A stretch of 46,662 nucleotides of DNA from Gammaproteobacteria bacterium. GTDB taxonomy: Bacteria; Pseudomonadota; Gammaproteobacteria; Xanthomonadales; SZUA-5. The stretch's first letter is position 1; each line of letters begins with the position of its first letter. Positions 1 to 46,662 of this stretch are shown piece after piece. The notes below the pieces were generated by a model. It was not told the DNA's origin. It saw only the letters and a list, made by a program, of their open reading frames with translations, and searched no databases. The DNA lies in contig JAUIFV010000015.1 of the NCBI GenBank assembly GCA_030430155.1, forward strand, positions 1 to 46,662. Reading direction: 5' to 3'. A program made the position numbers and the translations under genes.

Positions 1-2
1 TG

Positions 3-800
3 GACGAGGAGTTCGAGGTCGATCAAGCGATGTTGAGCAAGCGCCCGGAGATGGTCAAGGACGGCTACAAGGTCGGCGATAGAATTCCAGGGCGAGTGCT
101 ACACGCGCGCTATAGCCGCTATATGCAGCGCGTTGCCGAGGTCAATCCGGAACTGGTGGCCAAGCTGGCCGAGCGCGGCGCGCGCTTCACCCATCACAGC
201 TCCATCGCCCCCACCGGCACCATTTCGCTGTCGCTGGCCAACAACGCCAGCAACGGCATCGAGCCTTCCTTCGCCCATCACTATTCACGCAATGTGATCC
301 GCGAAGGGCGCAAGTCCAAGGAAAAGGTGGAGGTCTATTCCTACGAGTTGCTGGCCTACAGGGACCAGGTCAACGCCAAGGCCATGCCGTTCAGCGATGA
401 CTCCGAGCAGCAGTTGCCAGACTATTTCGTCGCCGCCGACGACATCACCCCCAAGGCCCACGTCGATATCCAGGCTGCGGCACAAACCTGGGTGGATTCG
501 TCGATCTCCAAGACCGCCAACGTCCCCACCGACTATCCCTTTGCCGACTTCAAGGACATCTACCTGTATGCCTACGAAAAGGGGCTGAAGGGCTGCACCA
601 CCTTCCGCTTCAACCCGGAAGCCTTCCAGGGCGTGCTGGTCAAGGAGAAGGATCTGGAAAACACCCTGTATCGCTTCACCCTGGAAAGCGGCGAGGTGGT
701 GGAAGTGCGCGGCAACGAGGAAATCGAGTACGACGGCGAAACCCACAGCGCTGCCAACTTGTTTGACGCGCTCAAAGAGGGCTATTACGGAAAATTCTGA
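3..800 (+). CDS. nrdJ: Class II (adenosylcobalamin-dependent) ribonucleotide reductase, large part NrdJa, 3' end only
   Basis: The product reduces ribonucleotides to deoxyribonucleotides with a B12-derived radical, in the cytoplasm, independent of oxygen. The reading frame is open from base 3, so the 5' end lies outside the window; the first visible ATG at 30 is internal. About 265 C-terminal residues remain. The segment with APTGTISLSLANNASNGIEPSF is the finger-loop region typical of B12-dependent reductases, and GCTTFRFNP is the family's late barrel motif. The frame ends in GYYGKF without the redox-active Cys-rich tail. That tail lies on the separate gene at 1430-2158, as in the known NrdJa/NrdJb split of Pseudomonas. 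Confident. Confidence 0.93.
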   Translation, partial: DEEFEVDQAMLSKRPEMVKDGYKVGDRIPGRVLHARYSRYMQRVAEVNPELVAKLAERGARFTHHSSIAPTGTISLSLANNASNGIEPSFAHHYSRNVIREGRKSKEKVEVYSYELLAYRDQVNAKAMPFSDDSEQQLPDYFVAADDITPKAHVDIQAAAQTWVDSSISKTANVPTDYPFADFKDIYLYAYEKGLKGCTTFRFNPEAFQGVLVKEKDLENTLYRFTLESGEVVEVRGNEEIEYDGETHSAANLFDALKEGYYGKF

Positions 801-823
801 TACCGCGATGCGGGAGCAGGCAG

Positions 824-1339
824 ATGAGCAAGCAAGCAATCATCCAACTGAGCACGGCGGCCCTGCTGCTGACCCTCACGCTGCCGGTCGCAGCCGAGGA
901 GATGATCCGACCGCGCGGGCAGGCTGCCTACGAGGCCGAACTGAAGGCGCTCAACGCCAAGTACGGACCGCAGGCCAAGGTCAGTGAGCTGCGCGAGAAG
1001 GCCAAGGGCGATCCGCCCGTGGCGTCCGCCTCGGCTCCGCCAGCGGCACGCTCGGTCGCGCCCGGCGAAGCAGCGGCGCCAGCGCTGCGGGTGACCCTGC
1101 TGCCGGTCGGAGAGAATCAGTTCATGCTCGCCGATCAGGTTTATGACGGCGCCGCGCTGGGTCTGCAGCTGGCGCAGATGCAGGCCAAGCAGCCGCTGGA
1201 CAGCGTGATCCTGCTCAGCAATGAGGAGCGCCAGATCGGCATTCCGCATCTGATCGAGCTGGCACGGCTGGGCCGAGAACTGAATTTCCCGGCTTTGTAC
1301 CAGGACGGCGAAGCAATCAAGGCGATCGCTGGACGTTGA
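824..1339 (+). CDS. Hypothetical exported protein lying between nrdJa and nrdJb
   Basis: 171 residues, function unknown. The N-terminus (KQ, then a hydrophobic stretch to LPVAAEE at about residue 26) looks like a signal peptide, so the protein is probably periplasmic. An Ala/Pro-rich linker covers residues 60-88. The C-terminal ~80 residues form a compact alpha/beta segment with the run LDSVILLSNEERQIGIPHL, faintly reminiscent of the periplasmic domain of ExbD-type proteins; this is weak. GGAG lies 7 bases before the ATG. It starts 23 bases after the nrdJa stop and ends 90 bases before nrdJb, so it is probably co-transcribed with both. An exported protein between two halves of a cytoplasmic enzyme is odd. 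Confidence 0.75.
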   Translation: MSKQAIIQLSTAALLLTLTLPVAAEEMIRPRGQAAYEAELKALNAKYGPQAKVSELREKAKGDPPVASASAPPAARSVAPGEAAAPALRVTLLPVGENQFMLADQVYDGAALGLQLAQMQAKQPLDSVILLSNEERQIGIPHLIELARLGRELNFPALYQDGEAIKAIAGR

Positions 1340-1429
1340 CATTCAGTACGCTGCGCGCCGGAAGGGCGTCAGCGCAGTACAAGTGGGAGCGAACGGTGCC
1401 AAACGTTCGCCCCGGCAAGGAGTTAGAGC

Positions 1430-2158
1430 ATGTCTGTAAAAATCAGCCGCAAGATCACCGCCTTTGAGGTGGTCAAGCCCGAGGATCTGGCCCAGCAGGC
1501 CGCTGCCGCCGCAGCCCAGGATGAAGCGGAGGATCTGGCCGAAGTCGTCCATCTGCATGAGCGCGTCGAGCGCCCGGAGACGCTGGAGGGCACCACCTAC
1601 AAGATCCGCTCACCGCTGTTTGAGCACGCTTTGTACGTGACCATCAACGACATCGTGCTCAATCAGGACACCGAGCACGAGACCCGACGCCCCTTCGAGA
1701 TCTTCATCAACTCAAAGAACATGGAGCACTTCCAGTGGGCGGTGGCGCTGACCCGCTTGATGAGCGCGGTGTTCCGCAAGGGTGGCGACGTCACCTTCAT
1801 CGTCGAGGAGCTCAAGGCGGTCTTCGATCCGCGCGGCGGCTACTACAAGAGCGGCGGTATCTACATGCCCTCGGTGGTGGCTGAACTCGGTCTGGTGGTC
1901 GAGGACCACATGAAGCAGATCGGCCTGATCCGCTCCGACGACCCGGCCGAACGCGAGGCGCTGCGCAAGAAGAAGCAGGCGCTCAAAGACGCCGTCAAGG
2001 CCAAGGCTGAAGCAGCCGAAGCCGGCAAGAGCGTGGAAGATGCTGCCGACAGCTACCCGCCGAACGCTGAGCTCTGCCACAAATGCCACACCAAGGCGAT
2101 GGTGGTGCTAGACGGCTGTCAGACCTGCCTGTCCTGCGGCTATTCCAAGTGCGGGTAA
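1430..2158 (+). CDS. nrdJb: NrdJb, C-terminal part of split class II ribonucleotide reductase
   Basis: 242 residues. In Pseudomonas the class II reductase is split into NrdJa and NrdJb, and both are needed for activity; this protein matches NrdJb. The middle (about residues 50-165) is the conserved domain with FEIFINSKN and the run GGDVTFIVEELKAVFDPRGG. A Lys/Ala-rich helix follows at about 165-200. The end carries two CxxC pairs (CHKCHTK and CLSCGYSKCG), the usual place for the redox-shuttling or metal-binding cysteines. AAGGAG sits 8 bases before the ATG, a strong ribosome site. The 3' flank has no clear terminator. Confidence 0.9.
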   Translation: MSVKISRKITAFEVVKPEDLAQQAAAAAAQDEAEDLAEVVHLHERVERPETLEGTTYKIRSPLFEHALYVTINDIVLNQDTEHETRRPFEIFINSKNMEHFQWAVALTRLMSAVFRKGGDVTFIVEELKAVFDPRGGYYKSGGIYMPSVVAELGLVVEDHMKQIGLIRSDDPAEREALRKKKQALKDAVKAKAEAAEAGKSVEDAADSYPPNAELCHKCHTKAMVVLDGCQTCLSCGYSKCG

Positions 2159-2329
2159 ACGAACAACATGATGTGAAATGGTGATGTGTCGATTGGAAGA
2201 CCTTTAGGGAAACTGTTGCCTGTATAAGCCGTTGTATGTGCTGCCGATTGGCGCTTGATGGAAGCAAGCACCGACAAGCATCACCGCAGCGGCTGTTTTT
2301 CCCAACCCGCCATCGACCTATACCGCGAT

Positions 2330-2640
2330 CACATCGGCGCAGAGGGCGCGCCAAGCGGGTGATGGACACGCCGATGCCGACCATCGCCGCCGCACACGGC
2401 AGCGCCAGAACCAAAAAAGCTGCACGCCGGCGCGGTCCGCGCAGGGCCAGCTTGCCGAGGATCCCGTCGCCCACCAGCAGCGCGAGCTTGGCGTCTAGCC
2501 ATGATTGGCAATCAGGATGGAGAGCTGCATCAGCGCCGCGGCAAACAATACCGTACCGATGACCCCGATAGCGCAGCGATGCCGATAGCGCCCAGGCGCT
2601 ACGCCCCGCCAACACCAGCGTGCAGCGCAGGGCAACCTAG
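2330..2640 (-). pseudogene. Decayed SirB2-family membrane protein remnant
   Basis: No intact gene lies between 2159 and 2690. Translating the minus strand from about 2640 to 2330 shows pieces of a small SirB2-like membrane protein in at least two frames. One frame (about 2565-2500) reads GVIGTVLFAAALMQLSILIA and then stops. The frame that takes over reads WLDAKLALLVGDGILGKLAL, then RRRAAFLVLALPCAAAMVGIG. This order (HVIDTVLL-like helix, WLxAKL, LGxxALRxG, RxxAF helix) is that of SirB2 proteins. The frame change and missing N-terminus indicate a pseudogene. The family call comes from remembered consensus, not a search. Confidence 0.55.
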
Positions 2641-2690
2641 CTGACGCCAGTGACATCTCTGGTCCATGGCGCGGCGATCAGAAACGACAA

Positions 2691-2712
2691 AGCCAGCTCC
2701 GAAGAGCTGGCT
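2691..2712 (-). terminator. Intrinsic terminator of the di-heme cytochrome gene
   Basis: A perfect 9-bp stem AGCCAGCTC/GAGCTGGCT with a CGAA loop lies 22 bases past the stop codon at 2735. Read on the minus strand it is followed by TTTGTCGTTTC, a moderately T-rich tail. Confidence 0.75.
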
Positions 2713-2734
2713 GCGTGGGAACACCGCGACTTGG

Positions 2735-4225
2735 TTACTGCTTGCGCAGCGCCGCCATCTTCATTGCCTTGACCTGATCGGCGCTCAGCGGCCGGCCTTT
2801 GGCGTCTACCACCAGGCTTTCGGTGCCGGGAGCGAGGATCTGCAGCGACTTGAGGAACTCCACCACCTCGTCCTTGCCGTCCTGGTTCAGGGCCATGAAG
2901 GCATCACGGCTGACCCTGGCCTCGCCGCCATGCTGCTCGATGGCCTCGGTGATGGTGGTCAGATCGCCGCGATGACCGTAGGGGGCGGTGTTGCCGACGT
3001 CCCACAGCTTGCGGGTCAAGAACAGCTCGGTGGAAACGCCGGCTTGCACCACCTGCTCGTTGCAGAAATGACGGATCTCGTCGTCACACAGATTGTGCCG
3101 TTTCAGATCGGTGTAGGCGCGCACCAGCGCGCCGCCATCTGGCGTTGCCTCCAGCCGCGGAGCAAAGCCATCGGTGGTCATGTCGAAGCTATAGCTCTCG
3201 CTTTCGCCCGGCTGCAGATTGCCCAGCGGGTTGTAGGGATTGGGCTCGACGAAATCGCGGCCGGCCAGCTTCAGCGACGGCAGGTGGCAGTCGGCGCAGC
3301 CGATCTGGTCGAATCTGCGCTCGCCGCGGATCACCGCGCGCAGGGCCTCCGCATTGTCGGGCAGCACCTGACCCGGCGTCCCCAAAGCCGCCTGCCACAG
3401 CGTCACCGCAGTGATGTCGCCAACGCTGAGCTCGTCGACTACGCCGTCCTGGTCGAAGTCATCGCTGCCGGTGCGCGCGTTGCCGAAACGCTCGATGGAC
3501 TGCATCCCGTGATGGTGATTCATGGCGTTGTTGCTGAACTCACGCATCGAAATCACCACGCCCTTCTGGTGGAAGGGTTTGACGATCAGATCGTTGTCGA
3601 TGCCGCTTACGCCGGAATAATCCAGGGTGCGATTGGCGTTGACCCGCAGGGTGCCGAAATGCACGCCCTTGCTGATCAGCTCAACGCTGCCGGTCTCATT
3701 CGGGGCCACGGCATCCTGCAGCTGCGCGCGCAGGGACTGCAGATCGGCGGTCATCTCGCGGGCCAGCATTTCGATCGGCCCGCCGCCGTGCATGCCCAGG
3801 GTGTTGCGGTCGTTGCTGAACTCCGCCGAGACCGACTGGGTCACCGGATCCAGGGTCTGCGCCAGCACGAAGACGTTGGCCACAATGTCACCGGCAGCGC
3901 CGACGAAGGGGTCGTTGTGACAGCCGGCGCAGGAATTGGCATCCGGTGCCGAGGTACGAATGAATACTGGCGCCGAACCGGGGACTCGAGGCGCGCCGCC
4001 ACCGGTGGTGCCGGGCCGGCTTTGTCCGTCATAGAGGTTGAACTTGGCGCTGAACAGATGCCCGCCAGCACGCAGGATCTCATCGAAGCTGAGGTTGCCG
4101 GCGACGATGTCGGCCTGGTCGAGGTGCTCGGTGACTATAGGGCCATCACCGATGGCCATCGCGTTGCTGGCAATCATTCCCAGCAATCCGGCGCCTAGGG
4201 CAGCCGACAGATAAGTTTTTCGCAT
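2735..4225 (-). CDS. Periplasmic di-heme cytochrome c oxidoreductase / peroxidase-like protein
   Basis: 496 residues with a signal peptide (MRKTY, hydrophobic core, cleavage near NAMA at residue 24). Two c-type heme sites are visible: CAGCH at 99-103 and CADCH at 310-314. The layout, with APDANSCAGCHNDP and IGCADCHLPSL and a late YGHRGDLTTITEAI segment, resembles the di-heme oxidoreductase (DUF1111) and MauG/CcpA-like families. These transfer electrons in the periplasm, often to peroxide or a thiol or protein substrate; the substrate here is unknown. An acidic loop DDFDQDGVVDE (about 255-265) looks like a calcium site. The gene stands alone, divergent from the cyclase at 4539, with its own terminator. 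Confidence 0.85.
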   Translation of the reverse strand: MRKTYLSAALGAGLLGMIASNAMAIGDGPIVTEHLDQADIVAGNLSFDEILRAGGHLFSAKFNLYDGQSRPGTTGGGAPRVPGSAPVFIRTSAPDANSCAGCHNDPFVGAAGDIVANVFVLAQTLDPVTQSVSAEFSNDRNTLGMHGGGPIEMLAREMTADLQSLRAQLQDAVAPNETGSVELISKGVHFGTLRVNANRTLDYSGVSGIDNDLIVKPFHQKGVVISMREFSNNAMNHHHGMQSIERFGNARTGSDDFDQDGVVDELSVGDITAVTLWQAALGTPGQVLPDNAEALRAVIRGERRFDQIGCADCHLPSLKLAGRDFVEPNPYNPLGNLQPGESESYSFDMTTDGFAPRLEATPDGGALVRAYTDLKRHNLCDDEIRHFCNEQVVQAGVSTELFLTRKLWDVGNTAPYGHRGDLTTITEAIEQHGGEARVSRDAFMALNQDGKDEVVEFLKSLQILAPGTESLVVDAKGRPLSADQVKAMKMAALRKQ

Positions 4226-4538
4226 TGCGCGCTCCTTGGGACGAGGATGCGTCGGGACAGGCCCAACTGCGGGACCCTGAGTTTGCCAGCATGTGAAGGG
4301 AATGTGTTTATGCCCTCACCAGGGCCAAAGATTCTTTGCGATCTTGCCGGGGCCTGCCTCGGGGAGTCCCGGCAGCGTCGGAGCGATCCCTTGCACACCG
4401 TGAGTTCGCAGCCGGTTGATCTGACGCCTTAACCGCCACAACGGCGTATGCTTCGCAGTGTCCGTCAGTGGAGGTCGAGAATGGCCGGTTTCGCGTTGCG
4501 TCGCGCACAGTGCCGCTGCCCTGGCTGAAACCGCCACG
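4226..4538. other. Divergent intergenic region (313 bp)
   Basis: This lies between the starts of the di-heme cytochrome gene (minus) and the GGDEF gene (plus), so it should hold promoters for both. I see no convincing coding frame, repeat or operator. Confidence 0.5.
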
Positions 4539-6266
4539 ATGCTGAAACGATTCGCGCTGGCGACGCTGTGTTGCATTGGCGTGCTGGAGGCATTGGCTGA
4601 GCCTCTTGACGACCGCCTGCAGCGCGCCGATGAGAACAAGCGCAATGACTTTGCTGCCTTCCTCGACGACCTGGGCTGGCTGGAGCAGCATCAGGGCGTA
4701 ATGAGTCCTGCGCAACGTGATCATCTGCGCTATTTGATGGGCTGGAAGGCCACCTTTAGCGGTGACTACGAAGCTGCTATCGCCGAACTGCAGCCACTGG
4801 GCGCGGTCGCGGTTGATCCCGTTATCGCCTTTCGCAGCCGCATCACCTTGATCAACGCACTAACCCTGAACCAGCGATTCGTTGAAGGCTATCAACAGCT
4901 CTATCTGTTGCTCGAACAGCTGGAGATACAAACTGATCAAGGCGCACGAGCACAGGCCCTGGGTGTGGCCTCGCAGCTCTACCATCTCGCCGGTCAGCAC
5001 GAAGAGGCGATGCGCCTGTCGACGCAACTGCTGGCTGAAACCGAATTGCCGTGGGCACGCTGTGGAGCACTGGCGTTACGCTACGACGCCGCGGTTCGCG
5101 CCGGTCAGCTGACCGATGTGAGCGCCGAACTGGATCAAGACATTGCCGCCTGCAGTGGGGCGGGACAGGCGGTCTTCGCCGGCATCATGCGCTGCAACCA
5201 GTCGCAGCTGCACCTGAGCAACGGCCGGATCCAGGCCGCCATTGCAAGTCTAGAGCCCTTCGACGCCGAAATCGATGCCACTCGGTATGCCTACTTGCGT
5301 GCTGAGCGCTCCGTCCGATTGGCCAACGCATACCTGGCGCTCGGTGATCAGCGCGCTGCCCTCGCTCACGCTCAGAATGCGATTGAAGCCACCAGACCCG
5401 AAACCGATCCCGAGCCCCTGGCAGCCGCGTGGCGCCTGGTCGCTGAGATCGCCGAGCAGCGCGGCGACTACGAGCAGGCCCATGCCGCGCTCAAGCGCCA
5501 TAGCGGTATCGCCCGCGCTCACGCCGATGAAGCGAGTCGCCGCGCCCTGGCCTACCAGATGGCGCTGCATCGCACCCAGCTGCAAACGCTGCAGATCGAA
5601 GGTTTGAATCAGCAGAATCAGCTGTTGCGGCTCAACCAGGATGTGGCCAGCAGCGCTGCCAGCAACGCCCGGCTTTGGACCCTGCTGCTGCTCAGCGCGC
5701 TGATCTACGCCCTGATCTGGGGTTGGCGTTCGCGGCGCATGCGTAGCCATTACCAGCAGCTGGCACAAAGCGACTCGCTCACCGGCGCCGCTAGCCGGCC
5801 GCACTTCATGGCCGAAGCCAGCCGGCAGTTGCTCAAGGCCGAGGCCCGCGGACAGTCGGCCTGTCTGGTGATTATGGATCTGGACTTCTTCAAGTCGGTC
5901 AACGACGAGTTCGGGCATAGCGTCGGCGATGCGGTACTGCAGCGCGCAATCCAAAGTTGCCTGCAGAGCGTGGCAATGGATCATCTGTTTGGGCGCTTGG
6001 GTGGCGAGGAATTCGCGATACTGATCATCAACCGTGAGCCGCAACAGGCTATGCAGCTGGCCGAGAGTCTTCGTCTGACGGTCAATGAGGTCAGTTTTGG
6101 CGACGAGTCCAATCCGCGCCGGCTGGCCGCAAGCTTCGGTGTCGCCATGAGTCAGGATCACGGCTACCAACTGGCCAACTTGTTGATCGCCGCCGACACC
6201 GCGTTGTATGCAGCCAAGCGACAGGGGCGCAATCGGGTGGTCAGCGCGGGCGCCGCGAACGACTAG
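4539..6266 (+). CDS. Periplasmic-sensor diguanylate cyclase with TPR-like repeats
   Basis: 575 residues from the ATG at 4539, chosen because a signal peptide follows directly (KRFALATLCCIGVLEALAEP); an earlier in-frame GTG at 4458 adds 27 unconvincing residues. Residues of about 25-370 are helical with TPR-like pairs (for example AGQHEEAMRLSTQLLAE and DYEQAHAALKRHSG) and should be periplasmic. A helix near 385-400 (LLLLSALIYALIWGW) crosses the inner membrane, followed by a basic stretch. The C-terminal GGDEF domain starts at SDSLTGAASR and carries an intact GGEEF active site (RLGGEEFAIL) and DLDFFKSVND. It should make c-di-GMP. No RxxD inhibitory site is evident. The signal sensed is unknown. 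Confidence 0.88.
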   Translation: MLKRFALATLCCIGVLEALAEPLDDRLQRADENKRNDFAAFLDDLGWLEQHQGVMSPAQRDHLRYLMGWKATFSGDYEAAIAELQPLGAVAVDPVIAFRSRITLINALTLNQRFVEGYQQLYLLLEQLEIQTDQGARAQALGVASQLYHLAGQHEEAMRLSTQLLAETELPWARCGALALRYDAAVRAGQLTDVSAELDQDIAACSGAGQAVFAGIMRCNQSQLHLSNGRIQAAIASLEPFDAEIDATRYAYLRAERSVRLANAYLALGDQRAALAHAQNAIEATRPETDPEPLAAAWRLVAEIAEQRGDYEQAHAALKRHSGIARAHADEASRRALAYQMALHRTQLQTLQIEGLNQQNQLLRLNQDVASSAASNARLWTLLLLSALIYALIWGWRSRRMRSHYQQLAQSDSLTGAASRPHFMAEASRQLLKAEARGQSACLVIMDLDFFKSVNDEFGHSVGDAVLQRAIQSCLQSVAMDHLFGRLGGEEFAILIINREPQQAMQLAESLRLTVNEVSFGDESNPRRLAASFGVAMSQDHGYQLANLLIAADTALYAAKRQGRNRVVSAGAAND

Positions 6267-6430
6267 CGAATCGCGCACCAGCATGCTGTTTCACACATGT
6301 TGAGCTGGTTCCGATGGATTGTCCTGAGGCAGGCGAGAGCAGGAGGCATGCACCGCCTTGGCGACGACGAGCATCGCCGCAGGGGATGGCTCACCAGCGG
6401 TCGGTTCAACGTGGGTGAAACCACACCAGG

Positions 6431-6600
6431 GACTCCCTGAACCATGCACTTGGCCGCGACGGCAGCTCCATGTCTCGGATTCGCCAGCAAGGCGGGCATC
6501 GGCGCGCACAGCCTGTGCTCTGGGCAAGGCCCAACGCAGCTGGCGGCTACTCAGCGGCTGTCCGCTGAGTTCTGGAGGTCCAGCGTGCTGCGGCCTTAAG
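6431..6600 (+). repeat. Dispersed intergenic repeat, copy 1
   Basis: The gene-free stretch 6267-6660 shares blocks with 10082-10283. Block A: GACTCCCTGAACCATGCAC (6431-6449) against the same with one change at 10082-10100. Block C: CTCCATGTCT (about 6466-6475). Block D: CGCCAGCAAGGCGGGC (6482-6497), inverted in copy 2. Block B: about 38 bases at 6557-6594, also inverted in copy 2. The mixed orientation suggests a mosaic or rearranged non-coding element. No transposase frame is present. Confidence 0.5.
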
Positions 6601-6628
6601 TGATCTGCAGACAGTCACCGGCGGTAAA

Positions 6629-6653
6629 CCTGCCCGGCACGGGGCCGGGCAGG
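6629..6653 (-). terminator. Strong hairpin after the DUF5648 gene
   Basis: A 10-bp perfect stem CCTGCCCGGC/GCCGGGCAGG with a 5-base loop lies 8 bases past the stop at 6661. On the minus strand it is followed by only TTTA, so it may be a weak intrinsic terminator or a 3'-end stabilising hairpin. Confidence 0.6.
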
Positions 6654-6660
6654 ACTGCGG

Positions 6661-7857
6661 CTACGGCAACCAGTGCACCGCTGCATTGGTGACGTAGAAG
6701 GTGAAGTCGCTTTGATTGTCGGTGGCGTGACCGAAGAAGTAGCCGGTCAAGTCTGACGGGAACGGGCTGTAGTCCGGGTAGAAACCGGCCGCATGCCAGT
6801 TGCCGACTGCCATCAGGGCATTGGTGCCGAGGTCGCGAATGGTGTAGGACAGATGGCCACCGTCGGTCACCGTCATCACCATCCGGTACTCTCGGTTGTT
6901 GCGCAAATCGCCGAAGCTTTGGGTCGGCGGAACGACGTGATTACCGCTAGCCCACCACGCCTCCTGGCCAACTTGAGTGCCGCCGCAGCGCGCGCAGGTC
7001 TGGCCAAAGATGATCACGCCCAGGGCTCGGTGCCAGGAGCAGTTCGGTGCGGTCACGCCGTTCGGGCAGACGTTGTCGACGTGCGGTCGACCAACGTTGA
7101 GCGTGCCGTGGCCGCCGAAGATCAGATGACCGGTGCCGCCGAAGAAGTCAGGCGTGGTGAACGTCAGACTGATGCGCTGACGGGTGTAGCCAGCCGGCCG
7201 GGGCGTGCTGGGAACCAGCCGATGGGGGAAGTAGTAGTCCCGGTGGTTGGCTGGCTGGGCGCCATCCCAGCAGCGCCCCGGAACCGACGAAGGGCAGCGC
7301 AGGCCGGCAACCCAGCCGTTGCTGACATAGGGATAGGGTCCCGCGTTGACATAGCCGGCGATGCCGTCATAGCCCCAGCCCTGCCCGCGCAGGGTGTTCA
7401 CCTCACTGTAGCTACGGGTGTATTTGTGGACCAGGTCCGAGGTCTGCGGATTAAAGCGGTTGACCCGGTACAGCGGGACGCTGCCGGGTACCCGAGTCGT
7501 ATAGATGTAGCCCTCGACTCGTTCATAGACCCAGCCCATGCTGAGCACGAGCGCCTCTTCATTGGCATCGGCGGTGTAGAAGTGATTGCGCTGCGGCAAG
7601 CCCTTGTAGAAGCGCTTGAAGGGCCGGGTATTCGGCTGCTGCTTGGCTTCCAGATAGGCAACGGGGCCGGTGTTTCTATAGCCATGGATGGTGGTGGCCT
7701 GCTGCAGCTGTTGCGAGTCGACGGTGTAGAAGTTGTCGTTGACCGCGCTGCTGTAGGCTGAGTACAGCGGCACAAACGGGGGCTTGTTGTTGAGCGGTAC
7801 GGCCATCGCCTGCGCGGTCAGCAGCGCAGCTGCGAGGATAAGTATGAGTCGTTTCAT
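6661..7857 (-). CDS. Secreted DUF5648-type repeat protein
   Basis: 398 residues from the ATG at 7857, chosen because MKRLILILAAALLTAQAMA is a clean signal peptide; a frame extension to 7917 is unlikely. The N-terminal ~170 residues hold three copies of a ~45-residue module with aromatic and Gly landmarks: FVPLYSAYSSAVNDNFYTVD, then HFYTADANEEALVLSMGWVYE, then LYRVN followed by GQGWGYDGIAGYV. This is the DUF5648 pattern (PLYR..., HFYT..., GW.YEG), found in secreted proteins of unknown role. The second half has Trp/Gly-rich beta segments and paired cysteines (CPSSVPGRC, CARCGG) and looks like a lectin- or glycanase-like beta fold; I cannot name it. Monocistronic, with a hairpin at its 3' end. 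Confidence 0.78.
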   Translation of the reverse strand: MKRLILILAAALLTAQAMAVPLNNKPPFVPLYSAYSSAVNDNFYTVDSQQLQQATTIHGYRNTGPVAYLEAKQQPNTRPFKRFYKGLPQRNHFYTADANEEALVLSMGWVYERVEGYIYTTRVPGSVPLYRVNRFNPQTSDLVHKYTRSYSEVNTLRGQGWGYDGIAGYVNAGPYPYVSNGWVAGLRCPSSVPGRCWDGAQPANHRDYYFPHRLVPSTPRPAGYTRQRISLTFTTPDFFGGTGHLIFGGHGTLNVGRPHVDNVCPNGVTAPNCSWHRALGVIIFGQTCARCGGTQVGQEAWWASGNHVVPPTQSFGDLRNNREYRMVMTVTDGGHLSYTIRDLGTNALMAVGNWHAAGFYPDYSPFPSDLTGYFFGHATDNQSDFTFYVTNAAVHWLP

Positions 7858-8414
7858 TGAGTGATTCCGTCGGCTAATGGGCGAGTACTGAATGCACAGA
7901 CACACCGAACTACTCACCCGCAGCTAGGGCGGACTGGCGGCACTCCTGAAGGTCACCGTCTTGCTCGAGCACCCGGAGGCGCCGCAGCAAGGGTTCGCGC
8001 CCATAGCCGTCGGCGTATGAGTTCTCAGTGTCTACGTTAAGACTCGTAAGGCGCGGAAAAACCCTGTCAGCACGGCCAGGGCTGAGGGCTGAGGGCTAAG
8101 CGCTGTATCCGAGATTGCACCGTGCACTCGGAGCAAGGTCATGCGCCTGCAAATCAGCGCCGGGACCGGATCACTCGCATTCCGTGGGGCCAGCCACCCG
8201 TGTCCGGTGCTTCCCGGCTTGACTCTTGCGTGTTCAGAGTTTTCTGCTACCGTCGCGCGACCGTGGCTGTATGCCGACGGCCAGACCATCCCTCAAGTCG
8301 TTCCTGATTGCCATCGAGGCGGCAGTCGACGCTCGGAACCTACATCGACGACAACGCTCTGATTCTGCCAGGCCCGCTGCGACGCGGCCCGCGGAACCAT
8401 TGATCGAGACCACC
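7858..8414. other. Divergent intergenic region with heptamer array L1
   Basis: 557 bases between the DUF5648 gene (minus) and the FG-GAP gene (plus). The only structure I see is three tandem 7-base units AGGGCTG/AGGGCTG/AGGGCTA at 8078-8098, a small member of the heptamer family found at six other loci. No credible gene. Confidence 0.6.
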
Positions 8415-9992
8415 ATGAACCAATTTCTTTCGCGACCGGGCACACCCCGTCGCCACACCACCCTGTGCGTGTTCGCGGGCTTGCTGCTGTGCGTCGCAGG
8501 CCTGCACGCAGCCCATGCGGCCGATTTTCCGCCAGCCATCGATCTGGCCGACCTGGTCGGCAACGGAGCGCTGCGACTCGATGGCGTCGCGACCGGGGAC
8601 AGTACCGGACGGGCGGTTAGCAATGTCGGCGACATCAACGGCGATGGCATCGATGACATCCTCATTGCGGCGCCCTCCGCACAGCCAGCCGGACTGCTTT
8701 CCGGCAGCTGCTACGTGGTGTTCGGGCAGTCCTCCCCACCCGCCGCCACCCTGGATCTGGGCAGCCTCGACGGCAGCAACGGTTTTCGAATTGATGGCGA
8801 AACCTCAGGCCAATTCATCGGCGCATCGATCGACCGTGCCGGAGACGTCAACGGCGACGGCATCGATGACCTGATTATCGGCGCGCGACCGGTATTTGCG
8901 GGCGCGTTCACCTTTGTCGTGTACGGCCGCAGCGCCCCTTTTCCCGCGCTGCTTACGGTGTCCAGCCTGGACGGCAGCAACGGCTACCGTCTTCGTGGTC
9001 GGACCCATCAAGTCGGGGCTGCCGGCGACATCAACGGCGACGGCTTTGATGATTTGCTGATTGGTTCGGAGGACCCACTGAGCGATCCATCGGGCTTCTA
9101 TTCCGCCGCCTATGTGGTGTTCGGGGCACCCTCGCCCCAAGCTGCGGAAATCGTGTTGACTGAGATCGATGGCAGTAATGGCTTCAGGATAGATGGCGAA
9201 CCGGTGTTGGATCCCGATTTCTTTGGCACCAGGGTGAGCGAGGCCGGCGATTTCAATGGCGATGGTTTTGACGATCTGATCTTCGGCGACCCTGGCGCCG
9301 ACAACACGGGCTACAACTCCGGTAGCGCCTATGTGGTCTTTGGTCATGCCGGCCCGTTTACCCCGCAGCTTTCGCTGGCCGGACTGGACGGCAGCAACGG
9401 CTTCCGGGTCAACGGGCCGATGTTTGAGTCGTACCTGGGCACCTTGGTGAGCCACGCCGGCGATTTCAACGGTGACGGCCTGGACGATGTGATGATTGCT
9501 TCGGCCTTTGACGGCGCCGGGCAACCGCGCGGGGCGTATGTGATCTTCGGGCGCGAGGTTGTCACCAGCGGGACCATCGGCCTGGATGAGTTCACCGGCA
9601 GCAAGGGCTTTTTGATAGAGGGCAGGTTTACCTCCATCAACAGCGCGGGCGACCTCAACGGTGACCAGTTGGGTGACCTGGTCCTGTCCAACGAGATCGC
9701 AGAACCCAATGGCAACGCCTCGGGCAGCAGCTACGTGGTGTTTGGCCTGAACAGGACCTACGTTCCGGTGCTGCGACCAGCCGACCTCGACGGCCTCAAT
9801 GGCTTTCGGCTCGATGGCGCCTTCCAGGAAGATTCCGGCACCTCGGTCAGCAGCGCTGGAGATTTCAACGGCGATGGAGTCGACGAACTGCTGGTGGGTG
9901 TGCGCCGCTCAAGCGCCAACGGTGTCATCCGTTCCGGCGCCGCCTACATGATTCATGGGCGCTACCAGCTGTACCGGGATGGCTTCGAGTAG
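8415..9992 (+). CDS. Secreted FG-GAP (integrin-alpha-like) beta-propeller protein with C-terminal DGFE motif
   Basis: 525 residues from the ATG at 8415, which is followed by an n-region with RR and a hydrophobic core ending AAHAA near residue 36; the frame upstream to 8226 is non-coding in character. Seven repeats each carry a calcium-loop-like motif: GDINGDGIDD, GDVNGDGIDD, GDINGDGFDD, GDFNGDGFDD, GDFNGDGLDD, GDLNGDQLGD (degenerate) and GDFNGDGVDE. Between them run LDGSNGFRIDG and YVVFG strands. Seven such repeats fit one seven-bladed propeller. The protein ends LYRDGFE, which matches the end of the unrelated protein at 41695-44178. Probably extracellular or surface-bound; ligand unknown. 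Confidence 0.85.
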   Translation: MNQFLSRPGTPRRHTTLCVFAGLLLCVAGLHAAHAADFPPAIDLADLVGNGALRLDGVATGDSTGRAVSNVGDINGDGIDDILIAAPSAQPAGLLSGSCYVVFGQSSPPAATLDLGSLDGSNGFRIDGETSGQFIGASIDRAGDVNGDGIDDLIIGARPVFAGAFTFVVYGRSAPFPALLTVSSLDGSNGYRLRGRTHQVGAAGDINGDGFDDLLIGSEDPLSDPSGFYSAAYVVFGAPSPQAAEIVLTEIDGSNGFRIDGEPVLDPDFFGTRVSEAGDFNGDGFDDLIFGDPGADNTGYNSGSAYVVFGHAGPFTPQLSLAGLDGSNGFRVNGPMFESYLGTLVSHAGDFNGDGLDDVMIASAFDGAGQPRGAYVIFGREVVTSGTIGLDEFTGSKGFLIEGRFTSINSAGDLNGDQLGDLVLSNEIAEPNGNASGSSYVVFGLNRTYVPVLRPADLDGLNGFRLDGAFQEDSGTSVSSAGDFNGDGVDELLVGVRRSSANGVIRSGAAYMIHGRYQLYRDGFE

Positions 9993-10081
9993 GGTTGGAC
10001 GGTAGCCATCAAGTGGTACGCGAGAGCGCGGCTGAAACACTGACCTTCGCTGTGTTTGCAAGGTGACCAGTACTCACTAGT

Positions 10082-10283
10082 GACTCCCTGAACAATGCAC
10101 GCGAGCCGCGTTGTGAGTCCTGCGTCTGCCCCCGTTACCAACGAGCGGGGGCGCAGCCCGAAAGGCATAGTCATTCTATGTCCGAGGGCTGCAACGCCGC
10201 AGCAGGCGCTGGGCCTCCAGAACTCACGGGACAGCACCTCCATGTCTTGCAGGCTATGACCTGCGACGCCCGCCTTACTGGCG
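10082..10283 (+). repeat. Dispersed intergenic repeat, copy 2
   Basis: The gene-free stretch 9993-10311 shares several short blocks with 6431-6600. Here the order is A (10082-10100), B (about 10195-10230), C (about 10238-10247), D (10268-10283). Between A and B lies a further inverted repeat, GCCCCCG...CGGGGGC (about 10126-10150). There is no coding sequence in the element. Confidence 0.5.
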
Positions 10284-10311
10284 CTTGGTAGCTCGCCAAG
10301 CAAGCCTAGGC

Positions 10312-11589
10312 TCAGAACTCGTAGCGCGCCTCGAAACGCAGCTGCTCTCCGCCGGTCTGCAACGGTATCGCCAACTCTCCCGCCCCGGGGCGCCGCCCGT
10401 CCACATAGAGCAGCTCCATACCCAGCCGCCATGGTCCGGCGTAGCGGATCGCGGCCAGGGTCAGGGCCCAGCCTTGCTCTTCGTTGTTCTCAGCGATGGT
10501 CTGGTCGATGTCGTCAATGTCGAAGCCTTCGACGCGAACGCTGTAGCGCCAGGGGTCGGCGCCGTAGCTGGCCAGCAGGTAGGCGGTGTAGAAGCGGATG
10601 TGTGCCTTGGGCAGACCGGGGATACCCATGCGGCTGTCGCCGCCCAGCGCCTCGGCGGCATAGCCCCAGCCCTCGGCCAGGGCGTTGTGCTCGAAGCCGG
10701 CGAGCAGGAAGCGGGTGCGCCAGGCGTACTCACCGTCGTGCAGGCCCAGATCACCGCGAGTGTCGACGGCGGTGAGCATCCAGGTCTGTTTCTCGGTACT
10801 CCAGCGCGCGCGCAAGGCGTAGCCGGGGCGGCCATCCAAATCGGCGCCGAAGGGGGTCGTGCCGTTATCGTCCTGATCGCCGAAGATCGCCGGATCGCCC
10901 AGCGAGGCCAGCGGCGGCAGCGGCAGGGTTTCGCCGTAGTAGCTCAACCGGTCGTGCCAGGCGAAGCCGCGCCAGGCCAGCAGCGCGCCGCTGGCGTCGT
11001 TGTTGCCGAACACGGTGGCGCCCAGCTCCAGCCTGCGCTGATTGTCGAATTCTCGGCGCCAGCTTAGGTCCACGCCCAGCGGCCGCAGCTCCTCGCCTAT
11101 CCAGCTGTTCAGGGCCGAATGGGTCAGCGTGTAGGGGCTGACCCAGAGCCTTTCGACGTTCTCCCTGGAGGTGGGCAGGAAGGATTGTCCGACGCGCAGC
11201 TGCCAGCGCTGATCGGTACCGAACCAGCGCCGCTGCACGAAGGCCTCAACCACACCCACATCGCGTCCGACCGCGCTGCTCTCAACGCGCGCGCCCAGGT
11301 GCAGCTGGGCGGACCACTCCAGGCCGTGGCTGGCCTCTATTAACAGCCGGCTTTCGCCACCGATGCCAAAAACGGCATCGCCATCGGCGTCGCCCTCCAG
11401 AAACCGGCCCAGACCGCGGTCGGTCCAGGCGGCCGGCGCGTCGCTGATGCTGCCGCGCGCGGCAACGAAGCCCAGCACTTCGACCTCGGCATGGGCTGGA
11501 TGACTTGCTGCGACCAAGGCCAAAGCCGAGAGGGTCAGACTACGAGCGTCGAAACTCATTCGCCTGGCGAACGACGACCCGCTACGCAC
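10312..11589 (-). CDS. Outer-membrane porin-like beta-barrel protein
   Basis: 425 residues from a GTG at 11589; GGAGG lies 8 bases before it and it overlaps the arsS stop by 8 bases. An ATG at 11559 (MSFDARSLTLSALALVAASH) is an alternative start and would also give a good signal peptide, cleaved near PAHAEV. The mature part is a series of alternating amphipathic strands rich in aromatic residues (RWQLRVGQSFLP, GYALRARWSTEKQTWML) and ends RFEARYEF, with a terminal Phe as in outer-membrane barrels recognised by BamA. I cannot assign a substrate. Overlap with arsS suggests co-translation and perhaps a role in moving an arsenic- or sugar-type compound, which is inference. Confidence 0.75.
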   Translation of the reverse strand: MRSGSSFARRMSFDARSLTLSALALVAASHPAHAEVEVLGFVAARGSISDAPAAWTDRGLGRFLEGDADGDAVFGIGGESRLLIEASHGLEWSAQLHLGARVESSAVGRDVGVVEAFVQRRWFGTDQRWQLRVGQSFLPTSRENVERLWVSPYTLTHSALNSWIGEELRPLGVDLSWRREFDNQRRLELGATVFGNNDASGALLAWRGFAWHDRLSYYGETLPLPPLASLGDPAIFGDQDDNGTTPFGADLDGRPGYALRARWSTEKQTWMLTAVDTRGDLGLHDGEYAWRTRFLLAGFEHNALAEGWGYAAEALGGDSRMGIPGLPKAHIRFYTAYLLASYGADPWRYSVRVEGFDIDDIDQTIAENNEEQGWALTLAAIRYAGPWRLGMELLYVDGRRPGAGELAIPLQTGGEQLRFEARYEF

Positions 11590-12544
11590 TCAGCGCCCCT
11601 CCGCAGCTGGAACCCTGCCCGGCGGTACAGCCGTAGCAGTGATCGGCGACACCTATGGCACGCTGATTCAGATCCACATTGAGCAGATCGCGCAGATGCA
11701 CCGAGCTGGCGCTGGCGCCCAGCGGTAGGCCGAGCATCTGATTGAAATCGCAGTCGTAGACGTAGCCCTGCCAGTCCACGCTGATCAAATCACGGCACAT
11801 GACCGCGTCCAGATTGTCGTCACGATGGGCGCCCTTGAGCAGGCTCATGTACTGCTCGAAGGTGCCTTTGCTGACCAGGGTGCTGCCGAAGCGCTTGATC
11901 GGCATGTTGGCCAGGGAAAACAGCTGATTGAAGACCAGCCCGAAGTGTTCGCCTAAGAAGGCCTTGTAGTCGGCCTCCAGCGCGCCCTGCGGCGGCGGCA
12001 GACTGGGACCCAGCGGGTTGTAGACCAGATTCAGGATCAGCCCGGAGCCTTCCACTCCGTAGCCCAGCGCATTGAGTCGCTGCAGCACCCGCACCGAAGA
12101 GGCGAACACGCCGTTGCCGCGCTGCTGATCGACGTTCTGCTCCAGATAGCAAGGCAAGGAGGCCACCAACTCGACTTGGTGCAGGGCAAAAAACTCCGGC
12201 AGATCGGTGTAGCCCGGCTCTTCGACAATGGTGGGATTGAGCCTGTCCATCACCGTCACGCCGAGGCCCCGAGCGCGCTCCACCAGCGAGCGGAAGTGCG
12301 GATTCATCTCCGGCGAACCGCCGGTCAGATCGATGGTCTGGATCCGCTGCTTGCGCAGGAACTCCACCACCAGGTCGATCTGCTCGGCGCTCATCAGTTC
12401 CTTGCGATTGGGCCCTGCGTTGACGTGGCAGTGCAGGCAGGCGAGGTTGCACAAATAGCCCAGATTGACCTGCAGCGTGCTCAGCGGGCGCCGCTTGATC
12501 GCGGGAAAATCGCTATTGGCCAAACGCGGCCAGGTATCGTGCAT
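11582..12544 (-). CDS. arsS: Arsenosugar biosynthesis radical SAM protein ArsS
   Basis: 320 residues. ArsS acts on methylated arsenic, attaching the 5'-deoxyadenosyl group of SAM on the path to arsenosugars. The radical SAM 4Fe-4S motif CNLACLHC is at residues 32-39, followed by LTGGSPEMNPHF. The C-terminus DHCYGCTAGQGSSCGGALS is the characteristic Cys-rich tail of this family. Length is normal. The usual partner, the arsenic methyltransferase ArsM, is not in this window. The downstream gene is a porin that overlaps the stop codon. Upstream lies only the heptamer array and lptE. Confidence 0.88.
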   Translation of the reverse strand: MHDTWPRLANSDFPAIKRRPLSTLQVNLGYLCNLACLHCHVNAGPNRKELMSAEQIDLVVEFLRKQRIQTIDLTGGSPEMNPHFRSLVERARGLGVTVMDRLNPTIVEEPGYTDLPEFFALHQVELVASLPCYLEQNVDQQRGNGVFASSVRVLQRLNALGYGVEGSGLILNLVYNPLGPSLPPPQGALEADYKAFLGEHFGLVFNQLFSLANMPIKRFGSTLVSKGTFEQYMSLLKGAHRDDNLDAVMCRDLISVDWQGYVYDCDFNQMLGLPLGASASSVHLRDLLNVDLNQRAIGVADHCYGCTAGQGSSCGGALSA

Positions 12545-12699
12545 GGCATCCCCCGAGATGGTGGCCGACCGGCATCAACCCAAGCGTAGCTTTGCTGCGG
12601 TCGAGGCTTGATCAATTTTCGACTAGACCGTCGCAGGGTTGGATCCCTTTCGCAATTCGCGCTGGACCTCCGCGTTAGCGGGGGAGACGGGAATTCTTC

Positions 12700-12942
12700 T
12701 GGGCCCTGGGCCCTGAGCCCTAAGTCCGCCAAGAGCGCCGCAGAGACCCGCCGCGCGCAGATCGCCACGCTACGCTGACCTCCCTGATCTTCTGGGCCCT
12801 GTGCCCTGTGCCCTGTGCCCTGGGCCCTGAGCCCTAAGTCCGCCAAGAGCGCCGCAGAGACCCGCCGCGCGCAGATCGCCACGCTGCGGTGACCTCTCTG
12901 CTCTACTGCGCCCTGTGCCTTGCGCCCTGTGCCCTGTGCCCT
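12700..12942. repeat. Heptamer array L2 with 114-bp direct duplication
   Basis: This fills most of the gap between arsS and lptE (12545-12954). Runs of GNGCCCT (GGGCCCT, GTGCCCT, GAGCCCT) alternate with a conserved spacer that starts TAAGTCCGCCAAGAGCGCCG. The spacer occurs twice, at 12721 and 12835, nearly identical for over 50 bases, so the unit is tandemly duplicated with a 114-base period. The last heptamers end about 15 bases from the lptE stop. Confidence 0.85.
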
Positions 12943-12954
12943 GCTCCCCGGCCC

Positions 12955-13449
12955 CTACTCGGCAATCCGCGAAATCCGCTGCAGCACCCGCCGCGCCGCA
13001 TCCCGGGTCAGCTCTTCGCGGATCAGCGCCTCTTCCTGGCTGGCGCCGATCGCCGCCAGCTCGTCGAAGGCATAGTCGCGACTCAGCGCGAACTCCTCGT
13101 TGCTCAGCAGTTCCTTGCCGCTGGCGTCGCTGAGGCTGTAGCTGATACGCAGTTCCAACTCATACTCGGAGACCCGGGCTCGCTCGTCGACCGCCAGCAC
13201 CCGGCGATCGAAGCGTTCGCTCTGTATACGCAGCAGCGCCGCATCGCTTTGAACCAGCTGCGCTCCGGCCTGGACCAGTTCGCGCTCGATCTGTCGCGAC
13301 AGCAGCCCCAGCGGATCGGCCTGTTCGACCTGAATACGCTTGACGGTGAGCGGCAGGGGCGTGGCCTGACGCAGCTGAAAGCCGCAGCCGTTCACGCTGA
13401 GCAGAGCAACCAGGAGGAGGATAGGGGCGAGCTTGGGGCGATTGAGCAT
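12955..13449 (-). CDS. lptE: LPS-assembly lipoprotein LptE
   Basis: 164 residues from the ATG at 13449; a start at 13488 would put 13 extra residues before the signal. LptE plugs the LptD barrel in the outer membrane and delivers lipopolysaccharide to the surface. The lipoprotein signal MLNRPKLAPILLLVALLSVNGC ends in a lipobox with the lipidated Cys at 22. The mature N-terminus GFQLRQATPLPLTVKRIQVE is the LptE signature (CGFxLRG...P). It is the last gene of the miaB-to-lptE run; in E. coli lptE instead follows leuS. Confident from the N-terminal pattern. Confidence 0.85.
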   Translation of the reverse strand: MLNRPKLAPILLLVALLSVNGCGFQLRQATPLPLTVKRIQVEQADPLGLLSRQIERELVQAGAQLVQSDAALLRIQSERFDRRVLAVDERARVSEYELELRISYSLSDASGKELLSNEEFALSRDYAFDELAAIGASQEEALIREELTRDAARRVLQRISRIAE

Positions 13450-13520
13450 GGTCGAGTGAGCCAGCGTTCTGCCATCGTCGGCGGGCAATCATAGCCCGCG
13501 AACGTGAGGAACTGGGCCGA

Positions 13521-14723
13521 TCAGTCCGATTCACCGCGCTGGGAGCGCATCCGCCAGGCCAGCATCAGCACCGGCGGCATGCTCAGCCACAGCCACTCCC
13601 AGTTCTGCTGCGACAGCATCGGCAGCACTTTCAGCACCAGTCCGGCCAGTGCCAAACCCAGCGCCAGGCGCAGACCCAGCTGCGCGACGCGTCCACCGCG
13701 GGCGTACAGCGCCGGGATGCTGAGCAGCCACAGCGGCGAGTACAGCAGCAGATTCTCGTTGCGCTGCGCGGCCCAATGGTCGGTGAAGCACAGGCCCAGC
13801 AGGACCAGCCCGATCAGGCCCCAGAGCAGCCCGCTGGCGGCTCGGATGATGGCCCCGGCGCGGCCGGGCAGGCGCAGCAGGGCGGCCCAAAGCAAACCAA
13901 CCGCCAGCCACCAGCCCCAAGTCTCCGGAAATGCGCCCGGCTGCGGCCAGTCACCGCCCAGCACGCGGTCTTCGACCACCAGCGGATAGCTGCCGCCGGC
14001 AGCGTTGCTCAAGTACAGCTCGCCGACCCGATCGGCCAGCTGGGCCGGCATGAACTGCTCGTCCCACAGCGAAATCGGGCGGTCCACCGGCTGTCCCAGG
14101 CCCAGATGGGTGCCCACAAACAGCCAGGGCTCTGGCACGGTGGCGAGCATGGTGAAGTCGCGATAGCTCAATCCGCGCGAACGCCCGGCGGTCTCGCGCT
14201 TGAGCAGCCCGCCCAGCGCCGCGTCAATGGCATCGCGCACCTTGGTCGAACAGTTGTTGCGGTAGTAGTCGTAGCGATACTCGCTGTTCTCCGGCTGCAC
14301 GTGCTCACGCAGCGCCGCATCCAGCGCGCGGAGCGCATCGGCACCCATCTGCAGCCGCTGCAGGCGCACCGCCCTGCCCTGCTCCAAATAGCCGGCCAGA
14401 TCCAGGTCGGCATCCAGCGCCAGCGCCCGATAAAGCATGCGCCCGCGGACGAAGCGAAACAGAAAACCGGACTGCTCAAAGTCGAAATAGCCGAAGTTGT
14501 AGCTGATCCGACGGCCATCGTTGTAGCTGACGATCAGCGCGTTGTGGCCAAAGCGCTCCCAGTAGATCTGACCGGGGGCTGCGGTCATCAGGTCTACACT
14601 GACCGCGGCCAATGGGGGTCGGTCGGAAGCGGCCGGCGTTGGCGCCTGAGCAACGGCAGCGCCCGTCCAGATCAGCAGCAGGGCCAGCGCAGCCCCGCGC
14701 AGTGCCGAACGGGCTGAGCTCAC
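13521..14723 (-). CDS. Lnb-like (DUF4105) membrane protein in the usual lnt position
   Basis: 400 residues: a signal or anchor helix (about 9-25), a periplasmic domain (about 35-270), then about four membrane helices (about 280-390). The periplasmic domain has the DUF4105/Lnb signature: ERFGHNALIV with His60 and YDYYRNNCSTKVRDAID with Cys158, a His/Cys pair like that used by Lnb of Firmicutes. Lnb moves an acyl chain within the lipoprotein N-terminus to make lyso-form lipoproteins. The start codon overlaps the corC stop by 4 bases, so the two are translationally coupled. In many proteobacteria corC is followed by lnt. The acyl-transfer function is inference; DUF4105 proteins of Gram-negatives are poorly studied. 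Confidence 0.8.
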   Translation of the reverse strand: MSSARSALRGAALALLLIWTGAAVAQAPTPAASDRPPLAAVSVDLMTAAPGQIYWERFGHNALIVSYNDGRRISYNFGYFDFEQSGFLFRFVRGRMLYRALALDADLDLAGYLEQGRAVRLQRLQMGADALRALDAALREHVQPENSEYRYDYYRNNCSTKVRDAIDAALGGLLKRETAGRSRGLSYRDFTMLATVPEPWLFVGTHLGLGQPVDRPISLWDEQFMPAQLADRVGELYLSNAAGGSYPLVVEDRVLGGDWPQPGAFPETWGWWLAVGLLWAALLRLPGRAGAIIRAASGLLWGLIGLVLLGLCFTDHWAAQRNENLLLYSPLWLLSIPALYARGGRVAQLGLRLALGLALAGLVLKVLPMLSQQNWEWLWLSMPPVLMLAWRMRSQRGESD

Positions 14724-15583
14724 GCCGATTCGGCGAATTCAGCCGGCGGCCTGACGTGCAGCAGCACCACCTTGCGCTGGTCGGCCTTGGCGACCTCGAA
14801 GCGATAGCCGGTCAGCTCCAGCGATTCTCCCGATTCGGGCAGGTGCCCAAAGGCCTGGGTCACCATGCCGCCGACGGTGTCGAACTCGTCGTCCGGGAAC
14901 TCGCACGAGAAGTGCTCGTTGAAGGACTCGATGGGCGTCAGTGCCTGGACCAGGAAAACGCCATCGCCGCGCTCACTGATCTGCACTTCGGGCAGATCCT
15001 CGGCGTCATGCTCGTCGTCAATCTCGCCGACGATTTCCTCCAGCACGTCCTCGATGGTGATCAAGCCGGCAACGCCGCCGTACTCATCCACCACCAGGGC
15101 CAGATGCTGGCGATTGACCCGGAAATCCTTGAGCAGCTCGTTCAGCCGCTTGCTCTCCGGAATCAGATCCAGCGGCCGCAGCATGGCCTTGAGATCCAGA
15201 TCCCCGCCCTTGGCGAAATGGCGCAGCAAATCCTTGGCATGCAGCATGCCGAGAATTTCGTCGGGGTCGTCGCCGTGGACCGGAAAACGCGAATGGCCGG
15301 ATTCGACCACCGTGTTCATCACCTCGTCCAGGCTGGCGTCAGCGGCAATGGCAACGATCCGCGGGCGCGGAATCATCACGTCTTCGACGCGCTTTTCGGA
15401 AACGGTAATCGCGCCTTCGAGCATGCCCAGGGTGTCGGCATCCAACAGCCCGTTGTCCCGGGCGGCGCGCAGTTCATCGATCAGTTGGTCACGGCTCCGG
15501 AGTTCACCCGACAGCACCGAAGCGATGCGGTCGAGCCAGGATTTACCTCCAGAACCGTTACTAGAGGGGGTGTCCTCGCTCAT
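14720..15583 (-). CDS. corC: CorC/YbeX CBS-domain protein
   Basis: 287 residues. Order: short polar N-terminus, two CBS motifs (VEDVMIPRPRIVAI near 66-80 through EILGMLHAKDLL near 110; DLIPESKRLNELLKDFR near 140 through VDEYGGVAGLITIEDVLEEIVGEIDDEHD near 175-195), then a C-terminal CorC_HlyC domain from about 205. There is no transmembrane DUF21 domain, so it is the short cytosolic CorC form tied to Mg/Co homeostasis and, with YbeY, to ribosome maintenance. Fourth gene of the miaB operon, 350 bases after ybeY, with a heptamer array in that gap. Confidence 0.92.
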   Translation of the reverse strand: MSEDTPSSNGSGGKSWLDRIASVLSGELRSRDQLIDELRAARDNGLLDADTLGMLEGAITVSEKRVEDVMIPRPRIVAIAADASLDEVMNTVVESGHSRFPVHGDDPDEILGMLHAKDLLRHFAKGGDLDLKAMLRPLDLIPESKRLNELLKDFRVNRQHLALVVDEYGGVAGLITIEDVLEEIVGEIDDEHDAEDLPEVQISERGDGVFLVQALTPIESFNEHFSCEFPDDEFDTVGGMVTQAFGHLPESGESLELTGYRFEVAKADQRKVVLLHVRPPAEFAESA

Positions 15584-15721
15584 GTACGGTCGTTTGCGGC
15601 TCCAGCGTGGAGCGGTCGCTCGATTCTAGCAAAGGCATCCGGTGCTGGCGATTGACGCTGCGGCGGTCAGCCAGAGGGCATTCATACCGGCGTTCCGCGG
15701 GGCCCTGGGACTTAGTCGTTT

Positions 15722-15920
15722 GAGGGCCCAGGGGAGGAGGGCCCAGGGCCCAGAGGAGCCAAGATCGGAGCGCGGAGCTGCTGTGCTCTCCTGGGCCCTA
15801 GGCCCTGTGCCCTGGGCCCTTTGGTTAGGCCAACGCAGGGCCCAGAAGAGCCAAGATCGAAGCGCGGAGCTGCTGTTGCTCTTCTGGGCCCTGGGCCCTG
15901 GGCCCTGGGCCCTGGGCCCT
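15722..15920. repeat. Heptamer array L3: two potential stem-loops
   Basis: This lies between corC and ybeY (gap 15584-15933). Left arms of AGGGCCC face right arms of GGGCCCT. The right end is five perfect tandem GGGCCCT units at 15886-15920. Two cores are near-identical: CAGAGGAGCCAAGATCGGAG at 15761 and CAGAAGAGCCAAGATCGAAG at 15843, each followed by GCGCGGAGCTGCTG and a CTCTCCTG/CTCTTCTG that pairs with the core start. The array ends 13 bases from the ybeY stop. Confidence 0.85.
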
Positions 15921-15933
15921 CTCCCCGCAACCT

Positions 15934-16377
15934 TCAAGCGTACGGATCCCCGATTCCCATCCCGGCCATAATCTGCCTCTCCAACGCCTCCATCACCCGT
16001 GCCTGGGCCTCATGCTGGTGGTCATGACCAAGCAGATGCAGTACGCCGTGGACGGTCAGATGCGCATAGTGGTGACGGCTGGATTTGTTCTGCTCGGCGG
16101 CCTCGCGTGCCACTACCGGCGCGCAGATCACCAAATCGCCCAGCCAGCGTTGACCCTCGATCTCCAGCTCGGCCGGAAAGGACAGCACGTTGGTGGCGTA
16201 GTCCTTGCCCCGCCAGTCGCGGTTGAGCTGGCGCCCTTCCTCGGCGTCGACCAGCCGCACGCACAGCTGACCGCCTTCGCCGACGTGCTCCAGAGCCGCC
16301 TGAGCCCAGCGGCGAATGCTCAGCGCTGCCGGCAGCCCGCGTCGCGGCAGGCCGTACTGGACGCTGATCTCGCTCAC
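15934..16377 (-). CDS. ybeY: Endoribonuclease YbeY (16S rRNA 3'-end maturation)
   Basis: 147 residues, usual length. The zinc site [11 protein letters not shown] gives His110, His114 and His120. The segment [10 protein letters not shown] is the other family signature. YbeY is a metal-dependent RNase involved in 16S rRNA maturation and ribosome quality control. Its start overlaps the ybeZ stop by 4 bases (ATGA). The C-terminus is followed at once by heptamer array L3. Confidence 0.95.
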
Positions 16378-17396
16378 GATGACGCGGCCGGCGGCTCGGC
16401 GGGCTTGGACTCGCCCTGTTGCTCGAAGCGGGCGTAGGCCTGCACCACCTTCTGCACGATCGGATGCCGCACCACGTCGCCGGATTGGAAGAAGGTGAAG
16501 CTGACCCCCTGCACTTCCTTGAGCACCTCGATGGCCTGACGCAAGCCGGACATGCTCTTGCGCGGCAGATCGATCTGGGTGACGTCGCCGGTAACCACCG
16601 CGGTGGAGCCGAAGCCGATGCGGGTCAGGAACATCTTCATCTGCTCGATGGTGGTGTTCTGCGCCTCGTCGAGAATGATGTAGGCATCGTTGAGGGTGCG
16701 ACCGCGCATGTAGGCCAGCGGCGCCACTTCAATGACGTTGCGCTCGATCAGCTTGCCGACCCGCTCCAGACCCAGCATCTCGTAGAGGGCGTCGTACAGC
16801 GGGCGCAGATAAGGATCGACCTTCTGCGCCAGATCGCCGGGCAGAAAGCCCAGTTTCTCGCCGGCTTCCACCGCTGGCCGGACCAGGATCAGCCGCTGCA
16901 CCCGCTGCGTCTCCAGCGCCTCCACCGCGCTGGCCACGGCCAGATAGGTCTTGCCGGTGCCGGCCGGGCCAACGCCGAAGTTGATGTCGTGGGTGGCGAT
17001 GGCGTGCAGGTAGCGGCGCTGATTGCCGGTGCGCCCGCGGATGGTGCCGCGGCGGGTCTTGATCAAGACCTCCTGCGCGGCTTCGGACTGCTGCTCATCG
17101 AGGCGCTCTGCGCCCAGCTCGGCAAGCAGCAGATGCACCCGGGCGTTGTCCAGCACCTCGCTCTCGGTCGATTCATACATCGCCAGCAGAGCGCGTTCGG
17201 CCAACTGCAGCGGCGCATCGGCGCCGGTGACCTCGAAGATGTGGCCGCGATTGCGCAGCTGCACGCCCAGGCGCAACTCCAGCATGCGCAGATGCTGATC
17301 AAAGGGACCGCACAGATTGGCCAGCCGCTCGTTGTCTTCCGGGGTCAGCACCAGGGTCTTGACCGCCAGCTCGCCGACCTTTTGCACTGCGCTCAA
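16374..17396 (-). CDS. ybeZ: PhoH-like ATPase YbeZ
   Basis: 340 residues from a TTG at 17396 whose last two bases belong to the miaB TGA; AGGAGG lies 4 bases upstream. A GTG at 17387 is the alternative. The open frame runs back into miaB to 17540, but that part is an out-of-frame reading of miaB. Walker A GPAGTGKT is at 143-150, followed by [20 protein letters not shown] and the Walker B-like [12 protein letters not shown] typical of PhoH proteins. The N-terminal ~110 residues are a KH-like segment. YbeZ works with YbeY in rRNA processing. Coupled on both sides within the operon. Confidence 0.93.
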
Positions 17397-18757
17397 GCGG
17401 CCTCCTGGTCGCGGTCGATGACCACCCGCCCGCGCAGTGAATTGGCCAGCGCCTCGGTGATCTCGATATCGACGAAGTGACCGACCAGACGCGGCGGACC
17501 GTCGAAGTTGACCACCCGGTTGTTTTCGGTGCGGCCGCACAGCTGCTGCGGATTCTTGCGGCTCGGCCCCTCCACCAGCACCTGCTCGACGCGGCCCACC
17601 ATGGCCTTGGAGATGGCGCGCGCCTGCTTGTCCAGCAGCGCCTGCAGCCGCGCCAATCGGGCCTTCTTCTCTGCCATGGTCACCGGATCGGGCAGGTTGG
17701 CGGCCGGGGTGCCGGGGCGCTTGGAGTAGATGAAGGAGAAGCTCTGATCGAAACCGATGTCTTCCACGAGTTTCAAGGTGGCGGCAAAGTCGGCCTCGGT
17801 TTCGCCGGGAAAGCCGACGATGAAGTCCGAGGAGATGGTGATGTCCGGCCGCACCTTGCGCAGCTTGCGGATCTTCTGCTTGAACTCAAGCACGGTGTGG
17901 CCGCGCTTCATCGCCGCCAGGATGCGGTCGGAGCCGGCCTGCACTGGCAGGTGCAGGTGATTGACCAGGGTCGGGGTTTCGGCAAAGGCCTGCACCAGCG
18001 AGTCGTCAAACTCCAACGGATTGGAGGTGGTAAAGCGGATCCGCCCGATGCCCGGCAGCTGGGCGACGAACTGGATCAGCAGACCCAGATCACAGACCCC
18101 GCCGTCTTCCATCGCGCCGCGATAGGCGTTGACGTTCTGCCCCAGCAGGGTGATCTCCTTGACCCCCTGCTCGGCCAGCTGGGCGACCTCGGCAATCACA
18201 TCGTCGAAGGGACGCGAGATCTCCTCGCCGCGGGTGTAGGGCACCACGCAATAGCTGCAGTATTTGCTGCAGCCTTCCATGATCGAGACAAACGCGGTCG
18301 CGCCTTCGGCGCGCGGCTCGGGCAGGCGATCGAACTTCTCGATCTCGGGGAATGAAATATCCACTTGGCCACGCTGACCGCCACGAGCCTGCTCGACCAT
18401 CTGCGGTAGTCGGTGCAGGGTCTGCGGACCGAAGACCAGATCGACGTAGGGCGCACGCTGAATGATCGCCTCACCTTCCTGCGAGGCAACGCAGCCGCCG
18501 ACGCCGATGACCAGCCCCGGATTGGCCTGCTTGAGGCTCTTCCAGCGGCCCAGCTGCGAGAACACCTTCTCCTGCGCTTTTTCGCGGATCGAGCAGGTGT
18601 TGATCAGGATCACGTCGGCCTCGGCCTCATCCTGGGTCAGCTGCAGGCCGTGGGAGTCGGCGAGCACGTCGGCCATCTTCGACGAGTCGTACTCGTTCAT
18701 CTGACAGCCCTGGGTCTTGATAAACAGCTTGCGCGGCTTGGCTGGGGAGCTTTCCAT
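17393..18757 (-). CDS. miaB: tRNA-2-methylthio-N6-isopentenyladenosine synthase MiaB
   Basis: 454 residues. MiaB adds the methylthio group to i6A37 in tRNA. N-terminal cluster ligands are Cys18, Cys55 and Cys89; the radical SAM motif CSKYCSYC is at 163-170 in the typical [19 protein letters not shown]-terminal TRAM domain starts near 375 ([21 protein letters not shown]). First gene of the miaB-ybeZ-ybeY-corC run, so the promoter should lie in 18758-18891, a gap shared with the divergent transglycosylase gene. Confidence 0.96.
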
Positions 18758-18891
18758 GGATTTCGTTGTCTGTGTCTAGCCGGCCATTGTAGAACGCCGG
18801 ACACATTCTCGCAGCAGTTGTCAAGCATTCGGCGCGTGTTAGTTGGCAAACGGGTCGATTTGTCAGACACTTGCCAGGAGTTCGTCAGGTA

Positions 18892-19566
18892 ATGCCTCAA
18901 GTGTCAACACTGGTAACCACGTTCAAGGGTCTGTTGATTGCCGCCGCGCTATGCGGCGCGACCGCGTTGGCCGGCAATGTCTACAAGTACACCGACCGCA
19001 ACGGGGTGACCGTCTACACCAATATCAAGCCGCGCGGCGTGGCCAAGCTGAAGGTGATCCGGGTTTATTGCCCGGCCTGCGATGTCACCTCCACCGTGGA
19101 CTGGACCGCCACCGGCCTCAACGTCGACGCGTTCCGCGATCAGGTCCGCAAGGCGGCCGCTACCCAGGGCGTGGACGAGGCGTTGGTACGCGCGGTGATC
19201 CACGCCGAAAGCGCCTTCAATCCCAAGGCGCTTTCCCCCGCCGGCGCACAGGGTCTGATGCAGTTGATTCCTTCTACCGCAGCGATGTATGGCGTGACCA
19301 ACTCCTATGACGCCGACCAGAACATCGTCGCCGGGGTCAAGCATCTGCGCATGCTGCTGGACATGTTCGACGGCGACCTGCGTCTGGTCACCGCCGGCTA
19401 CAACGCCGGTGAGAACGCGGTGCTGCGCTGGGGCGGCGTGCCGCCCTACGACGAGACCCGGGTCTATGTGGAACGGGTCGCCATCCTGCACAAGCGCTAT
19501 CGCAGCGAGCTGGGTCTGGACGCGCCGAAAGCTGGTGCACCGGCCTTGGCCAGCGTTTCGCCTTAG
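18892..19566 (+). CDS. Lytic transglycosylase with N-terminal DUF4124-like segment
   Basis: 224 residues from the ATG at 18892 (AGGAG 11 bases upstream). Signal peptide to about residue 28 (ALAGN). Then VYKYTDRNGVTVYTNIKP, the DUF4124 pattern, and a CPAC pair. The SLT catalytic domain starts near 95: IHAESAFNPKALSPAGAQGL has the ES dyad with the catalytic Glu, followed by MQLIPSTA and NIVAGVKHLRMLL, AGYNAGENAV and YVERV. It should cleave peptidoglycan in the periplasm, leaving anhydro-muropeptides. Its stop overlaps the stop of the opposite-strand gene by 3 bases within TTAG. Confidence 0.9.
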   Translation: MPQVSTLVTTFKGLLIAAALCGATALAGNVYKYTDRNGVTVYTNIKPRGVAKLKVIRVYCPACDVTSTVDWTATGLNVDAFRDQVRKAAATQGVDEALVRAVIHAESAFNPKALSPAGAQGLMQLIPSTAAMYGVTNSYDADQNIVAGVKHLRMLLDMFDGDLRLVTAGYNAGENAVLRWGGVPPYDETRVYVERVAILHKRYRSELGLDAPKAGAPALASVSP

Positions 19567-19787
19567 ACGAACCAGTATTCCCAAATCAGCGCTGTCAGCA
19601 CCGCGCTGCAGATCAGCCAGCAGGCGAAGATGTAGCTGTAGCCGATGCGCCGGGCCTGCTCGGACGGTGTTCGGCGCTGGGCTTCGCCGCTGCGGCCGAC
19701 GATGGCGGTGACCAGCTGCAGCAGCAGGTAGCCGGCAATCAGCGCCAGGCCGGCGGCAATCGCGAGGGCCACAATGATTCGGATCAT
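19563..19787 (-). CDS. Small two-helix membrane protein
   Basis: 74 residues from the ATG at 19787, which has a strong GGAGG 6 bases upstream; the longer frame to 19988 only overlaps the peptidase gene. Two hydrophobic helices (IVALAIAAGLALIAGYLLLQL at about 4-25 and IFACWLICSAVLTALIWEYW at about 53-72) flank a basic loop (RSGEAQRRTPSEQARR). Function unknown. It lies 46 bases after the S9 peptidase, probably in the same transcript, and converges on the transglycosylase. Confidence 0.7.
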   Translation of the reverse strand: MIRIIVALAIAAGLALIAGYLLLQLVTAIVGRSGEAQRRTPSEQARRIGYSYIFACWLICSAVLTALIWEYWFV

Positions 19788-19833
19788 CCCAGCCTCCTGC
19801 GCATCCCGATGCGCGGTCGCGCCCGCGCACTCA

Positions 19834-21888
19834 TCAATCAGCCTCGCCCATATACTGCGCGAGCCAGCGCTCCACCTCGCGGTGCCACTGCACCGAGTTG
19901 CGCGGCTTGAGCACCCAGTGATTCTCGTCCGGGAACTGCAGGAAGCGGCTCTCGATACCCATCCGTTGCAGCGCGGTGAAGGTGGCAATACCCTGCTCGA
20001 AGGGCACCCGGAAATCCTGCTGGCCGTGGATCACCAGCATCGGCGTGCGCCACTGCGCGAGCAGATTGATCGGATTGTATTTCTCGAAGTTGGCGGCGAC
20101 CCGATGCTGCGGCCCGCCATGCTCCCATTCCACGAACCATAGCTCCTCGGTGGACCAGGCCATGAAGCGGTTGTCGAGTATGCCGTCGTGGTTGACGATG
20201 CAGTCGAAGCGGTCGGCCCAGGCGCCGGCGATCCAGTTCATCATGTAGCCGCCGTAGGAGGCGCCCAGCGCGCAGGCGCGATCGCCGTCAATGAAGGCGT
20301 AGCTTTGGGTGGCGTGGGCCAGCCCTTTCTGTAAGTCGACCAGCGGTTTGCCGCCCCAGTCGCCGGTGATCGAGTCAGTGAAGGCCTGGCCGTAGCCGGT
20401 AGAGCCGTGGAAATCGATGAAGACCACCGCGTAGCCCTGGCCCGCGTAGGTCTGCGGATTCCAGCGGTAGTGGAAGTGATTGCCCATCGAGCCCTGCGGA
20501 CCGCCGTGGACGATGAAGGCCAGCGGGTAGCGCTGCCCCTGCTCATAGCCAACCGGCTTGACTACCCAACCGTGCACCAACTCGTCGTTCCAGCCGGCGA
20601 ACTTGAACTGCTCGGCGGCGCCGAACTGCAACTCGGCCATCGCCGCCGCGTTGACCTGGGTATGGCGAACCACCGGACCACCGCGCAGCGAGACGCTGTA
20701 CAAGTCCACCGGACTGGACAGATCGTCGCGCTCAAACAGCACCCGCTTGCCGCTGACCGCAAAGCCGCCCACCCAGCCGTCGCCGCTGAGCGCGGTGGCC
20801 CTGCCGCTGGCCACATCGATGGCAAACAGCCGCGAATGGCCCAGATCGTTGGCGGTTACCAGCAGAGTCTTGCCGTCGTGGCTGAAGGCCAGCGAACCCG
20901 GCGAACGGTCCCAGACCGGAGCCACTTCGCGGGTGGCGCCGCTGGCCAGATCGCGCAGCAGGATGCGCTGACGGTCGGCCTCGAATCCCGGCTTGCTCAT
21001 GGCCAGCCAGGCCAGCGACTTGCCGTCGGGTGAGAACACCGGGCTGGCGTCGCCCGCCGGATTGTCAGCGGTGAGGTTGCGCGGCGGCGCCGAACCGTCC
21101 AAAGGCACTTGCCAGAGGTCGAAATTGGTCGACCAGGGCTCGCTCTTGCCCGCCACGCGCAGGGCGAAAACCGCGGACTGGCCGTCCGGGCTGGGAGTGT
21201 AGTCGCCGTCGCCGCCGAAGGGCTGGCTGTGCACGTCGCCGTCCAGGCCGACCGACAACCGCCGTAGCGCCTGATCACCCAGTGCATCCTCGTCCAGCGT
21301 TGCGGAATAGAGATGATTCTGGCGACCGTCCTTCCAGGCGTCCCAATGGCGGATGAATAGTCGGTCGTAGACTTGCCCTGTGACTTCAGCCTCGGCCTGC
21401 GCCTTGCTGCGCTGCACAGTGCAAGCGATATCGGCGCAGTCCGGGAACACCGCCAGCGAGAGCAGCAGCTGCTTGCCGCCAGGCACCACGTCGAAGCTCA
21501 ACACATCGATGCTCAGATTGGTCACCGCGACCGCCTCACCGGGTGCGTTCAGATCCAGCCGATGCACCTGCGAGCTGCCGCTGCGCGAGGACAGAAAATA
21601 CAGGCTGGCGCCGTCGGCGGAGAAGCGCGGGCTACCGCTGCCGAAGGCGGTCAGTGGGCGCGGCTGGGCGTCTTCGGCCAGCAGCGACAGCGCCCAAATC
21701 CGGGTCTGACCCTTGTTCGCCTCCATGTCGGTCTCGCGCAGGGCGTAGACCGCCAGCGAGCCATCGGAGGAAACCTGCACATCAGACAGCCGTTTGAGCC
21801 GCACCAGCGCGTCGGCGTCGAAGGGGCGTGCGAGCGCTGAACTGCCGAGCAAGGCCAGGATCAGTAAGGAGGTTAGCAGGCTGCGCAT
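19834..21888 (-). CDS. S9-family serine peptidase (prolyl oligopeptidase / DPP-like), exported
   Basis: 684 residues from the ATG at 21888, which begins a signal peptide (RSLLTSLLILALLGSSALA). The frame extends to 22347 but that part is antisense to the neighbouring kinase gene. Residues of about 30-420 form a beta-propeller with WD40/TolB-like blades (FSADGASLYFLSSRSGSSQ, FSPDGKSLAWLA, FSHDGKTLLVTA). The alpha/beta-hydrolase domain has the nucleophile in GASYGGY (Ser544), Asp625 in HGQQDFRVP and His657 in DENHWVL. It should cut short peptides, likely dipeptides, in the periplasm as in the DPP5-like group. Probably shares a transcript with the 74-residue membrane protein. Confidence 0.92.
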   Translation of the reverse strand: MRSLLTSLLILALLGSSALARPFDADALVRLKRLSDVQVSSDGSLAVYALRETDMEANKGQTRIWALSLLAEDAQPRPLTAFGSGSPRFSADGASLYFLSSRSGSSQVHRLDLNAPGEAVAVTNLSIDVLSFDVVPGGKQLLLSLAVFPDCADIACTVQRSKAQAEAEVTGQVYDRLFIRHWDAWKDGRQNHLYSATLDEDALGDQALRRLSVGLDGDVHSQPFGGDGDYTPSPDGQSAVFALRVAGKSEPWSTNFDLWQVPLDGSAPPRNLTADNPAGDASPVFSPDGKSLAWLAMSKPGFEADRQRILLRDLASGATREVAPVWDRSPGSLAFSHDGKTLLVTANDLGHSRLFAIDVASGRATALSGDGWVGGFAVSGKRVLFERDDLSSPVDLYSVSLRGGPVVRHTQVNAAAMAELQFGAAEQFKFAGWNDELVHGWVVKPVGYEQGQRYPLAFIVHGGPQGSMGNHFHYRWNPQTYAGQGYAVVFIDFHGSTGYGQAFTDSITGDWGGKPLVDLQKGLAHATQSYAFIDGDRACALGASYGGYMMNWIAGAWADRFDCIVNHDGILDNRFMAWSTEELWFVEWEHGGPQHRVAANFEKYNPINLLAQWRTPMLVIHGQQDFRVPFEQGIATFTALQRMGIESRFLQFPDENHWVLKPRNSVQWHREVERWLAQYMGEAD

Positions 21889-21960
21889 GGGCCATCCCCA
21901 GCAGTGATGAACAGCCGCCGATAGTACACTGCGACTCCGCCAGCGTTCGCGCAATCCACC

Positions 21961-22980
21961 ATGAGCGTCGACCCCGACAGCCCCATCCTGAGCACGCTGG
22001 ACGCCCTCGGCGCGCTGGTCGCATTGGTGCAGCCGGACGGCCGCGTGCAGTGGCTGAATGCGGCGCTGACCGAGGCCGGCGGCGCTCGCCGCTGGCTGGG
22101 TCAGCCGCTGCCGGAACTGCTCGACCAGCCCCAGGTCGCGCCGCTGCTTAGCCGGGCGCTGGAGGCCCAGCAAACCACCCTGTCGCGGCACTTGCAGGCC
22201 AGTCTGGACGGCAACAGCAGCTTGGCGCTGGATATCCGGGTGACGCCGATACGGGATCGGGACAGCGAATTGCTGCTGGTGGAGCTGCAGCCGTCGGTGG
22301 CGAATGCCGGCGCCAGCGCCACCGCCTTCGGCCGTATGATCGCCCACGAGGTGCGCAACCCCTTAGGCGCCATCCGCGGTGCAGCACAGCTGCTGGCGCG
22401 CGCGGCGCCGGATCATCAGGCCGGCGAGCTGGCCGAGCTGATCGTCGAGGAAACCCAGCGCATCGATGGTCTGGTCGCCCAGCTGCACGGCGGACCCAGC
22501 GTCAGCAATCCGGTCTCGATCAACGTGCATCGGGTCACCGAGCACGTCTGCCAGCTGGCCCAGGCCGAGTTCGGCGACCAGCTCAGCCTGACCCGCGACT
22601 ACGACCCCAGCCTGCCGGAACTGCCCCTGGACCACCCGCGGCTGGTACAGGCCTTACTCAACCTGGTTCGCAATGCCGCGCAGGCCGGGGCTAACCGAGT
22701 CATCGTCCGCACCCGCGCCGACCATCATCAGCGCATCGCCGGGCAGATGCAGCGTCTGGTGCTGCGAGTGGAAGTGGAAGACAACGGTCCCGGCATTCCG
22801 CCACAGCGGCAGTCGCGGGTGCTGCAGGCCGGCTACTCCGGGCGCGCCGACGGCAGCGGCCTGGGCCTGACCGTGGTCGACAGCGTGGCCCGCGAACACC
22901 ACGGCGAGATGAGTTTTGACAGTCGGCCGGGGTGTACGCGGTTTCGGTTGCGGTTGCCTGTCGGTCGGGCTCAGGGCTGA
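21961..22980 (+). CDS. NtrB-like (GlnL) histidine kinase
   Basis: 339 residues, soluble. A PAS-like domain covers about 10-110. The H-box MIAHEVRNPLGAIRGAAQLL carries the phospho-accepting His129. N box LVRNAAQAGA and G boxes DNGPGIP and DGSGLGL follow. This is the NtrB layout, but no ntrC follows in the same direction; the next regulator is on the opposite strand in another operon. The F box is abnormal (RVLQAGYSGRADGSGLGL without the usual FxPF). The TGA stop lies inside heptamer array L4, and the last residues GRAQG are partly array-coded. Divergent from the S9 peptidase with a 72-base gap. Confidence 0.82.
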   Translation: MSVDPDSPILSTLDALGALVALVQPDGRVQWLNAALTEAGGARRWLGQPLPELLDQPQVAPLLSRALEAQQTTLSRHLQASLDGNSSLALDIRVTPIRDRDSELLLVELQPSVANAGASATAFGRMIAHEVRNPLGAIRGAAQLLARAAPDHQAGELAELIVEETQRIDGLVAQLHGGPSVSNPVSINVHRVTEHVCQLAQAEFGDQLSLTRDYDPSLPELPLDHPRLVQALLNLVRNAAQAGANRVIVRTRADHHQRIAGQMQRLVLRVEVEDNGPGIPPQRQSRVLQAGYSGRADGSGLGLTVVDSVAREHHGEMSFDSRPGCTRFRLRLPVGRAQG

Positions 22981-23146
22981 GGGCTGGGACGAAGAAAAGG
23001 GCTGAGGGCTGAGGGCTGAGGAAAAGAGTCTCCTCGTCGAAGCGCTCTCTTGCTTGGCCCATAATCGCACCGAGAGCCTGCATCGAAGCCAAAAAGCTCC
23101 GATCTCGCCTCAGCCCGCTCTTCCTCAGCCCTCAGCCCTCAGCCCT
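22973..23146. repeat. Heptamer array L4 between two convergent kinase genes
   Basis: Left arm: AGGGCTG units at 22973, 22980, 22998, 23005 and 23012. Right arm: CAGCCCT units at 23126, 23133 and 23140, the inverted complement. The stops of both flanking genes (TGA at 22978-22980; TGA read from 23127-23125) are formed by the AGGGC-TGA junction of the repeat. The core includes GAGGAAAAGAG and its partner GCTCTTCCTC near the ends. Confidence 0.88.
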
Positions 23147-24492
23147 AGACCCGGAACAGGCACCGCCAGCACCGCTCGGCAACCGCTGCGGTCCTTGCGG
23201 TTGACCAGATTGACCCAGCCGCCGTGCGCTTCGGCGATTTGTCGGGACAGGACCAGGCCGATGCCGGAGCCGCCGGGCTTGGTGGTGAAAAAGGGGACGA
23301 ACAGGTTTTCGGTACGGGACAGGCCGGGGCCTTCGTCGATCACTTCGATCTCGATCGCGCCGCCGCGCTGGGCCCAGCTCAGCTGCACGCTGCCGCCGCT
23401 GCTGGCCGATGCTTCGGCGGCGTTCTTGACCAGGTTGATCAGCGCCTGCTCCAGCTGATCGGGGTCGGCCTCGATCTGCACGTCATCACAGGGCAGCACC
23501 TGTACCGGCACGCGCTGCTCCAGCTGGCCCACTCGTTCCACCAGCGGTTTGAGCGACAGGCTGACCAGATCCGGCGGCGGCAGTCGGGCCAGGGTGGTGT
23601 AACCGGTCATGAACCGGGTCAGCGCCTGGGCGCGCGATCCGATCAAGGCCAGACCGCCCTGCACGTCCTCGTGCCATTCGGCATCGGCCTCGACCCGTTC
23701 GCACATCCGCTCCAGGGTTTCGGCCATCGATTTGATCGGCGCCAGCGAGTTGTTCAACTCGTGCCCCAGCACCCGGATCAGCCGCTGCCAGGTCTGTCGC
23801 TCTTCTTCGCGCAGGGCGCGAGAGAGATCGGTGATCACCAGCAGCTGATGGGGCAAACCGCCCTGGCGAAACTGCGCCCGGCGCACTTCGAAACTGCCGG
23901 CGCGACCGGGGAAGCTGCGCCTGATGGTGACCGGCGAAGGCCCCTCCAGCACCTCAGCCACACCGAGCTCGACGGCGCTGCGGCCCTGCGCCGCGGCGCG
24001 CTTGACCCCAAGCAGGCGCTCGGCGGCCGGGTTGATGAGCTTCAGCCTACCGCCATCGTCGAAGGCCAAAATGGCGAAATCGATGTTGGCCAACACCTTG
24101 GTCAGCAGCACCAGGGTTTCTTCCACCTGCAGGCGCTGCTCACGCAGCGTCTGCGCCAGCGTGTTGACTTCCCAAACCACGTCGCCCATGGCATCACCGC
24201 GATGAGCGCGGGTGCCGCGCAGACTGTAGTCCCCCTCGCGCAGCGCTTCGAGCAGATTGGACAGGGTGTAGAGCGGAAACACCACCCGGTTGCGCAGCGC
24301 ATAGGCGCCCCACAGCCAGATGATCGGCAGCAGAGCTATCAGCATCCAGCGCAAATCGCCCTCAGGCGAGCCGAACACCAGCAAGGCCAGCGCCAACAGC
24401 GCCGCCGGCAGCCCGGTCATCAACGCCGCCTGCCAGAGCTTGCGCTCGAAGGCGGCACCGCCGGTGGGGGCTAGTTTAGGTTGGGGGCGCAT
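23125..24492 (-). CDS. NtrY-like membrane sensor histidine kinase
   Basis: 455 residues. Two membrane helices (about 22-41 and 49-65) with a very short periplasmic loop, a HAMP-like segment (VVFPLYTLSNLLEALREGDY), a PAS domain (about 120-225) and a HisKA region with VLGHELNNSLAPIKSMAETL (His244). The ATPase domain has NLVKNAAEA, DEGPGLS, LFVPFFTTKPGGSGIGL. The short external loop suggests sensing within or at the membrane. Its partner should be the sigma-54 regulator at 24633-26024 just upstream in the same direction. The last codons (GLGLRAEG) run into heptamer array L4. Last gene of the permease block. Confidence 0.9.
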   Translation of the reverse strand: MRPQPKLAPTGGAAFERKLWQAALMTGLPAALLALALLVFGSPEGDLRWMLIALLPIIWLWGAYALRNRVVFPLYTLSNLLEALREGDYSLRGTRAHRGDAMGDVVWEVNTLAQTLREQRLQVEETLVLLTKVLANIDFAILAFDDGGRLKLINPAAERLLGVKRAAAQGRSAVELGVAEVLEGPSPVTIRRSFPGRAGSFEVRRAQFRQGGLPHQLLVITDLSRALREEERQTWQRLIRVLGHELNNSLAPIKSMAETLERMCERVEADAEWHEDVQGGLALIGSRAQALTRFMTGYTTLARLPPPDLVSLSLKPLVERVGQLEQRVPVQVLPCDDVQIEADPDQLEQALINLVKNAAEASASSGGSVQLSWAQRGGAIEIEVIDEGPGLSRTENLFVPFFTTKPGGSGIGLVLSRQIAEAHGGWVNLVNRKDRSGCRAVLAVPVPGLGLRAEG

Positions 24493-24550
24493 GGCGAGTT
24501 GTAGGGGTGGTGAAGGTCATCGGGCAAGTTGGCTCTTTGAGTCGTGGGTG

Positions 24551-24631
24551 AGGGCCCAGGGCGCAGGGCCCAGGGCCCAGGAAAGGCGCGCTCCGACGGA
24601 CGTGGGCCCTGAGCCCTGGGCCCTGTGCCCT
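24551..24631. repeat. Heptamer array L5: single clean stem-loop between regulator and kinase
   Basis: Left arm AGGGCCC/AGGGCGC/AGGGCCC/AGGGCCC at 24551-24578; right arm GGGCCCT/GAGCCCT/GGGCCCT/GTGCCCT at 24604-24631; a core of about 25 bases between. The arms pair along about 28 bases with few mismatches. The array ends one base before the TAG stop codon of the regulator gene (24633). Confidence 0.88.
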
Positions 24632-24632
24632 G

Positions 24633-26024
24633 CTAAGACGCCTCAATCCCATACTTCTCCAACCTCCGATACAGCGCCGCGCGACTCAACCCTAAGGCAT
24701 CAGCGGCGTGGCTCAGGTTGTTGCTGCTGCGGACCAGGGCCTGGCGGATCAGGACCTCTTCGGCGGCGTCCAGGGTCATGCCTTCCATGCCGCCTGAATT
24801 GGCCGTCTCGGCGCGGCTGCCGGAGCCCTTCAGCTGCAGGTCGTCGGCGTCGATCTGGCTGCCGCTGGCCATCAGCACGGCCCGCTCCAGGATGTGGTTG
24901 AGCTCGCGGACGTTGCCCGGCCATCCGTAGCGGCGCAGCGCGCTCTGTGCGCTGGCCGACAGGCTCATGCCGTCGCGGCGATAGCGCTCGGCGTGGCTGT
25001 GCAGGAAGCGCTGGGCGAGCAGCAGGATGTCGCCCTCGCGCTCGCGCAGCGGCGGCAGGCGGATCTCCACGGTGTTGAGCCTGAACAGCAGATCCTGCCG
25101 AAAGCGCGATTCACCGATCAGCGCGTCCAGGTCGGCGTTGGTCGCCGAGACCACGCGCACGTCCACGCCGACGGTGCGCGAAGAGCCGACCCGCTCGAAC
25201 TCGCCGTCCTCCAGCACTCGAAGCAGCTTGGCCTGCTGCGACAGCGGGATGTTGCCGATCTCGTCCAGAAACAACGAACCGCCGTCGGCCAGCTCGAAAC
25301 GGCCGATGCGGTCGGCTTTGGCGTCGGTGAAGGCGCCGCGCACGTGACCGAACATTTCGCTTTCGAAAATATGCTCGCTGATGCCGCCCATGTTGACCTT
25401 GATAAAGGCCTGATCGCTGCGCTTTGATCGCTGATGGATCAGCTCGGCCAGATCGCTCTTTCCCGTGCCGTTTTCACCGGTAATCAGCACGTTGGCGTCG
25501 GCGGGAGCGACCCTGTCGACCATAGTCATCACCCGTCGCATCACCGCGCTTTCGGCGATGAACTCGCCGGAGTCGGCGCGCTCGTCGGCCTTGAGGATGT
25601 CGTTTTCGGCCTGCAGCCGATTGGCCTTGCGCCGCGCCTGACCGAGGTCGATCTGATTGCGCAGCACGCTGAGCAGTCGGTGGTTGTCCCAGGGCTTTTC
25701 GACGAAGTCGCCGGCACCGGCGCGGATCGCCTGCACCGCCAGATCAATGGTTCCCCAAGCGGTCATCACCACCATCGGCAGGTCGGCATCCAGCTCGCGC
25801 AGCTTGGCGATCAGATCCAGCCCTTCCTGCCCTGAGGTGGTGTCGCGGGTGTAGTTCAGATCCAACAGGGCAGCGGCGAAGGCCTTGCTGCGCACCGCCT
25901 CGATGGCCTCGTCGGGATCGGATACGGTCACCGTGGCGAAGCCTTCGGACTTGAGCATCAGGCGCAGGGCCTGGAGTACGTCGCGCTGGTCGTCGGCGAT
26001 CAGGATCGGTGCGGCAGCGGTCAT
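24633..26024 (-). CDS. NtrC-family sigma-54-dependent response regulator
   Basis: 463 residues. Receiver domain with phospho-acceptor Asp55 (ALLDLNY), MTAWG and the Lys of FVEKPW. AAA+ domain: Walker A GENGTGKS (183-190), the sigma-54 contact loop GAFTDA (230-235, canonical GAFTGA), Walker [11 protein letters not shown], and an arginine-finger region. The C-terminal Fis-type helix-turn-helix ([26 protein letters not shown]) binds an enhancer. It should convert closed sigma-54 polymerase complexes to open ones. Three sigma-54 promoters in the same block, one before its own transcript (26749-26764), are the obvious targets. Its start overlaps the ABC ATPase stop by 4 bases. Confidence 0.94.
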
Positions 26025-26716
26025 TGCGCCGCCCCTTGCTCCGCCGGCTGCAGCCAGCCGTCAAACAAATCGACGCGGCGATTGCCGCGCGCGGCGTAGT
26101 CGGGATTGTGAGTGACCTGCACGATGGTCATGCCCTGCCCGTTCAGCTCGGAGAGCAGATCCATGATCATCTGGCCCTGGGTGGAGTGCAGCGCGCCGGT
26201 GGGTTCGTCGGCAAGCAGCACCTTGGGTTCGGTGATAACCGCACGCGCCACCGCGACCAGCTGCTGCTGCCCGCCGGAAAGCTGATTGGGGTAGAGGTCC
26301 TTCTTGCCGACGATCTGGAATCGGTCCAGCACGTCGCCGACCCGGGCCTTGCGCTGGGCGGCGGAGACGTCGCGGTAGCTCAGCGGCAGATCCAGGTTCT
26401 CATAGACGGTCAGATCGTCGAGCAGGTGATAGTGCTGAAAGATGAAGCCGATGTGGTCACGGGCCAGCTGCTTGCGCTGCTTCTCGCTGGCGCCGTGTAC
26501 CGCCTCACCGGCGAGCAGGTATTCGCCGCTGAACTCGCTGTCGAGCAAACCCAGGATGTTCAGCAACGAGCTCTTGCCCGATCCCGACGGCCCCATGATA
26601 GAGAGGAAATCGCCGGGATTGACGGCCAGATTGATCTGCCGCAGCACCCAACTGCGCCCGCCCTTGAGCGGATAGGATTTTTCGACGCCTTTGAGCTCAA
26701 TCACCGGATCATTCAT
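26021..26716 (-). CDS. ABC transporter ATPase (MacB/LolD type)
   Basis: 231 residues, the usual size. Walker A GPSGSGKSS (about 40-48), Q-loop FQHYHLLDDLTV, signature LSGGQQQL, Walker B VLLADEPTGALHS, then the H-loop THN. This is the MacB/LolD/FtsE-like branch that drives permeases with FtsX domains; here the partners should be the four permeases upstream in the same block. It heads a transcript with the regulator, 22-36 bases downstream of a perfect sigma-54 promoter. Confidence 0.95.
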   Translation of the reverse strand: MNDPVIELKGVEKSYPLKGGRSWVLRQINLAVNPGDFLSIMGPSGSGKSSLLNILGLLDSEFSGEYLLAGEAVHGASEKQRKQLARDHIGFIFQHYHLLDDLTVYENLDLPLSYRDVSAAQRKARVGDVLDRFQIVGKKDLYPNQLSGGQQQLVAVARAVITEPKVLLADEPTGALHSTQGQMIMDLLSELNGQGMTIVQVTHNPDYAARGNRRVDLFDGWLQPAEQGAAQ

Positions 26717-26748
26717 GCGCTTGCTCGCCTTGGAAATACCGATGGTTG

Positions 26749-26764
26749 AGCAAGGGCCGTGCCA
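26749..26764 (-). promoter_or_regulatory. Sigma-54 (-24/-12) promoter of the ATPase-regulator transcript
   Basis: Read on the minus strand the bases are TGGCACGGCCCTTGCT. This fits the consensus TGGCACG-N4-TTGCW at every fixed position, preceded by the favoured C. The GC of the -12 element lies 34 bases before the ATG at 26716, giving a leader of about 22 bases. Confidence 0.88.
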
Positions 26765-26850
26765 GGCTTGCGCGCGCTGCGCTTTTCCCTGCCATTGCGC
26801 GGTTCAAGGTCACGTGGAGGTCTAACCAGGACCCAATGTACCCTGCAAAG

Positions 26851-26866
26851 TGTTCGATTTCGAACA
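26851..26866. promoter_or_regulatory. Candidate enhancer (UAS) dyad for the NtrC-family regulator
   Basis: Perfect inverted repeat TGTTCGA-TT-TCGAACA, 87-102 bases upstream of the -24 element of the sigma-54 promoter at 26749-26764. A 13/16 copy precedes the promoter at 38237, and a 10/16 copy the one at 30536. Confidence 0.65.
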
Positions 26867-26959
26867 GTCAGTTGCCATCCCGGTCACCGCTACCTGCCCA
26901 GCAGCACCATCAACGCCATACCCTGATGCAGCCGTTCCTGATGTTTGATCAGGGGCGAT

Positions 26960-26976
26960 GCGGGCGAGACGCCCGC
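26960..26976. repeat. REP-like GC hairpin
   Basis: GCGGGCG-AGA-CGCCCGC, a perfect 7-bp stem, flanked by GATCAGGGGCGAT and GCTCCT. The same pattern in reverse orientation (GAGCGCCGGCG-TCT-CGCCGGCATCGCTCCTGAT parts) occurs at 30742-30758. Confidence 0.6.
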
Positions 26977-26989
26977 GCTCCTCAATCCT

Positions 26990-27010
26990 GGGCCCTGGGC
27001 CCTGTGCCCT
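26990..27010. repeat. Heptamer array L6
   Basis: Three tandem units GGGCCCT/GGGCCCT/GTGCCCT, right next to the REP-like hairpin and 52 bases from the lipoprotein stop at 27063. No left arm is visible here. The remaining part of the gap 26717-27062 holds the sigma-54 promoter and the dyad. Confidence 0.75.
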
Positions 27011-27062
27011 ACACGTCGTGCCCGGAGCCCTCGCCTCTCGACCCCAGGCCACATCCCCTGGC

Positions 27063-27692
27063 CTACCGACTCCGGTCCCGCTTCATCACCCCCCGGGCGA
27101 TGGCCAGTTCATCGGCAATGCGATTGGCCGCGCCGCCCATGAAAGTGCCGACGTTCTGCACCGCGTTGCTGGAGGCGCCGATCGGCAGCGGCCAGCTGTT
27201 GCGGTCCACGTCAAAGGTGCCCAGCACTTCGCCGCTTTGGTTGTCGGCCACCGTTACCGTGGCTTCGAAGTGGGCCTGGCCGGCAAAGCCGGTGACCATC
27301 CGCGCGGCGACATTGCCTTCTTCGAATCGGGTGATGGTGCCGCTGACCCGCAGCGCGCGGCCTTCCAACGGATCCCGCGAAACCTCCTCGAAGGCCTGGC
27401 GTTCGGTGAGCTCGGCGGCGATGCGGTCGGCGAATTCCGAACGCGCCTCGGCCAGCGCGGCGAGGAAATCAGCCAGCTTCTTCTCATCGTCGGACTGCTT
27501 GGTGGCGGTAGCGTCGAAGTTGATCACCTCGACCCGATCGTAGTCGCCGATCTGTTGCCGTGCCGAGCTGGATTCGGTGCGCAGCTTGGAGGTGGAGCCG
27601 CAGGCCACCAACAGCATTAGCGCAGCAATCGCTGCAATGCGCGTCGCGTGGCGCAGCGCGCAGCGGGCAAATCGGTACTTCATCGTAATCAT
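27063..27692 (-). CDS. Lipoprotein, DUF4410-like
   Basis: 209 residues from the ATG at 27692; an ATG at 27683 is equally possible, and the frame start at 27722 is unlikely. After a basic region, LMLLVAC gives a lipobox with Cys31, followed by GS, which predicts outer-membrane sorting. The mature part begins with a polar linker, then YDRVEVINFDATATKQ, RALRVSGTITRFEEGNVAARMVTGF, and ATVTVADNQSGEVLG, the strand pattern of DUF4410 proteins. A Gly-rich amphipathic end (NVGTFMGGAANRIADELA) follows. It sits 85 bases after permease A in the same direction, between permeases and ATPase, and may be the outer-membrane or periplasmic part of the export system. Confidence 0.75.
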   Translation of the reverse strand: MITMKYRFARCALRHATRIAAIAALMLLVACGSTSKLRTESSSARQQIGDYDRVEVINFDATATKQSDDEKKLADFLAALAEARSEFADRIAAELTERQAFEEVSRDPLEGRALRVSGTITRFEEGNVAARMVTGFAGQAHFEATVTVADNQSGEVLGTFDVDRNSWPLPIGASSNAVQNVGTFMGGAANRIADELAIARGVMKRDRSR

Positions 27693-27777
27693 GCGCAGTC
27701 CCACCCAAACCGGCGAAGGCACCAGTTTAGCCGCTTGCGAACGGATTTGATGAGAACCGGGCTGCCGCCGTCGACTA

Positions 27778-30201
27778 TCAGCCTCGCAACACGCCCATCG
27801 GCGCCACCGCCAGTGCGCGGCGCAAAGGCACCATCGCCGCCAAGGTTGCGATTGCCACCACCAGCACCGCTGCGAGTACGAAGCTCAGCGGATCATGCGG
27901 CGATATGCCGTAGATCACCGAACCCAGCAGCGGGGCTGCCAGCCAGGCCAGGAACAGCCCAAGAGCGATACCCGGCAGCAACACCCAGGCCAGGCGTGCG
28001 ATCAGCCAGCTGCCAACATCCTGATTTTGCGCACCCAGGGCGCGGCGCACCGCGATCTCGCGATTGCGCGCACTCACCTCGCCCGCCATCAGCGCAAACA
28101 GCCCGGTCAGCATCAGCACCCCGACCACCGCGGCCAGGCCCAGCGCCAGACCGGCACCCAATCGCCACGGCGCCATTGCCTTGGCCAGACTCTGCTGCAG
28201 CGGCCCGCTGTTGAAGATGGTCGCCTCGGACTCGATGCGCCACAGCGCTTCGCGCAGCGGCGGCAGAACCTGCGCAGGCTCGGCACTGGTGCGGGCCAGC
28301 ACGCTGAAGCCGCTGAACGGCGCCTGCGCCAGCGGCGGGTAGATTGCCGGCTGCAGATCCTCGGCCAGACCGGCGAAGCGCACGTCGCCGACCACGCCAA
28401 CGATCTCGCGCAGCTGGCCGAAGAACTGGACCTTCTTGCCGAGCGGATCGGCATCCGGATACCAGCGGCGTACGAAGGCCTGATTGACCAGCGCCACCGG
28501 AGGCGCATCGGCGCGATCGGCGACACTCAGATCGCGCCCGGCCAGCAGCGGTACGCCCACCGTCTGCAGATAACCGGGGCTGATCGCGCGCAGCGTGGTT
28601 TCATCCTCCGGCTGCTCGCCTTCGAGCATGTACTGCGGGGTGACCGTGGTGGTCCAGCCCGACTGCAGCGGCTGATTCTGCGCCAGCGCCAAGCTCTCCA
28701 CACCGGGAACCTGGGCCAGTTCGGCCAGCGCCCGCGTCTGCAGCTGCTGTACCGCCGGCCAGTTGGGATAGTTCTCCACCCCGGGGAAGGGGTATCGCGC
28801 CCCGGGCAGCTCCACCTGCATTTGCACCACGCCGTCGGCGCGGAAACCGGGATCGACTTTGGCGACCTTGGCCGCGCTGGAGGCCAACAGCACCGCCACG
28901 CTGACTGCGAGCAGACCCATCGACACCTGCACCATCTGCAGTCGGCGCGCCAGTCGCGCCCGATCCACGCCGCCAATGGCGCTGCGGCCGTCGGCATCCA
29001 GCGCGCCCAGGGCGAGGGTGCGGCTGGCGCGACGCGCCGGCCAGCTGCCGATCAGCAGCGCCAGACCCAGATTGAGCAGGGCCATCGCGCCAATCACCGC
29101 CGGCTGCAGTGCAATCTGACTGGCGTCGAAGTTGCCCAGCGGCAGATTGACCCGCGCCCAGGCCAGCGCAGCCTGCGCCAACAGCAGCGCCAGCAGCATC
29201 CCGCCTGCGGCCAGTAGCGCATGTTCTAGCAGCAGCTGTCGGAACAGCCGACCCGGGGCAGCGCCCAGCGCCGCCTGTACCGAGAGGCTGCCGCGACGGG
29301 TCGCGTGGCGGGCGCCCAGCAGCAGGATCAGATTCAACGCCACGGTCAGCAGCAGCAGCGCGACCAGGCCCCCGGCCAGATTGGAGCTGTCGCGCCAGCC
29401 GGCGACCAGATGGTCATGCATCGGCACCACGCGAGCCTGCCGGCCTTCGTTGCTCTCCGGGTATTTCTCGATCAGGCGCAGCGCGATGGCCTGCATCTCG
29501 GCCTGCGCCGCGGCCAGATTCTGACCCGGAGCCAGCCGCGCCAGCGCCGTGGTGTTGTGCACGCCGCGCTCGGCGGCGAAGGCGGACTGACTGCGATACA
29601 GGGAGATCCAAAGATCGGCATCCAGCCCCCAGCCGCGCTGCTCGGGCATGACCCCGACCACCCGATGCGGCTCACCCTCCAACGAAATCTCCTCGCCGAT
29701 GACCGCCTCCGAACCGGCAAAGCGGCTCTGCCAATAGTCGTAGCCGAGGACCACCGAGGCCGGCGCCTCCACGGCATCCTCTGTCGCGCTCAGAAAGCGT
29801 CCGCGGTGCGGCTGCAGGCCGAGCAGGGTGGGCAATCCGGCGGTGATCGCCAGGGCACTGCGGCGCTCGCGCCCGCCCTGGCTGTTCTCCACCGCCAGCT
29901 GCTGGCGCAGATAGCCGGCGAAGCTCTCCAGGGTGCGTGCATCGGCGATCCAATCCTCCAGATCCGGCATCGAAGTCGGCGCCAGCGTGGCGTCGGCGCC
30001 GCGCTCGGTTTGCCAGACATAGACCAGACGCTCGCCCTGGGCGTAGGGCAGCGGCGAATACAGCAGCGGCTGGAGCCAGCCAACCAGGGCACCGCCGACG
30101 CCGGTCCCCAGACCCAGCACGATCACCAGTGCCAGGGTGGTCCAGGGATCGCGACGCAGCCGCTCCCAGGCCAGGCGCAGATCCAGCCGCCAGCCCTTCA
30201 C
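27778..30201 (-). CDS. FtsX/MacB-type ABC permease A (ADOP-like)
   Basis: 807 residues from a GTG at 30201 that overlaps the TGA of the small gene upstream. The frame continues to 30555 only as an out-of-frame reading of that small gene. Layout: a membrane helix near 20-45 (LVIVLGLGTGVGGALVGWL), a MacB-like periplasmic domain to about 260 (including GRFLSATEDAVEAPASVVLGYDYWQSRF), three helices with the FtsX core, a mid-protein helix pair, a second periplasmic domain (FVRRWYPDADPLGKKV, EIVGVVGDVRF), and a final FtsX domain (SARNREIAVRRALGA) ending APMGVLRG. This duplicated layout is the ~800-residue ADOP family first named in Acidobacteria. Substrate unknown. Confidence 0.92.
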   Translation of the reverse strand: MKGWRLDLRLAWERLRRDPWTTLALVIVLGLGTGVGGALVGWLQPLLYSPLPYAQGERLVYVWQTERGADATLAPTSMPDLEDWIADARTLESFAGYLRQQLAVENSQGGRERRSALAITAGLPTLLGLQPHRGRFLSATEDAVEAPASVVLGYDYWQSRFAGSEAVIGEEISLEGEPHRVVGVMPEQRGWGLDADLWISLYRSQSAFAAERGVHNTTALARLAPGQNLAAAQAEMQAIALRLIEKYPESNEGRQARVVPMHDHLVAGWRDSSNLAGGLVALLLLTVALNLILLLGARHATRRGSLSVQAALGAAPGRLFRQLLLEHALLAAGGMLLALLLAQAALAWARVNLPLGNFDASQIALQPAVIGAMALLNLGLALLIGSWPARRASRTLALGALDADGRSAIGGVDRARLARRLQMVQVSMGLLAVSVAVLLASSAAKVAKVDPGFRADGVVQMQVELPGARYPFPGVENYPNWPAVQQLQTRALAELAQVPGVESLALAQNQPLQSGWTTTVTPQYMLEGEQPEDETTLRAISPGYLQTVGVPLLAGRDLSVADRADAPPVALVNQAFVRRWYPDADPLGKKVQFFGQLREIVGVVGDVRFAGLAEDLQPAIYPPLAQAPFSGFSVLARTSAEPAQVLPPLREALWRIESEATIFNSGPLQQSLAKAMAPWRLGAGLALGLAAVVGVLMLTGLFALMAGEVSARNREIAVRRALGAQNQDVGSWLIARLAWVLLPGIALGLFLAWLAAPLLGSVIYGISPHDPLSFVLAAVLVVAIATLAAMVPLRRALAVAPMGVLRG

Positions 30202-30491
30202 CGCTGGGCGACCAGGTGCAGCACCAGCTCGCGCTTGTCGGCATTGCAGTCCAGCGCGGTCTTGAGCGTGGCCATACGACGCTCTGAACGCTGGTCTACG
30301 GTGGCCACCGCGCTGACAGTGGGGGCGACGGCCTGCTCGATGGGTCGATGCTCGCCAACGTTGCTGGCAATCGCGCTCAGAGTCAGCCAGGGCGCAATCA
30401 GCAGCAGCGTCTTGCCTGCACCGGGATTGAACTGTTTGGCACCGCGACCCGCGACACCGTGACGCCAGGTGGGAATACCGAACCGTTGCAT
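30198..30491 (-). CDS. Small protein (97 aa) heading the permease A transcript
   Basis: AAGGAG lies 8 bases before the ATG at 30491, and a perfect sigma-54 promoter lies 45-60 bases upstream, so this short frame is very likely expressed. The stop TGA overlaps the permease GTG (GTGA), so the two are translationally coupled. The sequence has a basic, Gly-rich N-terminus, a moderately hydrophobic helix (GKTLLLIAPWLTLSAIASNVG, about 26-45) and a charged C-terminal part with two-thirds helical character (TVDQRSERRMATLKTALDCNADKRELVLHL). It could be a membrane-tethered or exported accessory subunit. I recognise no family. Confidence 0.72.
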   Translation of the reverse strand: MQRFGIPTWRHGVAGRGAKQFNPGAGKTLLLIAPWLTLSAIASNVGEHRPIEQAVAPTVSAVATVDQRSERRMATLKTALDCNADKRELVLHLVAQR

Positions 30492-30535
30492 GACTGTGCT
30501 CCTTCGCTCTGCATCGTTGCTTGCATCTCATACGT

Positions 30536-30551
30536 TGCAAGCGGCATGCCA
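30536..30551 (-). promoter_or_regulatory. Sigma-54 (-24/-12) promoter of the small gene-permease A transcript
   Basis: The minus strand reads TGGCATGCCGCTTGCA, matching TGGCAYG-N4-TTGCA at all fixed positions, with the favoured T before it. The -12 GC is 46 bases before the ATG at 30491, giving a leader of about 35 bases. Confidence 0.88.
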
Positions 30552-30623
30552 ACATCTGGAGCTATATGATTCAATGACTTACAACGCATCGCGGCGAAGA
30601 TCGGTCGTTCGCTGTCCGGTCAC

Positions 30624-30639
30624 CGTCCGCGGTCGAACG
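30624..30639. promoter_or_regulatory. Weak enhancer-like dyad upstream of the 30536 promoter
   Basis: CGTCCGCGGTCGAACG agrees with the dyad at 26851 at 10 of 16 positions, keeping TCGAAC in one arm; it also forms part of a GTCCG...CGGAC inverted repeat. It lies 73-88 bases upstream of the -24 element. Similar half sites (GTTCG, CGAACA) flank it at about 30606 and 30656. Confidence 0.35.
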
Positions 30640-30741
30640 GACCCTGACCGGGTCGACGAACATCATTTTTCGCGGGGTCGGTGGTGGAAGATCAGCCCTA
30701 CGCAAGGCCGGATCTCCACATCAGCGCGCAACATACAGAGC

Positions 30742-30842
30742 GCCGGCGTCTCGCCGGCATCGCTCCTGATACCGCAAGCACATCAAGATGGACTGAAGAT
30801 GCCCGCACAGCAAAGCCAAGCGCATGCCGGCAAGATGCCGGC
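30742..30842. repeat. Two REP-like GC hairpins in the gap 30552-30903
   Basis: GCCGGCG-TCT-CGCCGGC at 30742-30758 and GCCGGC-AAGAT-GCCGGC at 30826-30842, both with flanking GCGCTCC or CATCGCTCC. They sit just past the 3' end of permease B (stop at 30904), like other REP elements. No gene is visible in the gap apart from the enhancer-like sites near its left end. Confidence 0.6.
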
Positions 30843-30903
30843 GCTCCTCAGAGCAGATCGGCAAAGATCAATCTCAGCCATTCCACCGCGCCGTGCCGGC
30901 CGG

Positions 30904-33297
30904 CTAATCCTGCCGCAAAGCCGCCATCGGATCACTCCGCGAGACGCGCAGCGCCGGCGGCAGGGTCGCCAGCACCGCCAGCGCCACCAGCAGCGTGGCC
31001 ACACCCAGCAGCACCGGCCATTCCAGCGCCTGGGTCTGGTAGAGCAGCGATTCGATCGCGCTGCCGGCCAGCACCGCCAGCACCAATCCGGCCGCTATGC
31101 CCACAGCGGCCAGCCGCAGGCCGCGACCCACCACCTGGGTGACCAGACTCCAGCGGTCGGCGCCCAGTGCGGCGCGCACGCCCAGCTCGCGGCGACGCTG
31201 GGTCACGCTGTACAACAGCACGCCATAGACGCCGAGCGCCGCCAGCAGCAGGGTGACGGCGGCAAAGGCGCTGCTCAATCCGGCCAAGGTGCGTTCGTTG
31301 CTCATTGCCGCTTCCACCAGGGTGGTCATGGTCTGCGGGTTGCCCATTGCCAGCAGCGGGTCGACCGCCGCAACCGCAGCGCGCAGATCATTCAGCAGCG
31401 CGGCAGGTTCGCTTTGCCCGCGGGCGACGACGAACAGAAATCGATTGCCAAAGTAGTTCAGGGGCAGATAGAGCGACGGTACCTCGGGGATGGCGAGCTG
31501 ATTGCCGCGAACATCAGCCACCACGCCGATGACTTCGCAGTGTATGGGGGACTGGCTTTGATGATTTAGGCTGACCCGCTTGCCGAGCGGGTCGCCGGTA
31601 AAGTGCGCCTGGGCGAAAGCCTGATTGGCCAGCAGCACGCAGGGCCCGTCGCGGTTGTCGGCCTGGGTGAACTCCCGACCGCGCAGCAGGGTCGCGCCCA
31701 TCGCCTGCAGATAGCCGGGGCTGGCCTTGTTGTAGAAGGCTCGCGCGCCGTCGCCGCCCGGATCCATACCCTCCGGCAGCACCTGGGTGTCGCTGACGAA
31801 GTTGGACAGCGGCAAGGCGCTGGTCATGCCGCTGACGGTCACGCCGGGCACCGCGTCCATGCGTTCACGGAGCTGATCGGCAAAAGCCACCAGCGACTCG
31901 CGATCCGGATAGCGCTGCGCATTGAGATTGAGAGTAAAGGTGGCCACGCCCTCCGGCCTGAAGCCCGGATCCACCTCGCGCAGGCGGTCCAGGCTGGTCA
32001 GGAACAGTCCGGCGCCGACACTGAGCATCAGCGCCAGGGCGAAGGTCATCACCACCAGGCCGCCGCGCAGCCACTCGCCGCGCTTGGCTCCGGCGCTGCT
32101 GCGATCGCCCTCGCGCAGCGCATTGGCGAGTCGGAATCGAGTGCCCAGCTGGGTCGGCAGCAGGGCAGAACTCAAACTGGCCAGCAGCCCCAGCGCCACA
32201 CAGAACAGCAGCACCCGCCAGTCCAGGGCCGGCGCTAGCGCAATGCCGCCGCCGAGCAGGCTGCCGCTGACGAAAGACAGCACCGCCTGTGCCAGCGGCA
32301 ACGCCAGCAACACGCCGGCAACGGCCAGCAGCAGCGCTTCCATCGCCGCTAACCGCAGCAAGCGCCAGCGCCCGGCGCCCAGCGCCGAACGCACCGCCCA
32401 CTCGCGGCGGTCGCGGGTCACCCTGGCCAGACCGAGATTGATCAGGATCGCCAGCGCCACCGCCAGCACCACGAAGGTGGCTGCGAACATCACCCACAGC
32501 TGACTGCGCAGGCCGGCGGCGATGAACTCGGCCAGCGGCTGCAGCTGGCCACGATGACCGCGATTGGTACTCGGATACTGCGTCGCCAGGCGCTGTTGCA
32601 AGGCGTCGAACTCGGCCTGCGCGGCGCTGGGCGTAACGCCGGCGGCAATCCGGCCGATGGCGGTGAGGAAATAGTTGCCGCGCAGCTCGGTATCGCCCTG
32701 CAGCGGGCGCCACAGCGCTCGAGCACTCAAAGTCGGTGCGACCAGCCCGCGCGCGGCGACGCCGATGATGGTGTGCGGTTCGCCGTCCAACACCAGCGCC
32801 TGGCCCAGCGCCGCAGCATCGCCGGCGTAGCGCTCGCGCCAGAAGGCGTGGGAGAGAATCACCGCGCGCGGCCCGCCGGGACGATCCTCCTCGGCGCTGA
32901 AGTCACGGCCCAGCGCCAGCGGCACGCCGAGTACGCCGAAATAGCCCTGGGTGACCTGCGCGGCGGCCAGCTGCTCGGGCTCGCCCAGTCCGGTCAGATC
33001 GGCCTGCCAAACGGTGAAGCCGGCGACCTCATCGAAGCTGCTCAGCTCGCGGCGCCAGTCGGCCAGGTCGGCCGGATTGGTGACGTCATTGGCCGAGTAG
33101 CCCTGCGCGCTGGCGTCCACCCAGAGCATGCTCAAACGCTCCGGCTGCGGGTAGGGCAGCGCGCGCAGCAGCACCGTGTCAACGGCGGAGAACAGCCCGG
33201 TGGTGGCGCCGATGCCCAGCGCCAACAGGGCAATGGCGAGCAGGCTGTACAGCGGGCTACGTAGCAGTCGGCGCAGGGCCATACGCATCTCAGACAT
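30904..33297 (-). CDS. FtsX/MacB-type ABC permease B (ADOP-like)
   Basis: 797 residues from the ATG at 33297, with GGAGG 6 bases upstream; the frame to 33504 is spurious. The layout matches permease A: helix at about 15-40 (LLAIALLALGIGATTGLFSAVD), a MacB-like domain (GRDFSAEEDRPGGPRAVILSHAFWRERYAGD), an FtsX core (TRDRREWAVRSALGAGRWRLLRL), a second periplasmic domain (FTGDPLGKRVSLNHQ, EVIGVVADVRGNQ) and a final FtsX domain (TQRRRELGVRAALGADRWSL) ending DPMAALRQD. By sequence it groups with permease A. It starts 43 bases after permease C, in the same transcript. Confidence 0.92.
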   Translation of the reverse strand: MSEMRMALRRLLRSPLYSLLAIALLALGIGATTGLFSAVDTVLLRALPYPQPERLSMLWVDASAQGYSANDVTNPADLADWRRELSSFDEVAGFTVWQADLTGLGEPEQLAAAQVTQGYFGVLGVPLALGRDFSAEEDRPGGPRAVILSHAFWRERYAGDAAALGQALVLDGEPHTIIGVAARGLVAPTLSARALWRPLQGDTELRGNYFLTAIGRIAAGVTPSAAQAEFDALQQRLATQYPSTNRGHRGQLQPLAEFIAAGLRSQLWVMFAATFVVLAVALAILINLGLARVTRDRREWAVRSALGAGRWRLLRLAAMEALLLAVAGVLLALPLAQAVLSFVSGSLLGGGIALAPALDWRVLLFCVALGLLASLSSALLPTQLGTRFRLANALREGDRSSAGAKRGEWLRGGLVVMTFALALMLSVGAGLFLTSLDRLREVDPGFRPEGVATFTLNLNAQRYPDRESLVAFADQLRERMDAVPGVTVSGMTSALPLSNFVSDTQVLPEGMDPGGDGARAFYNKASPGYLQAMGATLLRGREFTQADNRDGPCVLLANQAFAQAHFTGDPLGKRVSLNHQSQSPIHCEVIGVVADVRGNQLAIPEVPSLYLPLNYFGNRFLFVVARGQSEPAALLNDLRAAVAAVDPLLAMGNPQTMTTLVEAAMSNERTLAGLSSAFAAVTLLLAALGVYGVLLYSVTQRRRELGVRAALGADRWSLVTQVVGRGLRLAAVGIAAGLVLAVLAGSAIESLLYQTQALEWPVLLGVATLLVALAVLATLPPALRVSRSDPMAALRQD

Positions 33298-33340
33298 CGC
33301 TTTCCTCCGGCAGTCCGTAGAGTTCTTTCCGGGCGCGTGA

Positions 33341-35773
33341 TCAGCTATCGCGCAGCGCGCGCATCGGCTCCACCGCCATCGCTCGGCGCGCCGGCAGCCA
33401 GGTCGCCAGCGCCGCGGAGGCACCAAGCAGCGCCGCGACCGCGGTAAAGGTGAGCGGATCGAAACTGCTGACCTTGTAGAGGATGAACGACAGCGCCTTG
33501 CCAAAGCCCAGGCCCAACAGCGCGCCCAGTCCCAGGCCGATGGCCACCTGTAGCGCGCCCTGTCCGGCGATCAATCGAACGATGCTGTGCCGGGAAGCGC
33601 CCAGCGCACGGCGCACGCCGATCTCGCGGGTGCGAGTGGACACCGAATAGGCGAGCACCGCGTAGAGCCCGGCGCAGGCCAGCACCAGGGCGAAGGCGGC
33701 GAAGGTGCCAAACAGATTGGCCAGCAGGCGGAAGTCGAACAAGACCACGTCCATCCAGTCTTCCATGCTGCGCAGCCAGTACACCGGCATGTCCGGATCC
33801 AGCCGCGCGGTGGCGCTGCGCAGGGTCTCGACGAAGGCCTGCGGCTCACCGGAAACCCGCAACACCGGGCTCATGAAGGACCACGGCTGCTGCGCGTGGG
33901 GCTGGTAGATGTGCTCGGCCAGATTGGGCCGGGTCACCCCGAACTCCTCCATGTCCATCATCACATCACCAACCACGCCAACCACGGTAAGCCAGGGCGA
34001 GTCGGGATTGCGCGGGTCGGCCTGCAAACGCTGCCCCAGCGCCTCGCGCCGCGGCCACAAGCGCTGCGCCAGCGAGCTGCTGACGATGGCCACCGGCGGG
34101 CTGTCGGCCAGATCGCGATCGTTGAAGTCCCGGCCGGCCAACAGCGGCACCGAGAAGACCTCGAAGTAGCCCGGGGTGATCACCGAATGATTGGCGTACA
34201 GACCGCGTTCACCGGGTGGCGGCAGGTTCTCACCCTCCAGCAGCAGCTCGCTACCGCCCACACCCTGCATCGGCACGGCGGAGGCCAGCGCGGCCCGCTC
34301 GACGCCCGGCGCCGCGCTCAGCTCACGCTGCAGCTGCTGCGCGAAGGCGGCACGATCGGCCGCTTCCGGATAGGCGCTGGGGAACATCCCCAGGCGGCCG
34401 GTCAGCACTCCATCCATCTGCGCGCCGGTGGGCACGGCTTGGATTTCCCAGACGCTGCGCACGGTGAGCCCGGCCGCGCACAGCAGCGCGGTGCAAAAGG
34501 CGATCTCGGCCAGCACCAGGGTGCGAGTCAATCGCCCGGAACGTCTATCGGTGGCGCCGTGACCGCCGTCGCGCAGCTGCGGCGCATTGGCCTGACCGGC
34601 GGCGCGCAGCGCCGGATAGAACCCGGCGGCCAGTATGGACAGCGCGACCACCGCCAGGGTGAACAGATAGGCCCAGCCGTCGACGGCGAAGTCGACCCAA
34701 TAGACCGGCGGATCCTCGCCATTGCGGATGGCGTCAATGGTCAGCGCCCCACCCCACTGCGCGCCCAACCAGCCTATCGCGGCGGCGATGACGGCAATCA
34801 GTGCGGCTTCGGCAAACACCCCGAAGGCCAGCCGCCCGCGCCCGGCGCCGATGGCGCTGCGCAAGGCCAACTCACGGGCCCGGAAGCTGCCGCGCACCAC
34901 CATCAGATTGGCCACGTTGGCGCAGGCGATGAGCAGCACCAGCACCACCGCAATGAGCATCGTGAACAGGATCTTGCGAGTGATCGGATTGATGAATTCC
35001 TCGGCATAGGGTTTGACCACCGCCAGATCGCCGCGCACCGTGTCCGGGTGGCGCTGAGCCAGCTCGGCCATCAGCGTGGCAAAGCTCTGCTGCGCCGAGG
35101 CCAGGGTCTGCCCTGGCGCCAAGTGGCCGAAGATCTCCACCCCGCGCGATTGATTGCGCGGCTGCGCGGCGACATTGGTGTCGAGCAGGGTCCACACCTG
35201 ATGCATGCGCGGAAAACGAAAGCCCTGCGGCATCACCCCGATGATGGTGGCGGCTTGGCCGTTGAGACGGATCGGCTGACCGACGATATCGGCCGCACCG
35301 GCGAAGCGGTTCTGCCACAGCTGATAGCCGATCAGTACCACCGGAGCTGCACCGGGCGCCTCGTCGGCGGCGTTGAAATTGCGCCCCAGCAGCGGCTCCA
35401 GACCCAGCGCGCTGAATGCTTCACCGCTGACGAAGGCGCCGTCGTAGCGCTCCGGCCGCACCCCATCGCTCAAGTTGATGGTGCCCTCGTCGTAGGCGTG
35501 CAGTCCGCTCAACACGCGCTGATCGCGGCGCAGGTCGACATAGTCATGCAGGCTGGGCTCGCCGGTGTTGCCCGGATCGCGCGAGTGCGCCGCCTCCAGG
35601 TGCACCAGCCTGTCGCCATCGGTAAATGGCAAGGGCTTGAGGATGAAGCCGTTGATGGCGCCGAACATGTACAGCGACAGACCGATGCCGGCGGCCAGTA
35701 TCAATATGCAGGCGCTGCTGTAGCCGGGCGACTTGAGCAATCCGCGCCAGGCGTGCTTGAGTTCAGTGATCAT
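33341..35773 (-). CDS. FtsX/MacB-type ABC permease C (ADOP-like)
   Basis: 810 residues from the ATG at 35773, 4 bases after the permease D stop. N-terminal helix with INGFILKPLPFTDGDRLVHLE, a MacB-like domain (GTINLSDGVRPERYDGAFVSG), an FtsX core (VLVLLIACANVANLMVVRGSFRARELALRSAIGAGRGRL), a second periplasmic domain and a final FtsX domain (STRTREIGVRRALGASRHSI) ending EPMRALRDS. It is clearly closest to permease D (shared INGxxxKPLPF, INLSDxxRPERY, LLIACANxANLM), which indicates an old tandem duplication. Confidence 0.93.
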   Translation of the reverse strand: MITELKHAWRGLLKSPGYSSACILILAAGIGLSLYMFGAINGFILKPLPFTDGDRLVHLEAAHSRDPGNTGEPSLHDYVDLRRDQRVLSGLHAYDEGTINLSDGVRPERYDGAFVSGEAFSALGLEPLLGRNFNAADEAPGAAPVVLIGYQLWQNRFAGAADIVGQPIRLNGQAATIIGVMPQGFRFPRMHQVWTLLDTNVAAQPRNQSRGVEIFGHLAPGQTLASAQQSFATLMAELAQRHPDTVRGDLAVVKPYAEEFINPITRKILFTMLIAVVLVLLIACANVANLMVVRGSFRARELALRSAIGAGRGRLAFGVFAEAALIAVIAAAIGWLGAQWGGALTIDAIRNGEDPPVYWVDFAVDGWAYLFTLAVVALSILAAGFYPALRAAGQANAPQLRDGGHGATDRRSGRLTRTLVLAEIAFCTALLCAAGLTVRSVWEIQAVPTGAQMDGVLTGRLGMFPSAYPEAADRAAFAQQLQRELSAAPGVERAALASAVPMQGVGGSELLLEGENLPPPGERGLYANHSVITPGYFEVFSVPLLAGRDFNDRDLADSPPVAIVSSSLAQRLWPRREALGQRLQADPRNPDSPWLTVVGVVGDVMMDMEEFGVTRPNLAEHIYQPHAQQPWSFMSPVLRVSGEPQAFVETLRSATARLDPDMPVYWLRSMEDWMDVVLFDFRLLANLFGTFAAFALVLACAGLYAVLAYSVSTRTREIGVRRALGASRHSIVRLIAGQGALQVAIGLGLGALLGLGFGKALSFILYKVSSFDPLTFTAVAALLGASAALATWLPARRAMAVEPMRALRDS

Positions 35774-35777
35774 GAGT

Positions 35778-38198
35778 CTAGTCCCAGCGCAAGGCCACCA
35801 TCGGATCCACGCGCAGCGCCTTGCGGGCGGGAATCAGCGCCGCCATCGCCGCCACCGCGCCCAGCGCGAACACCACCGCCAGGGTGCTCAGCCCGTCCGC
35901 CCCGGACTCCTGCTGCAGCATGCCGCCGAGCAGACTGGACATGAACAATCCCAGCCCCAGGCCGGCGAGCATGCCGATTCCCACCTCCACGCCGCTGCGA
36001 CCGACCACGCTGCGCAGGATGCGCCGGTCTGGCGCACCCAGCGCTCGGCGCACGCCCAGCTCGCGGGTCCGTTGGCTGACCGCGAAGGAGACCACGCCGT
36101 ACAAGCCACCAGCGGCGAGCAGCAGTGCGACCAGCCCGAAGGTCGAGAACAGCTTGGCCAGGATGCGTTCGCCCAGAGTCGATTCGGCGAGCACCATGTC
36201 GAAGTCCTCCAGCCAGTACAGCGGGGTGTCCGGATCAACCTTGGCCATCACCTGGGTCAGGGTCTGCGCAAAGGCCATCGGTTCGCCGCTGGTGCGCACC
36301 GCCACGGTCACGAAACGCTCCGGATTCTGCGCCAGCGGCAGCAGTACCGCGGGCATGATGTCGTCGCCGGGGTCCTCCAGGTGCACCGGTGCGGTCACCC
36401 CGACCACGGTGTAATGGGTCACCTGACCGGCATCCAGCTCCAGCTCGATGCGCCGGCCCAGGGGATCGGTATCGCCGAAGATCCGCTGCGCATAGGTGCC
36501 GTCGATGATCGCCACCGGCTCGCTGTCGGCGCGGTCACGGCCGTCGAAGAAACGACCCTGACGCAGGCGCAGCTGCCAGGTCTCGGCAAAGCCCTCGTCG
36601 ATGGCGCCCCAGCGGGTGTAGGGACGGCGACCATCGGCAGCGCTCTGGCCCTCGATCTGGGTCGCCGAGTAGCCGCCCATCTTGCCCGGCAACGTGGTAC
36701 TCAGCGCCACATCGACCACGCCAGGGGTGTCTTTGACTGCCTGGGAGATGCGTTGGAACAGCGCGTAGCGGTCCTCGCCGGTGGGATAGGTGTTGGGAAA
36801 CAGTCCCAGTCTGGCGGTCAGCAGCCCCTGACCCTGCACACCCAGATCCTGCTGTGACAACCCGTGGACCACCTTGACCATCATCGCCGCCATGATCAGC
36901 AGCGCGCAGGACAGGCCCACCTCCATCACCACCAGCCCGCGCGAGATGCGCGCGAACCAGCCGCCGCTGCTGCCGCGACCACCGTCGCGCAGCACCTGGG
37001 CCACGCCGACCCCTGCTGCGCGCAGCGCCGGCACCGCCGCGGTGACCAGCGCGGTGACTACCGCCACCGCCAGCGCGATGAGCATCATCCGGCCGTCGAA
37101 ATCCAAGGTCATCCAGCGCGGCGCGGCGTCCTCGGTGCTCAGGAACACCCGGTTCAGCCATTCCACGCCGATGCGGCCCAGGGCCAGGCCGACCACGGTC
37201 GCACCCAGGCTGAGGATCAGACACTGCATGAACACCTGGATCGCCATGCGGCTGCGGCTGGCGCCCAGCGCCGAGCGCACGGCCAGCTCGCCGCTGCGCG
37301 CCAAAGTGCGGCTGAGCATCAGATTGGCACCGTTGGCGCAGGCGATGAGCAGCACCAGGCCGACCGCGACCAGCATCAGATTGAGCAGCTTGCGGGTGGT
37401 GCGGTCCATGAACTGGAAGCCCAGGTATTCCGCGCGCGGGACCCGGTCGGCCGCCTGCGGGCCGAGTTCGGTGACCCGATCGGCCTGCCAGGCATCCAGC
37501 TTGGTCTGGATGGCGTTGTAATCGAGACCACCCGGGGCCAGCAGGATCGGCGCCAGATAGCGGGCCGCACCCGGATCGCGGGCCGGGTCAATGGTCGCCG
37601 GCAGCCAAACGTCCTCGTTGGAGGGGAATGAAAAGCCCGGCGGCATCACCGCGATCACCTCATGGTTCTCGCTGTTGGCGCGGATGACACGGCCGATGAT
37701 CGCCGGGTCGGCGGCATAGCGCTGCTGCCACAGGGTGTAGGAGATCGCCGCCTTGAGCGCGGCGCCGGGCTGATCGTCGCCGGCCTGGAAGCCGACGCCC
37801 ATGTGCGGCTGCACGCCCAGATGGCTGAACAGATTGGCGGTGACAAAACCGCCCGAGTAGCGCTCCGGACGGCCGTCATCGCTGAGATTCACCGTGCCGC
37901 TGCTGTAGCCGGCCAGTTCGCCCTGATCGGCCAGCCGACGCTGCAGTTCCAGATAATCGAGGTCGATCACCCCGTTCAAATCGTCGTCAGGACTGGACGG
38001 GTCGACCATCCCAACCGCCGCAATGCGCTCGGCGTTGGGGAAGGGCAGCGGCTTCCAGACCATGCCGTTGATCACCGCGAGGATGAACAACATGCAGCCC
38101 AGACCGCCGGCGAGCACGGCGACCACCAGGGCGGAAAACAGCGGCTTGCCGAAAACCGCGCGCAGGGCGGTCTTGAGTTCGAGTGCGAATCCGTTCAT
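35778..38198 (-). CDS. FtsX/MacB-type ABC permease D (ADOP-like), first gene of the block
   Basis: 806 residues from the ATG at 38198; the frame extends to 38453 but crosses the promoter. Same layout as permease C: helix with FILAVINGMVWKPLPFPNAERI, MacB-like domain with GTVNLSDDGRPERYSGGF, FtsX core VLLIACANGANLMLSRTLARSGELAVRSALGAS, second periplasmic domain with YAQRIFGDTDPLGRRIELELD, final FtsX domain SQRTRELGVRRALGAPDRRI and end DPMVALRWD. A sigma-54 promoter lies 39-54 bases upstream and a dyad 105-120 bases upstream, so it heads the D-C-B transcript. The ribosome site is weak. Confidence 0.93.
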   Translation of the reverse strand: MNGFALELKTALRAVFGKPLFSALVVAVLAGGLGCMLFILAVINGMVWKPLPFPNAERIAAVGMVDPSSPDDDLNGVIDLDYLELQRRLADQGELAGYSSGTVNLSDDGRPERYSGGFVTANLFSHLGVQPHMGVGFQAGDDQPGAALKAAISYTLWQQRYAADPAIIGRVIRANSENHEVIAVMPPGFSFPSNEDVWLPATIDPARDPGAARYLAPILLAPGGLDYNAIQTKLDAWQADRVTELGPQAADRVPRAEYLGFQFMDRTTRKLLNLMLVAVGLVLLIACANGANLMLSRTLARSGELAVRSALGASRSRMAIQVFMQCLILSLGATVVGLALGRIGVEWLNRVFLSTEDAAPRWMTLDFDGRMMLIALAVAVVTALVTAAVPALRAAGVGVAQVLRDGGRGSSGGWFARISRGLVVMEVGLSCALLIMAAMMVKVVHGLSQQDLGVQGQGLLTARLGLFPNTYPTGEDRYALFQRISQAVKDTPGVVDVALSTTLPGKMGGYSATQIEGQSAADGRRPYTRWGAIDEGFAETWQLRLRQGRFFDGRDRADSEPVAIIDGTYAQRIFGDTDPLGRRIELELDAGQVTHYTVVGVTAPVHLEDPGDDIMPAVLLPLAQNPERFVTVAVRTSGEPMAFAQTLTQVMAKVDPDTPLYWLEDFDMVLAESTLGERILAKLFSTFGLVALLLAAGGLYGVVSFAVSQRTRELGVRRALGAPDRRILRSVVGRSGVEVGIGMLAGLGLGLFMSSLLGGMLQQESGADGLSTLAVVFALGAVAAMAALIPARKALRVDPMVALRWD

Positions 38199-38236
38199 CT
38201 GTGCTGCTTTGGGTGGTGATGGATGTGAACGGATGG

Positions 38237-38252
38237 TGCACGTCCCATGCCA
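38237..38252 (-). promoter_or_regulatory. Sigma-54 (-24/-12) promoter of the permease D-C-B operon
   Basis: The minus strand reads TGGCATGGGACGTGCA: TGGCAYG matches fully, N4 spacing is right, and the -12 box is GTGCA instead of TTGCA (one mismatch). The invariant GG and GC are correctly spaced. The -12 GC is 40 bases before the ATG at 38198. Confidence 0.75.
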
Positions 38253-38302
38253 GGGACCGTAGCCCATATCGATCAACCACTTAGCGCCACACCAACGCAG
38301 AT

Positions 38303-38318
38303 CGACCGATTTCGAACA
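38303..38318. promoter_or_regulatory. Candidate enhancer dyad upstream of the permease D promoter
   Basis: CGACCGATTTCGAACA shares 13 of 16 bases with the perfect dyad at 26851-26866, including the whole right arm, and lies 51-66 bases upstream of the -24 element. Confidence 0.55.
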
Positions 38319-38486
38319 GCGCGAAAGCGGGCAGTTGGCGGCGTTGACCACGAATCCGAACAGCATGAACGGCCGGCGTAACGCCTTGATATCGGCCTGA
38401 CAGTGGAAGGCCCGCAGGCCTACAGTTGCGATACGCGCGTCATGCGCTGGCATACTGCCGGCTTCCCAAAGGACCAGCGCAGGCCG

Positions 38487-38942
38487 ATGAAAGTGATGCT
38501 GTTTGCCCTCAAGGTGGTGGTGGTACTGGCGGTGCTGGTGGTGGTGATCTTTGCCGGACTGAGCATCTGGTCGCGCATCTCACCGCCACCGGTGGGACTG
38601 GTCGAGGGGCAGCTGCGAGCCTGCCCGGGCACCCCCAACTGCGTCTCCAGCCAGGCCCAGCAGGTGTCTCCGCTGGCCTATGTGGGCGACCGCGGGCAAA
38701 CCGAGGCCGCACTGGAGCGCGCCGCCACGCAGCTCGGCCTGGTCAGCCAGACCAAGGAAGGCGACTACTGGCACCATCAGGCCACCAGCGCGGTGTTCCG
38801 CTTCATTGACGACATCGAGTTCCTCTTCGATGACGCCACTGAGGTGGTCCACGTCCGCTCGGCCTCGCGCGCCGGCTATTCCGACCGGGGCGTCAATGCT
38901 GCCCGGGTGGAAGCGCTGCGCGTGGCGATGGGCGGAAGTTAG
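38487..38942 (+). CDS. DUF1499 family membrane-anchored protein
   Basis: 151 residues from the ATG at 38487 (AGG 5 bases upstream); the frame start at 38403 is unlikely. One N-terminal membrane helix (FALKVVVVLAVLVVVIFAGLSIW) is followed by the DUF1499 signature CPGTPNCVSSQ and the late VVHVRSASRAGYSDRGVNAARVEALR. The domain should face the periplasm. Function of the family is unknown. Divergent from the permease block; monocistronic. Confidence 0.85.
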   Translation: MKVMLFALKVVVVLAVLVVVIFAGLSIWSRISPPPVGLVEGQLRACPGTPNCVSSQAQQVSPLAYVGDRGQTEAALERAATQLGLVSQTKEGDYWHHQATSAVFRFIDDIEFLFDDATEVVHVRSASRAGYSDRGVNAARVEALRVAMGGS

Positions 38943-39014
38943 CCCACGGCTGTTGCCCTTTGGCAGCGGCTTTCGCAGTCACGCGGTGAGCGCCGCGCAT
39001 CGGCGACGCTCCGG

Positions 39015-40928
39015 CTAGGGCGCATCCGCATCATCTGGCGAACTGCACTCGCCTGCCAGCCGATAACATCCTCGCCCGGCCGCCTTGGCCGCATACAGGG
39101 ACCGGTCGGCTGCGCGCAGCAGCGCCTCCTCATCCATACCCGGGCCTACGCGCAGGGCGATGCCGATGCTGGTCGACCATGGCCAGGATTGATCCGACAG
39201 CCGCAGCGGCGTCTGCATCGCAGCCAGTATCTTCTCGGCCACGGTGATTGCCGACTGCGGGCCATCGACGTTTTCCAAGATGACCACGAACTCATCGCCG
39301 CCGAGGCGAGCGACCGTGTCGGACTCGCGCGCGCAGCGCTTGAGCCGCTTGGCGAACTCGACCAACGCCTGATCGCCGGCCTCGTGACCAAGCGCGTCGT
39401 TGAGCTCCTTGAACCTGTCCAAATCCAGAAACAATAGGGCCAGCGCCTGCCCAGTGCGGTCACTGAGGGCCAGCGCATGCCCCAGACGCTCGTCATAGCG
39501 GCGCCGATTGGCGAGCTGGGTGAGCCCGTCGATCTGGGACAGCTCGCGCAGCTGACGCTCGATGTCCTTGAACCGGGAAACATCGTGGATCATCCCGTAG
39601 ACCCCGACCACGCCGCCGCCCGGCGCCACATCCGGCACATAGGTCACCCGCACGTGACGCTCGCGAGTGCGGGTGCGCTCCAGTTCGAAACTGACCTCCT
39701 CGCCAGCGAAAGCACGGTCCAGATAGGGCTTGATGCGGGCGTAGGTGGGCGGCGCGTACACTTCGGTCAGCGCCTTGCCGGTGATTTCGCTCAAAGGCCT
39801 TCTCAGCCACTGGGTGTACGTCCGGTTGTTGAATCGGAACACTCGGTCGGCGTCGATGTAGGAAATCAGCGCCGGAATATTGTCCGTGATAGTGCGCAGG
39901 CGATTCTCCGCATCGCGCAGGGATTGCTCCACTGCGCGTTGCGCACTGATGTCGTGGATGCATCCGCGGTAACCGATGAACTCACCGTCGCGATCGAATC
40001 TCGGCAGGCCCTTCAACTTCAGCCAGACCACTTCGCCGCTGCGCCGCGGAACCTGCAGCACCACATCGGCAAACTCGACCCGCCGCTGCATCGGCTCGAT
40101 CAGCCGCTGCACGCTGCTGGCCGTCGGCGAGAGGCGCTCAAACAGCGCAACCGGTGGCAATCCAAGGACGATCTCCGGCGCTACGCGAAGGCTGTTGGTG
40201 AAGCTGGGCGAGACGAATTCCAGGCGCAGTTCGGCATCCGTTTCCCAAAAGCCGTCGGCAGCGAGATCAGCAAAAGCGGCGAAGCGCTCAGCGGCGGCAG
40301 CGGCCCCGGCGCGCTGCTTGCGCTCTTCGTCTTGGGCACGGAGCAGTGCGCGACGATAGCTGCCCAGAGCGCGCTTGATTGACACCGCGACAAAGGCGAT
40401 GGCCAGACTGACCAGCAAAGGCACTCGGTATGCGGCGCGTTCCAGCCAATCCGGAGACGGCTGCACCCAAGGCGTCACAACTCGATTGTGCAATTGGGCG
40501 GCGAGCAGCATTGCCAGCACCACCAGGAGCATCCAGACCCACCCACCAAGGCGCCGCGACAACATCAGCGCGACCATTACGAAAGCCGGGAGGGCCACCA
40601 CGGCGCCCACCGCTCGACCGGCAGAGATCACAATGACCACGATGATCACCAGATAGATGTTGCCAATCAGGATCAAGCTGACCCAGCTCAACGCGGCACC
40701 GCGGCGCAGCAGGTACAGGCTGACGATCAGCGGCAACTGGGCGCTGAGGTGGATGTAGCCCATGGCCGGGGTTCCGCTGATGAGCTCCACAGCGCAGAAC
40801 AGGGCGAAGACAAGCACCTGAAACAGCGCGAAACCCAACGCCAACTCGGCCCGAAAGCGCTCCTCCAAACCGCGATCAGCGTAGCCGGCGAGCCAGGGAT
40901 CGATAAACTGTTCGAGCGTACGCCGCAT
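39015..40928 (-). CDS. Membrane PAS-PAS-GGDEF diguanylate cyclase
   Basis: 637 residues from the ATG at 40928 (MRRTLEQFIDPWL); the frame to 41081 is antisense to an intergenic region. The N-terminal ~200 residues hold about six hydrophobic helices (for example LFQVLVFALFCAVELI, GNIYLVIIVVIVISAG). Two PAS domains follow: one starts FAAFADLAADGFWETDAELRL (about 230), the other ITDNIPALISYIDADRVFRF (about 355). The GGDEF domain starts near 470 with SQIDGLTQLANRRRYD and carries RLGGDEFVVILE, intact. It should make c-di-GMP in response to a membrane or ligand signal. Monocistronic. Confidence 0.92.
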   Translation of the reverse strand: MRRTLEQFIDPWLAGYADRGLEERFRAELALGFALFQVLVFALFCAVELISGTPAMGYIHLSAQLPLIVSLYLLRRGAALSWVSLILIGNIYLVIIVVIVISAGRAVGAVVALPAFVMVALMLSRRLGGWVWMLLVVLAMLLAAQLHNRVVTPWVQPSPDWLERAAYRVPLLVSLAIAFVAVSIKRALGSYRRALLRAQDEERKQRAGAAAAAERFAAFADLAADGFWETDAELRLEFVSPSFTNSLRVAPEIVLGLPPVALFERLSPTASSVQRLIEPMQRRVEFADVVLQVPRRSGEVVWLKLKGLPRFDRDGEFIGYRGCIHDISAQRAVEQSLRDAENRLRTITDNIPALISYIDADRVFRFNNRTYTQWLRRPLSEITGKALTEVYAPPTYARIKPYLDRAFAGEEVSFELERTRTRERHVRVTYVPDVAPGGGVVGVYGMIHDVSRFKDIERQLRELSQIDGLTQLANRRRYDERLGHALALSDRTGQALALLFLDLDRFKELNDALGHEAGDQALVEFAKRLKRCARESDTVARLGGDEFVVILENVDGPQSAITVAEKILAAMQTPLRLSDQSWPWSTSIGIALRVGPGMDEEALLRAADRSLYAAKAAGRGCYRLAGECSSPDDADAP

Positions 40929-41116
40929 GCCCCTAGTCGCGCACAAATTGCGCGTTGGCACCAGGGAGCCTTGCAATTGTTGGCATCTTGGCGGCACGAA
41001 TTTTCCAATCTGGGCGCAAAACCGGCGCTGGGTGAGCGCCGAACTGCGACATCGCGCGTCCAGCCGGACCGACAGCGGCAAACGGCTGCGACTTCAATCA
41101 CAAGGACAACCCCTCG

Positions 41117-41557
41117 ATGAACTATCTGCACACCATGCTTCGAGTCACTGATCTTGAAAGGTCACTACGCTTCTACTGCGATCAGCTGGGACTGATCGAG
41201 ATCAGTCGCAAGGATTACCCTCAGGGCCGTTTCACCCTGGTCTTTCTGGCCGCGCCTGGCGACACCGAGGCGGCCAGGGAAAGCAAGGCGCCGATGGTGG
41301 AACTGACCCACAACTGGGATCCCGAGGACAACGACGGCGGGCGCAACTTCGGCCATTTGGCCTACCGCGTGGAAGATATCTACGCACTATGCGAGAAGCT
41401 GCAGCAGGGCGGCGTCACCATCAATCGACCGCCGCGCGACGGGCGCATGGCCTTTGTCCGCTCACCCGACGGCATTTCCGTCGAGTTGCTGCAAGATGGC
41501 GATGCTCTGCCGCCGCGGGAACCCTGGGCATCAATGGGCAATAGCGGCAGCTGGTGA
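41117..41557 (+). CDS. gloA: Lactoylglutathione lyase (glyoxalase I)
   Basis: 146 residues. It isomerises the methylglyoxal-glutathione hemithioacetal to S-lactoylglutathione in the cytoplasm. The metal ligands of the two-module fold are in place: His5, Glu62 (VELTHNWD), His80 (NFGHLAYRV) and Glu123 (ISVELLQ). The pattern [16 protein letters not shown] is the family N-terminus. Length is typical of bacterial GloA, Ni-dependent type. Divergent from the cyclase across 188 bases. Confidence 0.93.
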
Positions 41558-41694
41558 GTCAGAGACTGCGGCGGGAAGGCTCGGTAGGTCACCCGCCGTC
41601 GGTGCAGTGCCAAGGACGGCGGCGGTACTTCTGGGACGCATTTGCTTCACCTGGAATACGTAGACTCCGAGCACCAGAACCTTGGAGTAATTCG

Positions 41695-44178
41695 ATGCCC
41701 GCTAATGCTCCAGCCAAGTCGCTACTCGGTTTGATTGGTGCTGTGCTGCTCAGCGCACCGGTCCTGGCCCAATCCCCAGTACCCCCGGACGACCCGGACC
41801 AGCCCGCCTCGGTGCTGCGCGGTCGTGAAATCGATCGGCTGGAATATCTGCAGGGACGTGCTGACCAGATCGGCCTGCTGCGCGGCCTGGGCCAGTCGGT
41901 CGCCGTCGAACCCAGTTGGCGCCAGCAGGCCGTCGCGCAGTTCGAACAACGGCTGGCAGCGCGTGCCGCGCGCGGCGCGATGCCGGCCTGGCAGGCACTG
42001 GGCCCGGCGCCTATTCCCAACGGGCAGACGGTTGGACCCACCACCCCGGTTTCGGGCCGCACCGTGTCCATCGCCATCCATCCCACCGACCCGGACACGG
42101 TCTTCGTTGGTACTGCCAGCGGCGGCTTGTACCGCTCCGCAGACGCCGGGGTGACCTGGACCGCGCTGATGGATGACGCGCTGAGCCTGTCCATCGGCGC
42201 GTTGGCGTTTGCGCCCAGCAATCCGAACATCCTCTATGTCGGCACCGGCGAACACAATTTCTCTCTCGACAGCTTCTTCGGCGTCGGCGTCTACCGCATC
42301 GAAAACCCCACCGCGGCCACCCCCACAGTGATTGGCCCCTTCAATCAAACTACGGGCGGCGACAACGCTCTCAACGGCCGTGGCATCAGCCGCATCCTGG
42401 TCCATCCCACCGACCCGGACACCATCTTCGTCTCCACCACCTCAGGGACTTCGGGCATCGGCGGAGCGACCGCGCCGAACCTGCCGCCGCGGGGCATCTA
42501 TCGTTCCGGCAACGCCACCGGCGCCGATGTGCGCTTCGATAAGCTCACCGGACTGGCCGGCGACATCAATGCCAGCGTCCGCGACATCGCCTTCGACCCG
42601 CTCGACCCCAACCTGCTGATAGCAAATCTGGTCACCGGCAACAGCCTGGGCGGTCTGTATCAATCCACCGATGCGCTCAGCGCCAACCCCACCTTTGTCC
42701 TGACCGAGCTGTTTGATTCCTCCTCGACCAGCGAGTTGACGGCGGAATTCGCCACTTTCCGCGACCCGGGAGCCGCGCTACCGGTGTTCTACGCCGCAGT
42801 AGGCAACGGCGGCGGCCGCGTGCTGATCAGCGTCGATGGCGGGGCCACCTGGACCGAGCAGATCGACAACAACTTCTGCTCCCCGCAGTGCTTCTACGAC
42901 ATCGCCATCGCGGTGGATCCCACCGATGTGGACCGGATCTACCTGGGCGGCTCCCCGGCGGTGGTGTTCGCCTTCTCCAGCAACGGCGGCACCAGTTTCA
43001 CCGAGAGCGACTCCGGACTGCACGTGGATTCGCACGTGATCGCGGTGGCACCGTCGAACCCCAGCGTGCTCTATTTCGGCTCTGACGGCGGCATCTACCA
43101 CTCCACCAACGGCGGACAAAGCTGGACACCGCGCAACACCGCCGGATTCAGCGCCACTCAGTTCCAGGGCATCGCCACTCACCCCGTCAACTACCAGGTG
43201 GTCCTCGGCGGAACCCAGGACAACGGCACCAATCTGCTGCAGCCGGCCGGCACCTGGCTGCGCGTGGACGGTGGCGACGGCGGCTTCACCGGCATCGACC
43301 AGAACGCCACCAACACCACCTCAGTGCGGCTCTACCACACCTATTTCAGCAACGCCACGCTGCAGGGCTACGCCACCGCCTTGGCCGATCTGAGCGGCAA
43401 CTTCGGCTGGAGCTTCCGCGGCTGCCAGGGCGGCGGCTCCACCGTCAACGGCATCACCTGCGAGGGCAGCGTATTGTTCTACGCACCGCTGGTGCTGGGC
43501 CCAGGCGATCCGAATACGATCTACTACGGCACCGACCGGCTCTACCGCTCCACCGATACCGGCACCAACCACAGCGTGGCCAGTCAGAACCCGCTGAAGA
43601 TGGGCGTGCCGATCTCTGCGATCAGCATCGCCGAGCAGGATGACAGCATACGAGTGGTGGGTCTGCGCGACGGCAGTTTGTTCCGCACGATTACCGGCAG
43701 CAGCACGCTGGAAGGGGCCGATGCCTTCGGCATGAGCGGCAGCATTCCCGACCTCTACATCGGCCGCATCGCCATCGATCCTGACGATGCCAACAACGTC
43801 TATGTAGCCTTGGCCGGCTATGCTGGTGCCGGGCTGAATCTGTGGAAATCCAGTGACTTTCTCTCCGCCACGCCGACCTGGGCGGCGTCAGGCACCGGAA
43901 TCCCCAACACCCCGATCAGTTCAATGGTGATTGACCCTGAAACGCCGAGCACCCTCTATGCCGGTACCGACATCGGCGTCTTCCAGTCCACCGACAGCGG
44001 CGCCAGCTGGGCGCCCTATGGCACCGGCCTGCCGCGGGTTCCGGTATTCGGTCTGGCATTTGCCGGCGCGCTCAATCCGGCCGGCAAGGGCCCTCTGCGC
44101 GCCGCCACACACGGGCGCGGCATCTATGAGATCGTCACCGGGCTGCCCGATCTGATCTTTGCCGACGGCTACGAATAG
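41695..44178 (+). CDS. Secreted Asp-box (BNR/sortilin-like) beta-propeller protein with C-terminal DGYE motif
   Basis: 827 residues from the ATG at 41695, with GGAG 8 bases upstream and a signal peptide (KSLLGLIGAVLLSAPVLAQ); the earlier frame start at 41554 overlaps gloA. At least six Asp-box motifs are visible: LYRSADAGVTWT, LISVDGGATWTE, SSNGGTSFTES, IYHSTNGGQSWTP, LYRSTDTGTNHS, VFQSTDSGASWAP. Phrases such as HPTDPDTVFVGTASG and DPDDANNVYVALAG repeat between blades, as in the VPS10/sortilin-like and glycosidase-like propellers. Two Cys-containing loops (CSPQC, CQGGGSTVNGITC) could form disulfides. No sialidase active site was recognised. It ends LIFADGYE, like the FG-GAP protein at 8415. 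Confidence 0.85.
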   Translation: MPANAPAKSLLGLIGAVLLSAPVLAQSPVPPDDPDQPASVLRGREIDRLEYLQGRADQIGLLRGLGQSVAVEPSWRQQAVAQFEQRLAARAARGAMPAWQALGPAPIPNGQTVGPTTPVSGRTVSIAIHPTDPDTVFVGTASGGLYRSADAGVTWTALMDDALSLSIGALAFAPSNPNILYVGTGEHNFSLDSFFGVGVYRIENPTAATPTVIGPFNQTTGGDNALNGRGISRILVHPTDPDTIFVSTTSGTSGIGGATAPNLPPRGIYRSGNATGADVRFDKLTGLAGDINASVRDIAFDPLDPNLLIANLVTGNSLGGLYQSTDALSANPTFVLTELFDSSSTSELTAEFATFRDPGAALPVFYAAVGNGGGRVLISVDGGATWTEQIDNNFCSPQCFYDIAIAVDPTDVDRIYLGGSPAVVFAFSSNGGTSFTESDSGLHVDSHVIAVAPSNPSVLYFGSDGGIYHSTNGGQSWTPRNTAGFSATQFQGIATHPVNYQVVLGGTQDNGTNLLQPAGTWLRVDGGDGGFTGIDQNATNTTSVRLYHTYFSNATLQGYATALADLSGNFGWSFRGCQGGGSTVNGITCEGSVLFYAPLVLGPGDPNTIYYGTDRLYRSTDTGTNHSVASQNPLKMGVPISAISIAEQDDSIRVVGLRDGSLFRTITGSSTLEGADAFGMSGSIPDLYIGRIAIDPDDANNVYVALAGYAGAGLNLWKSSDFLSATPTWAASGTGIPNTPISSMVIDPETPSTLYAGTDIGVFQSTDSGASWAPYGTGLPRVPVFGLAFAGALNPAGKGPLRAATHGRGIYEIVTGLPDLIFADGYE

Positions 44179-44201
44179 TCCTCGGGAACTGCGCAAAAGC
44201 A

Positions 44202-44225
44202 AGTGCCCGGCATGAGCCGGGCACT
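44202..44225 (-). terminator. Intrinsic terminator between the Asp-box gene and rpmE2
   Basis: A perfect 10-bp stem AGTGCCCGGC/GCCGGGCACT with an ATGA loop lies 43 bases past the rpmE2 stop. On the minus strand it is followed by TGCTTTTGCGC. On the plus strand there is no T-run, so it may work weakly in that direction. Confidence 0.7.
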
Positions 44226-44267
44226 GCGTGATTCCTAGCAAGCACCGGCACCAGGGCCGGTCGGCGA

Positions 44268-44513
44268 CTACTTGGCGCCGAAGCGCTTGCGGAACTTGTC
44301 GATACGACCACCAACGTCGGCCACCTTGACCTTGCCGGTGTAGAACGGATGCGACTTGCTGGACACGTCGATCTTGATCAACGGGTATTCCTTGCCGTCG
44401 GTCCAGGCAATGGTTTCATTGCTGGTCTTGGTCGACCGGGTCAACAGCATGAAGTCACTGGTCACGTCCTGGAACACGACGTCGTGATAATCGGGATGGA
44501 TGTCGGGTTTCAT
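44268..44513 (-). CDS. rpmE2: 50S ribosomal protein L31 type B (zinc-independent)
   Basis: 81 residues from the ATG at 44513 ([16 protein letters not shown]); the upstream frame to 44576 is not part of it. The segment [31 protein letters not shown] is characteristic of the type B form. No cysteines occur, so the zinc ribbon of the type A form is absent. In many bacteria this paralog replaces zinc-binding L31 under zinc limitation and is controlled by Zur; I saw no clear Zur box. Monocistronic. Confidence 0.95.
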
Positions 44514-44612
44514 GACACACCGTTCGAGAGCTTGACAGAGCCGACTATGGTAGGACGGGATGGATGGGTTTGGCAAGTGGCAGGGTGAGGCGGGGCAGGG
44601 CTCAATAGGGAG

Positions 44613-44774
44613 AGGGCCCAGGGCTCAGGGCCCAGGGCCCAGAAGAGCAAGGGCCAAAGCCGGCGACCGCTGTTGTTTTACTGGGCCCGATTGACGGCAG
44701 GTCCAGCGCCCAAAACAGCCAAAGCGCCGTGAGCCGTTGCCTTTCTGGGCCCTGGGCCCTGAGCCCTGTGCCCT
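44613..44774. repeat. Heptamer array L7 between rpmE2 and the exporter
   Basis: Left arm AGGGCCC/AGGGCTC/AGGGCCC/AGGGCCC at 44613-44640 and right arm GGGCCCT/GGGCCCT/GAGCCCT/GTGCCCT at 44747-44774, with two partial cores between (AGAAGAGCAAGGGCC at 44641 and CAAAACAGCCAAAGCGCCGT at 44711). It ends 37 bases from the exporter stop at 44811. This fills most of the gap 44514-44810, where no gene is visible. Confidence 0.85.
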
Positions 44775-44810
44775 TTCCTCTTCTGAGCCCCAGGCCCTCC
44801 CTGGCAGCAA

Positions 44811-46109
44811 TCAGACAGCGTCAGCGGACCGGCCCCGCTCGACCGCCCCAGCAATCAGCCAACAGCTCCAGCCGATCGCGGTCAGTCCCAGGGAAGTTAC
44901 CGCCAGACCCAGAAAGGAGCCGTTCACCGTTGGCGCCAAGCCACCGGCTACGGTGGCCTGGATGCACAGCGAGATGAACATCTGCATTGACGAATTGCCG
45001 CCGCGTCGGGCCGGAAACAAATCCAGCATCATCAGCGACAGCAGCGGGAAGGCGGTGGCCACACCTACCGCGATCAGGGTGATCGGCAGTACCGCCCAGG
45101 GCCATGTGGGCTGATCGACGAGCAGGGCTTGGGCCAGATTGATCACTCCGCCCATGGCCATCACCAGAAAAGCCACTCTGACACCACGCGCCGCCGTCCA
45201 GCGCCCGGCCATGCGCCCAGCGGCGAACGCGCCGATCACCATGCCGGCAATGGTGGGCACGAAGAACGCGGCGAACTGTTGCTCGTTGAAACCCAAGTGT
45301 TCCAGCACAAATACCGGTGCCGAGCTGATGTAGACAAACACCGCGGCGAAGTTGAAGCCGGCGCAAAGTGCCAGCCAGCGAAAACGAGCGCTGGCAACGA
45401 TCTCGGCATAGCCCTTGGCCAACCCACGCAGCGACCAAGGATGTCGGTGCGGCGGCGGACACGTTTCCGGCAGCGCGACCATCGCGAGCGCGATCAGCGC
45501 CAGCGCAAACACGGTCAGAAACCAGAACGAGGACTCCCAGCCGAATACCAGCAGGTAGCCGCCGACGATGGGCGCCACCGCCGGTGCGATACCGAACAGC
45601 ATATGGATCAGGCTCATTGCCCGCTGCGCTTCGGCGCCGGCGAAGCAATCGCGGACGATGGCGCGGCCCACGATGCTGCCGGCGCCTGCGCTCAAGCCCT
45701 GGATGAAGCGGAACGCCAACAGACTCTCGAAGCTGGTCGACAGCGCACAGCCCACCGAGGCCAACACGAATACCGCGGTGCTGAACAGGATCACCGGTCG
45801 CCGCCCCAACGCATCGGAGGCACCGCCGTGGAACAAGCTCATCACCGCATAGGCAACCAGGTAGATGCTCAGGGTCTGCTGCATCTGCCAGGCGTTGGCA
45901 TCCAGCGCCGCCATCATTGCCGGGAAGGCGGGAAAGAAGGTGTCGATGGAGAACGGCCCGATCATGCTGAAGCCGGCCAGCATCACCAGCAGCAGGCGGC
46001 GCCGCGCCGGGCTCAGCTCAATCTGCACCTCACCCAGGGGCGTCCGCGATTCGGCGCCTTCCAGGGGTATGGCGTGCGGACTCTTGCCCGGCTCGGTGCC
46101 GTCGCTCAT
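44811..46109 (-). CDS. Bcr/CflA-family MFS drug exporter
   Basis: 432 residues with 12 membrane helices. Signatures: [26 protein letters not shown] in helix 1 and the first loop, [16 protein letters not shown] (MFS motif A), [33 protein letters not shown], and PETCPPPHR between the halves, all typical of Bcr/CflA proteins. It should export drugs or metabolites by proton antiport. An N-terminal polar extension of about 35 residues is longer than usual. Its start overlaps the tldD stop by 4 bases, so the two are coupled. Confidence 0.92.
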
Positions 46110-46662
46110 CCGCTATGGGTGCCGCCAACTGTGAGGCGATCGACCTTGAGGGTCGGCTGACCCACGCCCACCGGCACGCTCTGGCCTTCCTTGCCGCACA
46201 CGCCGACGCCATCGTCCAGCGAAAGGTCATTGCCGACCATGCTGACCCGGTTGAGCACCTCCGGGCCGTGCCCGATCAGGGTCGCGCCTTTGACCGGCGC
46301 GGTGATCTTGCCATCCTCGATCAGATAGGCCTCACTGGCGCTGAACACAAACTGGCCGGAGGTGATATCGACCTGTCCGCCGCCAAAATTGACCGCGTAC
46401 AGGCCGCGCTTGACCGAGCGCAGGATTTCCTCCGGGTGGTGCGGCCCGGGGCGCATATAGGTGTTGGTCATCCGCGGCATGGGCAGATGGGCGAAGGATT
46501 CTCGGCGGCCGTTGCCGGTGGCCGCCACGCCCATCAGCCGGGCATTCAGCGAGTCCTGCATGAAGCCCTTGAGGATGCCGTTCTCGATCAGCGTGGTGCA
46601 CTGCGTCTGGGTACCCTCATCGTCCACGCTCAGTGAACCGCGGCGGTTGGCCAAAGTGCCAT
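46106..46662 (-). CDS. tldD: Metalloprotease TldD, C-terminal part
   Basis: About 185 C-terminal residues; the frame stays open to the window edge (the first full codon starts at 46660), so the N-terminus with the HExxxH zinc site is outside. The visible segments [73 protein letters not shown] and [21 protein letters not shown] are strongly conserved in TldD. TldD with TldE degrades peptides, and is needed for maturation of some peptide products such as microcin B17. Confidence 0.95.

Follow-up and report, generated by a model that had tools for sequence, protein, structure and literature searches.

An Lnb-like DUF4105 protein behind corC as the probable replacement for Lnt in Xanthomonadales

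In Gammaproteobacteria, Lnt is regarded as the usual enzyme for the third step of lipoprotein maturation, and it is under discussion as a target for antibacterials; Lnb was reportedly published in 2024 (PNAS). The window analyzed here, a whole stretch of 46,662 nucleotides from an uncultured member of the Xanthomonadales (=Lysobacterales), carries a DUF4105 gene behind corC, in the slot of lnt, and so raises the question of what this gene does there and what has become of Lnt in the order.

The corC neighborhood in the window and in relatives

The minus strand of the window carries miaB, phoH/ybeZ, ybeY, corC, the DUF4105 gene, and lptE in that order (Table 1), and the order and coordinates of miaB-ybeZ-ybeY-corC, first read from the letters alone, were confirmed. 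The listed 5′ end of ybeZ/phoH is overlong, and the true start of this gene is probably further in than the listed open reading frame. The DUF4105 gene begins with GTG and shares 4 nt (GTGA) with the TGA stop of corC, bearing out the proposed coupling of the two genes. The listed lptE open reading frame reaches TTG 13488; ATG 13449 opens a lipoprotein signal peptide with the lipobox VNGC, and lptE then lies 71 nt downstream of the DUF4105 gene.

Table 1. Coordinates of the genes discussed (window positions unless a contig is named)
Feature	Position	Strand	Basis or remark
miaB	17393-18757	-	translation; used as query, gave the same order in relatives
ybeZ/phoH	16374-17540	-	PhoH PF02562, 320 bits
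ybeY endoribonuclease	15934-16377	-	TIGR00043, 145 bits
corC/hlyC-type CBS gene	14720-15583	-	CorC_HlyC and CBS domains
lnb-like gene (DUF4105 / Lnb_N + 5TMH), 400 aa	13521-14723	-	PF13387, NF051878, invariant residues, AlphaFold2
lptE, LPS-assembly lipoprotein gene	12955-~13449	-	LptE PF04390, 56.2 bits
divergent Lnt-like gene, 517 aa	contig C169 of the window's genome (G000), 5525-7075 (L178)		

Downstream of lptE lies a gene for an ArsS-type radical SAM (seleno)protein (11582-12544, minus strand; TIGR04167, 447.7 bits). The window also contains dispersed intergenic arrays of GGGCCCT-type heptamers (12692-12956, 15725-15934, 24551-24632, 26990-27009, and 44613-44766), partly inside longer units of 92-114 bp; the pattern GGCCCTGGGCCC has 38 matches with at most 1 mismatch where 1.2 are expected, and the corC-lnb-lptE unit is flanked on both sides by such arrays.

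The nearest relatives with a name belong to the Lysobacterales (Lysobacter, Luteimonas, Silanimonas, Arenimonas, Dyella, Rhodanobacter, Luteibacter, Dokdonella, and Tahibacter) together with uncultured bins. In 70 of the best 80 named loci corC is directly upstream of the DUF4105 gene, at a median distance of -4 nt, a recurrence which argues that the adjacency is not due to chance; the 10 loci without it belong to 8 Gemmatimonadota, one Phycisphaerales, and one Steroidobacteraceae bin. The sequence-only reading had also pointed to lptE as the following gene, which is true of the window, but the search detected no homologue of lptE next to the DUF4105 gene in the best 80 named loci, and the position of lptE immediately 3′ looks local to the window's genome. 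In a tree rooted only at its midpoint, the Gemmatimonadota copies cluster together, beside several uncultured Xanthomonadales families. An apparent absence of PF13387 from both genomes of the window's own genus was rejected, as a search with corC and lnb found fragments attributable to contig breaks in fragmented bins: one genome (G001) retains a C-terminal piece of lnb, 70% identical, and the other (G002) a corC, 85% identical, that continues 17 residues into lnb.

Domains, invariant residues, and predicted fold

Residues 39-176 of the DUF4105 protein match Pfam Lnb_N (PF13387) with 57.2 bits (cut-off 22.2; E=2.1e-15), and residues 39-343 match NCBIfam NF051878, "lipoprotein N-acyltransferase Lnb", with 125.3 bits (E=2.7e-36); because the latter score does not reach the equivalog cut-off of 550, we call the protein Lnb-like, or an Lnb-family homologue, rather than a strict NCBI equivalog. 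It consists of a signal or transmembrane helix (residues 3-23), a periplasmic permuted NlpC/P60-like domain (~40-255), and C-terminal membrane helices (~270-399). The window protein itself scores 17.7 against the 5TMH_Lnb profile, under the cut-off of 25.2, with helices predicted after residue 270; its relatives match this profile in 52 of 52 cases at E<=0.01 (best 5.1e-12), and all 52 also match Lnb_N and NF051878 (best 1.9e-61 for the latter). Judged by these profile matches, the homology to Lnb is full length and includes the membrane domain.

The sequence-only reading singled out His60 (FGHNA) and Cys158 (NCST) as a catalytic pair, and both residues are indeed present and invariant, in 20 of 20 and in 52 of 52 aligned relatives; in the membrane region, His316 and Asn322 are likewise invariant in the aligned relatives. 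In a confident AlphaFold2 model built from the 52 relatives (pLDDT 93.0, pTM 0.87), an N-terminal helix is followed by a periplasmic domain of mixed alpha/beta structure, in which a strand begins at His60 and a helix at Cys158, and then by the C-terminal membrane helices. The best PDB match of this model in Foldseek is TseH (6v98), a permuted NlpC/P60 protein (prob 1.00, E=0.011, TMt 0.47), and model and match together place the catalytic His before the Cys, as in the permuted NlpC/P60 (papain-like) superfamily. This agrees with the assignment of DUF4105 to the same superfamily in PMC12994826. A search of solved structures by sequence found no relative of the Lnb-like protein.

The same reading went astray in speaking of a Firmicute Lnb that performs intramolecular acyl transfer: Lnb is a Bacteroides lipoprotein N-acyltransferase that adds a third chain (PMC13103446, PMC13251419, PMC12994826), and intramolecular transfer describes Lit, the intramolecular lipoprotein transacylase found in Firmicutes. 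Bacteroides Lnb (PF13387 plus PF25221; NF051878) resembles the window protein in its Lnb_N and five-helix membrane domains, in its His/Cys pair, and in the absence of a normal Lnt, whereas the window protein is gammaproteobacterial, scores far under the NF051878 equivalog cut-off, and has its gene behind corC, where lnt would otherwise stand. With Escherichia coli Lnt (TIGR00546) it shares the operon place after corC and the predicted step following Lgt and LspA, but Lnt has a nitrilase/CN-hydrolase fold with a Glu-Lys-Cys triad and no sequence similarity to the Lnb-like protein.

A second, very divergent DUF4105 paralogue of 427 aa is encoded elsewhere in the window's genome (contig C240, 36032-37165; L002, 1180-2463, plus strand). 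It keeps YGHSA and NCTT motifs and has a tree branch of 3.0; its gene lies away from corC, preceded by a kinase-like gene and by genes for two small proteins that look secreted.

Distribution of lnb and lnt

Among 250 Xanthomonadales genomes, each at least 90% complete, we found a corC-type lnb in 247, a Lnt-like protein over the cut-off in 28, and, at 1e-15, no match resembling Lnt in 190. These counts go back to what is essentially a single evolutionary switch and do not amount to independent trials. The 3 genomes without lnb are exactly the 3 that have a canonical Lnt of ~300 bits. In two genomes without lnb, both from family f7, the canonical lnt lies immediately 3′ of corC, so that the DUF4105 gene can rightly be said to stand in the lnt slot. 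The third, an apparent member of the order in which lnt follows corC and lnb is absent (G026, family f9; L172), was rejected and left out of the evidence because its gene order, tsaB-rimI-plsC-miaB-phoH-ybeY-corC-lnt-xre-metK-trmB, is one that we take to be of the alphaproteobacterial type; this genome is probably misassigned.

Across the class, Lnt is present in 258 of 276 Gammaproteobacteria (TIGR00546 scores are ~300-356 bits in most of those outside the order), and lnb only in the 4 Xanthomonadales sampled, all of which lack Lnt at 1e-25; the 18 genomes without Lnt at this threshold include these 4, and many of the others are small genomes of 0.3-2 Mb. Eighteen genomes behind named loci were also searched. 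Those of Dyella jiangningensis, Luteimonas gilva, Luteimonas abyssi, and Dokdonella immobilis carry lnb but gave no match to Lnt-like proteins at 1e-15, and in the complete genome of D. jiangningensis corC is followed by lnb. Outside Xanthomonadales the exclusivity of lnb and Lnt is not strict, unless the bins are mixed, because 2 of the 8 lnb-bearing Gemmatimonadota bins (G532, behind L124, and G534, L139) also carry a canonical Lnt of 270-291 bits. By extension from the order-wide survey, Xanthomonas itself would be expected to carry lnb, none of the genomes searched being identified as Xanthomonas by name.

The window's genome (5.06 Mb, 96.6% complete) encodes both Lgt and LspA. A genome-wide search for a normal lnt, as the sequence-only reading had proposed, found none: the best TIGR00546 match, a divergent Lnt-like protein on contig C169, reaches 72-75 bits, below the cut-off of 132.9. 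That reading had wavered between an alternative and an added step; because 190 of the 250 order members are without a Lnt-like protein at 1e-15, replacement is the likelier of the two. The occupation of the corC slot by lnb in one set of genomes and by canonical lnt in the two f7 genomes, together with the complementarity of the two genes across the order, makes an in-place swap the best explanation.

Lnb itself, and the displacement of Lnt by DUF4105 as a pattern, are already published. According to PMC12994826, there are three gene contexts in which DUF4105 and Lnt displace one another, and like corC-lnb and corC-lnt they alternate in a conserved neighborhood; the text of that paper names neither Xanthomonadales nor corC nor ybeY, and its figure could show a corC context. 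Our literature search, the reach of which did not include the founding Lnb paper, returned no paper linking Lnb to Xanthomonadales.

Lipoprotein N-acylation and the candidates for it

We conclude that the DUF4105 protein is very probably the Lnb-type lipoprotein N-acyltransferase of the order, and that it replaced Lnt both in its job and in its chromosomal place in an ancestor of the Xanthomonadales. Somewhat less surely, but still probably, the in-place swap from Lnt to Lnb happened once and holds order-wide, with Lnb alone responsible for N-acylation; the published diacyl-only Xanthomonas anchors would then be wrong. Reasoning from the fold and the invariant residues, we infer the substrate, the phospholipid donor, the direction of transfer, the Cys158 thioester, and the essentiality of the enzyme in a pathway of the following kind: i) Lgt and LspA would first yield S-diacylglyceryl apolipoprotein at the inner membrane; ii) His60 of the membrane-anchored papain-like (permuted NlpC/P60) domain would activate Cys158; iii) an acyl chain would move from a membrane phospholipid onto Cys158 as a thioester; iv) Cys158 would hand this chain to the alpha-amino group of lipoprotein Cys+1; and v) the resulting N-acyl (triacyl) lipoproteins would enter the Lol pathway.

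Should Lnb do the job of Lnt in Xanthomonadales, inhibitors aimed at Lnt would be expected to fail in this order; the "missing Lnt" of Xanthomonas would be explained and a published gap filled for a whole order, with N-acylated lipoproteins predicted, opposite to PMC10368991; and LolA/LolB models using diacyl anchors would need revision. We would then be dealing with a clean non-orthologous replacement within one operon slot, and corC-lnt and corC-lnb would form a paired system for probing what makes the two enzymes interchangeable.

Alternatively, though we think it improbable, the lipoproteins of Xanthomonadales could be diacylated only, and the DUF4105 protein could be a phospholipase or an acyltransferase on another substrate, like TseH or Tox-Act1. 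This would fit both the report that Xanthomonas campestris (Xcc) B100 is without Lnt, for which reason a 2023 paper modelled diacyl anchors (PMC10368991), and the fact that the nearest solved fold is that of the TseH effector. TseH and Tox-Act1 do share the permuted NlpC/P60 catalytic fold and the His-before-Cys order, but they are secreted effectors found in conflict-system contexts and without an Lnb-type membrane domain, unlike the window protein with its full-length homology to Lnb. Moreover, lnb is nearly fixed in the order (247 of 250) and sits in the lnt slot, the sole two trustworthy genomes without lnb have lnt in that same slot, and the 2023 study sought Lnt alone, predating the reported publication of Lnb in 2024.

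For the window's genome only, the Lnt-like protein encoded on contig C169 might be the working Lnt and lnb an accessory. This protein matches the lnt profile near full length (74.7 bits, against 132.9) and LNT_N weakly (24.3, against 27.1), under both cut-offs, and it keeps Glu, Lys, Glu, and Cys at the canonical catalytic positions, aligned with the invariant E271, K327, E335, and C378 of L039. Going by these residues it may have a role in acyl transfer, and because it keeps them lnb may not act alone in this genome. However, the protein is without a segment aligned to GEYFPFRRWLELLP and without the SNDAWF motif of canonical Lnt, its gene lies outside the housekeeping context, and proteins of this kind have a patchy distribution in the order, where lnb is nearly universal, all of which makes a working Lnt on C169 unlikely. 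On the same strand and a few nt away (C169, 7082-8392) is a gene for a secreted-looking protein of 437 aa that matches nothing in Pfam, and the two possibly form a dedicated substrate pair.

Least credible is a Lit-like enzyme that shifts an acyl chain within one lipoprotein to give lyso-form N-acyl S-monoacyl lipoproteins, which would likewise supply the N-acyl group of Lnt, and for which the donor is not readable from sequence; but Lit, although it too makes N-acyl lipoproteins, is a different family that was described from monoderm bacteria (PMC13251419) and is matched in Pfam/NCBIfam neither by the Lnb-like protein nor by any of its 52 relatives, whose homology is to Lnb, reported in PMC13103446 to add a third chain.

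The order also has several kinds of Lnt-like protein. Most of those over the cut-off are ~830 aa long, with a C-terminal extension and mostly 166-209 bits; we rejected them as the Lnt of the order, since they are patchy and do not adjoin corC in the examined loci. Silanimonas lenta is one member that carries both lnb and a gene of this ~830-aa kind. The ~830-aa gene adjoins a GDSL/SGNH hydrolase gene in 3 genomes (L183, 2550-6944; L173, 2643-7312; L174, 3909-8235), with a small membrane protein gene between the two in 2 of the 3 (L173 and L183), which suggests a separate, dedicated function, and the protein possibly acylates something besides housekeeping lipoproteins. A third group comprises Lnt-like proteins of ~480-580 aa and mostly 65-114 bits. 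Several genomes of family f12 have such a protein of ~480-540 aa, encoded near a TetR-type regulator at two of the loci (L176 and L177; G177 and G096).
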